Positions 1 through 64,000 of a stretch of DNA of 64,000 nucleotides are shown here, piece by piece. Source of the DNA: a virus. Both the position numbers and the translations under genes were made by a program. The stretch spans positions 24,142 to 88,141 of the IMG/VR virus record IMGVR_UViG_3300042474_001076; one strand, given 5' to 3'. The number at the start of each line of letters is the position of its first letter. Within the stretch, counting starts at the first letter, position 1. The notes beneath the pieces were generated by a model. It was not told the DNA's origin, ran no database searches, and saw nothing but the letters and a program-made list of their open reading frames with translations.

Positions 1-578
1 ATTATTCTTCTTTGTATATTAATTTCTTGCATTCTTAATAACATATCAAACGCTGGCATCATAAAGTAACTACCCGCCATGTTACCCATTTGAGTAAATC
101 CACCCGGTCCTCCTAATCCTCCACCGGCAATTCCACCAAAAGTCCACGGATCTATTAACGTATTATTTAATTCTGCGGGAGAAAACCACAGTAATTCGTT
201 AAGTTCTCTACACGCAGGTATTTCATATATTTGTTGGTTACCAACTAATTGAATGTAATCTTTCTTTAAAACATAGTCACCGCCAGCTTGTAATCCTACA
301 ATTTTAGAATAGGCATATGTGTATCTTGTTTCATAATCTAAACTTTTAGAGATAAATGCTTTTGCTAATGATTGTGTTTCAACATTTAAACCCCAAAGAT
401 TAGACCATTGTGATTCTATTAACCAATCTTGTATATATTGTGAATAATCATCAATAGAAAATTCTAACAATGTATCCATTTGTTCGTCTTCTAACTCAAC
501 ACTACGAAGAGGAGCACCTAATAGGTGACGAATTCTTGTATATAATTTACTTCTTTCTGGTTCTGAAATTATTGACAT
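1..578 (-). CDS. Neck / head-closure protein, T4 gp13-like (3' end outside window)
   Basis: The first 192 residues are visible, reading from 578 to the window edge. Residues 16-30 hold an IRHLLGAPLRSVEL stretch followed by DEQMDTLLEFSIDDY. From memory, this pattern (LGAP, then VEL, then an acidic DEQ-D helix) is the N-terminal signature of T4-type gp13 neck proteins. The C-terminal visible part is Gly/Met-rich (residues about 155-180), which also occurs in this family before a Y-x-M region. gp13 with gp14 closes the DNA-filled head and forms the site for tail docking. The gene is the last visible of the minus-strand block, and a TATTTATA element sits just upstream of the start. No alignment was possible here, so the gp13 assignment is by motif only. 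Confidence 0.6.
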   Translation of the reverse strand, partial: MSIISEPERSKLYTRIRHLLGAPLRSVELEDEQMDTLLEFSIDDYSQYIQDWLIESQWSNLWGLNVETQSLAKAFISKSLDYETRYTYAYSKIVGLQAGGDYVLKKDYIQLVGNQQIYEIPACRELNELLWFSPAELNNTLIDPWTFGGIAGGGLGGPGGFTQMGNMAGSYFMMPAFDMLLRMQEINIQRRI

Positions 579-588
579 AGTTTTTATT

Positions 589-596
589 TATAAATA
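589..596 (-). promoter_or_regulatory. TATTTATA element upstream of the gp13-like gene
   Basis: On the minus strand TATTTATA is followed by AATA and lies 10 bases before the ATG at 578. It is the same element found before many structural genes here. Because it extends to TATTTATAAATA it also contains the T4 late consensus TATAAATA. Confidence 0.45.
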
Positions 597-598
597 TC

Positions 599-1693
599 TT
601 ATTTTTTAGTTCTCAACAAATATAACTCATTAACAAATTCCCAATTTACATAATTCCAAAAATTTCTAATGTATTCATCTCTTTTATTTCTATATCTTAA
701 ATAATATGCGTGTTCCCAAACATCAAGACCTAATAAAGGATAACCACCGTCTTTAACAACACTCATCATTGGATTGTCTTGGTTGGGTGTTGACATTATT
801 TTTAAAGTATTTTTTTTTGTTAAAATTAACCAAACCCATCCAGATCCAAATCTATCTTTGGCGGTTTGATTAAATTCATCTTTCATTTTTTTTATATTAC
901 CATATTGTTTTGTGATCTCGTCAAATATTTCACCACTTGGTTTTTGTTTTTTTGGTGATAACATTTTCCAAAACAAAGCATGGTTAAATGCTCCTCCGGC
1001 ATTATTTCTAATTACCGTATCATATTTTCCAATAGATTTAACAATATCTTCTAACTCAACATCACCATAATCTTTTTTTGATAAAGCGTCATTTAATTTT
1101 TTAACATACCCTTTATAATGTTTATTATAATGAATGTTCATTGTTTCAGGGTCAACAAATTTATTTATTGATGAATATGAATAAGGTAGTTTATCAATAC
1201 CAATTTTTTTCATCTCTAATATAAAATTTTCACGTATATTTTCTTTTTCAGATAATATAATTTGTTCATTTATTAAATTTATTTTTTTTCCAATACCAAC
1301 TAAACCTTCATACATAAATTTTTCATATTTAGGGAAGTCACGTTCAAATTTTTTAATAACCGATCCGGCTTCAGAATTAGCTTCATCTTCATTTTGACCA
1401 CCAATATCTTGACCTCTTTCCATACCTTTAGTTGTTCGTTGCCATTCGTGTACCCATTCATGAGCCAATGTCCTACAAACATCACGATTTAATCGACCTT
1501 TAGTTAAAATTTTAAGTTCTGAATTTTCTGTTCTACTTCCAGTTGACATTTCACCATTTCTTTCCCCTAAAAACATAATTGTAATATTGTTTTTAATTGG
1601 GTATTTTTTTTGTAAATATTTTATAAAATCTTCCATTAAAGTTTTATCTTCTTTGGACATATCACATTTAATGTGTTTAATTGTTGCTTTCAT
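599..1693 (-). CDS. Zinc-peptidase-like domain fused to Fe/Mn superoxide dismutase
   Basis: Two domains are visible. Residues about 12-125 carry HExxH (H78, E79, H82) followed by EDEAN, where E104 is a plausible third zinc ligand; this arrangement resembles the IrrE/ImmA-type gluzincin peptidases. Residues about 168-362 are a complete iron/manganese superoxide dismutase, which converts superoxide to hydrogen peroxide and oxygen. Metal ligands are H188, H238, D324 and H328 (LDVWEHAYY). G234 and Q305 (NQDNP) fit the Mn-type arrangement. The linker is about 45 residues and shows no frameshift. The gene stands alone between a strong terminator and the gp13-like gene. The TATTTATA element ends only 4 bases before this ATG, so the ATG at 1660 (MSKEDKTL) could be the true start. 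No signal peptide is seen. SOD identity is near certain, while peptidase activity is inferred. Confidence 0.9.
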   Translation of the reverse strand: MKATIKHIKCDMSKEDKTLMEDFIKYLQKKYPIKNNITIMFLGERNGEMSTGSRTENSELKILTKGRLNRDVCRTLAHEWVHEWQRTTKGMERGQDIGGQNEDEANSEAGSVIKKFERDFPKYEKFMYEGLVGIGKKINLINEQIILSEKENIRENFILEMKKIGIDKLPYSYSSINKFVDPETMNIHYNKHYKGYVKKLNDALSKKDYGDVELEDIVKSIGKYDTVIRNNAGGAFNHALFWKMLSPKKQKPSGEIFDEITKQYGNIKKMKDEFNQTAKDRFGSGWVWLILTKKNTLKIMSTPNQDNPMMSVVKDGGYPLLGLDVWEHAYYLRYRNKRDEYIRNFWNYVNWEFVNELYLLRTKK

Positions 1694-1697
1694 TATT

Positions 1698-1705
1698 TAT
1701 AAATA
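1698..1705 (-). promoter_or_regulatory. TATTTATA element upstream of the SOD fusion
   Basis: The minus strand reads TATTTATAAATA directly before the ATG at 1693. If it is a promoter -10 element, the transcript would begin at or inside the annotated start codon, which favours the ATG at 1660. Confidence 0.45.
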
Positions 1706-1713
1706 TCATATAA

Positions 1714-1741
1714 AATAAAAAACCCACCTGTGTGGTGGGTT
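1714..1741 (-). terminator. Intrinsic terminator after the Cys-repeat gene
   Basis: An 8-bp perfect stem (AACCCACC with GGTGGGTT) has a 5-base loop. Read on the minus strand it is followed by a run of T residues. It ends the minus-strand unit 3028-1770 and separates it from the SOD fusion gene. Confidence 0.85.
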
Positions 1742-1769
1742 TATAATATTATTTTTACTAATACGGTTT

Positions 1770-2318
1770 TTAATCTAAATAACCTAATATAGTTGCTTCA
1801 CCATTTAAACATTCAATTAACGAATCAACTTTTTCTGGATCCATGTTTGGTTCCATTTCTTCATAAATATCATCTATACATGTATTAAATTCTTCTTTAT
1901 TACTAATTAATTGACAACTTTCAGGTACATACTCTTTATCAAATTCAGATAAAGTGTTAAAACATTCTTTAAGCCCATCAGTAAAAGAATTATTATTATC
2001 TTCTGATGATAAAAACCCTAAACTTGATGCTTTTCCCTGTAAACAATTAAATAATTTGTCAAACTCAGATACCTTACTTCCCATTCCCTGTATTGCTAAA
2101 TTTATTTCATTTTTACATTCTATAAATTCATCCCTATTTGTAACTGATTTACAACTTTCAGGTATATTTTCATTAGTTAAACCAAATGAATCAAAACATT
2201 CTTGAAATTCCTCAATATTTTCAAATAATAAACCTTTTTGTTTTAAATATCTTTGTTCAACAAGTAAATTAACTTGTTGAGTTTTTCTAATTTTAGTTTG
2301 ACTTCTACTATTTGACAT
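1770..2318 (-). CDS. Small protein with two Cys-containing tandem repeats
   Basis: The family is not recognised. The protein has two homologous halves, residues about 40-105 and 115-180. Each has the order ECF, then PESC, then EF-x-x-C, then CL(Q/N)G(K/E)A and LGxL, so four cysteines are conserved per repeat. The N-terminus is basic (residues 1-30, KIRKTQQVNLLVEQRYLKQK) and contains LVE, a possible prohead-protease site of the (L/I)xE type. The start overlaps the end of the upstream gene by 11 bases, so the two are translationally linked. It is followed by a strong terminator. Paired cysteines suggest disulfides or a metal site, but nothing in the sequence decides this. It may be a packaged internal protein, based on context with its two neighbours. 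Confidence 0.8.
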   Translation of the reverse strand: MSNSRSQTKIRKTQQVNLLVEQRYLKQKGLLFENIEEFQECFDSFGLTNENIPESCKSVTNRDEFIECKNEINLAIQGMGSKVSEFDKLFNCLQGKASSLGFLSSEDNNNSFTDGLKECFNTLSEFDKEYVPESCQLISNKEEFNTCIDDIYEEMEPNMDPEKVDSLIECLNGEATILGYLD

Positions 2319-2661
2319 TAATTCTTCTTTTATTTTCCTTAAGACTTGCGTTCATAACTGGGTTACTTATTTTATTAGCAACACAAGTAAAAAATTTCAC
2401 AGCGTCTTCAGGTTTTTTATTTAATCTTACTAATTCAGACGCACATTTAAACCCTTTCATGAGATCTGTTGGTATTTTTCCATTAGTAATTACCTCCATA
2501 CCTAATTCCAAACAAGTTGGAAGATTAGCCATATCACTTAATGTTAATACTTCTGTTGCACAACTCATAATTTCTTGGGGAATATCACCGTCAATTTCCT
2601 TAATAACTCTTCTAATTAATTTAGATAAATCAGCTTCGGTTAATCTTATTGTTTTTTTCAT
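2308..2661 (-). CDS. Small Cys protein with targeting-like N-terminus (paralogue A)
   Basis: A 117-residue protein of unknown family. The N-terminus MKKTIRLTEADLSKLIRR is almost identical to that of the next gene upstream and is followed by VIKE, which ends in an IxE triplet. In T4, internal head proteins carry a short shared N-terminal capsid-targeting sequence that the gp21 protease removes after (I/L)xE. The layout here is similar, but the sequence is not. The rest holds four cysteines (SCATEV, PTCLEL, KCASEL, TCVANK) in predicted helices. The start is set by the duplicated leader and ATG shared with paralogue B. Function is unknown and head packaging is a hypothesis. Confidence 0.8.
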   Translation of the reverse strand: MKKTIRLTEADLSKLIRRVIKEIDGDIPQEIMSCATEVLTLSDMANLPTCLELGMEVITNGKIPTDLMKGFKCASELVRLNKKPEDAVKFFTCVANKISNPVMNASLKENKRRINVK

Positions 2662-2689
2662 AATATATTTGTTTTTTTATAAATATAAC
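2626..2689. repeat. 64-bp direct repeat, copy A (leader and start of paralogue A)
   Basis: It matches 2993-3056 at a constant offset of 367 bases with only a few mismatches. It covers the TATTTATA element, the leader, the ATG and about the first 12 codons, so the duplication included the control region. Confidence 0.85.
2678..2685 (-). promoter_or_regulatory. TATTTATA element upstream of paralogue A
   Basis: Minus-strand TATTTATA lies 16 bases before the ATG at 2661, exactly the spacing seen at paralogue B. Confidence 0.5.
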
Positions 2690-2707
2690 GACAATTGTAA
2701 AAAATTT

Positions 2708-3028
2708 TTATTTATTATAAATACACTTTGCTGTTTCAGTTGTAAGATTTGTATAATATCTAGCTTTATCAAAAAAGTCCATGTTTTTAGTTTTTTCGTC
2801 TATTATACTTTTAGCCCCTGCAAGACAACTTTTAAGATTTGTCATTGTTTGTCCTGATTCTGTATTTAATGTTTTACAAGAACTAATTTTTTCAAGGTCA
2901 GTTAACTTTAATTGTGATGCTGTTGCAACACACGATAAAACACCACCAATCTTTGAATTTTCTTCTCTTATTACTCGTCTAACAATACGAGCTAAATCAG
3001 ATTCCGTTAATCTTATTGTTTTTTTCAT
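2708..3028 (-). CDS. Small Cys protein with targeting-like N-terminus (paralogue B)
   Basis: A 106-residue protein of unknown family. The ATG at 3028 is chosen because it gives the N-terminus MKKTIRLTESDLARIVRR, matching paralogue A, and has the same 16-base spacing to the upstream element. The longer reading from 3064 would translate through that element. VIREE follows, again containing IxE. The mature part has four cysteines (SCVATAS, SSCKTL, SCLAGA, KCIYNK), and the first two align with the SC and TC of paralogue A. A DNA duplication of gene plus leader is the simplest origin, with later divergence of the mature region. Confidence 0.8.
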   Translation of the reverse strand: MKKTIRLTESDLARIVRRVIREENSKIGGVLSCVATASQLKLTDLEKISSCKTLNTESGQTMTNLKSCLAGAKSIIDEKTKNMDFFDKARYYTNLTTETAKCIYNK

Positions 3029-3056
3029 AATATATTTATTTTTATATAAATATAAC
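2993..3056. repeat. 64-bp direct repeat, copy B (leader and start of paralogue B)
   Basis: Partner of 2626-2689. Differences are concentrated in a few bases of codons 8-9 and in the T-rich leader. Confidence 0.85.
3045..3052 (-). promoter_or_regulatory. TATTTATA element upstream of paralogue B
   Basis: Minus-strand TATTTATA lies 16 bases before the ATG at 3028. It probably starts the unit running from paralogue B through the Cys-repeat gene. Confidence 0.5.
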
Positions 3057-3069
3057 AACAACAATAATA

Positions 3070-4878
3070 TTATCTTTTTTTATTTATAATGTCTAAAATT
3101 TCTTCAACAACGTCTCCACTATTCTCAGGATTTTCATCCCCCATTACAGTTCTGATAATTTTTTTTTTACGATTTAGGATATCATATATTGCTCCTTCAA
3201 TTGTGTTTTCATATAATGGATAATACACAAGTACATTAGATTTTTGACCATAACGATATGCTCGATCTTCTGCTTGAGCATGTTCTGCAGGAACAAAAGA
3301 TAAGTCATTCATAATAACAACCTCAGCGGCGGTCAAAGTTAAACCAACACCTGCAGCTTTTAAGTTACCAACAAATACTCTAATCTTTTCGTTATCTTGA
3401 AATTCATCAACAGCATGTTGACGATGAGGTTTAGAACAACTACCATCCAAATAAACCGCTTGTTTACCAAAATGTTGATAAATCGTTTGTAATGTGTCAG
3501 TAAAGTTTGTGAAGATAATAACCTTTTTACCTTGTTCAATAATATTTTCGGCAAACTCGATTGTTTGTTTTGTTTTTTCGTTTGAAATAACTTTTCTAAC
3601 TTTCATTAATTTAGAAAATTGAACAGTAAGAGAAGACGATTCATCTTTTTTATTATCAAACCAATTATAATATTCCCCCATCAGTTCTTCATATTCTTTT
3701 GATTTCAAACGAAGATATACAGGAGAAATAATTTTATCAGGAAGATCCAACACATCTTCTTTTAACCTACGAAGAATTTGTTTTGAAGTTCTATCTCTTA
3801 ATTCCTCCAAATTAGATGCTCCCGTTACATTCCAAACTTTTCTTCTACCTGCCATAAATTGATATCCTTGACAATAACGAATAGCGTAAGCCATCCAATT
3901 TTGAGCAACAGGAGATTCAATAATATTTAATAGGTTATAATAGTTCATTGGTCTAGAAGTCATTGGAGTTCCCGTTAATAACCAAACCCTTTTAATGTTT
4001 TTAACAAAATGATTTATGATTTTTGTTCTTTGTGCTTGAGGATTTGAGATCATGTGAGCTTCATCTAAAATAACAAGGTCAAAATTTGATTGATCTAATA
4101 AAGACTTATTTTTATCCGTTGTATTGTGAAAATTTTTTAGGATATCATAATTAACAATAACAAAATCAGATTCAGTTGAAAATTTCTTACCTTCCGAGAT
4201 ATAAACAGGTCTATCTGAATAATTTTCAATTTCACGTTGCCAGTTAATCTTTAATGATGCGGGACATATAATTAATATTTTTTTCGCACCAGTCTCTAAC
4301 GCAGCAATGATTGTACAAGTTGTTTTACCCAACCCCATATCATCAGCAAGAATAAATCTTCTTGATCCTGCTAATTTTTCTATTGCTTCTTTTTGATGTT
4401 GTAGTGGGGGTCTATGACTGTATTTAGAATAATCTACCTCAACTACCTCAACATTGTGAGTCTTTATTAATGATGATTTAGGAACCCAAAATTCTGTTAA
4501 AGGATCATTTTCAAAGAACTTACCCCAAATATGATACGATTTTTCTTTCTCAACTAATAATTTCTCAATGTAAATTTTTTCAGGAGTTTCCATAAAATAT
4601 CTTTCCTCAGCAAACTTCTTCGCAAAATAAGTATCAAGATCAACCCACTTACGAGCAACCTTAGGAACTGTGTCAAAATAATTTATAATGTAATCTGATT
4701 GAGTTCTTGTTGGGTAAAACTTTTTATTATTCTCTTTTTTGGTTTTTAGATACAATATATGATTATTGGCCCCCGAGTATGAGTCTAATAATTCTAACGC
4801 TTTATGTTCTATCAATGATTGATTAATATCCAAAATTCTCTTTTTATTAAAAATAACAATAAAAAAGATATTTATCAA
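3070..4878 (-). CDS. SNF2-type superfamily 2 DNA helicase/translocase
   Basis: The protein has all core SF2 motifs: Walker A in DDMGLGKTT (residues 179-187), DEAH at 272-275, motif III LTGTPMTSRP (301-310), and a C-terminal motif VI region QAEDRAYRYGQ. The closest pattern is the SNF2/SMARCAL1 class, which remodels DNA-protein complexes or anneals and migrates forks; in T4-like phages UvsW has a related role. There is no ATG before residue 96, so the start is uncertain. TTG at 4878, TTG at 4833 (with A-rich upstream sequence) and TTG at 4815 are all possible. The reading from 4878 runs through the TATTTATC element of the divergent plus-strand gene, so 4833 is attractive. It is divergently oriented to the gene at 4893. 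Confidence 0.9.
   Translation of the reverse strand: MINIFFIVIFNKKRILDINQSLIEHKALELLDSYSGANNHILYLKTKKENNKKFYPTRTQSDYIINYFDTVPKVARKWVDLDTYFAKKFAEERYFMETPEKIYIEKLLVEKEKSYHIWGKFFENDPLTEFWVPKSSLIKTHNVEVVEVDYSKYSHRPPLQHQKEAIEKLAGSRRFILADDMGLGKTTCTIIAALETGAKKILIICPASLKINWQREIENYSDRPVYISEGKKFSTESDFVIVNYDILKNFHNTTDKNKSLLDQSNFDLVILDEAHMISNPQAQRTKIINHFVKNIKRVWLLTGTPMTSRPMNYYNLLNIIESPVAQNWMAYAIRYCQGYQFMAGRRKVWNVTGASNLEELRDRTSKQILRRLKEDVLDLPDKIISPVYLRLKSKEYEELMGEYYNWFDNKKDESSSLTVQFSKLMKVRKVISNEKTKQTIEFAENIIEQGKKVIIFTNFTDTLQTIYQHFGKQAVYLDGSCSKPHRQHAVDEFQDNEKIRVFVGNLKAAGVGLTLTAAEVVIMNDLSFVPAEHAQAEDRAYRYGQKSNVLVYYPLYENTIEGAIYDILNRKKKIIRTVMGDENPENSGDVVEEILDIINKKR
4869..4876 (+). promoter_or_regulatory. TATTTATC element upstream of the connector gene
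   Basis: It lies 16 bases before the ATG at 4893 in the narrow divergent region and is the likely start of the plus-strand structural unit. Confidence 0.45.
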
Positions 4879-4892
4879 TAAAAACCGTAATT

Positions 4893-5405
4893 ATGGCTAA
4901 TAAAATTCCTATTACAAGATTGGGTAAATTTTTCGGAGAGAACGATTTTGACCTTGATATTTCAATGGGAGAAGAGTGGTTGATTGGTGATATGAATTTC
5001 ACTTGTGTGTTATATCGTATAGATAGGCAAAAGACAAAAACAGATGATGTCTATGGTGAAACCGTTTCGGACGGTATTAAATTTTTACCTCCAATTGAAT
5101 TTAATGCGTTTGTTCAAGTATCGGCACCTGAAAATAAAATGATGGGGTCAACAAGAATGGATCAAATGGAGCCAGGGAATATTAGAGTTTCTGTTTATCA
5201 AAAAACTTTAGATAATTTAAATGTTGATATAAATTTTGGGGATTACATTGGTTACTATGAAACTGAAACTTTGGTAAGGTACTATACGGTTAATAATGAT
5301 GGTCGTGTTGTGTCAGATAATAAACATACCTATGCAGGATATAAACCATTTTATCGTACAATAAGTGCGTCTCCTGTTGGGCCAAATGAATTTAAAGGAT
5401 TATGA
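4893..5405 (+). CDS. Putative head-tail connector / neck protein (gp14 position)
   Basis: A 170-residue soluble protein. The visible features are an N-terminal MANKIPITRLGKFFGEND, a central PPIEFNAFVQV strand, and a conserved-looking C-terminal part with FGDYIGYYE, VRYYTV and HTYAGYKPFYR. I cannot name the family from sequence alone. Position argues for a neck or tail-completion role: it is followed by a gp15-like protein and then the sheath, as gp14 is in T4. Its stop overlaps the next start as ATGA, indicating translational coupling. Confidence 0.6.
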   Translation: MANKIPITRLGKFFGENDFDLDISMGEEWLIGDMNFTCVLYRIDRQKTKTDDVYGETVSDGIKFLPPIEFNAFVQVSAPENKMMGSTRMDQMEPGNIRVSVYQKTLDNLNVDINFGDYIGYYETETLVRYYTVNNDGRVVSDNKHTYAGYKPFYRTISASPVGPNEFKGL

Positions 5406-5842
5406 AAATACTATTAAAAGAATCACAAACTAATGAATTAATATCTTTTATAAAAAAAGACCCTAATTTATTAATAAAAAAACAAGTTAAAGTTTATTAT
5501 GATATTACAAGACATATGTTTTCTGTTACATTTTCTGGTATTGTTGTATTAAAGGCAGATTACGTTAGATTAAAAAATGTTAAATTTTTAGTGGGGGAAA
5601 AGGGAAAAGAAAAAGTTAGGTCAGTAAAACAAAAAAATGTTCATGCTTATGTTACTGGAACATTGATTGATTATTGTGAATATCCTTGTGAGGATATACC
5701 AAGTCCTGAAGGAAATGTTGTTATTAAATATAATCCTTATTTTGACGACTCATTTCTCATAAAAAAAACAAAAGAACCAATTTTTAGTGCTGATGAGGTT
5801 GAAATGATAAATTTAGATGATAAAATATTTTTAGTTAATTAA
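5402..5842 (+). CDS. Hypothetical protein in the tail-completion operon
   Basis: A 146-residue protein with no family recognised. The N-terminus MKILLKESQTNELISFIKK resembles the start of the two small minus-strand Cys proteins (a basic stretch, then L-x-E-S and a hydrophobic helix), although it lacks an IxE site at the same place. The rest is beta-rich with many Lys and Val residues (VKVYYDI, HMFSVTFSGIVVL, VKFLVG). It is coupled by 4 bases to the upstream gene and lies 2 bases from the gp15-like gene, so it probably belongs to the same assembly step. Confidence 0.6.
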   Translation: MKILLKESQTNELISFIKKDPNLLIKKQVKVYYDITRHMFSVTFSGIVVLKADYVRLKNVKFLVGEKGKEKVRSVKQKNVHAYVTGTLIDYCEYPCEDIPSPEGNVVIKYNPYFDDSFLIKKTKEPIFSADEVEMINLDDKIFLVN

Positions 5843-5844
5843 TT

Positions 5845-6906
5845 ATGGGATTTCCAAAACAAATAAAAAAGACAATTCCTCTTATTAATAAAAAAATCTT
5901 GACACCAAGAAGACATGAGATTGCGGAGATGATTTCAGAGGATGGAACCTACCTTCCAAAATCTTTGTTACATGCAGATTTAGATCGTGGATTTTTAGAT
6001 TTTGTTAGAGATGAATTAAGATGTGTTGTTGATGGAAAAGTTATTCCCGCAATTGATATTTTAATTACAACACAAAATTGGTCTCAGTTTGTTGAAACTT
6101 GGGATTTCCAAAATATTGATAAAAACGCAGAACCCCCCTTTATAACAACAATTAGAACCCCTGAAGTTAAGTTTGGTACAAATCCGGCATTAAGGTACAA
6201 TATACCAAATAGGAAACAATATTATTATGCTAAGGTTCCAACATGGGATGGACAAAGACATGGTATGGACATTTATAAAATACCACAACCTGTTCCTGTT
6301 GATATAACATATACAGTAGTTATACTATGTAACAGAATGAGAGAATTGAATAAATTAAATCAAATTATTCTTGAAAAATTTTCTTCTCGTCAAGCGTATC
6401 AAGTAATTAAAGGTCATTATATTCCAATTGTTATGAACGATATTACTGATGAATCAACATTAGATTTAGAAAAAAGAAAGGTTTATATCCAAAAATACAC
6501 ATTTACTTTATTGGGATTTCTTATTGATGAAGATCAATTTGAAATATCTCCAGCAATTACAAGAGTTTTTCAAATATATGAAACCGATGTAAAAATAAAA
6601 AAGAAAAAACAAAAAAAGGAAACCCCTAATCCACCATCAGTAAAAAGATATGATTTTGCCACAGGTATTACATCAAACGAAGTCACTGAAGTTTTTGATT
6701 ACACTGTTAATTTAAAATTTGTTGATAGTGATAACGTATCAAACGGAACTCCTCCGTCAGGATATGACGTTTATATAAATGGTCTTTATTATGGTAATGA
6801 TGTAAGAGAGATACAAATTAATACTGGAGATACACTAAAAATAATTATTTATAAACAATTCCCAAATGATACATCGTTTTTAATTTTTAATCAGGAATTA
6901 CTATAA
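5845..6906 (+). CDS. Tail completion / sheath-terminator protein, T4 gp15-like
   Basis: The protein matches the layout I recall for T4 gp15. There is a strand region before an IPQPVPVDITYTVVILC segment (gp15 has a similar SPIKMIYELSIFT). A helix LNKLNQIILEKF follows, then HYIPIVMND and finally LEKRKVYIQKYTFTLLGFL (gp15: RRRIEWSLTFEVNGWMYP). gp15 caps the tail tube and sheath and joins the tail to the neck. At 353 residues it is about 80 longer than T4 gp15. The extra part is a Lys-rich linker (residues about 250-263) and a small beta domain (about 275-353). The sheath gene follows after a small opposite-strand gene, which fits. Confidence 0.6.
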   Translation: MGFPKQIKKTIPLINKKILTPRRHEIAEMISEDGTYLPKSLLHADLDRGFLDFVRDELRCVVDGKVIPAIDILITTQNWSQFVETWDFQNIDKNAEPPFITTIRTPEVKFGTNPALRYNIPNRKQYYYAKVPTWDGQRHGMDIYKIPQPVPVDITYTVVILCNRMRELNKLNQIILEKFSSRQAYQVIKGHYIPIVMNDITDESTLDLEKRKVYIQKYTFTLLGFLIDEDQFEISPAITRVFQIYETDVKIKKKKQKKETPNPPSVKRYDFATGITSNEVTEVFDYTVNLKFVDSDNVSNGTPPSGYDVYINGLYYGNDVREIQINTGDTLKIIIYKQFPNDTSFLIFNQELL

Positions 6907-7071
6907 TTAGTCTTCACCGTATACATCTTTTTTTTCTTTACATTTTTCCATAATTAAATTTTCTAAAAATCGATACATTTTTATTCCTCGTTTATCACAA
7001 TATTTTTTTAACACATTGTGGACCTCGGGGGAAATCTTTAAATTTTTTATCTTCTTAGTGTCATTATCCAT
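6907..7071 (-). CDS. Small ribbon-helix-helix (CopG/Arc-like) DNA-binding protein
   Basis: A 54-residue reading frame on the minus strand in an otherwise empty gap. Residues 8-16 form a short basic strand (IKNLKISPE). They are followed by a helix (VHNVLKKYCDKRG), a turn, and a second helix (MYRFLENLIMEKC), the order of CopG/Arc/MetJ repressors. Such proteins bind DNA as dimers through the strand. It is the only minus-strand gene between 4.9 and 61 kb, and its start lies about 80 bases from the TATTTATA element of the sheath gene, so it could act on that intergenic region. No promoter for it was identified. Confidence is moderate because the gene is short. Confidence 0.7.
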   Translation of the reverse strand: MDNDTKKIKNLKISPEVHNVLKKYCDKRGIKMYRFLENLIMEKCKEKKDVYGED

Positions 7072-7149
7072 AGGTAGAATAAAGGTAGAATAAAATCATA
7101 CCAATTATAAATAGTTTCAAAGAAGTAAAGTTTTTGCGAAAAAAACTAA

Positions 7150-7157
7150 TATTTATA
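7150..7157 (+). promoter_or_regulatory. TATTTATA element upstream of the sheath gene
   Basis: It lies 32 bases before the ATG at 7190, and the leader between is almost purely A/T. This leaves a clear untranslated leader for what is likely one of the most highly expressed late genes. Confidence 0.55.
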
Positions 7158-7189
7158 TAGAAAATAAAATAACTAAATAAAAAAAGACA

Positions 7190-10100
7190 ATGGCAAACAG
7201 TAAAGTATTTGTATCGCCGGGAGTATACACTTCTGAAGTAGATTTAAGTTTCGTAGCACAAAGTGTTGGTGTTACAACCTTAGGTATTGCGGGAGAAACA
7301 TTAAAAGGACCCGCTTTTGAACCAATTTTTGTAAGAAATTACGATGAATTTCAAAACTATTTTGGGGGTACTTCACCCGAAAAATTTATTAACACACAAA
7401 TCCCTAAATATGAGGCGGCATACATTGCGAAATCATATTTACAACAATCTAATCAATTATTTGTAACAAGAATTTTAGGTCTTTCAGGTTATGATGCTGG
7501 ACCATCTTGGTCAATCTTAACTGAAGCAAATGTTAATTGTTCAACAATTGATGTTAATTGTTTTAGTTCAGTGACCGTAAATTGTGAACAACAATGTGTT
7601 ATTCCTTTGGAGTTACCATATTCTGTTGATTTTACGGGATGTACGGATTCAACTTCTAGTATTGAATATATGACACACTTCCCTCAGGAAATATTGGATT
7701 TATTGGATGTGAGTTATGAAACTCCACAAGGAGGAACATCAACTTTGGATAGTAATATAAAAGAATTAATTTTTAATGTAATAACAAATTCAAACCCATT
7801 AATTGCGGAAGACCAATATATTAGTTATTTTGGTAGTGTTGATGATAATGATTATAATGCGTTAACGGTTAATGGATCATACACCGCAACAACAAACGTT
7901 TATGGTGTACCGTCAATACCTTTTAGTGGAAATAATTTATGTGATGGAGCAAACACATCGTGGTATTATTCATTATTTGATAATGTTGGTGGCGGAAGTT
8001 ATACAGGATTCTCATTTTGGTCAATTGTTACTGGTGTAACTAATATTACTCCAATTACAACAACCACAACCGCACCAACAACAACATCAACAACAACCGA
8101 CCCTTGTGTTATTCCTGTTCCAACAACAACAACAACAACAACAAGTCCTATTCCTGTTGAGTGTTTTTCAGGATCAGTAATGGGCGTAATTTATTATTAT
8201 ACAGGAACATCATATACAGAATATGATGATATGGTTGTGGCAACATTTAGATCAAGAGGTATATCAACATATTCAAATGGTAATAACCCAATTTATGAAG
8301 TATCTAATTTGGCAGACGTAGTTTTAGATATGACAGGACAATATTCTGGTGTATTACAAAACCCATATCTACCATTTGGTGTTAATGTTACTAATAAAGA
8401 TGGTGTTAATTTTAACTTTGAAACGTCTTTTGCAACAAGTGACTCACAATATATAACAAAAGTTTTTGGTACGGATAATTTTGGTAAACCAAGAACAGTG
8501 GTTCCTTTATTTGTTGAAGAAAGGTTTCAGGCTTTATTAAACTATGGTTGGAGAAAAGGATTTATTAGAGGATTAAATCCAACATTAGTAGATTTAAATT
8601 CTGCACAAAGTAATGCTTCGGATTCTATTGGTTGGTATTTAGATAAATACCAAACACCAAGTTCTCCTTGGGTAGTATCTGAACTTAGGGGTACAAAAGT
8701 TTATAACCTATTTAAATTTTACACAATTTCAGATGGTGATTCAGCTAATTATGAAATAAAAATATCAATTGGTAATATTTCGTTTTCAAATCAAACATTT
8801 GATGTGTTTATTCGTGATTATTATGATACGGATTCAAATCCAGTTGTGATTGAGAAATTTACTAACTGTAGTATGGATCCAAGTCAAAATAATTTTATTG
8901 CAAAAAAGACAGGTTCATTAGATGGTGAATACCAACTTAATTCTAAATATGTTATGGTAGAAATGAATGAAGATGCTCCTGTTGATGCACTTCCTTGTGG
9001 TTTTGATGGGTTTAATTTTAGAACTTATGGTACCGCAACATCACCATTTCCTGTTTATAAAACAAAATACGATTTTCCTGGAGAAGTTATCTTTAATCCT
9101 CCATTTGGAACACCAATTCAAAGTGGTGGAGATAATGTTAGAAGAACCTATTTAGGTATTTCTAATAATAATAGTTGGGATGGTAATTATTTTGAATATA
9201 TTGGTAAACGAAATACAATCTCAACTTGTGATATTGAAAGTGTTGATTGGAATTATAAATCAAAAGGTTTCCACATGGATAAGGATGCTTCAGGAATAAC
9301 TATTTCAGATGCCTTTACAACATCAGGAACATCTAAATTTAATGTAGGGTCGGCAAATTTCTCATCTGAACCTAATAACCCAACAAGTCCTTATTATAGA
9401 ATTTATTCAAGAAAATTCACTTTATTAGTACAAGGAGGTTACGATGGTTGGGATATATATCGTGAACATAGAACTAACAGTGATAGATATGTTTTAGGAA
9501 GAACTGGTTATTTAAATGGAGCGTGTCCTGATAACAGATATCCAAATGCAGTTGGTTGGGGAGCATTCAAACAAATTGCTGTTGGTGATGGTACTCAAGA
9601 TTTTGCAAATACTGACTACTATGCTTATTTATTAGGAATTCAAACATTCTCTAATCCTGAAGCGGTTAACATTAATGTGTTTGTTTCACCGGGTATTGAT
9701 TATGTTAATAATAGTGACTTAGTTGAATCAACAATAGACATGATTGAAAATGAAAGAGCGGACTCACTTTATATTACAACAACTCCCGATTATAATATGT
9801 TTTTACCAACAACTACAGGTAATGATGGTATTATTTATCCTCAAGAAGCGGTAGATAATTTAGAAACAACAGGAATTGATTCTAACTATACCGCAACTTA
9901 TTATCCTTGGGTGTTAACTCGTGATAGTGTAAACAATACACAAATATATATACCGGCAACTGCTGAGGTAACTAGAAATTTAGCCTTAACAGATAATATT
10001 GCGTTCCCTTGGTTTGCAGCGGCAGGTTACACAAGAGGTATTGTAAACTCAATTAAAGCACGTAAAAAATTAACTCAAGAAGATAGAGACACTCTTTACC

Positions 10101-10501
10101 AAGGAAGAATTAATCCAATTGCAACCTTCTCTGATGTAGGAACCGTAATTTGGGGTAATAAAACTTTACAAGTAAGAGAGTCAGCTCTTGATAGAATTAA
10201 CGTGAGAAGATTGTTATTACAAGCTCGTAAATTAATCTCAGCAGTATCTGTAAGATTATTGTTTGATCAAAATGACGAACAAGTTAGACAAGACTTTTTA
10301 AACTCCGTAAATCCAATATTAGATGCTATTAGAAGAGATAGAGGTTTATATGATTTCCGAGTTACAGTTTCTTCTGACACAGCAGACTTAGATAGAAATC
10401 AAATGACAGGTAAAATTTATATTAAACCAACAAGATCCTTAGAATTTATAGATATTACATTCTATATAACACCAACTGGAGCATCATTTGAAGATATTTA
10501 A
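7190..10501 (+). CDS. gp18: Tail sheath protein (gp18-like), enlarged
   Basis: The N-terminus has the sheath signature SPGVYTSEVDLS (residues 9-20). The C-terminal 200 residues carry the conserved sheath core, including AYLLGIQTF, NVFVSPGIDY, ARKLISAVSVRLLFDQN and the final SLEFIDITFYITPTG. The protein polymerises around the tail tube and contracts at infection. At 1103 residues it is far longer than T4 gp18 (659). The extra length lies mainly between residues about 110 and 700 and includes a Thr-rich linker at 287-325 and several cysteines. Such insertions normally sit on the outer face of the sheath, so they are likely exposed on the virion. The start is fixed by homology, and no Shine-Dalgarno sequence is present (AAAAAAAGACA before ATG). 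A terminator follows directly. Confidence 0.93.
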   Translation: MANSKVFVSPGVYTSEVDLSFVAQSVGVTTLGIAGETLKGPAFEPIFVRNYDEFQNYFGGTSPEKFINTQIPKYEAAYIAKSYLQQSNQLFVTRILGLSGYDAGPSWSILTEANVNCSTIDVNCFSSVTVNCEQQCVIPLELPYSVDFTGCTDSTSSIEYMTHFPQEILDLLDVSYETPQGGTSTLDSNIKELIFNVITNSNPLIAEDQYISYFGSVDDNDYNALTVNGSYTATTNVYGVPSIPFSGNNLCDGANTSWYYSLFDNVGGGSYTGFSFWSIVTGVTNITPITTTTTAPTTTSTTTDPCVIPVPTTTTTTTSPIPVECFSGSVMGVIYYYTGTSYTEYDDMVVATFRSRGISTYSNGNNPIYEVSNLADVVLDMTGQYSGVLQNPYLPFGVNVTNKDGVNFNFETSFATSDSQYITKVFGTDNFGKPRTVVPLFVEERFQALLNYGWRKGFIRGLNPTLVDLNSAQSNASDSIGWYLDKYQTPSSPWVVSELRGTKVYNLFKFYTISDGDSANYEIKISIGNISFSNQTFDVFIRDYYDTDSNPVVIEKFTNCSMDPSQNNFIAKKTGSLDGEYQLNSKYVMVEMNEDAPVDALPCGFDGFNFRTYGTATSPFPVYKTKYDFPGEVIFNPPFGTPIQSGGDNVRRTYLGISNNNSWDGNYFEYIGKRNTISTCDIESVDWNYKSKGFHMDKDASGITISDAFTTSGTSKFNVGSANFSSEPNNPTSPYYRIYSRKFTLLVQGGYDGWDIYREHRTNSDRYVLGRTGYLNGACPDNRYPNAVGWGAFKQIAVGDGTQDFANTDYYAYLLGIQTFSNPEAVNINVFVSPGIDYVNNSDLVESTIDMIENERADSLYITTTPDYNMFLPTTTGNDGIIYPQEAVDNLETTGIDSNYTATYYPWVLTRDSVNNTQIYIPATAEVTRNLALTDNIAFPWFAAAGYTRGIVNSIKARKKLTQEDRDTLYQGRINPIATFSDVGTVIWGNKTLQVRESALDRINVRRLLLQARKLISAVSVRLLFDQNDEQVRQDFLNSVNPILDAIRRDRGLYDFRVTVSSDTADLDRNQMTGKIYIKPTRSLEFIDITFYITPTGASFEDI
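8055..8145 (+). repeat. ACA-type triplet repeats encoding Thr-rich linker in sheath
   Basis: Imperfect and perfect (CAA/ACA)n runs encode TTTTTAPTTTSTTT and PTTTTTTT, separated by a short Cys-containing stretch. The perfect run near 8122-8143 is a microsatellite whose length could vary in frame. Confidence 0.85.
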
Positions 10502-10523
10502 TTATTAAAATGTAAAAAAATAA

Positions 10524-10552
10524 AAAAAAGGAGGCTAGTTCTCCTTTTTTTT
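10524..10552 (+). terminator. Intrinsic terminator after the sheath gene
   Basis: A 10-bp stem of AAAAAAGGAG with CTCCTTTTTT has a 7-base loop GCTAGTT and continues into T residues. The A-tract on the other side makes it potentially bidirectional. Confidence 0.88.
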
Positions 10553-10554
10553 AT

Positions 10555-10562
10555 TACCTTTG
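10555..10562 (+). promoter_or_regulatory. Candidate Bacteroidetes -7 box TACCTTTG
   Basis: TACCTTTG fits the Bacteroidetes housekeeping sigma -7 consensus TAnnTTTG and sits 26 bases before the ATG at 10589, right after the terminator. No good TTTG box is seen at the usual -33 distance, so the support is partial. Confidence 0.35.
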
Positions 10563-10588
10563 TGTTTATAAATATAAAAATAAACACA

Positions 10589-11389
10589 ATGAAAATTAAA
10601 CCTATTGATTTAATTCCGGCAGTAAAATATTATTCATTTGATTGGGATGATAATTTAATGTATATGCCAACAAAAATTTATCTTTTGAATGATAAAGGTA
10701 ATAAAGTAGGTATGACCACAAAAGATTTTGCAGAATTTAGAGATATGGTCGGTAAAAAATTATTTAAATATAATGGACATACCATTGTTGGACCAGCAAA
10801 AGATGCTTATATCGAGTTCGGTGTTACTTATGACGATCAATTTTTAATTGATGTTATGGTCTCACCAACAGGACCAGTATGGGATGATTTTGTTGAAGCA
10901 ATTAATAATGGATCCATTTTTTCTATAATTACTGCAAGAGGTCACACACCATCAGCAATTAAACAAGGTATATATAAACTAATTAAATCAAACAAAAATG
11001 GTATTGATTCAAATAAGTTGGTTAAAAATTTATTAAAATATAAAGATTTGGCGGATGAGGATATCTTAACTAAAGATAAACTTATAAAATCATATTTAGA
11101 TTTGTGTCGTTTTCACGCAGTTTCTTTTGGTATGAGTTCTGAAACAAATCCAGAGCCAGGAAAAATTAAAGCTATGGAAGAATTTATTAAATATGTTAAA
11201 GAAATTTCTATTCAGTTACAGAAAAAGGCTTTAATAAAAAATAAAATAAATAATTATATTAAGCCATTTATTGGTTTTTCAGATGATGATGTAAAAAATG
11301 TATCTAGTATGAAAGATTATTTTAAAGATAAAGAAGATAATATACTACAAACTTACTTAACATCAAGAGGAATAAAAACAAAATATTAA
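10589..11389 (+). CDS. HAD-superfamily hydrolase-like protein
   Basis: Start ATG at 10589 is chosen over an upstream GTG because the upstream residues translate a promoter-like leader. Residues about 16-20 hold FDWDDN, a DxD nucleophile motif I of the HAD fold, here with Asn after the second-aspartate pair. IITARGHTP at about residues 121-129 fits motif II, with Thr following the strand. A Lys-rich helical C-terminal region follows (about residues 210-266). HAD enzymes are mostly phosphatases acting on nucleotides, sugars or polynucleotide 3' ends; the substrate here cannot be read from sequence. It sits between the sheath and tube genes with its own promoter, so it may be a moron-like insertion in the tail operon. 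Confidence 0.7.
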   Translation: MKIKPIDLIPAVKYYSFDWDDNLMYMPTKIYLLNDKGNKVGMTTKDFAEFRDMVGKKLFKYNGHTIVGPAKDAYIEFGVTYDDQFLIDVMVSPTGPVWDDFVEAINNGSIFSIITARGHTPSAIKQGIYKLIKSNKNGIDSNKLVKNLLKYKDLADEDILTKDKLIKSYLDLCRFHAVSFGMSSETNPEPGKIKAMEEFIKYVKEISIQLQKKALIKNKINNYIKPFIGFSDDDVKNVSSMKDYFKDKEDNILQTYLTSRGIKTKY

Positions 11390-11461
11390 TAATAAATGCT
11401 AGTACTAGTATATTTTATTTAAAAAAAAATAAAAGTAAATAGAAAAATTTTATTTATCGTA

Positions 11462-11469
11462 TATTTATA
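11462..11469 (+). promoter_or_regulatory. TATTTATA element upstream of the tail tube gene
   Basis: It lies 34 bases before the ATG at 11504 in an A/T-only leader. The region 11390-11461 before it also holds a loop-free palindrome (CTAGTACTAG near 11400) with no clear role. Confidence 0.5.
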
Positions 11470-11503
11470 ATGAAAATAAACATAAAATTAAAAATTAAAA
11501 ATT

Positions 11504-11992
11504 ATGGCTGATTTGTTAATGAAAATGCCAGTTCCGTACGAACCCAAAAGGCAGAACAGGTTTATTATAAGGTTTCCTTCAGATTTGGGTATCAACGAGT
11601 GGTTTGTGGAAAGTGCTTCAAGGCCATCAATAAAAATCGGTTCAACCGAAATACAATTCTTAAATACATCAACATTTGTTGCTGGTAGATTTAATTGGGA
11701 TCCAATCACAGTTAAATTCCGTGACCCAATTGGACCATCTGCAGCACAAGCTTTAATGGAATGGGTTCGTTTATGTGCTGAGTCCGTTACAGGTCGTATG
11801 GGTTATGCTGCAGGATACAAAAAAAATGTTGATCTTGAAATGTTAGATCCAACAGGAGTTGTTGTAGAAAAATGGATATTAGAAGGCACATTTTTAACTG
11901 ATGTTAATTTTGGAACATTATCATATTCTCAAGATGCTTTGGCGGACATTAGTGGAACACTTCGTATGGACCGTTGTATATTAGTTTATTAA
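11504..11992 (+). CDS. gp19: Tail tube protein (gp19-like)
   Basis: At 162 residues it is essentially the size of T4 gp19 (163). It has the expected pattern: N-terminal PYEPKRQNRFIIRFPSD, ESASRPSI, the FNWDPITVKFRDPIGPSA segment, VDLEMLDPTGVVVEKW, and a C-terminal LADISGTLRMDRCIL. The protein stacks as hexameric rings inside the sheath and forms the DNA channel. The gene has its own leader and is followed by a perfect terminator, so it is probably expressed as a single-gene unit in large amounts. Confidence 0.92.
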   Translation: MADLLMKMPVPYEPKRQNRFIIRFPSDLGINEWFVESASRPSIKIGSTEIQFLNTSTFVAGRFNWDPITVKFRDPIGPSAAQALMEWVRLCAESVTGRMGYAAGYKKNVDLEMLDPTGVVVEKWILEGTFLTDVNFGTLSYSQDALADISGTLRMDRCILVY

Positions 11993-12040
11993 TTTCTTTT
12001 AAATAAAACTAAAATATATCTATTCATAGATACGATATTT

Positions 12041-12078
12041 AATTCCCATATATTAATATGTATGGGAATTTTTTTTTA
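12041..12078 (+). terminator. Intrinsic terminator after the tail tube gene
   Basis: A perfect 10-bp stem of AATTCCCATA with TATGGGAATT has a 10-base loop and is followed by eight further T residues. Confidence 0.88.
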
Positions 12079-12179
12079 TTAAAATAACAAAATATATTAA
12101 TTATTAAGATTTTAACTAAAAAAAAGAAATATATTTACAAAAAATATAAGTAAAGTATCTTTATAATAAAAAAACAATT

Positions 12180-12944
12180 ATGGAAAACGATTCAAAACAG
12201 TATGGTCAAATGGATTTTAATTTACCTCACGATGTTGTGTCTTTACCTTCGGGTGGTAAATATTATAAATCTAAAAAGAAAAGTGTTAAAATTGGTTATT
12301 TAACTGCTGCCGACGAAAACACTCTTTTAAGTATGAACCCAAATAAAACAATTAAGGAATCAATTGTATTACCGTTATTAAGAAATAAATTATACGAAAC
12401 GGATATTAGACCTGAAGATCTTTTAGATGCGGACATTGAGGCATTATTAATATTTTTAAGAAATACATCTTTTGGTCCTGAATATGTTATAAGTGTTACT
12501 GATCCACAAACAAATAATGAATTTAATGCAACAATATTACTTGATGAATTAAATATTAAAAAAATTAATATTGAACCTGATGATGATGGGTATTTAAAAA
12601 CAACATTACCAAGAACAAAATCTAATGTTAAGTTAAAATTTTTAACTATGAGAGATTCTGTTGATATTGAAAAAACTTTAAGTGGATATCCATCAGGAAT
12701 AATACCACCTATTGCAACTCTTAGATTAAGTAATATGATTGTTGATATTGATGGTAATACTAATAAGGGAGATATTGTTAAGTTTATTGATAATATGCCA
12801 ATAATGGATTCAAAACATATTAAAAACTTTATGTTAGAAAACGAACCAAGATTAGATTTAATAAAAGAAGTTATCGCCCCGTCAGGAGAAAGAGTAATGG
12901 TGAACATTGCTTTTGGGGTGGAATTTTTTCGGCCTTTCTTCTGA
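12180..12944 (+). CDS. T4 gp26-type baseplate/tail assembly chaperone (PF12322-like), 0-frame part
   Basis: The 254-residue protein carries LPSGGKYY near the N-terminus, then VKIGYLTAADENTLL and PLLRNKLYETDIRPEDLLDADIEALLIFLR. This is the organisation of the T4-type family described as baseplate protein gp26. Such proteins are small assembly factors for the hub and tape measure. The 0-frame ends abruptly as VEFFRPFF then TGA at 12942. A continuation in the +1 frame begins at the same place and runs to 13086, just before the tape measure gene (see the separate entry). That layout is typical of tail chaperone pairs made by programmed frameshifting. The start codon follows an A-rich leader with a TATCTTTATA sequence about 14 bases upstream. 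Confidence 0.8.
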   Translation: MENDSKQYGQMDFNLPHDVVSLPSGGKYYKSKKKSVKIGYLTAADENTLLSMNPNKTIKESIVLPLLRNKLYETDIRPEDLLDADIEALLIFLRNTSFGPEYVISVTDPQTNNEFNATILLDELNIKKINIEPDDDGYLKTTLPRTKSNVKLKFLTMRDSVDIEKTLSGYPSGIIPPIATLRLSNMIVDIDGNTNKGDIVKFIDNMPIMDSKHIKNFMLENEPRLDLIKEVIAPSGERVMVNIAFGVEFFRPFF

Positions 12945-13086
12945 TTACTCAAAATTTATATTAGACGAATTTTATTTATTGGCAAAGATGTTAAGAACAT
13001 CTTATTCCGAGTATTTAAAAATGCCAACATATGTGAGAAGATATCTTATTGATAAAATTATTGAGGAGCACAAAAAAAATAAATAA
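12931..13086 (+). CDS. Frameshifted C-terminal extension of the tail chaperone
   Basis: In the +1 frame relative to the upstream gene, 51 codons are open from GGC at 12931 to TAA at 13084-13086. They encode GLSSDYSKFILDEFYLLAK, then LRTSYSEYLKMPTYVRRYL and a Lys-rich end. The upstream frame passes through GAA TTT TTT CGG at 12921-12932. Skipping one base (C12930) after TTT TTT joins the frames smoothly. There is no plausible independent start near the beginning; the first ATG is at 12988. This could be a programmed +1 (or -2) frameshift as in gpG-GT chaperones. Alternatively it is a sequencing or assembly indel in the T6 run, or a true mutation. Confidence 0.65.
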   Translation, partial: GLSSDYSKFILDEFYLLAKMLRTSYSEYLKMPTYVRRYLIDKIIEEHKKNK

Positions 13087-13090
13087 TCTA

Positions 13091-13098
13091 TATTTATT
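13091..13098 (+). promoter_or_regulatory. TATTTATT element upstream of the tape measure gene
   Basis: It lies 19 bases before the ATG at 13118 and starts only a few bases after the stop of the frameshifted extension. Confidence 0.4.
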
Positions 13099-13117
13099 AT
13101 AAAAATAGTTTTATTAT

Positions 13118-14989
13118 ATGGGACCGCCAAAAGGAAAAGTTGAGATAAAAGATCCAGATGTTGTTGTTGATACTAAATTATCAGATGATTTATTAAATAT
13201 AAAAACTATATTGGATGCGACTTTAGAAACTGTTCAAAGTCCTACAACTTTATTTTCCAATTTAGCTGTAATAACTAAAGAGGTTTTAGGAACTATAGGT
13301 CCTTTGGGATGGTTAGAAGCATTACAAAATTTAGATACAGAAGCAACTAAATTAGTTAGAACTTTTGGAATCAGTAAAGATAGAGCTGGAGAATTAACCC
13401 AAACCATTGCCGATGCAATACCCCAATTTGTTGGTATTGGTCTTGATGTTGGTGATGTTGCGGAAACTTTAAAAGGTTTGGGAGAAACCATGAAGGTTAA
13501 TATTATGTTAAACGCTGAGTCTTTAACTAGTTTTGCGGCAACCGCAGAAGTAACTAAAGTAAAACAAAGCGAATTAGCTGAAAAATTTAGGGATGTCGGT
13601 GTTAGTATTGCAAGTATTGAACCTAAAATGTTGGATGTTGTTAAAATTGCAAGACAAGCAGGAGTAACAGTTCAAGCTGTTTCTGCCGGTGTTGTTACTA
13701 ATTTAGATAAAATGAACCTTTATAATTTTGAGGGTGGGATTAAAGGATTAGCAAAAATGGCAGCACAAGCTTCAAGATTGGGGGTTGAGATGTCAGCAAT
13801 ATTTACTGTTGTAGATAAAGTATTTAATCCTGAAGGGGCAATTGAATTTGCTGCATCACTACAAAGATTAGGTGTAACATCAAGTCAATTACTTGATCCA
13901 TTAAGATTGATGGATTTAGCTCAAAATGACCCAACAGAACTTCAAAACCAAATTGTAAACATGACAAAAGAGTTTACAAGATTCAATAAGGAGAATAATC
14001 AAATAGAAATATTACCTGGAGCTAAAAGACGTATTGACGAAATTGGTAAGGCGATGGGATTACCTGCCGGCGAATTACAAAAAATGGCAGTAAATGCGGG
14101 GATGTTTGAAATGAAATTAAAACAAATTAAATTCCCAACCGATATTGCAACCAAAGGAGATAGAGAACTTATTGCAACAATGGCACAAATTGGTAAGGAT
14201 GGTATTGCCAGAGTAAGGATAGAAGAAACACGTATAGGTAAAGATGGTAAAGAAGAAGGAACGGGAGAATATATAGATAAATTAGTTAGTGAATTAAATA
14301 CTGATGATGTTACAAAATTGGCACAACAACAAAAAAGTAATGACGCATCAATGGAAGAAATTGCGAAAGATCAATTAACTTATTTGAAACGAATATCTGC
14401 AAATATAAACGAAGTTGTTGCGGCAGCTAAATATGGTCCCGCAAGTTCTAAAACAATGCAAGATTTATACTCAGGAGCGTTAGGAGGATTTGAAAGATTA
14501 CTAAATAATAATATACCAGAGGATGCAAGGGAATCCAAAAATTATAGAACATTTACTGATATAGCCGCACCATATGTGAAGGATCTAGTGAAAGAATTTT
14601 TAGATTCAGATACATTAAAAGAGTTGGGGGCAGAAATTAAAACAAAAATTAATGATGGTTTTTCATTTGTAAAAGATTTTGTGATTAGTTCAAGCTTTGG
14701 TATGGGAGGAAATGATACTCCTTTAATTCAATCATTAAATAACCCAAACTTGAATATTTCTTATGAACCAATGACAATAACAACTGATAATAAATTCGCC
14801 GTTGATTTTAATGTTATTGCTGATGATAAAATTAGTGGTCAGGCAATTCAAGATATTAATACTGCTATATCTAATTATTTTAATGGTCCTGATGGAACAA
14901 AAAATATGCAAGCTTTACTTAGTAGAATTGATAATATTAGAGCATCAAATGGTCAAAAACCAATTTTTAAATCCAAAAAAACCGACTAA
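13118..14989 (+). CDS. Tail tape measure protein
   Basis: A 623-residue, mostly helical protein. The centre (residues about 60-330) is rich in Ala, Val, Leu and Lys, with amphipathic and hydrophobic segments such as LIPKVL-like helices, GWLEALQNLDTEATKLV, FVGIGLDVGDVAETLKGLG and GIKGLAKMAAQASRLGVEM. This is typical of tape measure proteins. Its position directly after the chaperone and before the baseplate hub genes is the classical order. By the usual rule of about 0.15 nm per residue, it predicts a tail near 93 nm, similar to T4 (gp29, 590 residues). The C-terminal part (about 540-620) is more polar, with FDVNVIADDK-like strands, and may anchor in the hub. The start ATG gives MGPPKGKVEIKDPDVVV. 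Confidence 0.75.
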   Translation: MGPPKGKVEIKDPDVVVDTKLSDDLLNIKTILDATLETVQSPTTLFSNLAVITKEVLGTIGPLGWLEALQNLDTEATKLVRTFGISKDRAGELTQTIADAIPQFVGIGLDVGDVAETLKGLGETMKVNIMLNAESLTSFAATAEVTKVKQSELAEKFRDVGVSIASIEPKMLDVVKIARQAGVTVQAVSAGVVTNLDKMNLYNFEGGIKGLAKMAAQASRLGVEMSAIFTVVDKVFNPEGAIEFAASLQRLGVTSSQLLDPLRLMDLAQNDPTELQNQIVNMTKEFTRFNKENNQIEILPGAKRRIDEIGKAMGLPAGELQKMAVNAGMFEMKLKQIKFPTDIATKGDRELIATMAQIGKDGIARVRIEETRIGKDGKEEGTGEYIDKLVSELNTDDVTKLAQQQKSNDASMEEIAKDQLTYLKRISANINEVVAAAKYGPASSKTMQDLYSGALGGFERLLNNNIPEDARESKNYRTFTDIAAPYVKDLVKEFLDSDTLKELGAEIKTKINDGFSFVKDFVISSSFGMGGNDTPLIQSLNNPNLNISYEPMTITTDNKFAVDFNVIADDKISGQAIQDINTAISNYFNGPDGTKNMQALLSRIDNIRASNGQKPIFKSKKTD

Positions 14990-14992
14990 AGG

Positions 14993-15000
14993 TATTTATA
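14993..15000 (+). promoter_or_regulatory. TATTTATA element upstream of the large baseplate gene
   Basis: It overlaps a longer TATTTATAAATA and lies 15 bases before the ATG at 15016. Confidence 0.5.
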
Positions 15001-15015
15001 AATAAAGAAAAAAAA

Positions 15016-18000
15016 ATGCCAGAAAGTGTTTTATCATTTACATCATCATCATCTTTTAGAGATTTATTAATATCTAGAAATTTACCACCATATCAGGTAG
15101 AAGGGTCGTTTAACCCCCCATCTGGTAATGTGGTTTATGAGATTAGTCCTTTAAATGATAGTAATGTTATTGATTCACCCAATAATTTAATTTCAACAAA
15201 CCAATTAGCAAATAATTTATATCCATTAAATGAATGGGGTCCTGATGGAGGATTTATAGGTAAATATAGTGTTCCGGGAGCACCATTACCTGTTGGAAGT
15301 AATAATGGTCCTTATGATCCAACAGATTCATCCTTAGATTTAATTAATGAATTTTATATTGATGCGGCATATATTAAAAATATTTTTGGACCTGAAGGGG
15401 GATATAAAGATTTAATTATTATAACCGACCTACAATTATCTTCACAGTATTATTTACCGTATTATAATGGAGTCCCAAGTACTTTTATCCCATCAAGTTA
15501 TACCCCATACTCAATATTAATATCGAATGATCCAAGTGGGGATATGGGATTGTTATCTCAAGATTCTTATATTGCTAAAACAGGAGCGGGATATTTAAAA
15601 GGATATTTTCAAGAAAGAATTGCTCAAGAATTTTATCAAATGACTCTTGGTAGTATTAACTTAAGTACTTTACAAGATCCTTTTAGTGCCACTATGTTGG
15701 CAACTGGACAACAACCATTCTTTACTAAGAATTGGAAAATAACAGTACCTGAAAATCCATTGTTAGCTGCTGTAAGTTTTTTGAATCGATTAACAGGAAC
15801 TTATTTTCCTGTATCATTTATTCCTGGAGATTACTTTGATGATCCTGATCCAATATATTCACCACAAACCCAAAACGCATTAAACGTTGTAAACAATTTA
15901 ACAGGTGGTGCATTAGGTTCTGTTTTAAATAATTTTAGGAGTCCTTCTGAAATATTTTTAGCAAACACTGGTAATGGTCAACAATCTGTTTTATTTAAAA
16001 GTTTAGAATATAATTTATATCGACCAAATTATGATAAACCACCATTACAACAATTTACAAGTGTTATATCTAATTTATTTGGAGCAGGACCTAATGGTGG
16101 GGGTGGTTATTATGTTGGTAGTGAAGATGTTGAACCGTCACTTATAACTCATCCCGCAAATCAAGTTGCTGTTAATTATCTTGGAAAACAACAATCAACA
16201 TTGGTGTACGGACCTTCTGAATTAGGTAAACTTTATGAGGGTAACGAAGGTAAAATTAATTTTGGTTTACAGGCGGAATCATATTCTAATCAAGGGGGTA
16301 TAAATGGAAATTTTGTATGGACATCACCAAAATATAAAGAAAATGCTGGATGGAAAGTTGGGGTTGGTGGAGAAAATAAAATTATTGACGAAGAGTTTAA
16401 CCAAATTCAAAATTCATATAATCAAAATTTATCCACGGAGATTGAATTTAGGGGAGGATCAATATTAGATAATACTCAAAGAATAATAAACGCCGCAGAC
16501 AATGTTGGTGGACAGGCTAGATTAAAACACGCAGGTAATGCTATAAATCAAGTTTCCAAAGTATTCAATGATGGATATAAAGAAATGACAAAAGGTTCTC
16601 AAGTTATTGCTTACTACGATAGTTCGACGGGAGATAGTACTATTGGTGTTGATGGAACTGAGATAGGTAGAGAATATTGTCGAGTATTCCAAAAAGATAC
16701 ACCATATTTAACATATGCTGATTTACAAAAAACTGATGGTATTACAGAGTCAGGTCGTAAATTCAATAATTCTGTTCTTGATAATACATTTAATTTAAAT
16801 ATTGCACCATTAAGAAATCCTGGATCAACTAATATTATTGATAGTAAGGTAAAAAAATATATGTTTTCATTGGAAAATTTAGCTTGGAGAACTTCAGATC
16901 AACCGGGATATACTTATGATGATTTACCAACCTGTGAAAAAGGTCCAAATGGTGGTAGAATAATGTGGTTTCCCCCATACGACATAACATTTAGTGAAGA
17001 TTCTAGTGCTAATTGGAACCCAACTAAATTTTTAGGTAGACCGGAACCAATATACACTTATTCAAACACAAGTAGAAGTGGAAGTATAAACTGGAAAATA
17101 GTTGTCGATACTCCAGCAGCAATGAATACTATTATTGAAAAACAATTATCAAATAAATCCTCAAAAGAAGTTGATTCTATTATTAATTCATTTTTTGCGG
17201 GATGTGTTAAGTACGATTTATATGATTTGGCAATTAAATTTAATACCATACCAACTAGTGATTTATATACTTATCAACAATTATTAAATGAACCAAGATT
17301 AACTGAAGAAGAATTAGGAGAAATTTATAAAAATGTTAGTGTAGATAAATCAACTAATTTATCTGACTCAGATGGGGGTGCTGACGTAATAATAACAGAT
17401 GGTAAAGTTGGTGAAGATGGTACCAATAGTACTTCTGGATCAAAATCTTCAGATGTGGAAGTAAAGTTGGATCAAGAATCAATTAATGAGTTTATAGACT
17501 ATTCTTTCTATTTTGATAATGATTATCCTGAGGGGTATACGGTTCCTAATACTACGGTTACGGCAACTAAACCATATGATTTTTGGTACAATCAATACCT
17601 TTCAGTTCAAGGGACAAATTATGTTAGTCAACCACCCGTTGATGTTTACGTTGGGACAAAAAAATATATAAATAAAAGTGCCATACCAAAATTCTTTACC
17701 GAAGTTATTATTGGTAATTATAATAAAATTCAAACCGAATTTTTAACTAAATTAAAAGAAATAATTATTGATCAAAACGGAAAAGTTAAAATTGAGTTAC
17801 AAGGATCTGCATCTGCTCCGGCAAAAATAGAATATAATAGAAGTTTATCTAAACGAAGAATTGATTCTGTATTACAATGGTTTAGATCTAAAACAATTGG
17901 AGACATAACAGTACCTGTTTTGGAAAGCCAAGGGAGATTAACTTTTATTGAAAACTCCAATGGTGAGGAAATCACAGTATTAGTGGGTAAAAACGGACCA

Positions 18001-20091
18001 TATGAAGATACCGATTGTAGGCAAGACATCAGTAGAACTTCAGGGGGAGAACCAAGTGGAACGGCACAATGGTATTCTATTCCTGCAATGTCATGTAGAA
18101 GAGTCCGTATTGCAAACATAACCATAGATCCTGCCCCAATAACAACAATAGAAACAACATTAAAAACAATACCCCTAACAGAAATTGAAATTACCACCAA
18201 AATAACCGAAGATGGTAGTACTAATACCACCAAAATAACCAACAACACACCGCCAGGACCTAAACCACTTAAAAAAGTTGATCCTCTTAAAACAGTTAAA
18301 GAAGGTATTTCTAAAAAAATATTAAGAAGTTTATTTAGTGAGTGTGATTATTTTGAGGTTATTAAAAAAGAAAACCCGATGGTTTACGATAGTATTAAAG
18401 ATAAGATAAAATATTTTAGTCCGGCATTTCACTCAACCACACCTGAAGGATTAAATGCGAGATTAACATTTTTAAATCAGTGCATGAGACCTGGACAAAC
18501 AATTCCGGTTATTGATACTGACGGTAGACCAAAATATAATGATGCGTTAAACACTTCATTTGGTGCTCCGCCTGTATTAGTTTTAAGAATTGGAGATTTT
18601 TACCATACTAAAATAATACCAAATCGTCTTGGAATAACTTACGATCCTTTACTTTTTGATATAAATCCAGAAGGAATTGGTGTACAACCTATGATTGCTA
18701 AAATTACTTTATCATTTGATTTTATTGGTGGTAATGGATTAGCCGGACCTGTTGAACAATTACAAAACGCATTATCTTTTAATTACTACGCAAACACTGA
18801 GATCTATGATGAAAGGGCGGTTGCAACAGAAGACACGTCGAAAAGGGATAACGAGATTGTCGGTAAACTTGTTCCTAATTCACCTTCTTCTCCAACTGTT
18901 GGTGACATACCAAACAATATACCTCAAAAAGGTGGAGAAACAATTGGAAAAATACTTGGAGCAAGTTCCAACGATGATGGTACTATAGAGACGGGTGAAT
19001 TAGATTATAGTGGACTTATTAGTGAGTTATCAACATCAACTAAAGATTTCTTTTCAACAATATATAACAAGTTAAAAAGTATCAATGACATTTCTAATTA
19101 CGGAATATTACAACTTGTTAATTTTAAAAGAAAATATTTTGATGGAAACATTAGTGAATTTGGAAGCCCGGCTCCATTAAAAATTTATGGTAAACCTGAT
19201 GATGTTGAAAAATTAATAAAAAATCTTGTTGACAATGCGGTAAACGATTGTAAAAATGACTTATCTCCCGTTATTAAAGATATTGTTAACGATACTGAAT
19301 ACACTAATGCAGCACAAAGACAAGTCAAAAACAAATTAGAGGATATTTTAAAAAATAGAGAAGGTGAAATAAACAATTTTGTTATTGGGTCAATTAATGA
19401 ACTCACAAGTTATCAAGAAAATTTAAACTATACTTTTAGAAAAACTGATGTGGTTATATCAAAAATTGATGGAATATTATTAGAGACTGGTAAACCAAAA
19501 GTTTATATTTTTACAGGATCTAGTGCAACAACTGTATCTGATTCAATACTTAATGTATATAAGACTAATGTTGCATCAGGAATCACCGAATTTTTTGATG
19601 TTATGTTAAACAGATATATAATAGATTCACCCTTATATAGTGAAAATATTAACGTAATGAACTTTCCGGATCTTAGTTGGTGGTTTAGACCATTTTCAAC
19701 TCCTGAACAAATAAGATTTTATATGGTAATGTCTGATGTAATGTTAGATGATAACAAATATACTTCTTTTATAGAAAGTTTAACCTCATTAGAAAAAATA
19801 AAATCTAACCCAAAATTAGTGTCTGATTTAAAAAATAGGTTTGACGACTATAGAAAACAATGTAAAACAGAAAAAGAAAATGAAAATAGATTATTTAATG
19901 ATTATGAAAAAAGTCCTGAATATGAAAAGTTTCAAAATTTTGAAATACCCCCTTTTGATGTTAAAGTAGGGTATACTACAGACAAAAATGACCCAAGTTA
20001 TTCAACGTATGAAAAAAGAATATCGGACCTATATAGTAAACAAAACTTAAATACTAATGATAAATATAATGGTAAAATAAAATTTAATTAA
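15016..20091 (+). CDS. Very large baseplate protein with internal OmpA-like domain
   Basis: A 1691-residue protein. The N-terminal half (1-640) is rich in Asn, Pro and Gly, as expected for an extended virion protein. Residues about 648-700 contain WFPPYDITFSEDSSANWNP and GRPEPIYTYSNTSRSGSINW, and residues about 1188-1240 contain IPNRLGITYDPLLFDINPEG, VQPMIAKITLSFDFIGG and LQNALSFNYYAN. In my experience both patterns recur in baseplate proteins of T4-like phages. Between them, residues about 920-960 have the OmpA-type peptidoglycan-binding pattern: VKIELQGSASAPAKIEYN then LSKRRIDSVLQWF. The order tape measure, this gene, gp53, hub argues for a baseplate hub or inner wedge location. The OmpA-like part could hold the cell wall during penetration (inference). 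No signal peptide or membrane helix is present. Confidence 0.75.
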   Translation: MPESVLSFTSSSSFRDLLISRNLPPYQVEGSFNPPSGNVVYEISPLNDSNVIDSPNNLISTNQLANNLYPLNEWGPDGGFIGKYSVPGAPLPVGSNNGPYDPTDSSLDLINEFYIDAAYIKNIFGPEGGYKDLIIITDLQLSSQYYLPYYNGVPSTFIPSSYTPYSILISNDPSGDMGLLSQDSYIAKTGAGYLKGYFQERIAQEFYQMTLGSINLSTLQDPFSATMLATGQQPFFTKNWKITVPENPLLAAVSFLNRLTGTYFPVSFIPGDYFDDPDPIYSPQTQNALNVVNNLTGGALGSVLNNFRSPSEIFLANTGNGQQSVLFKSLEYNLYRPNYDKPPLQQFTSVISNLFGAGPNGGGGYYVGSEDVEPSLITHPANQVAVNYLGKQQSTLVYGPSELGKLYEGNEGKINFGLQAESYSNQGGINGNFVWTSPKYKENAGWKVGVGGENKIIDEEFNQIQNSYNQNLSTEIEFRGGSILDNTQRIINAADNVGGQARLKHAGNAINQVSKVFNDGYKEMTKGSQVIAYYDSSTGDSTIGVDGTEIGREYCRVFQKDTPYLTYADLQKTDGITESGRKFNNSVLDNTFNLNIAPLRNPGSTNIIDSKVKKYMFSLENLAWRTSDQPGYTYDDLPTCEKGPNGGRIMWFPPYDITFSEDSSANWNPTKFLGRPEPIYTYSNTSRSGSINWKIVVDTPAAMNTIIEKQLSNKSSKEVDSIINSFFAGCVKYDLYDLAIKFNTIPTSDLYTYQQLLNEPRLTEEELGEIYKNVSVDKSTNLSDSDGGADVIITDGKVGEDGTNSTSGSKSSDVEVKLDQESINEFIDYSFYFDNDYPEGYTVPNTTVTATKPYDFWYNQYLSVQGTNYVSQPPVDVYVGTKKYINKSAIPKFFTEVIIGNYNKIQTEFLTKLKEIIIDQNGKVKIELQGSASAPAKIEYNRSLSKRRIDSVLQWFRSKTIGDITVPVLESQGRLTFIENSNGEEITVLVGKNGPYEDTDCRQDISRTSGGEPSGTAQWYSIPAMSCRRVRIANITIDPAPITTIETTLKTIPLTEIEITTKITEDGSTNTTKITNNTPPGPKPLKKVDPLKTVKEGISKKILRSLFSECDYFEVIKKENPMVYDSIKDKIKYFSPAFHSTTPEGLNARLTFLNQCMRPGQTIPVIDTDGRPKYNDALNTSFGAPPVLVLRIGDFYHTKIIPNRLGITYDPLLFDINPEGIGVQPMIAKITLSFDFIGGNGLAGPVEQLQNALSFNYYANTEIYDERAVATEDTSKRDNEIVGKLVPNSPSSPTVGDIPNNIPQKGGETIGKILGASSNDDGTIETGELDYSGLISELSTSTKDFFSTIYNKLKSINDISNYGILQLVNFKRKYFDGNISEFGSPAPLKIYGKPDDVEKLIKNLVDNAVNDCKNDLSPVIKDIVNDTEYTNAAQRQVKNKLEDILKNREGEINNFVIGSINELTSYQENLNYTFRKTDVVISKIDGILLETGKPKVYIFTGSSATTVSDSILNVYKTNVASGITEFFDVMLNRYIIDSPLYSENINVMNFPDLSWWFRPFSTPEQIRFYMVMSDVMLDDNKYTSFIESLTSLEKIKSNPKLVSDLKNRFDDYRKQCKTEKENENRLFNDYEKSPEYEKFQNFEIPPFDVKVGYTTDKNDPSYSTYEKRISDLYSKQNLNTNDKYNGKIKFN

Positions 20092-20092
20092 T

Positions 20093-20416
20093 ATGCAGTT
20101 ACAGTATTATAATAGATATAATTCATTTTTACTTAACGGAAAACAAACCGTTGTTCCGTATATTAATTTGCCGTCAAAATCATCAGATAAAAAATATATT
20201 TATAAGGTTGGTACGTCTAGATTAGATAAAGTGTCTCAACAACATTACAATTCACCATTTTTTGGTTGGTTAATTTTACAATCAAACCCACAATATACTG
20301 GACTTGAATTTAATATTCCTGATGGTGCGGTATTGACAATTCCATATCCGTTGTTAACTTCATTACAGGATTATAAAAACGAATTAGATAATCACATATT
20401 CTATTATGGTAAATAA
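20093..20416 (+). CDS. gp53: Baseplate wedge protein gp53-like (LysM-type fold)
   Basis: A 107-residue protein with the small tail-protein pattern RYNSF, then TSRLDKVSQQHYNSPFFGWLIL, QSNPQYTGLEFNIPDGAVLTIPYPL. This matches gp53 and the related P2 gpX/LysM adaptor proteins, in which Trp-Leu-Ile, the following Asn-Pro and the I-P-x-P segment are conserved. gp53 clamps neighbouring wedges around the hub. It lies 1 base after the large baseplate gene and overlaps the next gene by 11 bases, so the three are translated together. Confidence 0.75.
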   Translation: MQLQYYNRYNSFLLNGKQTVVPYINLPSKSSDKKYIYKVGTSRLDKVSQQHYNSPFFGWLILQSNPQYTGLEFNIPDGAVLTIPYPLLTSLQDYKNELDNHIFYYGK

Positions 20417-23400
20417 CGGAGAAAATATATTAGTAGAATTTGATTACCAAAACATATCAGTAATTGACCCAAATAAAATAATTGATGAAGAAGGTAGACC
20501 AAAAGAAAGACTTATAGATCACGAAAATCTTGTGTTCTACGCTAATTTAGAATGTTCTGTATTACCAAGAACTAAATTAGCTTTAGGCGTTTCACTAAAC
20601 GAATCAGTTAAAACTATATCTGTTGGTAAAATTAATTTTTTAAATCCAGGGTTTAAAAAATTTTTAGACAATGGATGGTCAGATGAAATAACAGGAAAAA
20701 ATACTTTAACCGGAAAAGGTGTTAACCAACCAAAAAAATCTGTTAGTGTAAATCCTGATAATTCAGCAGACTTTTATTATAGTCAAAGTTTAATATCAAA
20801 TGGGGTACCTGGTGCTGTTGATAATGGATTATTAGGTATAACACAAATAAATTATAGTTGTGGTTTAGATTTTGTACCTACTATCGATATTACTCTTGAA
20901 GACGTAAAAGGAAGATCGTTGTTTGAAGGTGGTAATAATTCTCCATACGCAGCATTTTTCCAATTCCCATACCCACTTTTTCATTTAACCATAAAAGGAT
21001 ATTTGGGTAAAGCAATTAGAATACCATTAATGTTAGAAAAATTTGGATCTTCATTTGATCCAAGTTCTGGTAACTTTAGGGTAAAATTAGAACTGAAAAC
21101 ATATAAATACACAATTATGTCTCATGTTACTTTTGGAGCAATGATGGGAACACCACTAATGTACAAGTCAATTGTTACAACAAAACAAATCCAACCAAAT
21201 AATAGTTCTAATAATTCAACACCTGTTAAAAAAACATTTGCAAGTGAGGGTTATCAAAAAATGAAAGAATTATATTCTGAATATAAATCAAAAGGATTAA
21301 TTAATGATAATTTTCCTGAAATAACAATACAACAATTAAAGTACAGGTTAGATAGGTTTATTAAAAATATAATAGATAGTTTTAAAAAAACTAACTTAAA
21401 TGTTTTAAATGATTTAACAGATTACACAACCCAACTAACTGAATATGATGGGTATGTTTTTTATTATACTCCCGATTCTTGGGTAAAACAATATTTAGAT
21501 GTGAATAATATTTTTGTACTTAAAGATAGTGAAGAAATAATATACCAATGGAAAAAAGAATACAGGGACGATATTACAAAACAATCCGCACCACTAAATG
21601 AACTTGATGGTATAATTAAAAAATTTAATCTTGCTCTTGAAAAGAATAAAACATTAGGTTTAAATCAACCAAATTATATTCCGAACAAAATTGAATTAAA
21701 TACTTGTTACACTAAATCAAAGTTTATTGATGTCAACATTAATAAAACATATTTGTTAAGAACAAATAAAGAATTACCCGGAATTCCATCCGAAGTTTCC
21801 GCTTTTACAAAAACATTAGAAATCGAATTTCAGAAAAATAAAAATTTTCAATTTGATGGTAAAGGTTACTTTTTAAATCAAACAAAAGTAATGCAACAAA
21901 AATATCAAATAAATAGACAAAAAATTGAAGAATCTTTAACTGCACAATTGGCGGATCAAATGAGTAATACATCAACTGGTATTGGTTTTGAACCAACAAT
22001 GAGGAATATTTTAGCGGTATTTTTTGCTCAAGGGGAAGCTTTTTTACGTCTGATGGATGATGTACATACAAAGGCTTGGAATTTAAGAGAAGATAAGTAT
22101 AGAAAAGATGCCGTATTTGGTAGTAATTCAACGGTCCCTAGTGTTGATATAAAAAACGATGGAGAAGAAAACACCCCAATATATCCTTGGCCACAATTAA
22201 TTGTTGAAAACACAAAAAACGATGGTGGTGAGAAATATGAATTAAAATATCCTGGTGATCCGGTTTTATCGGGAAAAATAAACGCTTTTATACCTGAAAT
22301 ATGGCCTGAAGTTGAGTTTGTTGAAGAATTTATAAAGGCATATACAGAAAGAGAACTTCCAATTCCGGATCCTGAATATATTAATAATGGATTAACAAAA
22401 CCTGAAAGATTAAGTTTTAATGCTATTGAATTTCCAATTAATAATCAAGTATTTCAAAACACAGAAGAAGTAAAATTTTTTTATGAAATATATGAAAGAT
22501 TAATGTTAAATTCATTTTATAGTTTAATGTCTAGAGACTCTTCGAAATTATATAATATGGAGTTTTATTCTGCCGAGTCAGAAGTTATTAACATTATAAA
22601 AGCGTTAGGTGATGACAACCCATATCTAACTAAAAAATTAAAAGAATATAATATTAATTCAGGAGTCTATGGAGGATTTTTAAGACATATCTCAAATCAA
22701 GGAGAGGGAATATCTTGGCAAAATTTTATTAGAGGAGAATTTAATACACCATATATTAAAAATGAAACATTAAGTTCATTTGATCTTTTAGACGCTAAGA
22801 TATTAATTAATGAAATATCCCAACCAAATGTTGGAATAGAAAATACGGAATTAGTTGAAAAATATATTGGGATTGACAATGTAATTGAAAAATATGACAT
22901 ATGTGATTTGTACCCAATAACTAATTTATCTTGGGACAACAATTATTTGGCAAACGGCACAATAATACAAAAAACAGAATTGGTATATAAGACTTCTGAT
23001 GTTTTAAAATATGATTTAAATAATAAATCAATTGTTAATTTTACTGAAAATAAAATTATAAAACCAATAACTAATTTTAATTATACTGATGACATTTTTA
23101 ATCAATCAATTATAAATGGTAATTTAAAATTATTTTATAAAAATAGACAAATTAAAAATCAATATATAACAGAAGGAAATGTTTTTTATAAAAATTATAC
23201 AGACAATTTAATAGACGAACAAACAACTTCAATGTTGAACACCCCCTATTTTATAAATGCAATTCAAAAAGGAGTTTATAATTTTAGATATAATAGTGGA
23301 GATTCTTCCCCATATAAATTGGCAGCTTATCTATTTTTAAATAGTTTACCTTTAGCAACATTAAAAGAAAAATACAAATTACTTGATGATACTAATAATT

Positions 23401-26400
23401 CCACAAATGAATTAAGTTATATTATATCAACAATTAAAAAATTTGGAGCAATACATAGATTACCACACGCTTGGATTTTAAAATATGGATCACTTTGGCA
23501 TAGATACAAAACTTGGGTTGAAACTGGAAATGATATTTTAACAGAAGTTTGGAACAATTTTAATTATTCTTATAATTACGACCCCGTTAATAGTGCAACA
23601 ACAAAATCTTATAATGTTACTATTGATGGTTCACCACAAGAAATTATATTAGAGGGTAATATAACAACAAATGTTCTTGGAATTAATTATGTAAAAACAA
23701 TTATTAATAATGGTTTTTACCCAAAAACAATAGATGATTTTAATGTTTTTTATCAAGGAAAAGTTGTTTTTGATAGTGTAGTACCAATTGGAGGTACTTG
23801 TGCAATAGTTAATGATAATGAATTAGAAGTACTAACAATAAATGGAGATGAAATTATTAGTGGAATGACACTATCTGGTACTTCATTACAATATGGTACA
23901 ACAATAGTTTCTCAGATAAGTGGAACAACTGGGGGTGTTGGTAGATATATAATAACCCCTAATCAATTACCAAATGGTACAACAATTACTTTAGATCTTC
24001 TTGGTCCAACATTTAATTTTATTTTGACTAATGTTAACGCTGTTGGATATGTCAGTTCGGAAATACAATCTGCATTAAATACAAACTTAGGAATGGTTAA
24101 AACAACTGGTTCTTTAATTAATAAATCTAATGGGTTTGATTTTCCTAATGTTACACGTTCATTAACATTAACGCCTTGGTCTTGTTATGTAAAAACAACT
24201 GATCAAACTTCTATTTACCCCCTTCCTTCATTTGGGGGAATAATAAATCAAACTAAAGATGAGTGTTTTAGAATAAATGGAACTATTAAAACAGAGGTTT
24301 CAGGAAATAACTCAATGTATAATGGTTCTGTAAGATTATTTTGGAAAGCACCAAATTATGGGTATTTCAATAATAATAAAGTCGTTCCCCCAAGTCCTGA
24401 CAGTTATTTAAAAGAAATTTATAATAGTGGTACAACACAACAAAATTTTTCAATAAATGGGGATATAGGTGATTACTCTAAATTGGATGAAATGTTTACA
24501 TCATTTGATAAAAATATTTTGGACATTTTAGAGATAGAGTTTTTAAATTTTGGTAGATCGGTATATGATTATGACACATTAATTACATCTGTAACAGGTG
24601 AAGAGACAGAAAGTGAAAAAATGTGTAAAAATTTCCAATTGTTAATGAGAACAATGATGAAAATTCCGGTACCAACAGCAACAAATGGTGACTCCATTGT
24701 TTCAGAAATACAAAATAGTCAAATTACCGCATTTAAATCTTATTTAACTAAATTTATGGATTATGAGGTTGTGATGAAATATGGTAACCCGTCAAACTTT
24801 GATAAAAAATTATTTTATACTTTTTCAAATAAATATATTGAGAATCCATATACATATCAAGGGTATAAACAATCATCACCAAACACTTTACCAACTGGAT
24901 TATTAAGTCCTGTTACTTTATTACAATCAAAAACAAATAATCCAGTTACTTGGAAAGCTTTAGAGACTTATGTTGGGTTTTCAGAAATACCCGAATTAAA
25001 ATATAAAAATAATGGATCATATATTACAGATTTTTTTATTGATTTAGATGTTCAATTTAATGAAAAAAATGTTATTCAGTTTGCTCCGATAATAAAAATT
25101 TATGCAACACAGAAACTTAAAAAAAATAATATAACTAAAATTGAGTTTTATACTTTAATGAATGATTATTTAAACAAAAATGAAGATTATATTGACACAG
25201 TACTTGATTTAGAATTAACAAGATTAAGAAATAAATTACCAAACGTAATAGTTACTCCTGATAGAAATAGTGTTAAATCTAATTTACAGGGAGAACAAAC
25301 AAGATATGAAATATGGGACACATTTAAATCTATAAATGACAAATTTATTTCAGGTAATGACTATAAAACAAAAACACTATTTGAAGACATTTTATTGTTC
25401 GATAGAGCAAGTAGAGATGTTGGTCAAAAAATATATGCTGACATTTTTAAAGTAAAAGAATTAATAGAATATGGTGACCATAATAATAAAATGGTGGACA
25501 TGGTAACAACTATTTTAACTCAAAATAATTTTACATACTTTACTATGCCGGCGTACGCTAATTTTTATAATGTACAAAACGTTAGTAAAAACCCAACACC
25601 AAATCCGGAAGGGACATTAGAGTTTGCAAATTCCTTATTTGGAACATTTTTAACATTAGATTATCGGGATACAACATCAAAATTTTTATGTTTATATGCC
25701 AATAAACCTAGTGAACATTTAGCCTTAAATGATAATGTGGATTATCGTTTTAGAGATGATGCTTTTGATTTAAGAAGATCAAGTGATAATCCATTACTTG
25801 ACAATTTAAACGGAAAAACAGATTGGGATAAATCAAATAAGGTTGTTGGTTTTAATGTTGATATTGGACCTCAAAATCAACAAATATTCAAACAATTTGA
25901 TATAAGTCAAGACCCTGGACTCCCAACAACAGAAAGTTTAGAAGTGTTAAATCAGATGGCGAATTTAAATAGAAACAGAAGTGAATCAACACAGAGCGTA
26001 TCTCTTTATAACTTATATAGAAATAGAAGTTATAAGTGTAGTATTGATATGTTAGGTAATGCAATGATTCAACCAATGATGTATTTTAACTTAAGAAACG
26101 TACCTATGTTTAGTGGTCCATATATGATTACGAAAGTTAGTCATAGAATAAGTGACAATGGTTTTGATACTGAGTTTGAAGGACAAAGACAACCATTTTA
26201 TAGTATTCCGGCAATAGATAAATTTTTACAATCGTTAAGTACCACAATATTATTATCAATTAAAGAACAAATAGAAAAAGATGAAACCGCTAAACTAGAT
26301 TCTCCCGAAAATATATTACAAGAACAAAATGATATTATTAACAATACAAATAATGGTAATGGTTCTTTAACCCCAAATCAAAATTGTTCGGACAATTTAA

Positions 26401-26951
26401 ATAGTTCTTATACAAACTATACAATTGAAACCCCTACTATTACTAAAATAACATTAAAAAATTCTATTGAATTAATTAAAAAGGAAATGATAAGTGCTAA
26501 CATCACGACAGAAAATCAAACTTTAATGTTGGCATTTATATTTTCTGTGATGTATATTAATTCTTATAAATCTGATAAATTTGAGGCATATGGTCATAAT
26601 TACGGATCAATAAGGTTAGATGTTGCTTATGGGGGGTCATCATTTTTGATGGAAAACAAATATTATTGTGTAAACCAAGGATCAACCCAAAATATACCAC
26701 TTGCAATATTTAGGAGTGATGAGTACTTTGTAAAATTTGTAATAAGTAAATTCAAAGAAAAACTATCATTTATTTCAAATCAACCATTATCAACTACCGA
26801 CGAACAAATAACAGCTCTTAGTAAAGCATTTATATTAAGATGGCCGGTTAACCAACCTGACAGTGTTTATGATAAAATGACTGAACAAAATAAAAAAACA
26901 ATTGAAAATAAATTTAGAGAGTCATTTAATATTGTTAAATCAATACCTTAA
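20406..26951 (+). CDS. Giant baseplate hub protein with C-terminal hydrolase-like domain
   Basis: A 2181-residue protein. Residues about 1858-1940 carry LYRNRSYKCSIDMLGNAM, IQPMMYFNLRNVPMFSGPYM and VSHRISDNGFDTEFEGQRQ. This is the pattern of hub proteins of the gp27/gpD type, which form the ring at the tip of the tube. Residues about 1140-1180 (ISGMTLSGTSLQYGTTIV then GTTGGVGRYIIT) match a small beta module common in phage virion proteins. The last 180 residues (about 2000-2181) look like an alpha-helical lysozyme or glucosaminidase fold: LMLAFIFSVMYINS, FEAYGHNYGSIRLD, FRSDEYFVKFVISKF. E within FEAYGHNYGS is a possible catalytic acid, but this is inference. In T4 the hub also carries a lysozyme (gp5). 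The start overlaps gp53. Confidence 0.75.
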   Translation: MVNNGENILVEFDYQNISVIDPNKIIDEEGRPKERLIDHENLVFYANLECSVLPRTKLALGVSLNESVKTISVGKINFLNPGFKKFLDNGWSDEITGKNTLTGKGVNQPKKSVSVNPDNSADFYYSQSLISNGVPGAVDNGLLGITQINYSCGLDFVPTIDITLEDVKGRSLFEGGNNSPYAAFFQFPYPLFHLTIKGYLGKAIRIPLMLEKFGSSFDPSSGNFRVKLELKTYKYTIMSHVTFGAMMGTPLMYKSIVTTKQIQPNNSSNNSTPVKKTFASEGYQKMKELYSEYKSKGLINDNFPEITIQQLKYRLDRFIKNIIDSFKKTNLNVLNDLTDYTTQLTEYDGYVFYYTPDSWVKQYLDVNNIFVLKDSEEIIYQWKKEYRDDITKQSAPLNELDGIIKKFNLALEKNKTLGLNQPNYIPNKIELNTCYTKSKFIDVNINKTYLLRTNKELPGIPSEVSAFTKTLEIEFQKNKNFQFDGKGYFLNQTKVMQQKYQINRQKIEESLTAQLADQMSNTSTGIGFEPTMRNILAVFFAQGEAFLRLMDDVHTKAWNLREDKYRKDAVFGSNSTVPSVDIKNDGEENTPIYPWPQLIVENTKNDGGEKYELKYPGDPVLSGKINAFIPEIWPEVEFVEEFIKAYTERELPIPDPEYINNGLTKPERLSFNAIEFPINNQVFQNTEEVKFFYEIYERLMLNSFYSLMSRDSSKLYNMEFYSAESEVINIIKALGDDNPYLTKKLKEYNINSGVYGGFLRHISNQGEGISWQNFIRGEFNTPYIKNETLSSFDLLDAKILINEISQPNVGIENTELVEKYIGIDNVIEKYDICDLYPITNLSWDNNYLANGTIIQKTELVYKTSDVLKYDLNNKSIVNFTENKIIKPITNFNYTDDIFNQSIINGNLKLFYKNRQIKNQYITEGNVFYKNYTDNLIDEQTTSMLNTPYFINAIQKGVYNFRYNSGDSSPYKLAAYLFLNSLPLATLKEKYKLLDDTNNSTNELSYIISTIKKFGAIHRLPHAWILKYGSLWHRYKTWVETGNDILTEVWNNFNYSYNYDPVNSATTKSYNVTIDGSPQEIILEGNITTNVLGINYVKTIINNGFYPKTIDDFNVFYQGKVVFDSVVPIGGTCAIVNDNELEVLTINGDEIISGMTLSGTSLQYGTTIVSQISGTTGGVGRYIITPNQLPNGTTITLDLLGPTFNFILTNVNAVGYVSSEIQSALNTNLGMVKTTGSLINKSNGFDFPNVTRSLTLTPWSCYVKTTDQTSIYPLPSFGGIINQTKDECFRINGTIKTEVSGNNSMYNGSVRLFWKAPNYGYFNNNKVVPPSPDSYLKEIYNSGTTQQNFSINGDIGDYSKLDEMFTSFDKNILDILEIEFLNFGRSVYDYDTLITSVTGEETESEKMCKNFQLLMRTMMKIPVPTATNGDSIVSEIQNSQITAFKSYLTKFMDYEVVMKYGNPSNFDKKLFYTFSNKYIENPYTYQGYKQSSPNTLPTGLLSPVTLLQSKTNNPVTWKALETYVGFSEIPELKYKNNGSYITDFFIDLDVQFNEKNVIQFAPIIKIYATQKLKKNNITKIEFYTLMNDYLNKNEDYIDTVLDLELTRLRNKLPNVIVTPDRNSVKSNLQGEQTRYEIWDTFKSINDKFISGNDYKTKTLFEDILLFDRASRDVGQKIYADIFKVKELIEYGDHNNKMVDMVTTILTQNNFTYFTMPAYANFYNVQNVSKNPTPNPEGTLEFANSLFGTFLTLDYRDTTSKFLCLYANKPSEHLALNDNVDYRFRDDAFDLRRSSDNPLLDNLNGKTDWDKSNKVVGFNVDIGPQNQQIFKQFDISQDPGLPTTESLEVLNQMANLNRNRSESTQSVSLYNLYRNRSYKCSIDMLGNAMIQPMMYFNLRNVPMFSGPYMITKVSHRISDNGFDTEFEGQRQPFYSIPAIDKFLQSLSTTILLSIKEQIEKDETAKLDSPENILQEQNDIINNTNNGNGSLTPNQNCSDNLNSSYTNYTIETPTITKITLKNSIELIKKEMISANITTENQTLMLAFIFSVMYINSYKSDKFEAYGHNYGSIRLDVAYGGSSFLMENKYYCVNQGSTQNIPLAIFRSDEYFVKFVISKFKEKLSFISNQPLSTTDEQITALSKAFILRWPVNQPDSVYDKMTEQNKKTIENKFRESFNIVKSIP

Positions 26952-26974
26952 AATGTTTTTTTTGTTTTATTAGA

Positions 26975-26982
26975 TATTTATA
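26975..26982 (+). promoter_or_regulatory. TATTTATA element upstream of a small-gene pair
   Basis: It lies 11 bases before the ATG at 26994 and starts the two-gene unit 26994-27885. Confidence 0.5.
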
Positions 26983-26993
26983 ATAAAAAAACT

Positions 26994-27218
26994 ATGAGCA
27001 CAAAATTAATTTTAGATAACTATCTTGGTAAAAACACAAGAGTAACAGAAAAAGATAATGGTAATGGATTTAAAGAGGTGTGTGATTTAGATACCGGAGA
27101 TTGTTACACAATAAGAATGAAGGATGGACTGATTGAACGTGTAGACAATACATTAAACACACATAAAAAAATCCAAGTTGAAACAAAATCTGGAATAAAA
27201 CAATTATTAAACGGTTAA
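26994..27218 (+). CDS. Small hypothetical protein
   Basis: A 74-residue protein of no recognised family. It appears to be a compact beta-rich fold (TKLILDNYLG, DLDTGDCYTIRMKDGLIERV, IQVETKSGIKQLL) with two cysteines at about residues 33 and 40. It is one base from the next gene, so the two are co-translated, and it has its own TATTTATA element, consistent with late expression. Confidence 0.65.
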   Translation: MSTKLILDNYLGKNTRVTEKDNGNGFKEVCDLDTGDCYTIRMKDGLIERVDNTLNTHKKIQVETKSGIKQLLNG

Positions 27219-27219
27219 T

Positions 27220-27885
27220 ATGTCAATAGATAAAAAAATATTAGAAGAAATTAGAAGATATAAAAATATCAATAAATATATCTTAGAACAAGAAACACCT
27301 CCGGGTGAAGAATTACCCCCACTTCCGGGTGGAGAGGTTGCTCCTCCACCTCCTGGCGGAGAATTACCACCACCTCCGGGTGGAGAATTGCCACCACCTC
27401 CGGGTGGAGAGGTTGCTCCTCCACCTCCAACCGAACCAACACCTCAACCAGTTGATATTAAAAATGATCCTGATGTGGAAGAAGTTGGAAATGAAACCGA
27501 AGAACTTGATATTACCGATTTAATTAACACACAAAAAACATTTGCTGACAAACAAGAAGAATATTTTAATAATTTATTTAATCAATTAAATACTCTTGAG
27601 ACTAAATTAGGTGAAATGGATAATTTAGTTAATACGGTAAATAGTTTGGAATCAAAAATTGAAAAAATAAGACCAAAAACTCCTGAAGAAAAATTGGAAT
27701 TAAGAAGTTTAGATTCTGGACCGTTTAATCAAAAATTAAGTGATTTTTTTGATGACAAAATGGGAGAAATGGAAAAATCTGGAAAAAATGAATATGTTTT
27801 AACAACTAATGATGTTGAAGAATTTTCTCCAAATGAAATTAAAGGTAGTTTTAATGACTACGAAGACCAAGATGAAATGATGTAA
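27220..27885 (+). CDS. Proline-rich, coiled-coil protein; possible internal head protein
   Basis: A 221-residue protein with three parts. Residues 1-25 (KKILEEIRRYKNINKYILEQ) form a basic amphipathic helix ending in ILE, again an IxE-type triplet. Residues 27-70 hold five imperfect PPGGE(L/V)xPPP repeats. Residues about 90-220 are acidic and helical with a probable coiled coil (FNQLNTLETKLGEMDNLVNTVNSLESKIEKI). The family is not recognised. The N-terminal layout parallels the small minus-strand proteins and raises the same question of capsid targeting and cleavage. It follows the tail genes and precedes the replication block. Confidence 0.7.
   Translation: MSIDKKILEEIRRYKNINKYILEQETPPGEELPPLPGGEVAPPPPGGELPPPPGGELPPPPGGEVAPPPPTEPTPQPVDIKNDPDVEEVGNETEELDITDLINTQKTFADKQEEYFNNLFNQLNTLETKLGEMDNLVNTVNSLESKIEKIRPKTPEEKLELRSLDSGPFNQKLSDFFDDKMGEMEKSGKNEYVLTTNDVEEFSPNEIKGSFNDYEDQDEMM
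27301..27428 (+). repeat. Tandem repeats encoding Pro/Gly-rich PPGGE units
   Basis: Five imperfect copies of a 24-30 base unit (CCGGGTGGAGA core) occur in frame. This is the most G+C-rich stretch I notice in the window. Confidence 0.85.
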
Positions 27886-27932
27886 CATGTTAATTATTTA
27901 ATCAAAATCTCTATATATTTTTACTTACCTTA

Positions 27933-27961
27933 TTGACTACTATTTTTATTTAACTTATACT
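27933..27961 (+). promoter_or_regulatory. Sigma70-like promoter for the replication block
   Basis: TTGACT at 27933-27938 and TATACT at 27956-27961 have an exact 17-base spacer, 33 bases before the SSB start. There is no TATTTATA element here. A housekeeping-like promoter is what early or middle phage genes use. Confidence 0.5.
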
Positions 27962-27994
27962 TTCTATTATAAACTTTTAAAAAATATATAAACA

Positions 27995-28855
27995 ATGGCG
28001 ACAAACAATTCCTTTGATGCGGTTTTGGCTCAGTATGAGAGTTCAAAACAAAGTGGTTCTTCTTCCACTTCAAAATTTACACAAGAAGAAAGAATGAAAA
28101 AGTATTTCGCAGCAATCCTTAAGGATACCGAAAAACAAGGTCAGAGAACAATCCGTATTTTACCTACAACAGATGGGTCATCACCTTTTAAAGAGGTATG
28201 GTTCCACGAAATTAATGTTGACGGTAAATGGCAAAAGTTCTATGATCCGGCAAAAAATGACAACGAACGTTCACCTTTAAATGAGGTTTATGAAGAGTTG
28301 ATTTCAACAGGTCGTGAATCCGACAAACAATTAGCAACACAATACAAATCACGTAAGTTTTATATTGTTAAAGTAATTGATCGTGATAACGAATCTGACG
28401 GTGTTAAATTTTGGAGATTTAAACACAATTACAAACAAGAAGGAATACTTGATAAAATTATTCCAATTTGGAAGGCAAAAGGTGATGTTACCGACTCTGA
28501 TAATGGTCGTGACTTAATCCTTGAACTTACAAAGGCAAAGACTCCAAAAGGAGCAACATATACCGTAATTCAAACGGTTATGTATGATGATCCATCACCA
28601 ACACATACTGATACTGATACATCTAATGATTGGATTAATAATGAGTTAACTTGGGAGGATGTATATTCCAAAAAACCTGTTGAGTATCTTGAATCAATTG
28701 CTAAAGGAGAAACCCCAAGATGGGATACTGATGCGGGAAAATACATTTATTCCAACAGTAGTGTATCTGAAATTTCTTTGGGTGGATCAAAATCAATTAA
28801 TCAAGTTGAAGACCCTCAAACAAATAATAACGTTGATGAGGAATTACCATTCTAA
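27995..28855 (+). CDS. Single-stranded DNA-binding protein (gp32-like)
   Basis: A 286-residue protein at the head of the replication block. It has the gp32-type order: a polar N-terminal arm (residues 1-35), then QRTIRILPTTDGSSPFKEVWFHE with aromatic residues of the OB fold, YKSRKFYIVKVIDRD, and KFWRFKHNYKQEGILDKI. It ends in an acidic tail with DEELPF, the tip used by SSBs to recruit replication proteins. gp32 coats single strands during replication and recombination. The zinc-binding cysteines of T4 gp32 are absent. Neighbours UvsX, 5' nuclease and helicase fit. Confidence 0.85.
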   Translation: MATNNSFDAVLAQYESSKQSGSSSTSKFTQEERMKKYFAAILKDTEKQGQRTIRILPTTDGSSPFKEVWFHEINVDGKWQKFYDPAKNDNERSPLNEVYEELISTGRESDKQLATQYKSRKFYIVKVIDRDNESDGVKFWRFKHNYKQEGILDKIIPIWKAKGDVTDSDNGRDLILELTKAKTPKGATYTVIQTVMYDDPSPTHTDTDTSNDWINNELTWEDVYSKKPVEYLESIAKGETPRWDTDAGKYIYSNSSVSEISLGGSKSINQVEDPQTNNNVDEELPF

Positions 28856-28867
28856 TTAAAGTTCGAC

Positions 28868-28903
28868 ATGGGCACTTGGAAATACTGAGTGTCCATATTT
28901 TTT
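28868..28903 (+). terminator. Intrinsic terminator after SSB gene
   Basis: A 9-bp stem of ATGGGCACT with AGTGTCCAT (one G-T pair) has an 11-base loop and is followed by six T residues. It would set SSB apart from the genes behind it, allowing higher SSB levels. Confidence 0.75.
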
Positions 28904-28926
28904 AAAATCAAAAAAAATCAAAAAAA

Positions 28927-29154
28927 ATGAGTAAAATAGCAGAAAAAATGTATGAGGCATTGTCCTTAAAGTATCGCAGTGAAATGGCAGAATCAGAAGC
29001 GACGTTATTAGTTTATTTAACTTCATCTGTTGGTATTGGTGAACATCCACAACATTTAGAAGAAATGGATAAGTTAGTTGAAAAATTCGCAAACGCACAA
29101 GATAAACTTGAGTCATTGGAAAAAATTCGTAAATATAATTCAGAAATTTTATAA
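28927..29154 (+). CDS. Small helical protein before uvsX
   Basis: A 75-residue protein of unknown family with two predicted helices (IAEKMYEALSLKYRSEMAES and HLEEMDKLVEKFANAQDKL), acidic overall. It lies 4 bases before the UvsX start, so the two are likely co-translated. A role in recombination or replication is suggested only by position. Confidence 0.7.
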   Translation: MSKIAEKMYEALSLKYRSEMAESEATLLVYLTSSVGIGEHPQHLEEMDKLVEKFANAQDKLESLEKIRKYNSEIL

Positions 29155-29158
29155 TAAA

Positions 29159-30142
29159 ATGGCGATAAGAAAAAGAGAAATATCTTTAGAAACAATTAAA
29201 GGTAAATATTCGACAAAAACAAAATACAAACCAGAAAGTTTCTATAATTGTGGAGAAGCTTTTATGGGATCATGTGGATTACCTGGCCCTATTATGGGTG
29301 GTATAAATATGTTTTTAGGACATTCAAATACCTCAAAAACAACGGCAATGATCCTTGCGGCAGCTGACGCTCAGAAAAAAGGTCATTTACCTATTCTTAT
29401 TATTACTGAGAAAAAATGGTCTTGGGAACATGCTATTGAATTGGGATTACAGGCGGAAAAAAACGAACTTGGTGAGTATGATGGAATGTTTATTTTTAAC
29501 GATTCATTTGATGTAATTGAACAAGCAACTGAATTTATTAATGACATTCTTGACGCTCAAGAAAAGGGAGATATTCCTTATAGTTTATTATTTTTGTGGG
29601 ACAGTATTGGAAGTATACCTTGTCAGATGACTTTTGATGGTAAAGGCGGTGGAATGCACAACGCAAAAGTATTAGCGGATAAAATTGGTATGGGAATTCA
29701 TTCAAGAATCTCAAAATCTAAAAAAGAAGACTACCCATATTACAATACTTTAGTAATCTTAAATCAACCTTGGGTGTTACTTCCTGATAATCCATTTGGA
29801 CAACCTGAAATCAAAGCCAAAGGTGGTGAAGCGGTATGGTTGGCATCATCATTAGTGTTTTTATTTGGTAATCAGAAAAAGGCAGGTATTAGTCACATTG
29901 ATGCGACTAAGAATGGTAGAAAAGTATCTTTTGCAATTAGAACTAAAATTTCGATATTAAAGAATCACGTTAATGGTCTTGGGTATAAAGATGGTAAGAT
30001 AATTGCAGTACCACAAGGTTATATTGCAGACACAAAAGAATCTTTGGATAATTATAAGAAAGACTATTCTGATTATTGGGAAACAAAATTAGGGTATTCA
30101 GATTATTCTTTAGCCGAATCTGATGATGACTCTGACGAGTAA
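29159..30142 (+). CDS. uvsX: UvsX-type RecA recombinase
   Basis: Start ATG at 29159 gives MAIRKREISL and a 327-residue protein; the longer reading from 29078 would overlap the upstream gene. Walker A is GHSNTSKTT at residues 54-62, a RecA-family variant, and Walker B is in LLFLWDSIGSI (D about 146). A polar L2-like loop follows, then VILNQPWVLL. The acidic end SLAESDDDSDE resembles RecA and UvsX tails. The protein forms filaments on single-stranded DNA and drives strand exchange, which in T4 also starts replication forks. It lies between SSB and the 5' nuclease, as expected for a recombination-dependent replisome. Confidence 0.9.
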   Translation: MAIRKREISLETIKGKYSTKTKYKPESFYNCGEAFMGSCGLPGPIMGGINMFLGHSNTSKTTAMILAAADAQKKGHLPILIITEKKWSWEHAIELGLQAEKNELGEYDGMFIFNDSFDVIEQATEFINDILDAQEKGDIPYSLLFLWDSIGSIPCQMTFDGKGGGMHNAKVLADKIGMGIHSRISKSKKEDYPYYNTLVILNQPWVLLPDNPFGQPEIKAKGGEAVWLASSLVFLFGNQKKAGISHIDATKNGRKVSFAIRTKISILKNHVNGLGYKDGKIIAVPQGYIADTKESLDNYKKDYSDYWETKLGYSDYSLAESDDDSDE

Positions 30143-30173
30143 AAAGTATTTTCAAACGACTTAAAAAATTTAA

Positions 30174-31184
30174 ATGGTCAAAACATTAATTGTTGATGGT
30201 AACAATTTATTAAAAATAGGATTTCACGGAGTTAAAGATTTTTATAATAATGGGGAACACATTGGTGGAACTTGGCATTTTATTAACACAATTCGTAAAT
30301 TCTTAGAAGAAACCAATTTTAATAAAGTTATGGTCTTTTGGGATAGTGACACAAACTCATCTCAAAGAAAATTAATATATCCAAAATATAAGATGAATCG
30401 TAAATCTTCTCCTAATGATGTGGAGAAGACAGATTCATTTAACAAACAAAAAACAAGAGTTAAACAATATCTTGAAGAGATGTTTATTAGACAATTAGAG
30501 ATTGAAAATTCGGAAGCCGATGATCTTATTGCGTATTACTGTCAAATCTCTTTAGATGAAGAGAAAACGATATTCTCAAGTGATAAAGACTTAACTCAAT
30601 TAATTTCAGAAAAGGTATTAATTTATTCACCAAACTTAAAGTCGTATTATAAATTTGGTGACAACATTAAATTTAAAAATTGTTCGATTCCTCATTATAA
30701 TGTTATGACATTTAAGATCCTTGCTGGTGATACTTCGGATAATATTGATGGAATAAGTTTAATGGGTGAGAAAACTTTAATTAAATTTTTTCCTGAAATA
30801 CTTGATTCAAAGATATATTTAACCGATATTTTAACAAAAGGTGAACAACTATTAAAAGAACAACAAAAAAATGTTGTTTTAGGAAATTTAATCATTGGAA
30901 AAACAAAAGAAGGTATTATGGGTGATGATTTTTTTAGAATCAATAAAAAACTCGTAGATTTATCAGAACCTTTAATTGATGAAGATGGTAAAAAAATGGT
31001 TAGAGAATATTACTCTGAGTCAATGGATCCTGATGGAAGAGGACATAGAAACCTAATTAGAATGATGATGACCGACGGGTTCTTCAAGTACCTCCCAAAA
31101 GGAGATGATGCATGGATTAATTTTTTAAAACCATTTTTAAAATTATCAAGAAAAGAAAAAACAAAATTTAGAAACAAAATTTAG
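30174..31184 (+). CDS. 5'-3' nuclease / RNase H (FEN family)
   Basis: A 336-residue protein with the full acidic set of the FEN/Pol I 5' nuclease fold: D8 in IVDGNNLL, D57 in FWDSDTN, E114, D116 and D117 in EADDLIAYY, D137 and D139 in SSDKDL, and D186 and D189 in GDTSDNI. A helix-hairpin-helix-like part (SLMGEKTLIKFFPEI) follows. In T4 this enzyme (RNase H, product of rnh) removes RNA primers from lagging-strand fragments. T4 RNase H has 305 residues. The C-terminal 80 residues are basic and lack a recognised domain. Confidence 0.88.
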   Translation: MVKTLIVDGNNLLKIGFHGVKDFYNNGEHIGGTWHFINTIRKFLEETNFNKVMVFWDSDTNSSQRKLIYPKYKMNRKSSPNDVEKTDSFNKQKTRVKQYLEEMFIRQLEIENSEADDLIAYYCQISLDEEKTIFSSDKDLTQLISEKVLIYSPNLKSYYKFGDNIKFKNCSIPHYNVMTFKILAGDTSDNIDGISLMGEKTLIKFFPEILDSKIYLTDILTKGEQLLKEQQKNVVLGNLIIGKTKEGIMGDDFFRINKKLVDLSEPLIDEDGKKMVREYYSESMDPDGRGHRNLIRMMMTDGFFKYLPKGDDAWINFLKPFLKLSRKEKTKFRNKI

Positions 31185-31206
31185 AAACAAAAATTAAAAA
31201 AAAAGT

Positions 31207-31659
31207 ATGAAAGATCAAGATGTAACAAAAGTAGAATTTTTATTAATGTGTAATGACAATATTGTCGTACAAAGATTTTTTAATGTGAAAGGTTTAAACA
31301 AAAACTCTCACAAATCAGTTGAATTTTATGATTATTTTCGTTTATTTACGGATAAATTAAAAAATAATTTAAAAATGAGGAGTGTTATCTATATGTTAGA
31401 TAACCAATACGAAATAGGTGTAAATCCTGATATGTTAAACACATCAATTACTGATGGACCTGAAAATTTTAATGTTTATGTTAAAATTGGTGATATGACA
31501 ATATGTCAGAGAACATTTAACGCAAAACATTACCCGCCAAAAATAAGGTATACGGTAGATCTACGACCACAATTAAAAAGTGTACTTAATGATCTTACTG
31601 ACATTTTTTCAGGTAAAAATTTTAATTATTATTACCCGAATTTTAATCAAAACCAATAG
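31207..31659 (+). CDS. Hypothetical protein in replication block
   Basis: A 150-residue protein of unknown family. The strand-rich first half has VEFLLMCNDNIVVQRFFNVKG, and a middle part has YMLDNQYEIGVNPDM. The second half holds VYVKIGDMTICQRTFNAKHYPP followed by RYTVDLRPQLKSVLNDL. The end is Asn/Tyr-rich. It sits between the 5' nuclease and the helicase in an A-rich leader context and is probably expressed with them. A DNA-replication accessory role is only positional. Confidence 0.65.
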   Translation: MKDQDVTKVEFLLMCNDNIVVQRFFNVKGLNKNSHKSVEFYDYFRLFTDKLKNNLKMRSVIYMLDNQYEIGVNPDMLNTSITDGPENFNVYVKIGDMTICQRTFNAKHYPPKIRYTVDLRPQLKSVLNDLTDIFSGKNFNYYYPNFNQNQ

Positions 31660-31667
31660 TATTTATC
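31660..31667 (+). promoter_or_regulatory. TATTTATC element upstream of the helicase gene
   Basis: It lies 21 bases before the ATG at 31689 and overlaps the end of the previous stop. It is the only such element I see inside the replication block. Confidence 0.35.
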
Positions 31668-31688
31668 ATTACTAACAAAACAAAAAAC

Positions 31689-33065
31689 ATGGCGACAAAC
31701 AAAAACTTTGAGTACTTAGGTAATGTATTTCAATTACAATTATTAAACCAAATTATATTAGATAAAGACTTTTCACAGTCAATTATTGATGTAATAGAAA
31801 ACAATTATTTTGAAAATAAATACTTTAAAATAATTGTTCAAATGATTAAGGAGTATTATGTAAAATACGATCATACCCCATCATTTGAAACATTGGAACA
31901 GATTACTAAATCTGAATTACAACAAGAAATTGCGTCTAAAATAGTTTTGGACACAATTAAGAAAATTAAGGATTCACCTATTGACGGTGTTAATTTTGTG
32001 CAAGAAAAGGCTTTAAAATTCTGTAAACAACAAGAACTTCAAAAAGTTATGAATAAAGCTCAAAAAATAATTGATGGAGGTGAATTTGAAAATTATGACA
32101 CTCTTGAAGAGTTAGTTAGAGGAGCATTACAAGTAGGAGAAAAAAATACTAATGCTATGGATGTTTTTTCTAATATTTATCAGGTACTTGATGATGATTA
32201 TAGACATCCAATACCAATGGGAATTCCAGGTATCGATAAACTATTAAAAGGTGGTTTAGCTAGAGGTGAAATTGGTGTTATTTTAGCTCCAACAGGAGTG
32301 GGTAAATCTACAATCTTAACTAAAATTGCTAACCACGCATTTAACTTAGGAAACAACGTACTTCAGATCTTTTTTGAAGATAACCCAAAGGTAATTCAAA
32401 GAAAACATTTTACTCTTTGGACAAAAATTCATCCTGACGAATTATCTGAAAAAAGGGATGAGGTAATAGAAAAAGTTAAAGTTATCGAAGAGTCAATGCC
32501 AAATAAGTTAATAATGAATAAATTACCTTCTGACACTGTAACTATTTTACAAATTAAAAATCAAATTAGAAAAATGGTTGCTGAAGGAACAAAGATTGAT
32601 ATGGTATTATTAGATTATATTGACTGTGTTGTTCCTGAAAAAAATTTGGGTGATGAATGGAAAAGTGAAGGTTCTGTTATGAGAGGGTTTGAAGCTATGT
32701 GTCATGAACTTAATTTAGTTGGATGGACTGCAACACAAGGTAATAGAAGTTCTATTTCTTCTGAGGTTGTAACAACTGATCAAATGGGTGGATCAATTAA
32801 AAAAGCACAAGTTGGTCACGTTATTATTACGGTTGCAAAAACACTTCAACAGAAAGAGATGAAATTAGCGACAATAGCAATTACAAAATCAAGGGTTGGT
32901 GATGACGGTGTAATATTTGAAAATTGTAAATTTGATAATGCAATGTTAGACATTGACACCGAGAGTTCTATGACTTTCTTAGGTTTAGAAGAAAAACAAG
33001 AAGAAAGACAAAGACAAAGAGTAATAGAATTGTTAGAAAAAAGACAAGAAAGACAAAACAATTAA
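31689..33065 (+). CDS. Replicative DNA helicase, DnaB/gp41-type
   Basis: A 458-residue protein. An N-terminal helical domain (1-150) precedes a RecA-like core with GIPGIDKLLKGGLARGEIGV (residues 178-197), Walker A PTGVGKST (201-208) and Walker B IDMVLLDYIDCV. A conserved Gln region follows (TATQGNRSS), then SGSIKKAQVGHVIITV-like sensor residues. These are hallmarks of DnaB and T4 gp41, the hexameric 5'-3' helicase that unwinds ahead of the polymerase and recruits primase. The C-terminal tail is basic and Gln/Glu/Arg-rich. The partner primase candidate lies at 62.8 kb, unlike T4 where the two are adjacent. Confidence 0.9.
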   Translation: MATNKNFEYLGNVFQLQLLNQIILDKDFSQSIIDVIENNYFENKYFKIIVQMIKEYYVKYDHTPSFETLEQITKSELQQEIASKIVLDTIKKIKDSPIDGVNFVQEKALKFCKQQELQKVMNKAQKIIDGGEFENYDTLEELVRGALQVGEKNTNAMDVFSNIYQVLDDDYRHPIPMGIPGIDKLLKGGLARGEIGVILAPTGVGKSTILTKIANHAFNLGNNVLQIFFEDNPKVIQRKHFTLWTKIHPDELSEKRDEVIEKVKVIEESMPNKLIMNKLPSDTVTILQIKNQIRKMVAEGTKIDMVLLDYIDCVVPEKNLGDEWKSEGSVMRGFEAMCHELNLVGWTATQGNRSSISSEVVTTDQMGGSIKKAQVGHVIITVAKTLQQKEMKLATIAITKSRVGDDGVIFENCKFDNAMLDIDTESSMTFLGLEEKQEERQRQRVIELLEKRQERQNN

Positions 33066-33081
33066 AAAATAATTAAATAAA

Positions 33082-34029
33082 ATGGAAAAAATATTAATTG
33101 AAAACCCCTCAAGATTCGTCATATTCCCAATTGAACATAATGACATATGGGAATTTTATAAACAACATCAAGCAGCATTTTGGACGGCAGAAGAAGTAGA
33201 TTTAACAAATGATATTCGTGATTGGGAAAAACTAACGGATAATGAAAAATACTTTGTTAAAAATTTATTATCATTTTTTGCGGCATCTGATGGTATTGTT
33301 AATGAAAACTTAGCGGAAAATTTTTATCGTGAGGTACAATATCCTGAAGCAAAATTCTTTTACGGATTCCAATTAGCAATGGAAAACATTCACTCATTGA
33401 TGTATTCGTTATTGATTGATACCTATATTAGTGATACTAAAGAAAAAGACGAATGTTTTAATGCGATTGATAGACTACCTGCGGTACAGAAGAAGGCAAA
33501 ATGGGCATTAAACTGGATTGATAATTCATCTTTCCAAGAAAGGTTAATTGCTTTTGCTGCAGTTGAAGGAATATTCTTTTCAGGTTCATTCTGTTCTATT
33601 TTTTGGTTAAAGTCAAGAGGAATTATGCAAGGACTATGTAACGCTAATTCTCTAATTTTTAAAGATGAAAATCTACATTGTGATTTTGCAATTCATTTGT
33701 TAAATAACCATTGTGAAAATAAACCATCAGAAAAAAGAATTAAAGAAATTTTATTATCCGCACTTGAGATTGAAAAAGAATTTATTACCGAATCCTTACC
33801 AGTTTCATTGATTGGAATGAACTCAAATTTAATGAAACAATATTTGGAATTTGTTGTAGATGGTCTTTTGGTAAAATTTGGTTGTAATAAAGAATTTAAT
33901 GTTGACCAACCATTTAAATTTATGGAACAAATTGCTGTTGAAACAAAAGGTAATTTCTTTGAGTCAAGAACAATGGAATATCAAAAAGCAAAATTAAATG
34001 AAAAAATTACGTTTGAAGAAGATTTTTAA
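33082..34029 (+). CDS. nrdB: Ribonucleotide reductase class I small subunit (NrdB)
   Basis: A 315-residue R2 protein. Di-iron ligands are seen as D40 (EEVDL), E101 and H104 (MENIHSLMY), a later E in VEGIFF, and E and H in [10 protein letters not shown]. The radical Tyr is Y108, four residues after H104, as in classical class Ia R2. The C-terminal segment EEDF fits the tail that binds the large subunit. It supplies the radical used by NrdA to make deoxynucleotides for phage replication. It lies 16 bases before nrdA, in the order B then A. Confidence 0.95.
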
Positions 34030-34045
34030 AAATTAAAAAAATACT

Positions 34046-36475
34046 ATGTCACTTAAAATAATAAAAAGAGATGGGGATAATGTAACATTTAACCCACAAA
34101 AAATTTACAATCGTGTTAAAAAATCTGCAAAAGGTTTGAGTGTCAATTCAGACGAGATTTTTATCAAGGTTATCACTTCAGTACCAACTGAAGGTGATAT
34201 AACAACAAAAGAATTAGATAAATTAATTTATGAGATAGCGGCGTCTTACACTGGAAGTCATCATGATTACTCAAGATTAGCATCTTCAATTGCAATTTCT
34301 TCATACCATAAAGAAACTAACCCAAGTTTTTCAGAAACAATGTTAGAGTTACATTCACATGGAATTATTAATGATGTGTTAGTGGAAACAATTCAAAAAT
34401 ACGGAGAAAAAAATATTGATGAAATTATAAATCATAATAACGATTATAATTTTGATTATTTTGCTTGGAGATCATTACAAGAGATGTATTTACTAAAAAC
34501 ACCAGAAGGAAAAGTAATTGAACGACCTCAACACATGTATATGAGGGTATCTATATGGGTTACAGATAATTTTGAAGACGCAATTGAATATTATAAATCA
34601 TTATCAAATCAACTTATTTCTAAAGCAACACCGATAATGATTAATTCTGGTACAAAAGTACCTCAATTAGCTTCTTGTGTTTTACATTATAATAATTCGG
34701 ATTCAAGACAAGGATTATTGGACACATTAAACGATATTTCAACTTACTCTTCAGATGCAGCAGGAATTGGATTATCTATGTCTAACATTAGAAGTAAGGA
34801 AAGTAGAATATCTACATCAGGGGGACACTCGGGTGGGTTGTTGAAGTATTTAAAAATTGTTAACGAATCATTAAGGTTTTTTAATCAACAAGGTCGTAGA
34901 CCTGGATCCGCAGCAATTTATTTGGAACCTTGGCATAAAGATATTATAGACTTATTGGAAATTAAAAAAAATACTGGTGCTGAAGAATTAAGAGCTCGTG
35001 ATTTATTTACGGCACTTTGGATTCCTGACAACTTTATGAGATCAGTTAAAAATAATGAAGATTGGTATTTGTTATGTCCTAACGATATAATTAAAGCGGG
35101 GATTAAACCATTACAAGAATCATTTGGTAATGAATATGAAGAAAATTACAATAAAGCTGTTTCTTTAGGGTTAGGTAAGAAAGTTAAGGCACAAGATATA
35201 TGGTCTAAAATAATCGAATCACAAATTGAAACTGGAATTCCTTATCTATGTTCCAAAGATAATGCAAACAGAAAAACTAATCATCAAAATATTGGAGTAA
35301 TTAAACAATCTAATCTTTGTAATGAGATATATCAGTATACGGATGAAGAAACTACTGCAATTTGTACCCTATCGTCTATTGTACTTAAAAACTTTATTAT
35401 TGGAAATAAATTTGATTTTCAATTATTATTTAATGAAGTTAGAAAAGTTGTGAGAACTTTAAACAAAGTTATCGATATAAATAGTTACTCAACTAAAAAA
35501 GGATTAAAAGGGGGGTTAGAACAAAGAGCAATTGCTATTGGAACACAAGGTTTGGCAGATGTTTTTTATTTACTTGATTTAATTTTTACTGAAGAAGAGG
35601 CAAAATTATTAAACAAACAAATCTTTGAAACGATATATTATGGTGCAATATACGAGAGCAATGATTTATGTAAAAAAAATAAATATAAACCATATAAATT
35701 CTTTAAAGGATCACCAATGTCGAAAAGAATATTTCAATTTGACATGTGGGGATTAACTGATGATAATTTATCAGGATATTGGGATTGGAATACATTAAAA
35801 GATGATGTAAAACAGTATGGTGTATGTAATTCATTATTTACCGCACAAATGCCTGTAGCGTCTTCAGCTAAGATTACAGGTTCATTTGAAATGACAGAAC
35901 CCGCACATTCAGCATTATTTAATCGACGAGTTGTTGGTGGTGAAATAATGATTGTAAACAAATACTTAATTACTGATTTTGAAAAAATTGGGATATGGTC
36001 TGAAGATTTAAAAAATGAAATTATTATGAATGAAGGATCAATTAAAAATATTAATTTTAATAACTATTTAGATCCTGATGACAAAAATTATAATAAAAAA
36101 GTTAAAAGAATTGAACATTTAATACCTAAATACAAAACAATTTGGGAGATATCACAAAAAGAATTAATTAATATGGCGGCAGATAGAGCCCCATTTATTG
36201 ATCAATCACAATCAATGAACATTTATATGTCAAGTCCTACATTATCTAAAATTACCTCATCACATTTCCATTCTTGGGAAAAAGGTTTAAAAACCCTTTG
36301 TTATTATGTAAGAACAAAAGCAATCTCAACGGGAGCTAAACATTTGGCGTTGGACACAAGTAAAAAAGAAAAAATAAATTTTAACTCAGAAGTACCAAAA
36401 TTTGAACATGTAAATGAAGGTTTACCATTAAAACCGGATAGTTCAGAGTTTGAATGTTTTGGTTGTTCATCTTAA
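34046..36475 (+). CDS. nrdA: Ribonucleotide reductase class I large subunit (NrdA)
   Basis: An 809-residue protein with an N-terminal ATP-cone (residues 1-90, LKIIKRDGDNVTFNPQKIYN). Catalytic residues match class I enzymes: C211 (LASCVLHY) and C440 (TAICTLSS) as the redox pair, C425 as the thiyl site and E427 in SNLCNEI. The C-terminal thiol shuttle is ECFGCSS (C804 and C807). It reduces ribonucleoside diphosphates with NrdB. The intact ATP-cone predicts allosteric activity control, although single changes cannot be judged by eye. A terminator follows directly, ending the replication block. Confidence 0.95.
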   Translation: MSLKIIKRDGDNVTFNPQKIYNRVKKSAKGLSVNSDEIFIKVITSVPTEGDITTKELDKLIYEIAASYTGSHHDYSRLASSIAISSYHKETNPSFSETMLELHSHGIINDVLVETIQKYGEKNIDEIINHNNDYNFDYFAWRSLQEMYLLKTPEGKVIERPQHMYMRVSIWVTDNFEDAIEYYKSLSNQLISKATPIMINSGTKVPQLASCVLHYNNSDSRQGLLDTLNDISTYSSDAAGIGLSMSNIRSKESRISTSGGHSGGLLKYLKIVNESLRFFNQQGRRPGSAAIYLEPWHKDIIDLLEIKKNTGAEELRARDLFTALWIPDNFMRSVKNNEDWYLLCPNDIIKAGIKPLQESFGNEYEENYNKAVSLGLGKKVKAQDIWSKIIESQIETGIPYLCSKDNANRKTNHQNIGVIKQSNLCNEIYQYTDEETTAICTLSSIVLKNFIIGNKFDFQLLFNEVRKVVRTLNKVIDINSYSTKKGLKGGLEQRAIAIGTQGLADVFYLLDLIFTEEEAKLLNKQIFETIYYGAIYESNDLCKKNKYKPYKFFKGSPMSKRIFQFDMWGLTDDNLSGYWDWNTLKDDVKQYGVCNSLFTAQMPVASSAKITGSFEMTEPAHSALFNRRVVGGEIMIVNKYLITDFEKIGIWSEDLKNEIIMNEGSIKNINFNNYLDPDDKNYNKKVKRIEHLIPKYKTIWEISQKELINMAADRAPFIDQSQSMNIYMSSPTLSKITSSHFHSWEKGLKTLCYYVRTKAISTGAKHLALDTSKKEKINFNSEVPKFEHVNEGLPLKPDSSEFECFGCSS

Positions 36476-36494
36476 AATAAATCACTATTTAAAT

Positions 36495-36523
36495 AAATCA
36501 CGGCAAAAGTCGTGATTTTTTAT
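36495..36523 (+). terminator. Intrinsic terminator after nrdA
   Basis: An 8-bp stem of AAATCACG with CGTGATTT has a loop of GCAAAAGT and continues into T residues. It separates the replication block from the wedge genes. Confidence 0.85.
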
Positions 36524-36557
36524 TTTATATCTATTTAATCAAAAATTCTTAACCTTA

Positions 36558-36565
36558 TATTTATT
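36558..36565 (+). promoter_or_regulatory. TATTTATT element upstream of gp25
   Basis: It lies only 4 bases before the ATG at 36570. If it is a promoter, the gp25 transcript would be practically leaderless. Confidence 0.35.
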
Positions 36566-36569
36566 AGAT

Positions 36570-37028
36570 ATGGCAAATGGAATAACATATGGTTTAACTT
36601 TCCCGTTTAGGGATTCGTTCGTTGGTAGATATTTAGATACCTCTAATGATAGTGATGAAGAAATAAGAAGTAATCTTGTACACTTATTATTAAGTAAAAA
36701 AGGAACAAGATACTTTTTACCCGATTTTGGGTCTAGATTATACGAATATCTTTTTGAACCTTTAGACGGACCAACATTTAGTGAAATTGAAAATGAAATA
36801 AGGGATTCTGTTAGTAAATATATGCCAGGGATCTTAATAACAAACATTAAGATAACCGACGCATCAACAGAAGACCAAAATCAAGGAACATATGTGAATC
36901 AATATGGGGAAAAAGAATTTACGGTACCAAATATATCACAGTTAGAACATACCGCAAAAGTTAGAATTGATTACAAAAATACTAATAATGCATTTAATTC
37001 AAGTGATTTTTTAATTATTAATATTTAA
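36570..37028 (+). CDS. gp25: Baseplate wedge protein gp25-like
   Basis: A 152-residue protein of the GPW/gp25 family. It has GLTFPFRDS, then EIRSNLVHLLLSKKGTRYFLPDFGSRLYEYLFEPLDG and EIENEIRDSVSKYMPGI. The EIRSNL, GTR-(Y/F)-x-P-x-FGS-x-L and LFEP elements are characteristic. gp25 joins the wedge to the sheath initiator and is conserved across contractile injection machines. It is 6 bases before gp6. Confidence 0.94.
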   Translation: MANGITYGLTFPFRDSFVGRYLDTSNDSDEEIRSNLVHLLLSKKGTRYFLPDFGSRLYEYLFEPLDGPTFSEIENEIRDSVSKYMPGILITNIKITDASTEDQNQGTYVNQYGEKEFTVPNISQLEHTAKVRIDYKNTNNAFNSSDFLIINI

Positions 37029-37034
37029 TAGTAT

Positions 37035-38873
37035 ATGGCAAATAAAAAAATATCTTACACAACTAGAGACTTCGCAGGAATAAGAACTGAATTAATAAAC
37101 TTTACAAGATCTTATTATCCCGACTTAGTACAAAATTTTAATGATGCGGGAGTATTTTCGGTATTATTAGATTTAAACGCTGCGGTAACTGATAACTTAC
37201 AATTTCAGATTGATAGAAGTATACAAGAAACAGTATTACAATACGCACAACAAAAGTCATCTATTTATAATATTGCCAAAACTTATGGTTTAAAAATACC
37301 TGGATCAAGACCTTCGGTTGCGTTAGTAGACTTTTCAATAACAGTTCCGGCTTTTGGGGATAGAGAAGATTTAAGATATTGCGGAGTTTTAAGAAGAGGG
37401 TCTCAGGTTAATGGGGCTGGACAACCATTTGAAACAGTATATGATATTGATTTTTCATCACCAACAAATGCCGAAGGATCACCAAACAGACTAAAAATTC
37501 CAAATTTTGATGCAAATAATAATATTACTAATTATACAATAACAAAAAGAGAGGTTATTGTTAATGGTATAACAAAAGTTTTTAAAAGAGTTATTACACC
37601 AAATGATGTAAAACCATTTTTTGAATTATTTTTACCTGAAAAAAATGTTTTAGGTATAACCAGTGTCTTACTTAAAGACGGGACACAATATACTTCTCCA
37701 CCGGAGACACAAGAATTTATATCGTTATTAAATAGATGGTATGAAGTAAAGGCATTGGCGGAAGACAGAGTTTTTGTTGAAGACCCGACAAAACCATCAG
37801 ATCAACCTGGAATTAAAGTTGGTAAATACATTGTTACAAATACTAAATTTATTAGTGAGTATACCCCAGAAGGTTATACTAAAATGACTTTTGGTGGTGG
37901 AAATGTTTCAGCTGATGAACAATTGAGAGAATTTGCAAGAGACGGTGTTGGATTTGATCTTAACAAATATGTTAATAATTTAGCTTTAGGTAGTGCATTA
38001 AAGCCAAATTCAACATTATTTATACAATATCGTGTTGGGGGAGGACAATCAACCAATTTAGGTGTTAACATTATTACACAGATTGGAACAGTTTCGTTTT
38101 TTGTTAACGGACCCTCAGAATCAATTAACTCAACGGTAGTTAATTCACTTAGAGTTAATAATGTTACCGCAGCAATTGGGGGAGCTAATCCACCAACAAC
38201 TGAGGAAGTAAGACAATATGTATCTTATAATTTTTCCGCACAAAACAGAGCGGTTACAATAAATGATTATGAATCGGTATTAAGAACTATGCCGTCTCAA
38301 TTCGGTGCACCGGGTAAAGTATCTATTGTTGAAGAAAATAATAAAATAAAAATTAAAATGTTATCCTACGACACTAATGGTAATCTAACAGAAGTTATTT
38401 CTAACACACTTAAAAGTAATGTTGCAAACTATCTATCAAATTATAGGATGATAAACGATTACATATCCGTTGAGACAGCTAATGTAATAGATTTAAGTGT
38501 TGATGTAGATGTTGTTTTAGACTCAAGTCAAAATCAAGGGTCAGTTGTTGCTAAAATTATTAATATTGTTACACAATATTTTAGTCCAACTGTTAGGGGG
38601 TTAGGTCAAAATGTTTATGTTTCTGAAATTAGAAGATTAATACAGAGTGAAAATGGTATTATTTCTGTTTCAGGAATATTCATTTATAATAAAGTTGGGG
38701 GACAATATTCATCTTCCCAAACTTCACAGGCGTATGAAGACCCATCAACAAAAATGATTAAATTAATTGCCGATACAATATTTGCAGAACCAACTCAAAT
38801 ATATCAAATTAGGTATCCAAACAAAGACATTACCGTTAATGTTCTTAATTTAAAAACAATTAATTTCTCTTGA
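37035..38873 (+). CDS. gp6: Baseplate wedge protein gp6-like (baseplate J family)
   Basis: A 612-residue protein with the gp6/gpJ N-terminus: YTTRDFAGIRTELINFTRSY, then LLDLNAAVTDNLQFQIDRSIQE and AKTYGLKIPGSRPS. The C-terminal half has TINDYESVLRTMPSQFG and VYVSEIRRLIQSENGI, which is the wedge J-type core. T4 gp6 has 660 residues and forms the ring that holds wedges together. The order gp25 then gp6 is the same as in most contractile tails. Confidence 0.9.
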   Translation: MANKKISYTTRDFAGIRTELINFTRSYYPDLVQNFNDAGVFSVLLDLNAAVTDNLQFQIDRSIQETVLQYAQQKSSIYNIAKTYGLKIPGSRPSVALVDFSITVPAFGDREDLRYCGVLRRGSQVNGAGQPFETVYDIDFSSPTNAEGSPNRLKIPNFDANNNITNYTITKREVIVNGITKVFKRVITPNDVKPFFELFLPEKNVLGITSVLLKDGTQYTSPPETQEFISLLNRWYEVKALAEDRVFVEDPTKPSDQPGIKVGKYIVTNTKFISEYTPEGYTKMTFGGGNVSADEQLREFARDGVGFDLNKYVNNLALGSALKPNSTLFIQYRVGGGQSTNLGVNIITQIGTVSFFVNGPSESINSTVVNSLRVNNVTAAIGGANPPTTEEVRQYVSYNFSAQNRAVTINDYESVLRTMPSQFGAPGKVSIVEENNKIKIKMLSYDTNGNLTEVISNTLKSNVANYLSNYRMINDYISVETANVIDLSVDVDVVLDSSQNQGSVVAKIINIVTQYFSPTVRGLGQNVYVSEIRRLIQSENGIISVSGIFIYNKVGGQYSSSQTSQAYEDPSTKMIKLIADTIFAEPTQIYQIRYPNKDITVNVLNLKTINFS

Positions 38874-38923
38874 TAATTTATTTTTTGAATAAAAGAATTA
38901 TTTTTTGAAAATAGGAAATAAAC

Positions 38924-38931
38924 TATTTATC
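38924..38931 (+). promoter_or_regulatory. TATTTATC element upstream of the 1897-aa tail gene
   Basis: It lies 15 bases before the ATG at 38947. The 73-base gap also holds two ATTTTTTGAA-type direct repeats near 38880 and 38900. Confidence 0.45.
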
Positions 38932-38946
38932 AAAAAAGAGTAATTA

Positions 38947-41900
38947 ATGCCAAAATCATATAGAATACGAACTACTCCTGGTAGTGAAAAAACTATCAAC
39001 ATTCAATTGGAACAGGACTTTGAGTTTTTAGAGATATTATCTTTAAAAATCAATCAAGGCGAAATCTATAATAGAATGTGCTCCGATTATGGGGTAGTTG
39101 TTGGTAGAGTTATTGTTAATAATGGATTTGGAGTTCCAAACGCTAGAGTATCTGTTTTTATTCCTATTAGTGATTTAGATTTAGAAAATCCAATAATTTC
39201 TGAATTATATCCTTATAAAACAATTTCTGACATAAATGAAGATGGATATAGATATAACTTATTACCAAAAGAACCATCATATAATGGACACTCATCAACG
39301 GGAAATTTCCCAACAAAAAATGAAATTCTTACAGATCAATCATATGTTGAGGTATACGATAAATACTATAAATTTTCAGTAAGAACAAATGAAAGTGGTG
39401 ATTACATGATATTTGGAGTACCAACAGGTACTCAAACAATATTAATGGACGTTGATTTATCTGATATTGGATGTTTTTCGTTATCACCACAAGATTTAAT
39501 AGACATTGGTGTTGCGGTAGAGTCACAAGTTAATGGTTCTAGATTTAAAACATCAACAAATTTAAATGAATTACCGCAAATTGTTAGTTTAAATAAAATT
39601 ATTGAGGTATCACCATTATGGGGTGAACCTGAAATTTGTTTATTAGGAATAACTAGATCTGACTTTGATTTGACGGCAAATCTAAATATTAATATACAAC
39701 CAACAGCAGTATTTATGGGGTCATTAATTTCGACTACAAACGATGATGCGGTTAGAGTTAGTTGTACACCAAGAAATAATACAGGAAATTTATGTGAATT
39801 AGTTTCAGGTCCTGGAGAAATAGTAACAATTAGGCAAACTATTGGAGTTGACCAACTTGGTCGACCAATTCTTGAACCTTATGCGTTAGTTGAAGGTGGT
39901 AAGGTTATTGATTCAGACGGTACATTTTTAGTAAATGTTCCAATGAATTTAAATTATATTATAACCAATGAATTTGGGGAACAAGTTTTATCTAATGATC
40001 CTAATAAAGGTCTACCAACAAAAGGAAAATATAGATTTAAATTTAAATGGCAAAATGAACAAGGTTTACAAAACCCATTTCAAAGAGGACATTTTCTTGT
40101 TCCAAATATTAAAGAACACGGATGGATAACGCCATCAATTGACCCATTGATAAATTACCCAACTACATTACATACAATTATAATACCAAATGGTACGGTT
40201 ACTTTTACATATCCTCTAAATAACACATCAACAGGTGGATTAGCTTTAGATAATAAAATTAACGTTGAAAGTTTTACAATTTTATTAAATGGTGTCCTAT
40301 ATTTTGGTGATTTAGAAAGTATTCCAATTACCGTTATTCCTACAATTTTAACAATAAATGTTGTTCCTATAAATCCCGGCACTCTAACCCAATTTAATTA
40401 TACGTTTTATCAACAACCAACTTTTGATGCTTTAAGATCTTATGCTTTTAGTGTGGACTGGAATGATTATGGTGATAATACGACTACCACAGGTCAACAA
40501 ATGATACAAGAGGCGATAGACTGTGAAGATAAGTTTTATGAATTTAATTATAATAAAGTTTATACCACCTCAATGTTTTTGGATAGGTATAAAAGAGGAG
40601 CTGGCAGAGCAAGACATTTAGGGATTAAAGAAATTGACGACAGAAGTTGTAAGTCTACAACTAACACATTTCCAGTTAATGATATAATTAAAAATTTTGA
40701 CCCTTTATTTTTTACGTTTAATATAATACTTAATATATTAGCAATACCACTTATAATCATATTATGGTTGATGCATTTTATTGCATTTATTTGGCCTGTT
40801 TTAAAATATTTATTAATTGTTTTAGGACTTTATTTTGCTTATGAAGCGATATCAGATGGGATTCAATTAACAAATTGGATTATTTCATCGACTTCCACTG
40901 TTGCTGTTCCTGGAGGACCTGTATTTAGTGCAGGTGACATATTACAAATTGCTTTGTATTATACAAAACTTCTTTTTAAACTAGCCTTATCTTTATCTTT
41001 TGTTGCGTTTACCATAATTTATTTAATAAAAATAACGGATTTCCCAAGACTTGGATTACCAATGATGTCTTATCCAGAATGTACAAGTTGTGATTGTGAT
41101 TGCGGAAACGCAGAAATTGATGATGATATTGATGCCAACTCTGTTAATGCTGATATTGCGGCACAACAAAGTGGGTTAGATGATTCTGGTTTAGAATATG
41201 CGCAGTCAACATCATTTATTGCTCCTATAAATTTATCGGGGTCATATAACGTAATGCACCCAAATTTTGAAAACTATCCAGAGGAAGACGCGGATGCAAA
41301 TTCTAAGGGATATTTTTATTGTCCAACAAGTATTGGATTGGGTTTAGGACTGGCCCAATATAAATCATTAATAAATAGAGTTGTTGATCAACAGATAGAT
41401 GGTGATGTTGTTTTATCTGCGGTAATTGATTTTAGAAGATTATTTTCAGGTACTGATATAATAACAACAGGAACTACAGATTTTAATAAATACCACGCAC
41501 CACAACCATTCTTATTTGCTGCTGAAGAAAGTGGTGGATCTGATGAAAGATGGTTTGGGTATCCAACAAAAGAAACCTACCCACAAAAATTAAATGAGTT
41601 TAACACTAGAGATAAATATTTTGATACTACTGGTCCCGGTGGAGGACCAAATATAATAACCACTACGGTAAACCCTCAGTTGAGTGTTGCCCCATATAAT
41701 TTAGGGACTCAACAATCATTTACAGATCAAATTATTGTTGTTTTAGCAAATGCCGGAACAGCACAAACTTTAGGAATAGGAGAACTTGTGACATTTCAGA
41801 GTCCTCTATTTAACAATGGACAACTAATCCCAAGAAACATAAATTTAACTGGTGCAACAACAAATATATTTGGTAATAACTCGGTAACAGGAACAACAAT

Positions 41901-44640
41901 ATTATCTGCAGCACCAAATACTACATCTAATGTTGTTCCAATTTCAAACACTATTACATATGCTAACCCAACCAACCCAAGTATGCCACTTTTTTCAACT
42001 ATCAACATACTTCAAACTGGTGACACAATAACTGATATAAATAAAGATGATTATTTAAAATATCCAACAGATGTGGAGTATTTTCAAGTAATAACAGGAA
42101 TTTCCATTTCTAATTTTAATTTATTAGATAATACTACAAATCCAAATTTATTTCCAAAAAAATATTTAAGACACGAAATTCAATATGTTATTGCTGATCC
42201 TTGTGATTTAACTTATTTCTTGCCGGTTCCTCCATACGTATTTCCTAGTTTTAATAACTCCAGCCCTATTATCCCACCAACTTTTGTTAACGGACAAACC
42301 TATAATAATGATAGTGGAATACCTTCGATACAGGCAAATAATTTTGATTGTCTCGCTTCATTATCTAATTCAGCAAATTATGAGGTGTTAATGTTTGTTA
42401 GAGGTGTTGATCCACATACCGAAAAACAAACAATAGAATATGATATATCAAAAATATTAGGATATACAACACCACAAGCAAATTTAAAAATAAGAGGTAA
42501 ATATTATTTAAATCAACCAATAAAACCTGTTGGTCAAACACCATTGACACATAATACACCAACAAATACGTTCACCAATTTATATTTTCCTTCATTTACT
42601 TTTACAATAAATCCTAGTAATTATACAGGTTTCACGTCTACATTACCGTATTACTATTTATCAACAGATGAGACATCGTCAAACACATATGTTCCAGTAT
42701 CAGGATTCCAACAAAAACAAGCTTTAGATATAAATCTTTATTTATTATCACCAATTAGTAATTTTACTTTACCTAGATTTCAAACAGACTATATAGGTGG
42801 AGGTCCTTTTATTGCTGCGTCTTTTAGTTATTCTTATTTTACAAATGGTGTTTTTTTAGGGTCAGTGTCGAATAAGACAGACTATGGTTGGCCAACTAAT
42901 AATCTAAACGATCATTTTGCGTTATATTCTCCAGCTTATTTTACAGACCCTTCCTTGTTAGGTGTTAATTTTAATAATTCAAATAGAATTGTTATGAGAA
43001 GTGACAGATTACCTACATCCACTTGTATTGATCCCGCGCCTGGAAATAGAACTGGATATGCTTTACACCAAAACAATAAGTTCTGTTATTATAAAACTGA
43101 CGGTGTTGGTGGTCAAAACACAAGTAATTTTGCTAGTATTTATGATGTTTCTGAACTTTTAGATCAATATAGTGGTAATACTGGATTAACTCAAACACTT
43201 ACTTGTGATGGATTGGTTGCTTTAGATTGTTATTCGGGTAGTGGTACTAATGTGGGGGTAATCCCCGCTAACCAATGTTCTATTCCTGAAAATAGAGTAA
43301 CTAAAGGTTGTTATTGTTTATTAAATAAAGATAATAGTGATAATAATAAACATTATTATTTAATAAGAGATGCGTTTAGAGATGATCGTAGATTGTTTAT
43401 GGAATGGAAAACAAGATTTACATTAGTATTTGCTCTGTGTAGAGGAGTTTTTGCTCAAACTTTTCAAAATAATTGGATAAATGGTACATTATACATGCCA
43501 ACTTTTAACAAAAGATCAATATATCCAACAAGCAACCTTACTAATATAACAACACCTAATTATGTCTATTGTAAAGATATTGTTGTTTATAATAATAACA
43601 GTAATAATTTCTATTATAGAAGTTCTCCTTGGAGTGATAACAATCAAGAATTTATTGGAAAAGAAATACCACAACCACCAAATTGGTTAACATTAAATTT
43701 TAAACCAGGGTATAATGATAAAAATATAATGTTCCCAACCACAATATTAGATATGGGACCAAGAGATTCATATATAAGTGAAATTTGTAATGACCCTAAT
43801 TTTAAAGGGTATATGGCCGACCAGTTCAGATCAACAAGTTACAATGAAAATGGTGATATTATACAAATAGGATTTTTATCAAGAATACTAAACGCTAATT
43901 TTAGACAAGCACTAATACCTATTAGTACTGGTGGAAATGATAGTGAAGGAAAGGGTCTTATTCAGTTTTTCAATAGCAGTCGTGGTGGAGATAGAATTGA
44001 TGGTGATTTTGCTCAATCATTATCTATCAATTCAGAACATAAAATTAATTCATTTATAGACGAAAACTATGGTAATTTGGATATATTTATTGGCGATGAT
44101 GGACAGTCTCCTTCACCAAGTAAACCTGTTTTTGGTGTATTTTATAGATCATCCACAATTGAATATTATTACAGAAGACAATTAACACCTGGTATTGAAA
44201 TTTATAACATTTCACCTTTATTACAAGATGCTTATGGTTATCCAAAAACTCAAGAAGTACCGCATTATAAATGGATTTTACAACCATCTAGTGTAATTTT
44301 TGGGTCGGAATCTAATAATTGGTGGACAAACCCCAATCAAAGTGGTGGGGTTGGATTTTTTAAGAAAGGATATCAAGATTTAGATTATAGTGTTGATCCT
44401 TATTTTTCAACACCTTCATTAATACCTGGAAATTCTTTACCACTATTACCCCAAGGGTTTATAACTAATTTTAATGCGTCAACAGGACTTCCGTCACCAA
44501 TAATACCTGGTCAACCCCTTGCGGTAAACGGTAATCTTTATTTGGTTGGAGCACCTAGTCACTTTTATTTTGGTTTAAATAACGGAAAAACTGCGATGAA
44601 TAGATTTATAAAAAAATATGTTAATTTTACTGAGATATAA
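38947..44640 (+). CDS. Very large tail protein with membrane-like segment (gp7 position)
   Basis: A 1897-residue protein. Residues about 50-175 resemble a carboxypeptidase-regulatory-like beta domain (GRVIVNNGFGVPNARVSVF, then SGDYMIFGVPTGTQTILM). Residues about 581-638 and 656-698 are strongly hydrophobic and could form three membrane helices, for example IPLIIILWLMHFIAFIWPVL and LALSLSFVAFTIIYLIK. A Cys cluster, CTSCDCDCG, follows at about 711-719. The remainder is Asn/Thr/Pro-rich and contains FRDDRRLFMEWKTRF-like elements. The gene lies where gp7 lies in T4, but no sequence match to gp7 was recognised. Membrane helices are unexpected in a baseplate protein and could be released at infection. 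The stop overlaps the next start by one base. Confidence 0.7.
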   Translation: MPKSYRIRTTPGSEKTINIQLEQDFEFLEILSLKINQGEIYNRMCSDYGVVVGRVIVNNGFGVPNARVSVFIPISDLDLENPIISELYPYKTISDINEDGYRYNLLPKEPSYNGHSSTGNFPTKNEILTDQSYVEVYDKYYKFSVRTNESGDYMIFGVPTGTQTILMDVDLSDIGCFSLSPQDLIDIGVAVESQVNGSRFKTSTNLNELPQIVSLNKIIEVSPLWGEPEICLLGITRSDFDLTANLNINIQPTAVFMGSLISTTNDDAVRVSCTPRNNTGNLCELVSGPGEIVTIRQTIGVDQLGRPILEPYALVEGGKVIDSDGTFLVNVPMNLNYIITNEFGEQVLSNDPNKGLPTKGKYRFKFKWQNEQGLQNPFQRGHFLVPNIKEHGWITPSIDPLINYPTTLHTIIIPNGTVTFTYPLNNTSTGGLALDNKINVESFTILLNGVLYFGDLESIPITVIPTILTINVVPINPGTLTQFNYTFYQQPTFDALRSYAFSVDWNDYGDNTTTTGQQMIQEAIDCEDKFYEFNYNKVYTTSMFLDRYKRGAGRARHLGIKEIDDRSCKSTTNTFPVNDIIKNFDPLFFTFNIILNILAIPLIIILWLMHFIAFIWPVLKYLLIVLGLYFAYEAISDGIQLTNWIISSTSTVAVPGGPVFSAGDILQIALYYTKLLFKLALSLSFVAFTIIYLIKITDFPRLGLPMMSYPECTSCDCDCGNAEIDDDIDANSVNADIAAQQSGLDDSGLEYAQSTSFIAPINLSGSYNVMHPNFENYPEEDADANSKGYFYCPTSIGLGLGLAQYKSLINRVVDQQIDGDVVLSAVIDFRRLFSGTDIITTGTTDFNKYHAPQPFLFAAEESGGSDERWFGYPTKETYPQKLNEFNTRDKYFDTTGPGGGPNIITTTVNPQLSVAPYNLGTQQSFTDQIIVVLANAGTAQTLGIGELVTFQSPLFNNGQLIPRNINLTGATTNIFGNNSVTGTTILSAAPNTTSNVVPISNTITYANPTNPSMPLFSTINILQTGDTITDINKDDYLKYPTDVEYFQVITGISISNFNLLDNTTNPNLFPKKYLRHEIQYVIADPCDLTYFLPVPPYVFPSFNNSSPIIPPTFVNGQTYNNDSGIPSIQANNFDCLASLSNSANYEVLMFVRGVDPHTEKQTIEYDISKILGYTTPQANLKIRGKYYLNQPIKPVGQTPLTHNTPTNTFTNLYFPSFTFTINPSNYTGFTSTLPYYYLSTDETSSNTYVPVSGFQQKQALDINLYLLSPISNFTLPRFQTDYIGGGPFIAASFSYSYFTNGVFLGSVSNKTDYGWPTNNLNDHFALYSPAYFTDPSLLGVNFNNSNRIVMRSDRLPTSTCIDPAPGNRTGYALHQNNKFCYYKTDGVGGQNTSNFASIYDVSELLDQYSGNTGLTQTLTCDGLVALDCYSGSGTNVGVIPANQCSIPENRVTKGCYCLLNKDNSDNNKHYYLIRDAFRDDRRLFMEWKTRFTLVFALCRGVFAQTFQNNWINGTLYMPTFNKRSIYPTSNLTNITTPNYVYCKDIVVYNNNSNNFYYRSSPWSDNNQEFIGKEIPQPPNWLTLNFKPGYNDKNIMFPTTILDMGPRDSYISEICNDPNFKGYMADQFRSTSYNENGDIIQIGFLSRILNANFRQALIPISTGGNDSEGKGLIQFFNSSRGGDRIDGDFAQSLSINSEHKINSFIDENYGNLDIFIGDDGQSPSPSKPVFGVFYRSSTIEYYYRRQLTPGIEIYNISPLLQDAYGYPKTQEVPHYKWILQPSSVIFGSESNNWWTNPNQSGGVGFFKKGYQDLDYSVDPYFSTPSLIPGNSLPLLPQGFITNFNASTGLPSPIIPGQPLAVNGNLYLVGAPSHFYFGLNNGKTAMNRFIKKYVNFTEI

Positions 44641-46409
44641 TGGGAGTAAATGATACAACAAAAATAGTTTTAGGTTCGTTAAGATATAAATCTTCACCAA
44701 ATTCCGTATTATCGGTAAATGTTGATTTAAATCAAAATGAAAAAGAAATTATTGAATTTGATAGAAATGTAGATTTAGGTTTACAACAAGTTTTTATTGA
44801 TGAAAGAGAATCAAGTACAATTTTTAGACCTGTAACAAAATATTCTATTATTTTTAAAAATGAGTATATAGGATCAACAAATTACGACCCATTTAAAAAC
44901 AATTTATATTACACTAACTCTATTGAAAATACTTTATTAACATTTCCTGGAGGAAACCAACCACCAGCAATTCCTGTACCAAATGTTCCTTGGGACGGTC
45001 TTCCACAATACTTTGAATTTGATTTTATTAGAACGGATAATAATGTTGGTGGATATACTTCACCTCCAAATAACCATATTAATTTTGTGAATAAAAGTGC
45101 TAGTACATATAATTGGACACATTATGTTAGTTATGGATATAAAAATAACTATACTAAACAAATGTATGCTATTGATACAGAAACAACAGCAAGTTGGGTT
45201 TGGATGGTTTCAGATGGAATTCCATTTATAATTAATGTTGGTAATAATAATTTTGGACCAAACATTGAATTTAGATGTCCTATGAAACATGGGTTAAATG
45301 TTGGTGAGTTTGTAAAATTATCTTTAACATACAATGGAACTAATATATTTCAAATTAATAGTTTAGGGGACGGTGGTTTTGGTAGTGAAGAATTTATATT
45401 TAACATTTATAATATTGGTTATGTTGGTACAACATTTAATAACGGAAATACAGGAACATTTAAAAGAGTAATAAATAAAAGTAATGAAATTGAAACTACT
45501 TCAGAATATTATGTTAGGGTTCATAAAATATTAACAAATTCTGAAGACGCTGTAATGGTTAAAGCTGGGTTTGAACAAAATATATATAACGCAAAAAGTA
45601 AATTTGAAAATGCGGTGTTAACACCAAACAATCTTTCAAGAACATCAATTTTAGAAGGAAGTCAGTCTTATTCATTATCCTTTAATGTTGATATAGATAT
45701 TAACCCTTTAAGAGATAATCAAAATAGACCAGTAAGTGAATTATTTTTTACAACTATATGGAAAGGGTATTTTGGGTGGACAAAAAAGTTAAAAGAAGGT
45801 TGGGATTTTAATTTATATTTAAATAACTCACTACCAAATCCTTGGTGGGATGTTTCCAATCCTTTATCGGAGACTTCAATTTTAACTAACACTTATAATA
45901 GTCTAACAACACCAATAGTGGGACCGTTTTTATACAATGAAAATCTTAAATCTGAAGATTTAATTGATGGTGATCATTGTGAATGGAATGATTATGAACA
46001 AACTGAAAGAGTAATATCTAAATACAACCATAAAATAACTTACAATCAAGCTTATTTTAGTTTGAATACTAATGCCCCACAAAATAATCAATTTGGGTAT
46101 TTTTATAAACCACATGACCCAATTGTTTTAAGAAAATATTCATCATATGTTGAAGAGGGTGATCCATTAAAGGTAACTAACATTCCTGACTATTCATTTT
46201 ACTCCAATTTATCAAATAGTTTTAGATGGAGAGATTTATATCCGTATGGTTTTATTGATAATGATGGAGTGGGGGTTGATTATCCATTTATAAATGGTAA
46301 ACATTATCCCTTTGTAAATACGATTTTTAGAATAATACCTGAAGGAAGTAATGTTGGAGTTCAGAACATAAACGTAATAGCACCACCAACTACAGATGAT
46401 TGTGAATAA
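44640..46409 (+). CDS. Probable baseplate/tail structural protein
   Basis: A 589-residue protein of unknown family, beta-rich and Asn/Tyr-rich, with no membrane segment. It has VDLNQNEKEIIEFDRNVDLG near the N-terminus and a Trp-rich middle (FFTTIWKGYFGWTKKLKEGW). It starts in the stop codon of the preceding large tail gene and overlaps the next gene by 14 bases, so it is part of a tightly coupled tail operon. In T4 the wedge genes gp8-gp10 sit here. Identity with any of them is not claimed. Confidence 0.65.
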   Translation: MGVNDTTKIVLGSLRYKSSPNSVLSVNVDLNQNEKEIIEFDRNVDLGLQQVFIDERESSTIFRPVTKYSIIFKNEYIGSTNYDPFKNNLYYTNSIENTLLTFPGGNQPPAIPVPNVPWDGLPQYFEFDFIRTDNNVGGYTSPPNNHINFVNKSASTYNWTHYVSYGYKNNYTKQMYAIDTETTASWVWMVSDGIPFIINVGNNNFGPNIEFRCPMKHGLNVGEFVKLSLTYNGTNIFQINSLGDGGFGSEEFIFNIYNIGYVGTTFNNGNTGTFKRVINKSNEIETTSEYYVRVHKILTNSEDAVMVKAGFEQNIYNAKSKFENAVLTPNNLSRTSILEGSQSYSLSFNVDIDINPLRDNQNRPVSELFFTTIWKGYFGWTKKLKEGWDFNLYLNNSLPNPWWDVSNPLSETSILTNTYNSLTTPIVGPFLYNENLKSEDLIDGDHCEWNDYEQTERVISKYNHKITYNQAYFSLNTNAPQNNQFGYFYKPHDPIVLRKYSSYVEEGDPLKVTNIPDYSFYSNLSNSFRWRDLYPYGFIDNDGVGVDYPFINGKHYPFVNTIFRIIPEGSNVGVQNINVIAPPTTDDCE

Positions 46410-47217
46410 ATATAAAATAGTTTTACCTGAAAATAATCAGTATTTAAATATTCCATTAGAAATGAATTGGGATTTTCTTGGTAGAGACGATAGTATTGAT
46501 GAATATCAAGAAAAAATGGTTAAAGAAGTTATTGGGGGGGTAAATGATTTTGAGGTCTCAAGATTTTCTCACAATGAATATGTTGATAATTTAAATTTAA
46601 TGAAAACAAATATAAATTATGAATTTTATTTTTATGACAATGTTTTACCAATAACATCGCCGTTAATAAATAATACAAATTGGAATAATAGTTATTTAGA
46701 TGAAGGGTTTACTGTAGACGAAATTTATTTTTACCAAAAACCTTTTACTAAATCATTTTTTAAATTGGATTTATATGACACTACCGATGAAAAAACTCAA
46801 AATCTTTATTTATCAATAATATTACCTGTACAACAAGGGTTTACTCAACCGGTAACACTATCCTCATTATTATCAAATGTTGATATTAAAATACCAAAGT
46901 TTAGTTTAGATTTTATTGGAGATAAGGAAGGTTTTCATTTATATTGGTTAAGAAAACAAGATTATATTAATATTTCTGATTTTTATATGGGAGCTAAATT
47001 TTTTGATGCAAGATTGGGGGTTTACGTTAAAATGACAAATACTTCACAACCAAACATCGGAAATAAATTTACTTTTAATCCAAATGATTATTTTTATTAT
47101 AAACTTAAGTTAGATTACACAAATAAAACTTATGAAGTTTATGCAACTTCAAATTTAACACAAAGAGTTGGGATAGACGGATTTCCAATTCAATGGTATG
47201 AATATGTAAACCCTTAA
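46396..47217 (+). CDS. Tail structural protein, unknown
   Basis: A 273-residue protein of unknown family. Aromatic-rich strands are present (YEFYFYDNVLP, FFKLDLYD, YFYYKLKLDY). The start ATG overlaps the previous gene. A GTG two codons later would give nearly the same product. A jelly-roll or lectin-like fold is conceivable from the strand pattern, but there is no motif to support one. Confidence 0.6.
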   Translation: MIVNKYKIVLPENNQYLNIPLEMNWDFLGRDDSIDEYQEKMVKEVIGGVNDFEVSRFSHNEYVDNLNLMKTNINYEFYFYDNVLPITSPLINNTNWNNSYLDEGFTVDEIYFYQKPFTKSFFKLDLYDTTDEKTQNLYLSIILPVQQGFTQPVTLSSLLSNVDIKIPKFSLDFIGDKEGFHLYWLRKQDYINISDFYMGAKFFDARLGVYVKMTNTSQPNIGNKFTFNPNDYFYYKLKLDYTNKTYEVYATSNLTQRVGIDGFPIQWYEYVNP

Positions 47218-47218
47218 T

Positions 47219-48391
47219 ATGGAAGAACAAAAATATTATTTTAAAATATCTCCCGAAAATATTAAGAGGGACATCGTTGGTATTACCTACTTAGGTGATA
47301 CTGAATACTCTTATTTTACTGATCCGTGTTGTTCAATTACTTCAGTAACCCCAACAACATTAACTGGATTTACTGGTGTGTACTCAGGTATGTCACAAAT
47401 ATTGTCAGGAGGAACAAATGGATATTCATTATTAACTCAACTATCGGTACCAATTCTATTAACAGAAGTGGCTACAGATATTGGTTATTACTCTATATTT
47501 GACGGAGCAATAATACAAAAAGAAGTTATTACTAACTTTTTATTTTCCGCAACAACAGGTAATCCATATACTTTTTACTTCTATAATACTTCAGACATTG
47601 AATTCAAAAAGTTTTTATCCGTATCAACTTATACTGTTGATTGGGGGGATGGATCCCCAATTCAAACAGTAACTTCACCAATTCAATATACCCATGTTTA
47701 TCCTGTTGTTAATCAAACATACACAATTACCCTTAAATCTATATCACCATGGGGAATATCAATCATAACAAAAACTGTTACCGTTCCATTTACTAATGTG
47801 ATTATTTTTAATCCTAATGGAGTTGCAACATTCACCCCTGCGGGAGGTAGTTGGGCAAATACATCATTTAATTATGATTATATTTTTACTGGTGATTCAA
47901 ATACTAACATAAATGATTACATAAGTTCAAACTATACCACTGTACCATTTATTATAACAGGATATACACAATCAAATGTAAATGATTTAACATCATATGG
48001 TCCAACATATAATTTATACGGAGGTAAATTTAAAATAGGGATACAAGTTACCGGAACATCAGAATCTGTTGGAACTTATTGGGGTCCGGATCCAACAAAC
48101 ACATATACTGCATATACAATTAATGATATTCTTTACTATGATTATAATGATGGTACCACATTATACATTATTGATTCATCAGGATTTACACAAAACGATT
48201 TAATTTTATCTGCAATAACAAAAAATGAAGCGTTACTTAATGTAATTGACCAACCAGAAATACAAACTGATGTCTATATTGAGAGAGGTAAAAATTCGGG
48301 ATTAGAAAGTATTGAAAGACTTGGAGAAGTTGATAATGTGGGAGATTTAGAAAAATATGGATATGGATTTTTTAATGTTGAAAAACAATGA
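47219..48391 (+). CDS. Tail protein with PKD-like domain
   Basis: A 390-residue protein. Residues about 125-190 have the PKD-type pattern: VSTYTVDWGDGSPIQTVTSP, then YTHVYPVVNQTYTITLKS. The W-G-D-G and the H-x-Y before a strand are the conserved features. PKD domains occur in extracellular Bacteroidetes proteins and in phage adhesins, where they act as spacers or carbohydrate contacts. The remainder is Thr/Ser-rich. It lies 1 base after the previous gene. Confidence 0.75.
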   Translation: MEEQKYYFKISPENIKRDIVGITYLGDTEYSYFTDPCCSITSVTPTTLTGFTGVYSGMSQILSGGTNGYSLLTQLSVPILLTEVATDIGYYSIFDGAIIQKEVITNFLFSATTGNPYTFYFYNTSDIEFKKFLSVSTYTVDWGDGSPIQTVTSPIQYTHVYPVVNQTYTITLKSISPWGISIITKTVTVPFTNVIIFNPNGVATFTPAGGSWANTSFNYDYIFTGDSNTNINDYISSNYTTVPFIITGYTQSNVNDLTSYGPTYNLYGGKFKIGIQVTGTSESVGTYWGPDPTNTYTAYTINDILYYDYNDGTTLYIIDSSGFTQNDLILSAITKNEALLNVIDQPEIQTDVYIERGKNSGLESIERLGEVDNVGDLEKYGYGFFNVEKQ

Positions 48392-48398
48392 TTTTAAG

Positions 48399-48406
48399 TA
48401 TTTATA
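48399..48406 (+). promoter_or_regulatory. TATTTATA element before the GTG-started tail gene
   Basis: It lies 35 bases before the GTG at 48442, with an A/T-rich leader containing AACAATAAAC. Confidence 0.45.
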
Positions 48407-48441
48407 TTTAAACAATAAACAAATTTTAAAAACTAATAATT

Positions 48442-49350
48442 GTGGCTACAGGTAATTACGGAACAATAAGAAGCTCGGATGTAAGCCCTGATGACGTAGA
48501 AATAATTTTAAATTATACACCATCAAGAGACGAAACAGACAATTTTGTATTAACAAAATTAAACGCGAGTGCGATATTGAGACCATATTTTCATAACGGA
48601 ACTACTGGTGGTAATAATAATGTTGAAATACTTGGGGGATTATATAATTTAAAATTACCCACAGATCAATTCAATCAACTTGGTATATATACGTTATATA
48701 TAAGACCAGCAGAAATAAGAACTAAAATTTTAGATTGTGGAATATTGTCCGCTTTACCCAATGTTAAAGGTATTGTTGTTGATATAAATAATGTTCCTTC
48801 TAACTTTAAAAATAAATTTATTAATCAAGGTTTAGTTGGTTTTAGGGTTGAATATTTAAATTCTGATGGGACTAAAATTCCTAATTTTTTTAGAATTATA
48901 ACCTCATCATTCTATTGTGAACCTGTTGTTGAAAATTTAACGAATACAAGTCAAAAGTCTATTAGATATAGGTATGTTGAATCATCAACAAATTTAATAT
49001 TTTGTACTTTATCTCCATCGTCATCTCCAACAAATAAACCAAATGCAACCCCATTTATTGGACAACCGGATCAAAATATAATAATATCTAACACATACTT
49101 TAATCCAACAACAGTTGAAATTGAAATTGTTGAACACGATATTTCAACACTAGCAATTGCGTTATATGGTAATCAAACTAAATCTATGGATGATGGTATA
49201 TATACCATATATGACAGTAACAACAATATTTATAAACAATACAATCTTTATGAAATTAGAGATCAATTTAATAACTTATTATATGAGGTAAGACAAGATA
49301 GGGGTATTAATATTGATTTTAGTAAAAACTTCTCAAATATAACTTCATAA
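48442..49350 (+). CDS. Tail structural protein (GTG start), unknown
   Basis: A 302-residue protein. GTG is used as start codon (ATTGTGGCTACAGG), and the second residue Ala and A-rich leader resemble the other MAT- starts here. No family is recognised. It contains LTKLNASAILRPYF, IYTLYIRPAEIRTKILDCG and a central FFRIITSSFYCEP. Its stop overlaps the following ATG by one base, which couples it to the 1005-residue protein. Confidence 0.65.
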   Translation: MATGNYGTIRSSDVSPDDVEIILNYTPSRDETDNFVLTKLNASAILRPYFHNGTTGGNNNVEILGGLYNLKLPTDQFNQLGIYTLYIRPAEIRTKILDCGILSALPNVKGIVVDINNVPSNFKNKFINQGLVGFRVEYLNSDGTKIPNFFRIITSSFYCEPVVENLTNTSQKSIRYRYVESSTNLIFCTLSPSSSPTNKPNATPFIGQPDQNIIISNTYFNPTTVEIEIVEHDISTLAIALYGNQTKSMDDGIYTIYDSNNNIYKQYNLYEIRDQFNNLLYEVRQDRGINIDFSKNFSNITS

Positions 49351-52300
49351 TGGCGACAAACAAATATAAATGTCCCCCTCAACCTGCCAGTGGTCAGGGT
49401 ACCTTTTCAGACAACTTAGTTGGGTTCCAATTAGTTGACGGTGGAGGTTTTACGCAGGCAAATTTTGAGTTTACAACAAGCATTAGTGAAAAACAAGATA
49501 GGACATTTTCAATTGGATCGTTTTCTGAACCAATATCTTTAGATACGTTAAATATATCTAATATAGAAGAATCAAAAAAATTAATTGCCGATAATTTTAG
49601 AGTATATCCCAATTTTGATTTAAGTCAAGTTACTAATTTTACTATGTTTGGATCTTTAACCAAAAGGATGTCAACTTCAGTTACAAACATTATTAATTAT
49701 TTTCCTGCAGCATTAGACATAAACAATGTACAAACTAATTTTGTTATATCTTTAACCGCACAAAACATTTTTTATAATAGTGTTGAAGATGAAACATATT
49801 TTGAAATACCAATATCTGTTATTAGAAATCCGTTTAGTATTGATTATACTGTTAATGCTACTAGAAATATTGAATTAAGGGAAATATCTGTTTCATATTT
49901 AAGAAATTTTACAACACAGTATTTAAAATATTCACTGTTTTTAAATGATATTGAATACCCTATATCTGATTTTATTCCCGCACAAGTAACGGACACTGTT
50001 TTTAAAGTTTATGTTAATGGTGATCCGTTTTCTGGTAATACAACAACAAATAGTAATTTTATAATAAGACCAAAACAGTTATACGTTAATAAAGTATTTA
50101 ATGAAAATTTAGATCAAGTTGAAAACTTTTTGTTGAATAGAAATATGGTTCCAATATATAGTTCATATTTTAACATACCAAAAGAAAATGATGACGGACA
50201 ATTTTATTATACACAAGAAGTTGCAATATTTCCGTTAAATGGATCGTGGAATTTAGATATTATAACCCCCAAATTTACAAATTATTTAACAAAATTAAAT
50301 TCTTTATCGGAAAGTATTGATTTATATAAAACAAACTTAATAACAAGATTTTTAACTGCTGATGCTATAAAAGAATTTGATACTTCAGACCAAAAAATAC
50401 AAAAAGTATTACAGATATACGGTAGAAGTTTTGACGAAACAAGAAAATTTATTACGGCTCTTGCTAACATGAATTCTGTTAATTACAATATTAAAAATGA
50501 TATTCCATCACAATTACTTAAAAATTTGGCACAAACACTTGGGTGGAATACAAACATCTCTCCAATAACAAACGATCAATTATTAAGTTCAGTTTTTAGT
50601 AATGGGAGTAATTCATTTACGGGTTTACCAATAGGTCAAACACCTGAAGAGTTAAATTATCAATATTTCAGAAATTTAATTTTAAATTCCGCTTTTTTAT
50701 TTAAATCTAAAGGAACAAGAAAATCAATTGAAATATTATTAAGAATGGTTGGGGCTCCTGAAGCGTTAACAGAATTTAACGAATATATTTACCTTGCCGA
50801 TCAAAAAATAAATTTGAGACAATTTGATATTCAGTACGCTCAAATATCTGGTGGAACATACTCACAGGAATTACCTGTTTTGGACACAAATGACTTGTTT
50901 TCAATTATGGGGGTACAATATACTGGATTTACAACAACCACAATCACTCAAGATATTAGTTTAACGAACAATGATTACCCTATTGATAGTTACGGTTTTC
51001 CAAGTATGCCAGTTCCAAACGACACATATTTCTTTCAAATTGGGGGAGGTTGGTTTGAATCAACACCACAACACAGAATGCCCGAAAAAGTTGATTTAAC
51101 AAATAGTGTATTTACTGGATCCAACCCTAATTATCAAACAAAATTATTACCATTTAATTATGGGCAAGAATATTTAGAAAGATATCGTAGTTTTCCATAC
51201 ATGAATTTAGGATTTAATCTTAAAAAAACGGTTGACAATAAAAAAAGTTGGATAAATAATGAAAAATTTTTAAGAAAAAACTTTGATGGTAACTTTAATG
51301 CTTATTATAAGGTATCTGACGATAGATTAGTTATAAATGTTAAAAATGTTGATTTATTTATGAATCCATCACAAGGATTGGTGTATGATGTGTGGACAAT
51401 GTCTAGAAAATATAATTACCCAATTCCAGAACAAGGGTTAAGTTATATAGATCCAACATATTGTAATCCATACCCAAATGTTGAATATCCAAGTAGAGGG
51501 GGGATTGATTGGACCCAAATTATACCAAAACCAAAAGAAAAAACATTTTTTGAATTTGCCCAAACTTTTTGGAAAAATATGATAAATGTAAGAAACAGAC
51601 AATTTAATACCGATGGAAAGACAAGTGGATATCCAACACTATCTTCAATTTATTGGAAATATTTGGAATCTGGAATGGCAATAAATATTCCTAATGATAA
51701 TTTTAACTATCAAACAATGATTGACTATGTTAATGGTATGGGAGATTATTGGATAAGATTAGTTGAACAAATGATTCCAGCAACTACAATATGGAATACG
51801 GGAGTAAAATATGAAAACTCAATTTTTCATAGACAAAAATTTGTGTGGAGAAGACAAAGGGGTTGTGAAATTATACCAGTACCTTGTAAACCTTGTAAAT
51901 TAATAACACAAATATTTTCATATGATTGTCCTATACAACAAACTGTTATTGGTCTATACCCTTGGGACACAAACCCAACAATAACTTCATTTGGGGCATT
52001 ATTGGGTAGTTCATTAACCACATATGGAAATGATAATAATTTGGACATTAATAATGATTGTTTATTAAATACATTAGAGTCTGATTGGTATATCGATATT
52101 AGAATTGATGGTTCACCAATAATTATATACCCATTTTTTAATGGGGTTGGATTCTCAAACCCAACTTTAAGTACTCCAACAGAAAATAATTGGGTTGACA
52201 GTTTATATGACTCATTAACTAATTTACTTGATTATGGTTTATCTTATACTATTAATACTGATGATCAAACTATAACAATATACAATAATAACTGTTTACC

Positions 52301-52367
52301 ATTGAATACCACCCAAAATTTTGAATTGAATGTGGGAATAAACTTTACTATCCTATGTAACCCATGA
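49350..52367 (+). CDS. Large baseplate/tail protein
   Basis: A 1005-residue protein. The segment FKSKGTRKSIEILLRMVGAP (residues about 450-470) resembles the core helix of P2 gpI-type baseplate proteins. The Trp/Tyr-rich second half contains WTQIIPKPKEKTFFEFAQTFWKNM, followed by a Cys-rich stretch, GCEIIPVPCKPCKL (about 840-853), that could bind metal. It overlaps the next gene by 4 bases (ATGA). It is probably the component that joins the baseplate to the adhesins that follow. The closest T4 counterpart is not clear. Confidence 0.65.
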   Translation: MATNKYKCPPQPASGQGTFSDNLVGFQLVDGGGFTQANFEFTTSISEKQDRTFSIGSFSEPISLDTLNISNIEESKKLIADNFRVYPNFDLSQVTNFTMFGSLTKRMSTSVTNIINYFPAALDINNVQTNFVISLTAQNIFYNSVEDETYFEIPISVIRNPFSIDYTVNATRNIELREISVSYLRNFTTQYLKYSLFLNDIEYPISDFIPAQVTDTVFKVYVNGDPFSGNTTTNSNFIIRPKQLYVNKVFNENLDQVENFLLNRNMVPIYSSYFNIPKENDDGQFYYTQEVAIFPLNGSWNLDIITPKFTNYLTKLNSLSESIDLYKTNLITRFLTADAIKEFDTSDQKIQKVLQIYGRSFDETRKFITALANMNSVNYNIKNDIPSQLLKNLAQTLGWNTNISPITNDQLLSSVFSNGSNSFTGLPIGQTPEELNYQYFRNLILNSAFLFKSKGTRKSIEILLRMVGAPEALTEFNEYIYLADQKINLRQFDIQYAQISGGTYSQELPVLDTNDLFSIMGVQYTGFTTTTITQDISLTNNDYPIDSYGFPSMPVPNDTYFFQIGGGWFESTPQHRMPEKVDLTNSVFTGSNPNYQTKLLPFNYGQEYLERYRSFPYMNLGFNLKKTVDNKKSWINNEKFLRKNFDGNFNAYYKVSDDRLVINVKNVDLFMNPSQGLVYDVWTMSRKYNYPIPEQGLSYIDPTYCNPYPNVEYPSRGGIDWTQIIPKPKEKTFFEFAQTFWKNMINVRNRQFNTDGKTSGYPTLSSIYWKYLESGMAINIPNDNFNYQTMIDYVNGMGDYWIRLVEQMIPATTIWNTGVKYENSIFHRQKFVWRRQRGCEIIPVPCKPCKLITQIFSYDCPIQQTVIGLYPWDTNPTITSFGALLGSSLTTYGNDNNLDINNDCLLNTLESDWYIDIRIDGSPIIIYPFFNGVGFSNPTLSTPTENNWVDSLYDSLTNLLDYGLSYTINTDDQTITIYNNNCLPLNTTQNFELNVGINFTILCNP

Positions 52368-54817
52368 GTTGTGGACAAATAATATATAATCTTTATATCT
52401 CTGGTGATTGTACTAATACTAATGTTGGAGAAATTTACATTGAGATAACTGGTGGTACTTCACCCTACACTGTATATGAAATTTCCTCAACAGGTTTATT
52501 ACCAACATCAGCATCCACAACAACTTATTATTTTAGTGGTATGTCTGCCGGCACATATAGTTTGGCAATCCAAGACTCGTGTATAAATCCAACTTTTGAT
52601 ACAATATACTTAAACATACCAATATCATCGGGAACATCTATAAGTGTTGAAAATGTAATAAATACAACTTGTGGTAATGATGATGGAGAAATAACATTTG
52701 GGTTTAATCCTTTTTATGGGTTTGGATCTGCATTGCTTTATGAAACAACAAACGGGTATATAAATAGTGGGTCAACACCAACTAGTGGAATAACCTTTTC
52801 AAATTTATCGGGAGGAACTTATTATATTGTTGGTGATGATGGTGCAGGGTGTAATGGAGTAAGTTCGAGCGTACCAATTTTATCATCAACAACTTTTTCT
52901 TACGGGTTTTATGTTGTTGACGATGCAAGTTGTAATGTTGCTTTTGGTTCGGGAAAAATATTTGTTACTGGACAAACAGGAGTTGGTCCTTATACATATG
53001 TTTGGAATGATGGACAAACAGGATCTACAGCAACTGGATTAACGGTTGGATATTACACTGTTACCGTAACAGATTCAAATGGATGTTCCGTTTCCGATAG
53101 TATTTCGGTTAATAATGTTCCGCCAATTGGAATATCTTCTTTTTTAACAACAGGAAGCACTTGTTTTAATAGTGATGGTGTGGTTGAAGTCACTGTTACT
53201 GGAGGGACAGCACCATTCTTTTTTTCTGGATCTAATGGGGATACAATAGTTACATTCTCAAACACATACACATTTCAAAATTTACCTTCAGGTATTTTAA
53301 CCGTTACTGTTAAAGATGCTGGATTATGTAGTGATACTCAATCAACTTCGTTAACAACACCCAATGGATTTACTATTTCATCAATTAACACAACAAATTC
53401 TAATTGTGGTAATAATGGGTCAATAACAATAGTTGTTAATACTGGATCCCCTACGGGAACATTTACCTATACGTTACTGAATTCTTCCGGAAATACGGTT
53501 AATACAACAACTGTTGGTACTAACACAACTTTTAATAATTTACAATCAGACACATATACAATTTTGATTGATAATAATTCAGGATGTGTTTATACTGGAA
53601 CCACAACAGTTACAAATGTTAATTTGTTTACAATAACTGCGGTTACAACTAATACCACATGTGGATTAAATAATGGTACCTTACAGATATTAACAACTAG
53701 TGGGGGTACATTACCATATACTTATCAAATTACTGGATACGCAATATCTCCAATTAATTTTTATAATAATTTACCTTTTGGGTTTTATAATGTTACCGTG
53801 ACCGATGCAAATGGTTGTTCACAAACAACAACAGCATATGTTGGACCATCAAATTCCGTATTTTTTAATTTATTTGCAATACAACCTGTTAATGGAAATG
53901 ATGGTGAAATAAGTTCTTTTTTAAGTAGTGGTTATCCACCTTTTACTTATAATTGGAGTTCAAATGTAAACTCACAAACTGGATCAACAGTAACTAATTT
54001 AAGTGCGGGAACATATACATTACAAGTTGTTGATAGTTCTGGATGTACACATACTAAATCAATTGTTTTATCAGGAACTATACTTTTAGGTAATTATCAA
54101 GTTTACAATATAAGTGACACTAATTTTGTTAATACTGGAATTGATGGTATGAGAGGAATAGGACAAATGTATAGTGAGGGATTTTTTGATTTAACATACA
54201 ATGATTTAGGGTGTGTAATTAATGGTGCAGAATTTATTATTGAAACAAGTGTAAATGGGGTGATAAAACAAAACTTATTTTATACCTCAATAGGACTTTA
54301 TGATTACCCAACAGATATTGAATGGATTAATATAATAAAATTAATGTTATTATCTTATCCGGATATTGGTGAAGTTGATATAGACATTGTTAAAAACAAA
54401 ATAACTATTGTGAATGATTGTGAAGACATCAATAAAAGTTGTGTACCAACTAAATTTAATACGTTATCTGATGCAAAAGTTGTAATTAATTTAATAATAA
54501 ATTATGATATTTCTTGTGTTGAATGTGATGTCCCTACACCAACACCATCCCAAACAAATACCCCAAATTTAACACCGACCCCAACACCGACCCCAACATT
54601 TGTAAATAAATGGATAGTTTCCGATTGTTGTGGATTAGTTTCAAATATTATTTTAATATTACCTTTAGGGACTATTGCGGGTCAATTATTAGTGTACAAT
54701 AGTAATTGTTGGACCACAGTTTCAACAACTAATGGTACGGCAGTTGGTACCGCAACCCCATTTCTTTTTTCCAGTAATTGTCCAACGTGTATAGCATCAT
54801 ATCCATGTAGTGGGTAA
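52364..54817 (+). CDS. Tail adhesin with about seven SprB-like repeats
   Basis: An 817-residue protein. Residues about 1-570 contain roughly seven repeats of 70-85 residues. Each has a Cys-x-(N/D)-x-(N/D)G start, then TGGTxPYTY, a GxYTVTVTDxNGC end and a strand. This is the SprB repeat pattern (PF13573) of gliding Bacteroidetes adhesins. A globular domain follows (about 580-720), then a Thr/Pro linker ([22 protein letters not shown], about 725-746) and a C-terminal Cys-rich tail (CIASYPCSG). It likely forms a fibre contacting the host surface. The start overlaps the previous gene. Confidence 0.8.
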   Translation: MSCGQIIYNLYISGDCTNTNVGEIYIEITGGTSPYTVYEISSTGLLPTSASTTTYYFSGMSAGTYSLAIQDSCINPTFDTIYLNIPISSGTSISVENVINTTCGNDDGEITFGFNPFYGFGSALLYETTNGYINSGSTPTSGITFSNLSGGTYYIVGDDGAGCNGVSSSVPILSSTTFSYGFYVVDDASCNVAFGSGKIFVTGQTGVGPYTYVWNDGQTGSTATGLTVGYYTVTVTDSNGCSVSDSISVNNVPPIGISSFLTTGSTCFNSDGVVEVTVTGGTAPFFFSGSNGDTIVTFSNTYTFQNLPSGILTVTVKDAGLCSDTQSTSLTTPNGFTISSINTTNSNCGNNGSITIVVNTGSPTGTFTYTLLNSSGNTVNTTTVGTNTTFNNLQSDTYTILIDNNSGCVYTGTTTVTNVNLFTITAVTTNTTCGLNNGTLQILTTSGGTLPYTYQITGYAISPINFYNNLPFGFYNVTVTDANGCSQTTTAYVGPSNSVFFNLFAIQPVNGNDGEISSFLSSGYPPFTYNWSSNVNSQTGSTVTNLSAGTYTLQVVDSSGCTHTKSIVLSGTILLGNYQVYNISDTNFVNTGIDGMRGIGQMYSEGFFDLTYNDLGCVINGAEFIIETSVNGVIKQNLFYTSIGLYDYPTDIEWINIIKLMLLSYPDIGEVDIDIVKNKITIVNDCEDINKSCVPTKFNTLSDAKVVINLIINYDISCVECDVPTPTPSQTNTPNLTPTPTPTPTFVNKWIVSDCCGLVSNIILILPLGTIAGQLLVYNSNCWTTVSTTNGTAVGTATPFLFSSNCPTCIASYPCSG

Positions 54818-54878
54818 TATAAGTTTTTATATTAATTAACAATATTGACTTATTACACATATACTATATTTTAGTTAT

Positions 54879-55859
54879 ATGGAAGATATTATTTTTGTGT
54901 CCGCTCAACCTGATGTTCCTTATTTTCATTGGCAAATAAAACTTTATACTCATAACTTTATTGAAAAGGGAATTAATCCTTGTCAAATTCATGTTATTTT
55001 TGGATTAACTAATGGACAAACAGAACCTTCTAAGGGAGCGTTAGAACTATGTGATTACGGGTTTAATGTACATTTTTACATTGATGATAGAATAAGTAAA
55101 AATTATATCCCAAGTATCAAACCATATTTAATATCAAGATGGTTATTTGAATATCCTGAATATGGTAAAACTTTTTTCTTACATGATGCGGATATTATTT
55201 TTAGAGTATTACCCGATTTTAATAAATTAATGAATGATGATATTTCTTATTTATCGGATACAATTGGTTATATCGGATACAACTATATAATGGATTGTTG
55301 TAACAGATATGAAAAAGCACACCCAAAATCAGAAAAAGGTCAATTATTAAAAGAAATGGCAAATATTGTTGGAATAAACGTTGACATAATTAAAGATAAC
55401 CAAGAAAACTCAGGTGGGGGTCAATATTTATTGAAAAATATGACATATAGTCTTTGGGAAAAAATATATTTGGATTGTTATCCTCTTTATAAACAAATGC
55501 ATAGTTATCACAAAAGACACCCAATAAGTCCTGGTGAAATCCAATTTTGGACGGCAGAAATGTGGTCTTTATTGTGGAATTTATGGTTATTAAATTATGA
55601 TACTAAAGTTGTTGATGATCTTAATTTTTCTTGGGCAACAGATAATTTAAAAGTATATGAAGAAAGACCTATTTTACATATGGCTGGAGTTACAGATAAT
55701 TTAAAAAGTAATAAATTTTATAAAGGAGAATATATTACAATTGACCCTATTTTAAAACTTAAAGAAAACCCATCCCACTTTGATTATATTGAAATTAATA
55801 GTACAACAATAAAATATATTGAAGTAATGAAATCATTTATTCAAAAAACAATAAATTGA
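54879..55859 (+). CDS. GT-A-type glycosyltransferase
   Basis: A 326-residue protein in the middle of the adhesin genes. A conserved strand-turn FFLHDADIIF contains D103-x-D105, the DxD metal and sugar-nucleotide site of GT-A enzymes. NSGGGQYLLKN (about residues 177-188) and an EIQFWTAEMWSLLW segment follow. The pattern is similar to the plant and protist Hyp/Ser-type glycosyltransferases. No signal peptide is present, so it would act in the infected cell. The substrate could be virion proteins, host polysaccharide or phage DNA. Location between fibre genes with Ser/Thr-rich linkers favours fibre modification (inference). Confidence 0.75.
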   Translation: MEDIIFVSAQPDVPYFHWQIKLYTHNFIEKGINPCQIHVIFGLTNGQTEPSKGALELCDYGFNVHFYIDDRISKNYIPSIKPYLISRWLFEYPEYGKTFFLHDADIIFRVLPDFNKLMNDDISYLSDTIGYIGYNYIMDCCNRYEKAHPKSEKGQLLKEMANIVGINVDIIKDNQENSGGGQYLLKNMTYSLWEKIYLDCYPLYKQMHSYHKRHPISPGEIQFWTAEMWSLLWNLWLLNYDTKVVDDLNFSWATDNLKVYEERPILHMAGVTDNLKSNKFYKGEYITIDPILKLKENPSHFDYIEINSTTIKYIEVMKSFIQKTIN

Positions 55860-55860
55860 T

Positions 55861-55868
55861 TATTTATA
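55861..55868 (+). promoter_or_regulatory. TATTTATA element upstream of the adhesin gene
   Basis: It lies 19 bases before the ATG at 55888, directly after the stop of the glycosyltransferase. Confidence 0.5.
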
Positions 55869-55887
55869 TAGTAAAGAAATAACTTAA

Positions 55888-57948
55888 ATGGTTTATCAAG
55901 TAATAAATAGTGGTTCGGTAATTTATAATAACTTTACGTTTACTGACGACAATAACGTTATTAAAGTGGTTGATTTATCACCTGGGGTTTCTTATTATAT
56001 TAATGGTAATATTAGTGTTACAAACCCACTCTTATATATTAACTCACTTACAAAAGGAACAATAAGATATTGTTTTCAAAGTTGTTGTAATGATGATTCT
56101 TTTTATTTTGACGGACCACCTACATCAGTTTTTGGAAATTATTTAAATGGTGTTATAATTTATTTTAATGAGGCCTTACTATCTTCAAACCCTAATAATT
56201 ATAAATCTGGTTGTTATGAATTAGTTGGACGTGGTCTTTCCTCCACATATGACTGTAGTATAGTTGGATCTGAAAGTGTTACTTTAGTTCAGTTTAATGT
56301 TAATGAGTATAATAATTGTGATACCTGTGTTATAGATAATAGTTGTTGTACTAATTATTTTGTAACTAATCAATCCTCACAAAACGTTAAGACAAAGATT
56401 GAATTTACTCCATGTTGTGATGAGGGAAAAAAATCACCATATAATATGCCTTACCAAACAGGTATTTCTATATGTAGCTCAACAGGAGTAAAAGTTTTAT
56501 CGGGAGATATACAAATTATTAACAATGGTAAATGTACCCCTTGTACAATAACAACTACGACTAACCCGATTGTTACAACAACAACAACTTTTGCACCACC
56601 AAATCCACCAATTGAACCTAAAAACGAATGTGATGTTATAACAATTTTTCCTCTCGGTGTTGAATGTTTTACAGTTGACCCATTAACATCAAGTTCTTTT
56701 GACGGGTTAATTACTTTAGGTATAACAGGGGGGACTCCTCCTTATGAGGTTATTTGGGAAAACGGATCTATCTCACAATCTTTAAGTAATCTTGGGGTTG
56801 GAAAATATGATTCAATCGTTACTGATTATTACGGGGATTTTACGGCATATACCACTTGTGTTTTAGGGGTTGAAATACCAATTACAACAAGTACAACAAC
56901 TTTTAATCCTTTACCGATATACGAAGATATCTGTCTTACAATTATAAGAGGAAATAAACAACAATCTTATGTTGAATATTATGAATTTCAATATAATGGG
57001 TACATTGATGATTACCCAACTTGGGAGGATACTATAAATAGTTTAGATATTGTATGGAATCTTAATGGTAATCAATGGCAAGTATCGGGTTGGACGGCGG
57101 GACAAATAATTAATATAAACAGTTCTACCCCACCATTATTTGGGTGGAATTCGATTGGAACATCATTACCTAATCAAATATTATCAATAACCGCAAATTT
57201 AGGATTATGTAATAAACTTAGTACTCCCAACTTAACAATAAGAGTTAATAGACCCGAATGTGGTTGTGATGGAAGTATATTATTAACTCCTTTTGGGGGA
57301 ACACCACCATATGAGTATTCAATCAACGGAGGATCAACGTATCAACCTACAACAATATATAATAACTTATGTCAAGGATCATATATTGTTTATGTCAGAG
57401 ATTCTTCAGGATTTACAAGTACTCAAACGGTTGTTTTACCTCCCCCAACTTCAAGTATAAACTATATTGTTACTATGTCTTACGCTTCTACTATATTTGG
57501 TACTAATGTGTTTAATGTAAATGTCTCTCCTTTATTACCAATTGGTGTAACGATTACTTTTGATGTAATTCATACTAACACATTTACCGTTGGACCATCA
57601 GCGGCAGCTGCCACTTATAACAACATAGCAACATTAAATGTTAATGGATCACCCGTCACCGCCACTAATCAATCAATAACTCCATTCTTACCACTTCCAC
57701 AAACATTTCCTTGTCAAGCATCTTTTAAATATTCCACAACAAGACAATATAATTGGATTAATTTATCTATGACATCAGGAACTATTATAAACGGTTCTTA
57801 TACTGATACAATATCTCCCGTTTTACCAACACCAAATTGTTTTATTGCAAACAGATACTACCACATTTATTTAAATAATGTAAAAATAAATAATAATTGC
57901 GATACGGTAAGAGTAGTTAATCCTTTAGGTGTGGGGATAAAAAAATAA
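55888..57948 (+). CDS. Tail adhesin with SprB-like repeats and Thr-rich linkers
   Basis: A 686-residue protein. It starts with a beta-rich Cys-containing domain (1-215, with CCNDD and CCTNYF motifs). A Thr linker (ITTTTNPIVTTTTTFAPP, about 222-240) leads into an SprB-like repeat (about 262-325, GITGGTPPYEVIWENG). A second linker (PITTSTTTFNP) precedes a further domain, and a second SprB-like repeat (about 455-515, FGGTPPYEYSING then RDSSGF) follows. The layout is beads on a string. It is likely another fibre or tip protein. No membrane segment is present. Confidence 0.75.
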   Translation: MVYQVINSGSVIYNNFTFTDDNNVIKVVDLSPGVSYYINGNISVTNPLLYINSLTKGTIRYCFQSCCNDDSFYFDGPPTSVFGNYLNGVIIYFNEALLSSNPNNYKSGCYELVGRGLSSTYDCSIVGSESVTLVQFNVNEYNNCDTCVIDNSCCTNYFVTNQSSQNVKTKIEFTPCCDEGKKSPYNMPYQTGISICSSTGVKVLSGDIQIINNGKCTPCTITTTTNPIVTTTTTFAPPNPPIEPKNECDVITIFPLGVECFTVDPLTSSSFDGLITLGITGGTPPYEVIWENGSISQSLSNLGVGKYDSIVTDYYGDFTAYTTCVLGVEIPITTSTTTFNPLPIYEDICLTIIRGNKQQSYVEYYEFQYNGYIDDYPTWEDTINSLDIVWNLNGNQWQVSGWTAGQIININSSTPPLFGWNSIGTSLPNQILSITANLGLCNKLSTPNLTIRVNRPECGCDGSILLTPFGGTPPYEYSINGGSTYQPTTIYNNLCQGSYIVYVRDSSGFTSTQTVVLPPPTSSINYIVTMSYASTIFGTNVFNVNVSPLLPIGVTITFDVIHTNTFTVGPSAAAATYNNIATLNVNGSPVTATNQSITPFLPLPQTFPCQASFKYSTTRQYNWINLSMTSGTIINGSYTDTISPVLPTPNCFIANRYYHIYLNNVKINNNCDTVRVVNPLGVGIKK

Positions 57949-57957
57949 ATAAATAAA

Positions 57958-57965
57958 TATTTATA
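57958..57965 (+). promoter_or_regulatory. TATTTATA element upstream of the fibre gene
   Basis: It lies 6 bases before the ATG at 57972 and follows four AAAT repeats, so spacing could vary by slippage. Confidence 0.4.
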
Positions 57966-57971
57966 CATAAA

Positions 57972-60506
57972 ATGTCATATATAATAAAAAATACATCAGG
58001 ACTTGTTAACACCAGAATAACGGATACTGGCAGGTTAAAGATGTCACAAGGAAATTTTAATATAAGTTATTTTCAGGTAGGAGATAGTGAAGTTTCTTAT
58101 GATAAAGTTTCTGTTAGTTATAATCAAGTTAATAGTTTTGTCTTAACTCCACCGTTTGGAAGTCAAAATAGTGACGGAATACCACAATCAAATAAACAAA
58201 ATGTTAAATACCCATATTATGTGGATAATATTGGGGGAAATACATACGGAATTCCATACATGGACTCAACAGTTGAGTCTGTATTTAATCGGGCTCCTTT
58301 AAGGGGGTTTTTTAGTGGTAACACAACCGCAAGTACAATTAATTGGAGTGCGTTAACAAGTAATAATTATGTTAAAACTTCTAATTATTTGGTAAATCCA
58401 TTATCATTAAATGGTACTAATGAAATAACTTTAATTTATTCGGGATGTAACACATCTTCATTTGGAGGTTACGAGGTTGGTGATTTTATTACTATTTATT
58501 TTGATGGTTTAGGATGTGAAAATTGTTCATGTACCAATTTACCAACACCAACACCAACGGCATCACAAGGGTCCACACCCACACCTACTCCAACACCATC
58601 AGTAAGTAGTGGTTACATTAATTGTGAAAGTCCAACCCCAACACCCACCCCTACAAAAACAGAATGTTTGACACCAACACCAAGTAGACAATGTCCCGCA
58701 CCACCTGACCCCGTTTGTTTGATGTCATTATATAGTTGTTATCCAATTTTAACTTATAGAATTATTGCAATTTGTGAAAATAAAGTAACATTAGATAGAA
58801 CAACACCAGATTTTGGATTAATAAGTGACGAATGTTGTTTTAGAGCTTTAGTTTACCCTAAAAGTATGACAGATTTATATGATAGTATAACTCCAAGTCC
58901 ACATTGGGGTGATGACGTTATTAATTACGAAACATTATGTGATGTTGATAATTTTGACGTTAAAATTTGGAACATGAATATTCCTTGGACCGAAAATCCT
59001 GCTGGATTATTACCAACACAACATGAAGATTATACTTATTTTGGGTCTGTTAATTATATTGGTAGTAAAGAGTATTTTGGGTATAATTCAAACTTAGGAC
59101 AGACATTTTACGTAAATTCAGTATTAAGTGCTGAAACTACTGACACTTATTATTATAATTCATTTGATGAGGTTATTAAAGTTGAACCTGAAGAACAAAA
59201 AACAATTGCAATTATTCATTATACAAACCAAACGATTGATTTCTTTTATGGTGAAAAATTTGCGTTAGAACCATACGACACATCTAATCCTAATAATACA
59301 ACAGGTCAAGCTAGAAATTTTAAATTATATATACCATGGATTATGTGGCATAAAAATCCACAATGTTGTTTTGGATCTACTTTTTGGGTTGATCCACCTG
59401 ATTTTGAAGATAAAAACTTATTTGAAGTTCATTATATGGAATCAAATCAAAATAATGATATGAATAATCCTGGGTTAAGATATTATCACTTATGGGACAC
59501 ACACCCAAACAATGATGGATTACCAAGTAGAATTGGTAAAGTATTTCCAGATAGTCAAACAATTATTATTGATGATGAAGAAATTGTCGCAGCGTTATCT
59601 TATAAATCAAATAGAAATTGGACATTACCCGCACCACAAGTTTCTTTAATAACTCCAAATATTTGTGATACTACCTCGGGAGAAATTAATGGTATATTAA
59701 CAGGAAACAATGAAACTATGTATATTACATATAGAATTAGTAATGATTATGGTTTTACAAATTCATTACATTCTAATTATTATGTTAAAATTGTGGGTAA
59801 TAATAATGATTGTTTTCCTGATACATCTAAAAATGTTGCAATAAGATTTGGGGGAGAATTTGGATGTTTGGTTGTTCCTGGATATAATCCAACAACAACA
59901 ACAACTACATTTGGACCTATAACAACAACTACAACACTTAATCCTATTGTTACGACAACTACAACAATATGTCCTACCTGTGATATTCCAAATGGATTTT
60001 ATGGGACTAAATTTGAAGTATTGGCACAAAAAGTACCTACAGGGACAAGACCAGATTCTTCAAAATGGAAATTAATTGATTTTACTAATACTATAAGTGG
60101 ACAAACAATTAATGGTTATCTTACTGAAGATGCATTAACAGGAACTACATTTATTGTTACTGAATCGTTATATAATTCGGCACCATTCTATGATTTAAAT
60201 CAATATATTAATTTAACCCCTATTGGTAATGTTGGACCAAAATTAAATTTTGGAGATGAGTATTATTTCTACGGAGGTATTGAAACTGATATACAAGCAA
60301 CAATATATGAAATGATGTATAAGATTAATTTAAATTATACTGAATTTCAAAAAACATCAAATCCAACTTGGAAATCAGGAACTAATTCTTATATTACTGA
60401 AATAGCGTTGTTAGATGATAAAAAAGACGTATTAGTTGTCTCAAAGTTACAATCTCCTGTTTTAAGACAAGGAATTCAACAATTCTTAGTTAAGTTTGAT
60501 TTATAA
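57972..60506 (+). CDS. Tail fibre protein with Thr/Pro-rich linkers
   Basis: An 844-residue protein. The N-terminus (MSYIIKNTSGLVNTRITDTG and FQVGDSEVSYD) looks like a structural base domain used in a phage appendage. Residues about 190-240 are PTPTPTAS and PTPTPTPT linkers. Residues about 638-665 are Thr runs separated by short Pro/Asn stretches. The C-terminal domain has GDEYYFYGGIETDIQATIYEMM and ITEIALLDDKKDVLVV, then a final strand LRQGIQQFLVKFDL. This type of end recurs in baseplate-attached fibres. The gene closes the plus-strand tail operon. Confidence 0.75.
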   Translation: MSYIIKNTSGLVNTRITDTGRLKMSQGNFNISYFQVGDSEVSYDKVSVSYNQVNSFVLTPPFGSQNSDGIPQSNKQNVKYPYYVDNIGGNTYGIPYMDSTVESVFNRAPLRGFFSGNTTASTINWSALTSNNYVKTSNYLVNPLSLNGTNEITLIYSGCNTSSFGGYEVGDFITIYFDGLGCENCSCTNLPTPTPTASQGSTPTPTPTPSVSSGYINCESPTPTPTPTKTECLTPTPSRQCPAPPDPVCLMSLYSCYPILTYRIIAICENKVTLDRTTPDFGLISDECCFRALVYPKSMTDLYDSITPSPHWGDDVINYETLCDVDNFDVKIWNMNIPWTENPAGLLPTQHEDYTYFGSVNYIGSKEYFGYNSNLGQTFYVNSVLSAETTDTYYYNSFDEVIKVEPEEQKTIAIIHYTNQTIDFFYGEKFALEPYDTSNPNNTTGQARNFKLYIPWIMWHKNPQCCFGSTFWVDPPDFEDKNLFEVHYMESNQNNDMNNPGLRYYHLWDTHPNNDGLPSRIGKVFPDSQTIIIDDEEIVAALSYKSNRNWTLPAPQVSLITPNICDTTSGEINGILTGNNETMYITYRISNDYGFTNSLHSNYYVKIVGNNNDCFPDTSKNVAIRFGGEFGCLVVPGYNPTTTTTTFGPITTTTTLNPIVTTTTTICPTCDIPNGFYGTKFEVLAQKVPTGTRPDSSKWKLIDFTNTISGQTINGYLTEDALTGTTFIVTESLYNSAPFYDLNQYINLTPIGNVGPKLNFGDEYYFYGGIETDIQATIYEMMYKINLNYTEFQKTSNPTWKSGTNSYITEIALLDDKKDVLVVSKLQSPVLRQGIQQFLVKFDL
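58541..58685 (+). repeat. CCAACA-type repeats encoding Pro-Thr linkers
   Basis: Several imperfect (CCAACA)n runs encode PTPTPT stretches separated by short Cys- or Ser-containing spacers. Confidence 0.85.
59889..59967 (+). repeat. ACA-type repeats encoding Thr runs in the fibre gene
   Basis: Three imperfect (ACA)n clusters encode TTTTTTFGP, TTTTTLNP and TTTTTICP. They resemble the sheath linker at 8055-8145 in composition. Confidence 0.85.
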
Positions 60507-60559
60507 CAAAAACTTTAGTTTTACAACGATATAGTTATATTATAATTAAAAATAAGTTT

Positions 60560-61168
60560 ATGCGAACATCAATTAAAAATTCACCTAAAGTCTTAGGGTT
60601 AGACATTTCCACTAAAACAATAGGTTGGGCACTTTTTGATATTAAATCACAAGAATTACTAGAATTAACTCATGTATCCCCGAGACCAAAAAATAAAGAT
60701 ACGGAAGAAAATAAAATGTTAGAATTAATATTAAAATCTGAAGTATTTAAAACTAAATTGGAAGGATATAAAAATTTAGGGATTGTTAGTGTTATAATTG
60801 AAGAACCATTATTAAACTCAAACAATGTTTATACTATTCAAACTTTACTAAGATTTAATACATTAATATGTAAAACAATTTATGATATGATAGGTATTGT
60901 TCCTGAATTCATATCTACATATAACTCAAGAAAATTTGCGTTTCCTGAATTAGTAAAAGAAAACGATAAAAAAAAACATGTTTTATTTGGAGGACTTCCT
61001 AAAGATATAGACAAAAAAATGATTATTTGGGATTTAGTTGCAAAAAAAGAACCCCAAATACAATGGCATTACACTAAAAACAATACTTTAAAGAAAGAAA
61101 ATTTTGACCAAACAGATGCTTATGCGTGTGTTTTAGGTTATATGAAAAGTAAAAAAATTTGGGATTAA
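60560..61168 (+). CDS. RuvC-like Holliday-junction nuclease
   Basis: A 202-residue protein of the RNase H fold. Acidic residues match the RuvC set: D15 in VLGLDISTKTIGWAL, E81/E82 in SVIIEEPL, and D183 with D186 in FDQTDAYACVLGY. The first strand followed by T-x-x-T-G-W is typical. Such enzymes cut branched DNA made during recombination and packaging. In T4 this function is provided by gp49, which has a different fold. It lies after the fibre genes, away from the replication block, with no TATTTATA element (its leader is AT-rich with TATATTATAAT). Confidence 0.85.
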   Translation: MRTSIKNSPKVLGLDISTKTIGWALFDIKSQELLELTHVSPRPKNKDTEENKMLELILKSEVFKTKLEGYKNLGIVSVIIEEPLLNSNNVYTIQTLLRFNTLICKTIYDMIGIVPEFISTYNSRKFAFPELVKENDKKKHVLFGGLPKDIDKKMIIWDLVAKKEPQIQWHYTKNNTLKKENFDQTDAYACVLGYMKSKKIWD

Positions 61169-61193
61169 TATCGTTTAATTTAACGATAATTTG

Positions 61194-61219
61194 AAATATC
61201 GTCTTTTTAGACGATATTT
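61194..61219. terminator. Bidirectional terminator between convergent genes
   Basis: A perfect 10-bp stem of AAATATCGTC with GACGATATTT has a 6-base loop and a T run on the plus side. A second smaller hairpin (TATCGTT with AACGATA) lies just upstream at 61169-61188. Confidence 0.8.
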
Positions 61220-61234
61220 TTTTGTTTTATATTT

Positions 61235-62506
61235 TTAATTTGGTGTTGGAGTTGGAGTTGGAAAACAATCAATTCCAGTATTTGTTACAGATATTGACCC
61301 ACTCAAAGAATATGGTGTTGAAAATGAATTAACTATAATACTTTGAGACACATTTAATGTTTGAGATATAATAACACCTAATAAATTTGTATAAACATAA
61401 GTTTCGGGTGATGTTGAAAGATTACTTAATAAGTATTGTACACAAATACCATTACAACAATCACCAATATTTGTAATAGTTGCAGACCCAACACCAATTG
61501 TAGGTATATTTTTAGAACAAATAATTACCTCATGATTTAACCAATTAGTCCAACGCATAGATCCAGGTCTTAACATAATGTTTTTACCAACACAATCTAA
61601 AAAACTAATTGTTGTGGTTAAAACACTAAAGTTCGAAATTCTATATGACAAACATAAACAAGGTGTTGTTGGTGTTGGTGTTATAGTAGGAGTTAATGTA
61701 GGAGTATTACTAATTGGGAAACAATTTAAACAACTACCTTCACTAGAAGGACCATATTCTGTAGTAATAACAACTTTGTCTCCACCACTTATGTTATCTA
61801 CAATTGTTTGAAAAATAAAACATGAAGATATTCCGTTTATTGTTCCACCATAAACGTCACCAACAACTAATAAATTACCAAAAGAATCAAATAATGTTTG
61901 TGTTGTATAGTATTCTATACCTGTAAAACAATCCTCAAATTTCTTACTAGTTGCACATACAATAAACCCATCAACACTATTAAATTTGGCAATACCATCA
62001 AAATTACATGGTCTATCAATTGGTGATGAAGGTGTGGGGGTTAATGTTGGTGTCGGAGTTGGTGTCGGAGAATATGTGTTTGCGGTAACATCTAAAGATA
62101 CTCCCCCACAAACATTAGTTGGTGTTGGTGTTGGAGTTAAAGTTGAGGTTGGTGTTGGGGTAGGAGTTGGGGTAGGAGTTACAAATACGTCACAATCAAA
62201 TAGTGCATCAAAATCAATAGAACAAGCTAGGGTTGGGGTTGGAGTTGGGGTTGGGCATAAACCGTCAACAAGAATTCCAGAATAAAAATCAGGACATGGA
62301 TTAACGGAATTTGTTGGACCAAATAAAATACAAGGATCTCCCAAGTTTGCAGCTAAACACCATCTACTTTCTGTTGTTGAATAAAAAATGTAATAACCAT
62401 TAGTGGCTCCCGTATAATAATCTAAACTATTATATAAACCATCTATTGTATACGTATCATCGTATATCCCCGTATTACTTATACAAATATCTATACTACA
62501 ACTCAT
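61235..62506 (-). CDS. Tail fibre/adhesin of Cys-modules joined by Thr/Pro linkers (inverted)
   Basis: A 423-residue protein on the minus strand, opposite to the other fibres. Modules of about 20-120 residues, several with paired cysteines ([44 protein letters not shown]), alternate with linkers such as [32 protein letters not shown] and [15 protein letters not shown]. It also ends in PTPTPTPN, so the last linker may continue into another chain or be cut. The gene follows the 73-residue gene by 1 base. Fibre role is inferred from shared linkers with the plus-strand adhesins. The opposite orientation is odd for this cluster. Confidence 0.7.
62031..62259 (-). repeat. Pro-Thr codon repeats in inverted fibre gene
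   Basis: GGTGTTGGAGTT-type runs on the plus strand are the reverse complement of the plus-strand repeats at 58541-58685, so they form an inverted repeat of low complexity with those. Confidence 0.8.
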
Positions 62507-62507
62507 A

Positions 62508-62729
62508 TTATATATTTAACGTATCTGTAACGACACAATCATTATTATCAACCACCTTAACAATAAATTCGGTTAAACTAGAATAAACTAAAGGAATATC
62601 AAAACTATATGGAATGTCAACCGTATTAATGGTTGCGACATAAATACAAGTAGTAATTGGTGAATCACAAACATAAATATCAAATGGTTGTGCTCCCGTA
62701 ACGTTATTAATTGTTATATTTGTTGGCAT
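62508..62729 (-). CDS. Small fibre-like protein
   Basis: A 73-residue protein with two Cys-containing strands ([16 protein letters not shown]) and an end, [17 protein letters not shown], close in pattern to the last strand of an SprB repeat. No family is certain. It is translated ahead of the modular fibre and has a TATTTATA element immediately before its start. Confidence 0.65.
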
Positions 62730-62733
62730 ATCT

Positions 62734-62741
62734 TATAAATA
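62734..62741 (-). promoter_or_regulatory. TATTTATA element upstream of the inverted fibre cassette
   Basis: It lies 4 bases before the ATG at 62729 on the minus strand and is the only minus-strand copy outside the 0.5-3.1 kb region. Confidence 0.45.
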
Positions 62742-62804
62742 TAGAACTTATTAAAAACTTGTGTAGTTGATATGTTCTTTTATTTTGTTTATATTTTTAT
62801 AACA

Positions 62805-63704
62805 ATGGAAGAAAGTGATGCAATTGTTGAATTATTAGAGGGACTTTTAGGGGATCACGGATTACATTACCATAATCGTGGTCAAATTTCATTTAATTGT
62901 CCGGTTTGTGATGACGATAAAAATAAACACAATTTAGAAATTAACTATATAAATAATGTGTACAAATGTTGGTCTTGTGGGGACACTAATGGAACTCACG
63001 GATCTTTGGGAAAACTTTTTGATAAGTACGGAAACAAAAAATTAAAGAAATTATATAATATTTTAAAACCTGAGACGGTACAACCAAAACAAAAACGAAC
63101 AAAAAAATTAACACTTCCTGAAGGATTCACGTTATTTACCGAGTCAAGTCCGGTATACCCAGTAAGGAGACAAGCGTATAATTACTTAAAAAGTAGGGGA
63201 ATAACGGATGAGATCATTGCCAAATATAATATTGGTTTTTGTGATCGTGGTAGTCATATAGGACGTATTGTGGTCCCATCATATAATATTAATGGGGAAT
63301 TAAATTACTATGTCGCTCGCAGTTGGGACACAAAAAGTAAATTTAAATATAAAAACCCTGAGGAAGAAAAAGATAAGATTATATTTAACGAAAGATTAAT
63401 AGATTGGGAAAAAGACATTTACTTAGTCGAAGGGGTTTTTGATGGGTTTTTCTTGGACAACTCAATTCCAATGTTAGGTAAACATATGTCAGAACTTTTA
63501 TTTGAAAAAATATATAATAAAGCTAAAAGAGATATAATTATATCCCTTGATGGTGACGCTTTTAATAATGCGGTTAAATTATATCGAGAGTTAAATGGGG
63601 GTGAACTATATGATAGAATAAAAATTGTTAGATTACCTATGGATCAAGATGTTTGTGACTTAAAAGGAAACATTGAAGATTTTTTTGTAAAAATTAGGGA
63701 TTAA
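62805..63704 (+). CDS. DNA primase (DnaG/gp61-like)
   Basis: ATG at 62805 gives 299 residues; the upstream reading from 62772 would begin with a hydrophobic stretch translated from leader. A zinc ribbon is seen as NCPVC (C32, C35), then YKCWSC (C55, C58), typical of primases. Basic residues follow, then the Toprim-type core YLVEGVFDGFFLDN and IIISLDGDAFNNAVKLY. This fits a phage primase that lays down RNA primers with the gp41 helicase. It is not next to the helicase. It shares no TATTTATA element and is probably expressed earlier than its fibre neighbours. Confidence 0.85.
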   Translation: MEESDAIVELLEGLLGDHGLHYHNRGQISFNCPVCDDDKNKHNLEINYINNVYKCWSCGDTNGTHGSLGKLFDKYGNKKLKKLYNILKPETVQPKQKRTKKLTLPEGFTLFTESSPVYPVRRQAYNYLKSRGITDEIIAKYNIGFCDRGSHIGRIVVPSYNINGELNYYVARSWDTKSKFKYKNPEEEKDKIIFNERLIDWEKDIYLVEGVFDGFFLDNSIPMLGKHMSELLFEKIYNKAKRDIIISLDGDAFNNAVKLYRELNGGELYDRIKIVRLPMDQDVCDLKGNIEDFFVKIRD

Positions 63705-63718
63705 TAAAAAAAAAGTAT

Positions 63719-63726
63719 TATCTTTG
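63719..63726 (+). promoter_or_regulatory. Candidate Bacteroidetes -7 box TATCTTTG
   Basis: TATCTTTG matches TAnnTTTG and lies 20 bases before the ATG at 63747. A TTTG upstream is too far for a standard -33 box, so only half of the promoter is supported. Confidence 0.35.
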
Positions 63727-63746
63727 TAAAATAAAACAAAAAAAAC

Positions 63747-64000
63747 ATGGATTTAAAAAAAATATCTGAAGAGATCAGAGAAATCATATCAGAAAAACAA
63801 AAAGAGTTTCAATTAACATTTGAGGAGGATGCTCACAAGTACACAATGTTGGATGTTAGTGGTAAATTAAGGGATGATTTCCCTTCTGTTTCTAAATTGA
63901 TGAAATATTTCTATACGGAATTTGATTCTGAAGGAATTTCATTTAGAAAGGCGAATGGTGATCCTTATGAACAACAACGATTGTTGGAGGAATGGGCTGC
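63747..64000 (+). CDS. Probable PD-(D/E)XK exonuclease (5' part only)
   Basis: Open from the ATG to the window edge (84 complete codons). The N-terminal pattern (HKYTMLDVSGKLRDDFPSVSKLMKYFYTEFD, split here as HKYTMLDVSG and FPSVSKLMKYF, then FRKANGDPYEQQRLLEEW) resembles the start of phage RecB/Cas4-type nucleases. In these, a strand with PSVT or PSVS is followed by a helix and a W. The catalytic residues would lie beyond the window, so the call is tentative. Confidence 0.5.
   Translation, partial: MDLKKISEEIREIISEKQKEFQLTFEEDAHKYTMLDVSGKLRDDFPSVSKLMKYFYTEFDSEGISFRKANGDPYEQQRLLEEWA

Follow-up and report, generated by a model that had tools for sequence, protein, structure and literature searches.

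Examination of the 64,000-nucleotide stretch of DNA considered here (positions 24,142 to 88,141 of IMG/VR virus record IMGVR_UViG_3300042474_001076; hereafter the window) revealed a single ORF at positions 599-1693, on the minus strand, that begins with ATG and encodes a protein of 364 amino acids. The protein comprises an N-terminal domain containing a HExxH motif (1313-1693, minus strand; residues 1-127), a linker (linker 1; 1208-1312, minus strand; residues 128-162), a complete Mn-type Fe/Mn superoxide dismutase (SOD) domain (620-1207, minus strand; residues 163-358) and a short C-terminal end (599-619, minus strand), the point at which relatives carry an exchangeable module. Downstream lies the next gene (1-578, minus strand), cut by the window edge and encoding a predicted head-tail connector (head-tail adaptor Ad2). 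Indeed, positions 5596-6720 of L083, another piece of the same record, match phrog_211 at 9.2e-11, and this family is found within five ORFs in 29 of the 33 loci considered. Upstream are two small ORFs at 2308-2661 and 2708-3028 (both minus strand), with the leaders MKKTIRLTEADLSKLIRRVIKE and MKKTIRLTESDLARIVRRVIRE, respectively, followed by a helicase (3070-4878, minus strand; phrog_62 DNA helicase, 4e-114), a family found within five ORFs in 33 of 33 loci. Elsewhere in the window, an unusually long tail sheath (7190-10501, plus strand; 1103 aa, phrog_23) contains threonine-rich tracts in its middle, while an ORF at 52364-54817 (plus strand) contains SprB repeats (PF13573, 1.6e-21, five stretches).

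To verify the assignment of the ORF product, the sequence was compared with Pfam profiles and PDB sequences. Both SOD domains scored far above cut-off (Sod_Fe_C, 4.6e-39, and Sod_Fe_N, 1.3e-20; 133 and 74.1 bits against cut-offs of 20.9 and 27), spanning residues 166-356. Of 161 PDB sequences matched at E<=0.001, the 60 listed cover only the SOD part and none covers the N domain, the best (9.4e-60) being the manganese SOD 6gsc, with 5a9g and 1gv3 among the others. The four metal ligands (H188, H238, D324, and H328) and the manganese-type Gln of the NQDNP motif (Q305), as well as H78, H82, and E104, are positioned as given in the preliminary description of this ORF, to which E79 and E102 are added here. 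The observation of a SOD fused to a zinc-peptidase-like domain was thus confirmed, although that description mentioned neither the strand nor the fact that the window protein lacks the C-terminal extension of most of the relatives retained.

The identity of the N-terminal domain was less readily defined. No Pfam family reached its cut-off in this part of the window protein, with the closest, Peptidase_M91, remaining below threshold (E 0.039, 14.7 bits, and 17.3 bits in a second search, against a cut-off of 25). Peptidase_M78 matched 4 of 20 N domains only weakly (best E 0.045), PHROGs returned nothing convincing, and a PDB search by sequence gave a single chance match (E 0.34). M91 membership is as such not supported, and an IrrE/ImmA identity is not established. 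An AlphaFold2 model from 52 sequences (pLDDT 88.8, pTM 0.85), of low confidence from residue 132 to the end of the modeled piece at residue 138, shows a small sheet, a helix bearing HExxH (HEWVH; 1448-1462, minus strand; residues 78-82) and a following helix bearing EDEA (1379-1390, minus strand; residues 102-105), with E102 or E104 being the candidate third zinc ligand. The 50 rows of a VIA structural comparison are YbeY-type proteins and metallopeptidases, namely, 1oz9 (Z 9.5, rmsd 2.6, 108 aligned), M1 aminopeptidases (Z 8 to 9.0), and Wss1 (Z 8.1). By contrast, Foldseek alone gave nothing at E<=0.001 (best E 0.039; IrrE at rank 4, E 0.045), with unrelated proteins further down. The domain is thus predicted to be a zincin in general terms, a fold match not being an indication of activity.

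To determine whether the fusion is widely distributed, IMG/VR was searched by sequence pattern. Of 209 matched stretches, 208 encode a relative, of which the best 80, at 66-100% identity, were retained. In 80 of 80, the open frame runs through the N domain and the SOD. This excludes an assembly chimera or annotation artifact, despite the metagenomic origin of the sequence, and the absence of the fusion from all related genomes, set beforehand as the outcome that would overturn the observation, was not encountered. The metal ligands of both halves and Q305 are invariant in an alignment of 24 sequences, while H78, E79, W80, and H82, invariant in that same alignment, are also invariant, together with E102, E104, and A105, in 52 sequences. 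Among 108 distinct full-length ORFs, chosen by two SOD motifs (one of which holds Q305, such that this residue is not tested there), the His and Asp ligand motifs are intact except for the first histidine motif of one N-truncated ORF (L266), with two others (L186 and L213) differing only in that a Tyr two residues after the last His is Phe. Of 103 ORFs selected by HEW(V/I)H, 103 contain E(D/N)EA behind it. Comparison of the window gene with three relatives gave dN/dS values of 0.08-0.14 in the N domain, 0.06-0.10 in the SOD, and 0.08-0.11 in the linker, although some dS values are near or above 1. That the SOD fold is retained merely as a structural or metal-binding scaffold, which would also suit fusion to exchangeable modules, is considered very unlikely given the invariant ligands and Gln and the low dN/dS, although enzymatic activity itself is inferred.

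The earlier remark that SODs are uncommon in phages fits the present results, since among 50,697 phage records the whole protein matched only 29, none covering 80% of the query. Some of these, including unannotated records of Staphylococcus, Listeria, Salmonella, and other phages, may be host DNA in phage assemblies, while PA5oct-like Pseudomonas jumbo phages encode a diverged SOD-like protein (28.9% identity), annotated as hypothetical in 9 of 11 records. In the same collection, the N domain gave one weak match, a stand-alone protein (gp332; L292:3836-4210, plus strand) of Synechococcus phage B23, listed with a Synechococcus host (E 1e-4, 40% over 45% of the query). A scan of 84,980 genomes gave 15 relatives, matched from residue 144 on at the earliest, although both patterns used come from the SOD region and so cannot exclude the fusion in bacteria. 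The best of these, from a Fluviicola MAG (49%), together with the SprB repeats, hints at a Bacteroidota host.

Examination of the relatives revealed the window protein to be the short form. Of the 80, 27 stop after the SOD, whereas 53 continue for more than 40 further residues, reaching up to 958 aa, into one of four unrelated C-terminal modules, designated A (22), B (20), C (8), and D (3), with three of these reading frames running off the contig end. The 108 distinct full-length ORFs comprise 32 N-SOD-A, 32 N-SOD-B, 23 N-SOD, 7 N-SOD-D, 4 N-SOD-C, 3 N-SOD-D-B, 1 N-SOD-D-D-B, 2 SOD-B'-A, 2 SOD-B'-B, 1 unassigned, and 1 truncated, these classes being approximate, as they rely on short motifs, and the set being biased by its selection for SOD motifs and by the searches with A and B. 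N domains also occur alone, as 129-aa proteins at 9 loci (4 distinct proteins), with no SOD found in those 9 records, which may, however, be fragments. Near one such gene lies a 622-aa ORF that begins like DnaK/Hsp70 (L118:9704-11572, minus strand). Of the four distinct proteins, two end in MYE, one in MYK, and one in LYQ, at the place of the conserved E129 of the fused proteins, such that E129 is not a convincing cleavage site.

Pfam and PHROGs returned nothing convincing for modules A-D, of which C and D have no assignment. A model of B'+A from L215, one of the relatives lacking the N domain, was considered (pLDDT 75.9; mostly 80-96 per block in the A half, lower in B'). An alignment combining B', A, and B rows placed the B rows over A and was discarded, with an alignment lacking B rows used instead. 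The 50 VIA rows are all restriction endonucleases or Holliday junction resolvases by title, most of them PD-(D/E)XK enzymes, although this is less certain for the two top rows. Residues about 330-590 (A) match the Eco15I N-terminal domain (Z 9.3, rmsd 5.6, 141 aligned), NhoI (9.1), 3ndh (8.7), and then HinP1I, MspI, PvuII, and EcoRV, while residues 164-294 (B') match an archaeal Hjc (Z 6.3, rmsd 4.2, 108 aligned). Z-scores in this range can be background, and Foldseek gave nothing at E<=0.001, its first row (0.0038) being an unrelated photoreceptor. Conserved motifs agree, namely, RGxDFE..SPYD..SCK in A (D109..K121) and GQD..QVKP in B (D173..K188). PD-(D/E)XK is thus the favored, although not proven, reading for A, and a weaker one for B', and for B, where it relies on sequence motifs. 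Among the 50,697 phage records, module A (from the relative L226) matched one uncultured phage and module B (from L057) none.

The possibility that the modules are exchanged as cassettes was next considered by aligning four pairs of loci as DNA. L207 (A) and L273 (B) are 89.7% identical over 2.8 kb up to the linker and 86.9% identical over 3.5 kb from just behind the stop codon, with no blastn match in between. The same was seen for L027 (A) and L242, the contig of the B-type L047 (flanks 83, 82, and 77%), and for L113 (B) and L048 (C; 81 and 83%), while L138 (D) and L059 (no module; 78-80%) show presence or absence of a cassette. In each of the four pairs tried, the borders were sharp. On a tree of 52 N+SOD cores, the module label needs at least 17 changes (shuffled mean 29.7), although this tree relied on a short search with SH-aLRT support only and the count cannot distinguish gain from loss.

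The linkers were next examined. In T4, the prohead protease gp21 cuts after L/I-X-E, and the propeptides of internal proteins are capsid targeting sequences (PMC9026906). Among 52 representatives (85% identity), (I/L)xE occurs 173 times in linker 1 (77.7 expected upon shuffling each linker's own letters) and 86 times in linker 2 (26.5 expected), but only 36 times in N domains (80 expected), 65 times in SODs (82 expected), and 202 times in C-terminal bodies (206 expected), corresponding to 9.50, 5.84, 0.60, and 0.65 per 100 residues in linker 1, linker 2, N domains, and SODs, respectively. The narrower motif (I/L)(N/T/S)E occurs 83 times in linker 1 (13.4 expected) and 45 times in linker 2 (6.1 expected), as compared to 3 and 2 times in the N and SOD bodies. 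At least one (I/L)xE is found in 52 of 52 linkers 1 and 46 of 46 linkers 2, while the controls (I/L)xD, (I/L)xK, and (F/Y/W)xE are not enriched in linkers. Still, the motif is short, such shuffling ignores relatedness, and the C-terminal module bodies show a mild excess of (I/L)(N/T/S)E (61 against 41). In the window protein, linker 1 contains four candidate sites (the slash marks the putative cut), namely, LINE/Q (E143; 1265-1267, minus strand; conserved in at least 90% of the 24 sequences), ILSE/K (E149; 1247-1249, minus strand), NIRE/N (E155; 1229-1231, minus strand), and, directly before the SOD domain, FILE/M (E160; 1214-1216, minus strand; invariant in the 24).

Sequences lacking the fusion partner carry similar motifs. 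In the four representatives without the N domain (L215, L222, L283, and L285), the SOD starts after LITE/A or ILSE/A at the E160 position, such that the peptidase domain is not needed for this leader. Stand-alone A genes begin with leaders ending in ILNE or LLNE, while a D module found alone starts MKIIITENQYKLIKE/NISLKEKL, the same block following PLNE/SISLKEKL when fused behind the SOD. By contrast, the window protein and other members with the N domain have no conserved cleavable N-terminal leader (MKATIKHIK... in the window protein). The earlier interpretation was as such only partly supported, in that the fusion of a Fe/Mn SOD to a zinc-peptidase-like domain in a phage holds, whereas the idea that the peptidase part directs the SOD to a virion site is replaced by a mechanism with more evidence, namely, prohead-protease-type sites in the linkers.

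These findings also bear on the possibility that the zincin domain processes the chain in cis, in the virion or after injection. Zincin is the commonest domain of polyvalent proteins and is proposed to process them (Iyer et al., 2017; PMC5512222), and the constant pairing of HEW(V/I)H with E(D/N)EA, together with the zincin-like model, is consistent with such a role. However, the persistence of (I/L)xE leaders and linkers in the four representatives lacking the N domain, and the existence of this domain as a separate gene, speak against self-processing, which is considered unlikely.

To determine whether these phages encode a suitable protease, 18 records (17 relatives and the window's own) were searched. 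Prohead protease PF03420 and capsid protein gp23 (PF07068) are above cut-off in the same 10 of 18. In 4 of 6 capsid loci examined, the N-terminus reads FLINE/AT with the Glu at residue 60, the other two not having been recovered. For comparison, T4 gp23 loses 65 N-terminal residues (PMC9958956). The window's own 88-kb record holds neither gene, nor any match to modules A-D, and is taken to be a fragment.

It is proposed that the window protein is the short form of a modular head-cargo polyprotein of large T4-like phages known from metagenomes. In this view, the zincin domain, the SOD and, in most retained relatives, one to three further modules would be translated as one chain and taken into the prohead, where the gp21-type protease would cut at (I/L)xE sites in the linkers, with the freed enzymes remaining in the capsid with the DNA and entering the host with it. 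There, the SOD would remove superoxide early in infection or in the particle, while the nuclease-like modules of relatives would act on DNA (host, rival phage, or plasmid). Domain order, conserved catalytic residues, purifying selection, module exchange at the linker, enrichment of the protease motif in linkers, and the presence of the protease and a matching capsid site in relatives all come directly from the sequences analyzed, whereas packaging, cleavage, injection, superoxide dismutation and other enzyme activity, and benefit to the phage are inferred. This reading, with which the connector gene next door is also in line, is held only as slightly more likely than not. The main alternative, that the protein is an ordinary intracellular fusion enzyme, made during infection and never packaged, with linkers that are merely flexible, remains possible, if less likely. 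It is in line with the SOD matches lacking the N domain in other phages, such as the PA5oct-like phages, with the location of the gene by the helicase as well as by the connector, and with packaging being inferred from sequence alone. Yet, it does not explain why linkers of unrelated modules keep (I/L)xE while control motifs are not enriched, or why stand-alone modules carry leaders ending in the same motif.

Several known systems share aspects of this proposal. The T4 internal head proteins IPI-IPIII and Alt are taken into the prohead and trimmed by gp21 after L/I-X-E, with many internal proteins and Alt being ejected into the host, where IPI blocks a host nuclease (PMC9958956; PMC9026906). 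T4 proteins, however, lose a terminal propeptide (Alt also a C-terminal one), while here two to five modules share one chain with sites between them, and no SOD is mentioned among T4 internal proteins in the text considered. Polyvalent proteins are multidomain, have zincin as a hub domain, are compared to polyproteins, and are thought to be delivered on invasion (PMC5512222). The long forms described here combine predicted zincin, SOD, and nuclease-like modules, the window form only zincin and SOD; yet, the modules here are joined by prohead-type sites and the word superoxide does not occur in the main text of that paper (the string sod occurs once). Giant Salmonella phage SPN3US and phiKZ contain many head proteins, some processed by a prohead protease and ejected, although with other cleavage motifs (AXE, SXE) and proteins, and with no SOD noted (PMC5694885). 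Finally, a SOD is listed among virion-packaged enzymes against redox stress in giant eukaryotic viruses (PMC9405923), these being other viruses, the cited structure a Cu,Zn-SOD, and no fusion being mentioned. SOD, zincin, nuclease folds, prohead protease processing, and multidomain injected proteins are thus already known; what appears new is a SOD-centered phage polyprotein with swappable modules and prohead-type linkers, no description of which was found in literature searches limited to the listed entries of open-licence papers. The likeness to T4 internal and polyvalent proteins is one of mechanism, with membership not claimed.

Similar leaders were also seen elsewhere. In the 296-kb record of one relative (G001; pieces L157-L172), as in the two small ORFs upstream of the window gene, small ORFs share leaders such as MKK(I/T)IRLTESDLTRIVKRVIKE and MKIIITENQYKLIKE, with 27 of 347 G001 ORFs fitting a loose leader pattern. 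In G001, 57 of 347 ORFs contain (I/L)(N/T/S)E within residues 2-28 (24 expected), as compared to 33 (21 expected) within residues 29-55 and 33 (22 expected) within a C-terminal stretch, which fits a general leader system. The D module is an expanded family in this record, with 14 tblastn places (e.g., L169:10757-14620) detected with the copy from L042 as query, six of them clustered around the SOD gene and one of these being the fused copy. However, a 593-aa ORF with an RLTE-type leader (L162:17660-19441, plus strand; G001 112660-114441) ends in a peptidoglycan-binding domain and is endolysin-like, such that targeting to the head is not the only reading. A more far-reaching and doubtful possibility, not excluded by the evidence, is that these phages run a general plug-in system for loading enzymes into capsids, with many proteins carrying interchangeable leaders ending in (I/L)xE (RLTESDL..RVIKE, IIITExQYKLIKE, and others) and the polyprotein built around SOD fusing such modules end to end through the same sites, such that nuclease or unknown modules can be swapped as cassettes and an antioxidant, a protease, and a nuclease delivered together into the host. 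If so, unknown injected effectors of these phages could be read off their genomes by leader and linker.

The long forms bring together a putative peptidase, a SOD, and a nuclease-like module, for which the most economical explanation is cargo that must arrive with the DNA, as with T4 IPI. Respiratory superoxide in an injured cell, a defense burst, or damage to stored virions are all possible sources of the superoxide met by the SOD, although this step is inference. If the proposal is true, this would be a phage carrying a SOD as injected head cargo, with cargo enzymes strung together as a polyprotein to be cut by the capsid protease, of which no other case is known to us. It would provide a sequence rule, namely, a leader or linker (I/L)xE, for finding injected effectors in large T4-like phages with mostly unannotated genes, and would make superoxide a testable factor in the first minutes of infection.

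Follow-up and report, generated by a model that had tools for sequence, protein, structure and literature searches.

The analysed window comprises 64,000 nucleotides, corresponding to bases 24142-88141 of a virus record 88,141 bases long (IMGVR_UViG_3300042474_001076). On the forward strand, an open reading frame with an ATG start (54879..55859) encodes a putative glycosyltransferase of 326 amino acids (aa) with a DxD motif at residues 103-105 (D103-A104-D105; 55185..55193, +), between the genes of two SprB-repeat fibre proteins (52364..54817 and 55888..57948, both +). The sequence-only reading had proposed a DxD enzyme between fibre genes here, and the analysis returned the same gene with exactly the same limits and the same motif. 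SprB repeats are the repeats of a Flavobacterium gliding adhesin, and in the window they were found in two tail-region proteins (52364-57948). A further gene of the window (599..1693, -) encodes a phage Fe/Mn superoxide dismutase that is extended N-terminally by approximately 165 aa.

The enzyme matched PHROG 4417, a family with neither a name nor an assigned function, along its full length (E = 2.5e-66, residues 6-319). No Pfam match was obtained for the window protein or its family, and in the profile search of 34 members GT8 (PF01501) gave no hit at E up to 1, so that membership in CAZy family GT8 was not supported; likewise, a sequence search of the PDB gave no significant relative. The tblastn search detected the enzyme in 74 phage records (Lactobacillus, Enterococcus, Staphylococcus, Lactococcus, Arcanobacterium and Chryseobacterium phages), and IMG/VR contained at least 209 close relatives. 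None of the annotated phage records inspected had this gene labelled as a glycosyltransferase. Across an alignment of 34 relatives with 30-72% identity to the window protein, both aspartates of the motif (D103, D105) were invariant, as were W18, Y76, S126, G180, Q182, W193, Q222, W224, M228, W229, H267, G270 and K282.

The AlphaFold2 model of the window enzyme had a mean pLDDT of 96.3 and a pTM of 0.93. A Foldseek search against the PDB placed UGGT (GT24) first, followed by glycogenin, the xyloside xylosyltransferase XXYLT1 and LARGE1, all of them GT-A glycosyltransferases (E = 1e-7 to 1e-5, TM of approximately 0.4-0.5, 8-10% identity). The window enzyme is therefore predicted to be a glycosyltransferase of the GT-A fold, with retaining GT24/GT8 enzymes as its nearest neighbours. 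These enzymes (glycogenin, XXYLT1, UGGT) likewise combine a GT-A fold with a DxD motif, and several known GT8/GT24 members act on proteins or glycoproteins, whereas the low TM values and identities and the missing Pfam GT8 match set the PHROG 4417 family apart from them. By resemblance of fold, the chemistry would be retaining and H267 and K282 may have roles in it. A possible resemblance to the plant peptidyl O-glycosyltransferases HPAT/SGT around W-x(n)-DxD was a lead only: their profile PF23452 had no match in the 34 members at E up to 1, and at E = 10 it was silent in genome G000 but also in all control genomes, a test with no working positive control that gave this kinship no confirmation.

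The sequence-only reading had listed at least six virion proteins with Thr/Pro runs. The low-complexity runs are real, with five virion or candidate virion proteins as clear cases and seven when single T4 runs are counted (proteins 38947 and 49350), but they are of two kinds rather than one, poly-Thr and (TP)n. Poly-Thr was found in the tail sheath (7190..10501, +; PHROG 23 match), where an insertion holds T5 and T7 runs (residues 290 and 312; 8057..8143, +), in the SprB-repeat protein encoded directly 3' of the enzyme (55888..57948, +), with T4 and T5 runs at residues 222 and 230 (stretch TTTTNPIVTTTTT; 56551..56589, +), and in a conserved tail/fibre protein (57972..60506, +), with T6, T5 and T5 runs (blocks TTTTTTFGPITTTTTLNPIVTTTTT; 59892..59966, +) together with (TP)n. 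These three are candidate acceptors. The other SprB-repeat fibre/adhesin (52364..54817, +), not favoured as an acceptor, and a candidate fibre protein (61235..62506, -) possessed (TP)n runs only, a kind that does not track the enzyme (see below).

In Bacillota phages, the enzyme gene was located in the late structural operon, directly 3' of the gene for the major tail or capsid protein. A Thr-run ORF lay directly upstream of it in all 33 Bacillota prophage loci, and in 71 of the 74 Thr-run ORFs at these loci no more than 10 aa separate the run from the C-terminus. The C-terminally tagged proteins included tail tube, capsid, head and small decoration proteins, usually two or three different ones per locus; the folds of the candidate acceptors vary between phages while the tag is common to them. 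In phiFL1A, the tail tube ends in ...GTTTTTSTTTTTTSSTTTTTTTQASSK and the capsid in ...TTTTTKPTTTTTKPTTTTTTTQG; in iLp84, the capsid, a decoration protein and a tail protein all have poly-Thr ends; and in Iacchus, the gene upstream of the enzyme ends in poly-Thr. The Chryseobacterium phage MA9V-3 has internal poly-Thr/Ser runs in genes upstream of the enzyme. At L440, L448, L457 and L005 (6504-6881), the proteins encoded directly before the enzyme (113-125 aa) apparently consist of an Ig/Fn3-like domain followed by a poly-Thr brush of 50-60 aa. The tail protein of SA2 and TPWB06 ends with TTTTTTTT-P-stop at a CCC-TAA site (L004, position 7702; L006, position 7746) and a long poly-Thr follows in the +1 frame, an arrangement which suggests a programmed +1 frameshift that would add a poly-Thr brush to part of the tail subunits.

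The association was then examined by presence/absence tests anchored on homologues of structural proteins that were gathered without regard to the enzyme, and circularity was thereby avoided. Among 299 Bacillales genomes, the tail tube possessed the tag in 4/4 loci with the enzyme and 0/26 without it, and among 346 Lactobacillales genomes the capsid possessed it in 5/5 and 0/14, respectively (3/3 and 4/4 with the enzyme once the source genome of each query is subtracted; the enzyme-negative calls cover approximately 1.5 kb on each side of the anchor). A Bacillales tail tube that was 71% identical but had no enzyme beside it ended in TYPTAIPEA. The phiFL-type tail tube in IMG/VR gave 3/3 with the enzyme and 0/7 without. 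The SA2 tail-tube anchor recovered five enzyme-free loci only, closely related and without poly-Thr, which is consistent but weak. In a phylum-wide sample of Bacillota, the enzyme was present in 1 of 398 genomes, that of the query itself, and no further contrasts could therefore be drawn from it.

In the clade of the window, anchored on the 57972 protein, runs of T5 or longer were present in 39 of 40 loci with the enzyme and in 1 of 13 without it. With duplicate anchors removed, the counts were 28/29 and 1/8 (Fisher P = 6e-6). The tree needed seven changes of the enzyme label, at least four of them forced by well-supported branches, and Fisher values, which take no account of relatedness, are to be read alongside it. 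The two exceptions were L261, which possesses the enzyme but no T5 run, and L281, which has a T5 run but no enzyme. Of the two kinds of runs, poly-Thr alone co-varied with the enzyme: (TP)n runs numbered 6.45 per locus with the enzyme and 7.0 without it, and homopolymers of S, G, N, A and Q were rare in both groups and did not track it. As (TP)n repeats are equally common in enzyme-free relatives, they were rejected as the acceptor. The earlier proposal that the phage glycosylates its own virion has good indirect support, with poly-Thr in place of the Thr/Pro linkers it had named as the substrate.

In the reverse direction, IMG/VR stretches with ACN repeats contained the enzyme in 12 of 120 cases, in 10 of these 12 directly beside the Thr-run gene, compared to 0 of 114 control stretches with CAN repeats (P = 2.5e-4). 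The remaining 108 of the 120 poly-Thr stretches showed no copy of the enzyme within the stretch examined, which counts against the main reading. Over whole records, the ACNx6 DNA pattern was found in 10/10 enzyme-positive and 3/13 enzyme-negative ones; scanning the whole enzyme-negative records revealed no enzyme elsewhere in them. Other glycosyltransferase families were scarcely represented beside enzyme-free poly-Thr proteins, with one PF11397 and two GT2 proteins among 121 neighbours. In a phage that has no PHROG 4417 enzyme, the PF11397 GlcNAc-transferase gene (L097, 2881-3831) lies close to a poly-Thr protein, and its product may do the same work on this tag.

Run lengths peaked at 6-7 Thr, codons were mixed, and adjacent identical codons were not above expectation; the preferred length and the lack of such an excess argue against DNA slippage. 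Both features also bear on whether enzyme and tags simply co-travel in recombining modules with no functional link, as the modular evolution of phages and the adjacency of enzyme and tagged gene in Bacillota would allow. Such hitchhiking is highly improbable, given that several proteins not encoded next to the enzyme bear tags as well (2-3 per locus), that the pairing recurs in distant lineages, and that co-occurrence without linkage is partly seen, the sheath gene of the window being approximately 45 kb from the enzyme gene. T4-T7 runs were present in the sheath insertion of 6 of 10 enzyme-positive phages, the window included, and the remaining positives had (TP)n there or no run; T5 was found in the sheath of 0/5 enzyme-negative phages, which have a different insertion at the site. 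When the sheaths of G654-G661 were set against that of the window (7190-10501), the insertion appeared longer and probably folded in the enzyme-free relatives and in G654; in most enzyme-bearing relatives it is a short T-run or a TP linker.

As poly-Thr and (TP)n swap at this one sheath position, some Thr runs may be simple linkers. Extended to all runs, the same observation would make poly-Thr a mere flexible spacer and leave the enzyme to glycosylate other parts (SprB or Ig-like domains, for example), and the SprB repeats encoded by both genes flanking the enzyme would agree with it. This is unlikely, since homologous tail tubes and capsids that differ in the presence of the enzyme differ in the tag and not in the core, and since one tag is shared by otherwise different acceptor folds. 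The enzyme very probably acts on protein, and specifically on the runs of 5-8 Thr in virion proteins.

Homologues of the enzyme were also found in Bacteroidota hosts (Chitinophaga, Pedobacter, Sphingobacterium and relatives), where they formed a separate clade in the tree. The host clusters examined encoded a radical SAM/SPASM maturase, a C39 peptidase exporter, a LanC-like protein and GG-leader peptides, and RiPP clusters containing the homologue were found at L425, L428, L436, L446, L456 and L490. Some of the host homologues were fused to a second domain, such as Glyco_transf_7C in the L425 copy. The L490 precursor reads GG-VSWTTTTTTSSVP, with TTTTTT just after the GG leader; most host RiPP homologues had no poly-Thr nearby, and their precursors were mostly Cys-rich. 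These enzymes belong to the same family as that of the window but differ in clade, in precursor type and sometimes in domain content, and they possibly define a new class of glycosylated peptides. Three acidimicrobial/actinobacterial homologues (L420-L422) branch with the window clade, and at L420 a neighbouring gene has a TP-rich rather than a poly-Thr tail.

The location of host homologues in RiPP clusters independently suggests polypeptide acceptors. It bears on a further explanation, in which the enzyme would act on host surface glycans (serotype conversion, superinfection exclusion) or on phage DNA bases. Phage glycosyltransferases for both kinds of substrate are known, and glycan-synthesising GT8/GT6 enzymes were also among the structural neighbours detected by Foldseek. 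This explanation is nevertheless very unlikely here, as the gene lies within a late structural operon beside tail tube or capsid genes and tracks poly-Thr tags across phyla, in addition to the RiPP context of its host relatives.

Mycobacteriophage capsid and tail tube subunits are reported to bear C-terminal glycans (Freeman 2023, as cited in PMC12619734), and virion glycosylation is described for Che8 and Corndog (Freeman 2023, as cited in PMC12619734 and PMC11256854). The glycosyltransferases of Che8 and Corndog are phage-encoded too; at the same protein ends, the present analysis shows the poly-Thr tag. Compared with the enzyme family, the annotated Che8 glycosyltransferases gp108-110 scored below zero, which was not significant, and homology to them was ruled out. 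Moreover, gp108-110 are encoded at a distance from the structural genes, at the far genome end, unlike the enzyme gene here in its structural operon, and no poly-Thr tag is present on the capsid and tail proteins of Che8. The window system would therefore work like the mycobacteriophage one without being a member of it. No relevant report on poly-threonine in phage virions came up in literature searches.

Taken as a whole, the phage-encoded glycosyltransferase very probably modifies virion proteins of its own phage, and the best explanation, held with considerable confidence, is that it puts sugar on the poly-Thr of these structural proteins and that a mucin-like brush results. The enzyme would be cytoplasmic and probably metal-dependent, with a GT-A fold and, judging by fold resemblance, a retaining mechanism. 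It would use a nucleotide sugar as donor and glycosylate the threonines of short runs, before or during assembly; these acceptor runs would typically count 5-8 Thr, often in P-T6-7-xx-P blocks. The acceptor would be a C-terminal tag on the tail tube, capsid and small decoration proteins of Bacillota phages; in the window phage, a Bacteroidota myovirus, the sugar would go to internal runs of the sheath, within its insertion, and of fibre proteins. The particle would thereby acquire a mucin-like sugar brush, whose benefit, as a guess, could be protease resistance, stiff linkers, surface shielding or altered adsorption. The Asp-Ser/Thr O-glycosylation of Bacteroidetes, which the sequence-only reading had invoked, acts on exported proteins by means of periplasmic machinery; for this reason, and because enzyme and tag are paired in Bacillota and Arcanobacterium phages too, it was judged unnecessary for the explanation.

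More broadly, it is likely that enzyme and tags form a portable two-part module for virion mucinylation, in which a single glycosyltransferase family is paired with short poly-Thr tags grafted onto varied structural proteins (tail tube, capsid, sheath, fibres and small decoration proteins). The module would recur in phages of Bacillota, Actinomycetota and Bacteroidota that are unrelated to one another, and it would either derive from the glycosylation of RiPPs in bacteria or be shared with it. PHROG 4417, so far unannotated, would gain a likely function together with a precise acceptor sequence, and virion glycosylation is suggested to extend beyond mycobacteriophages. The joint presence of a poly-Thr tag and a PHROG 4417 gene offers a sequence signature by which glycosylated phages can be sought, and the two may serve as a compact pair of tag and enzyme with which to glycosylate proteins in the bacterial cytoplasm.
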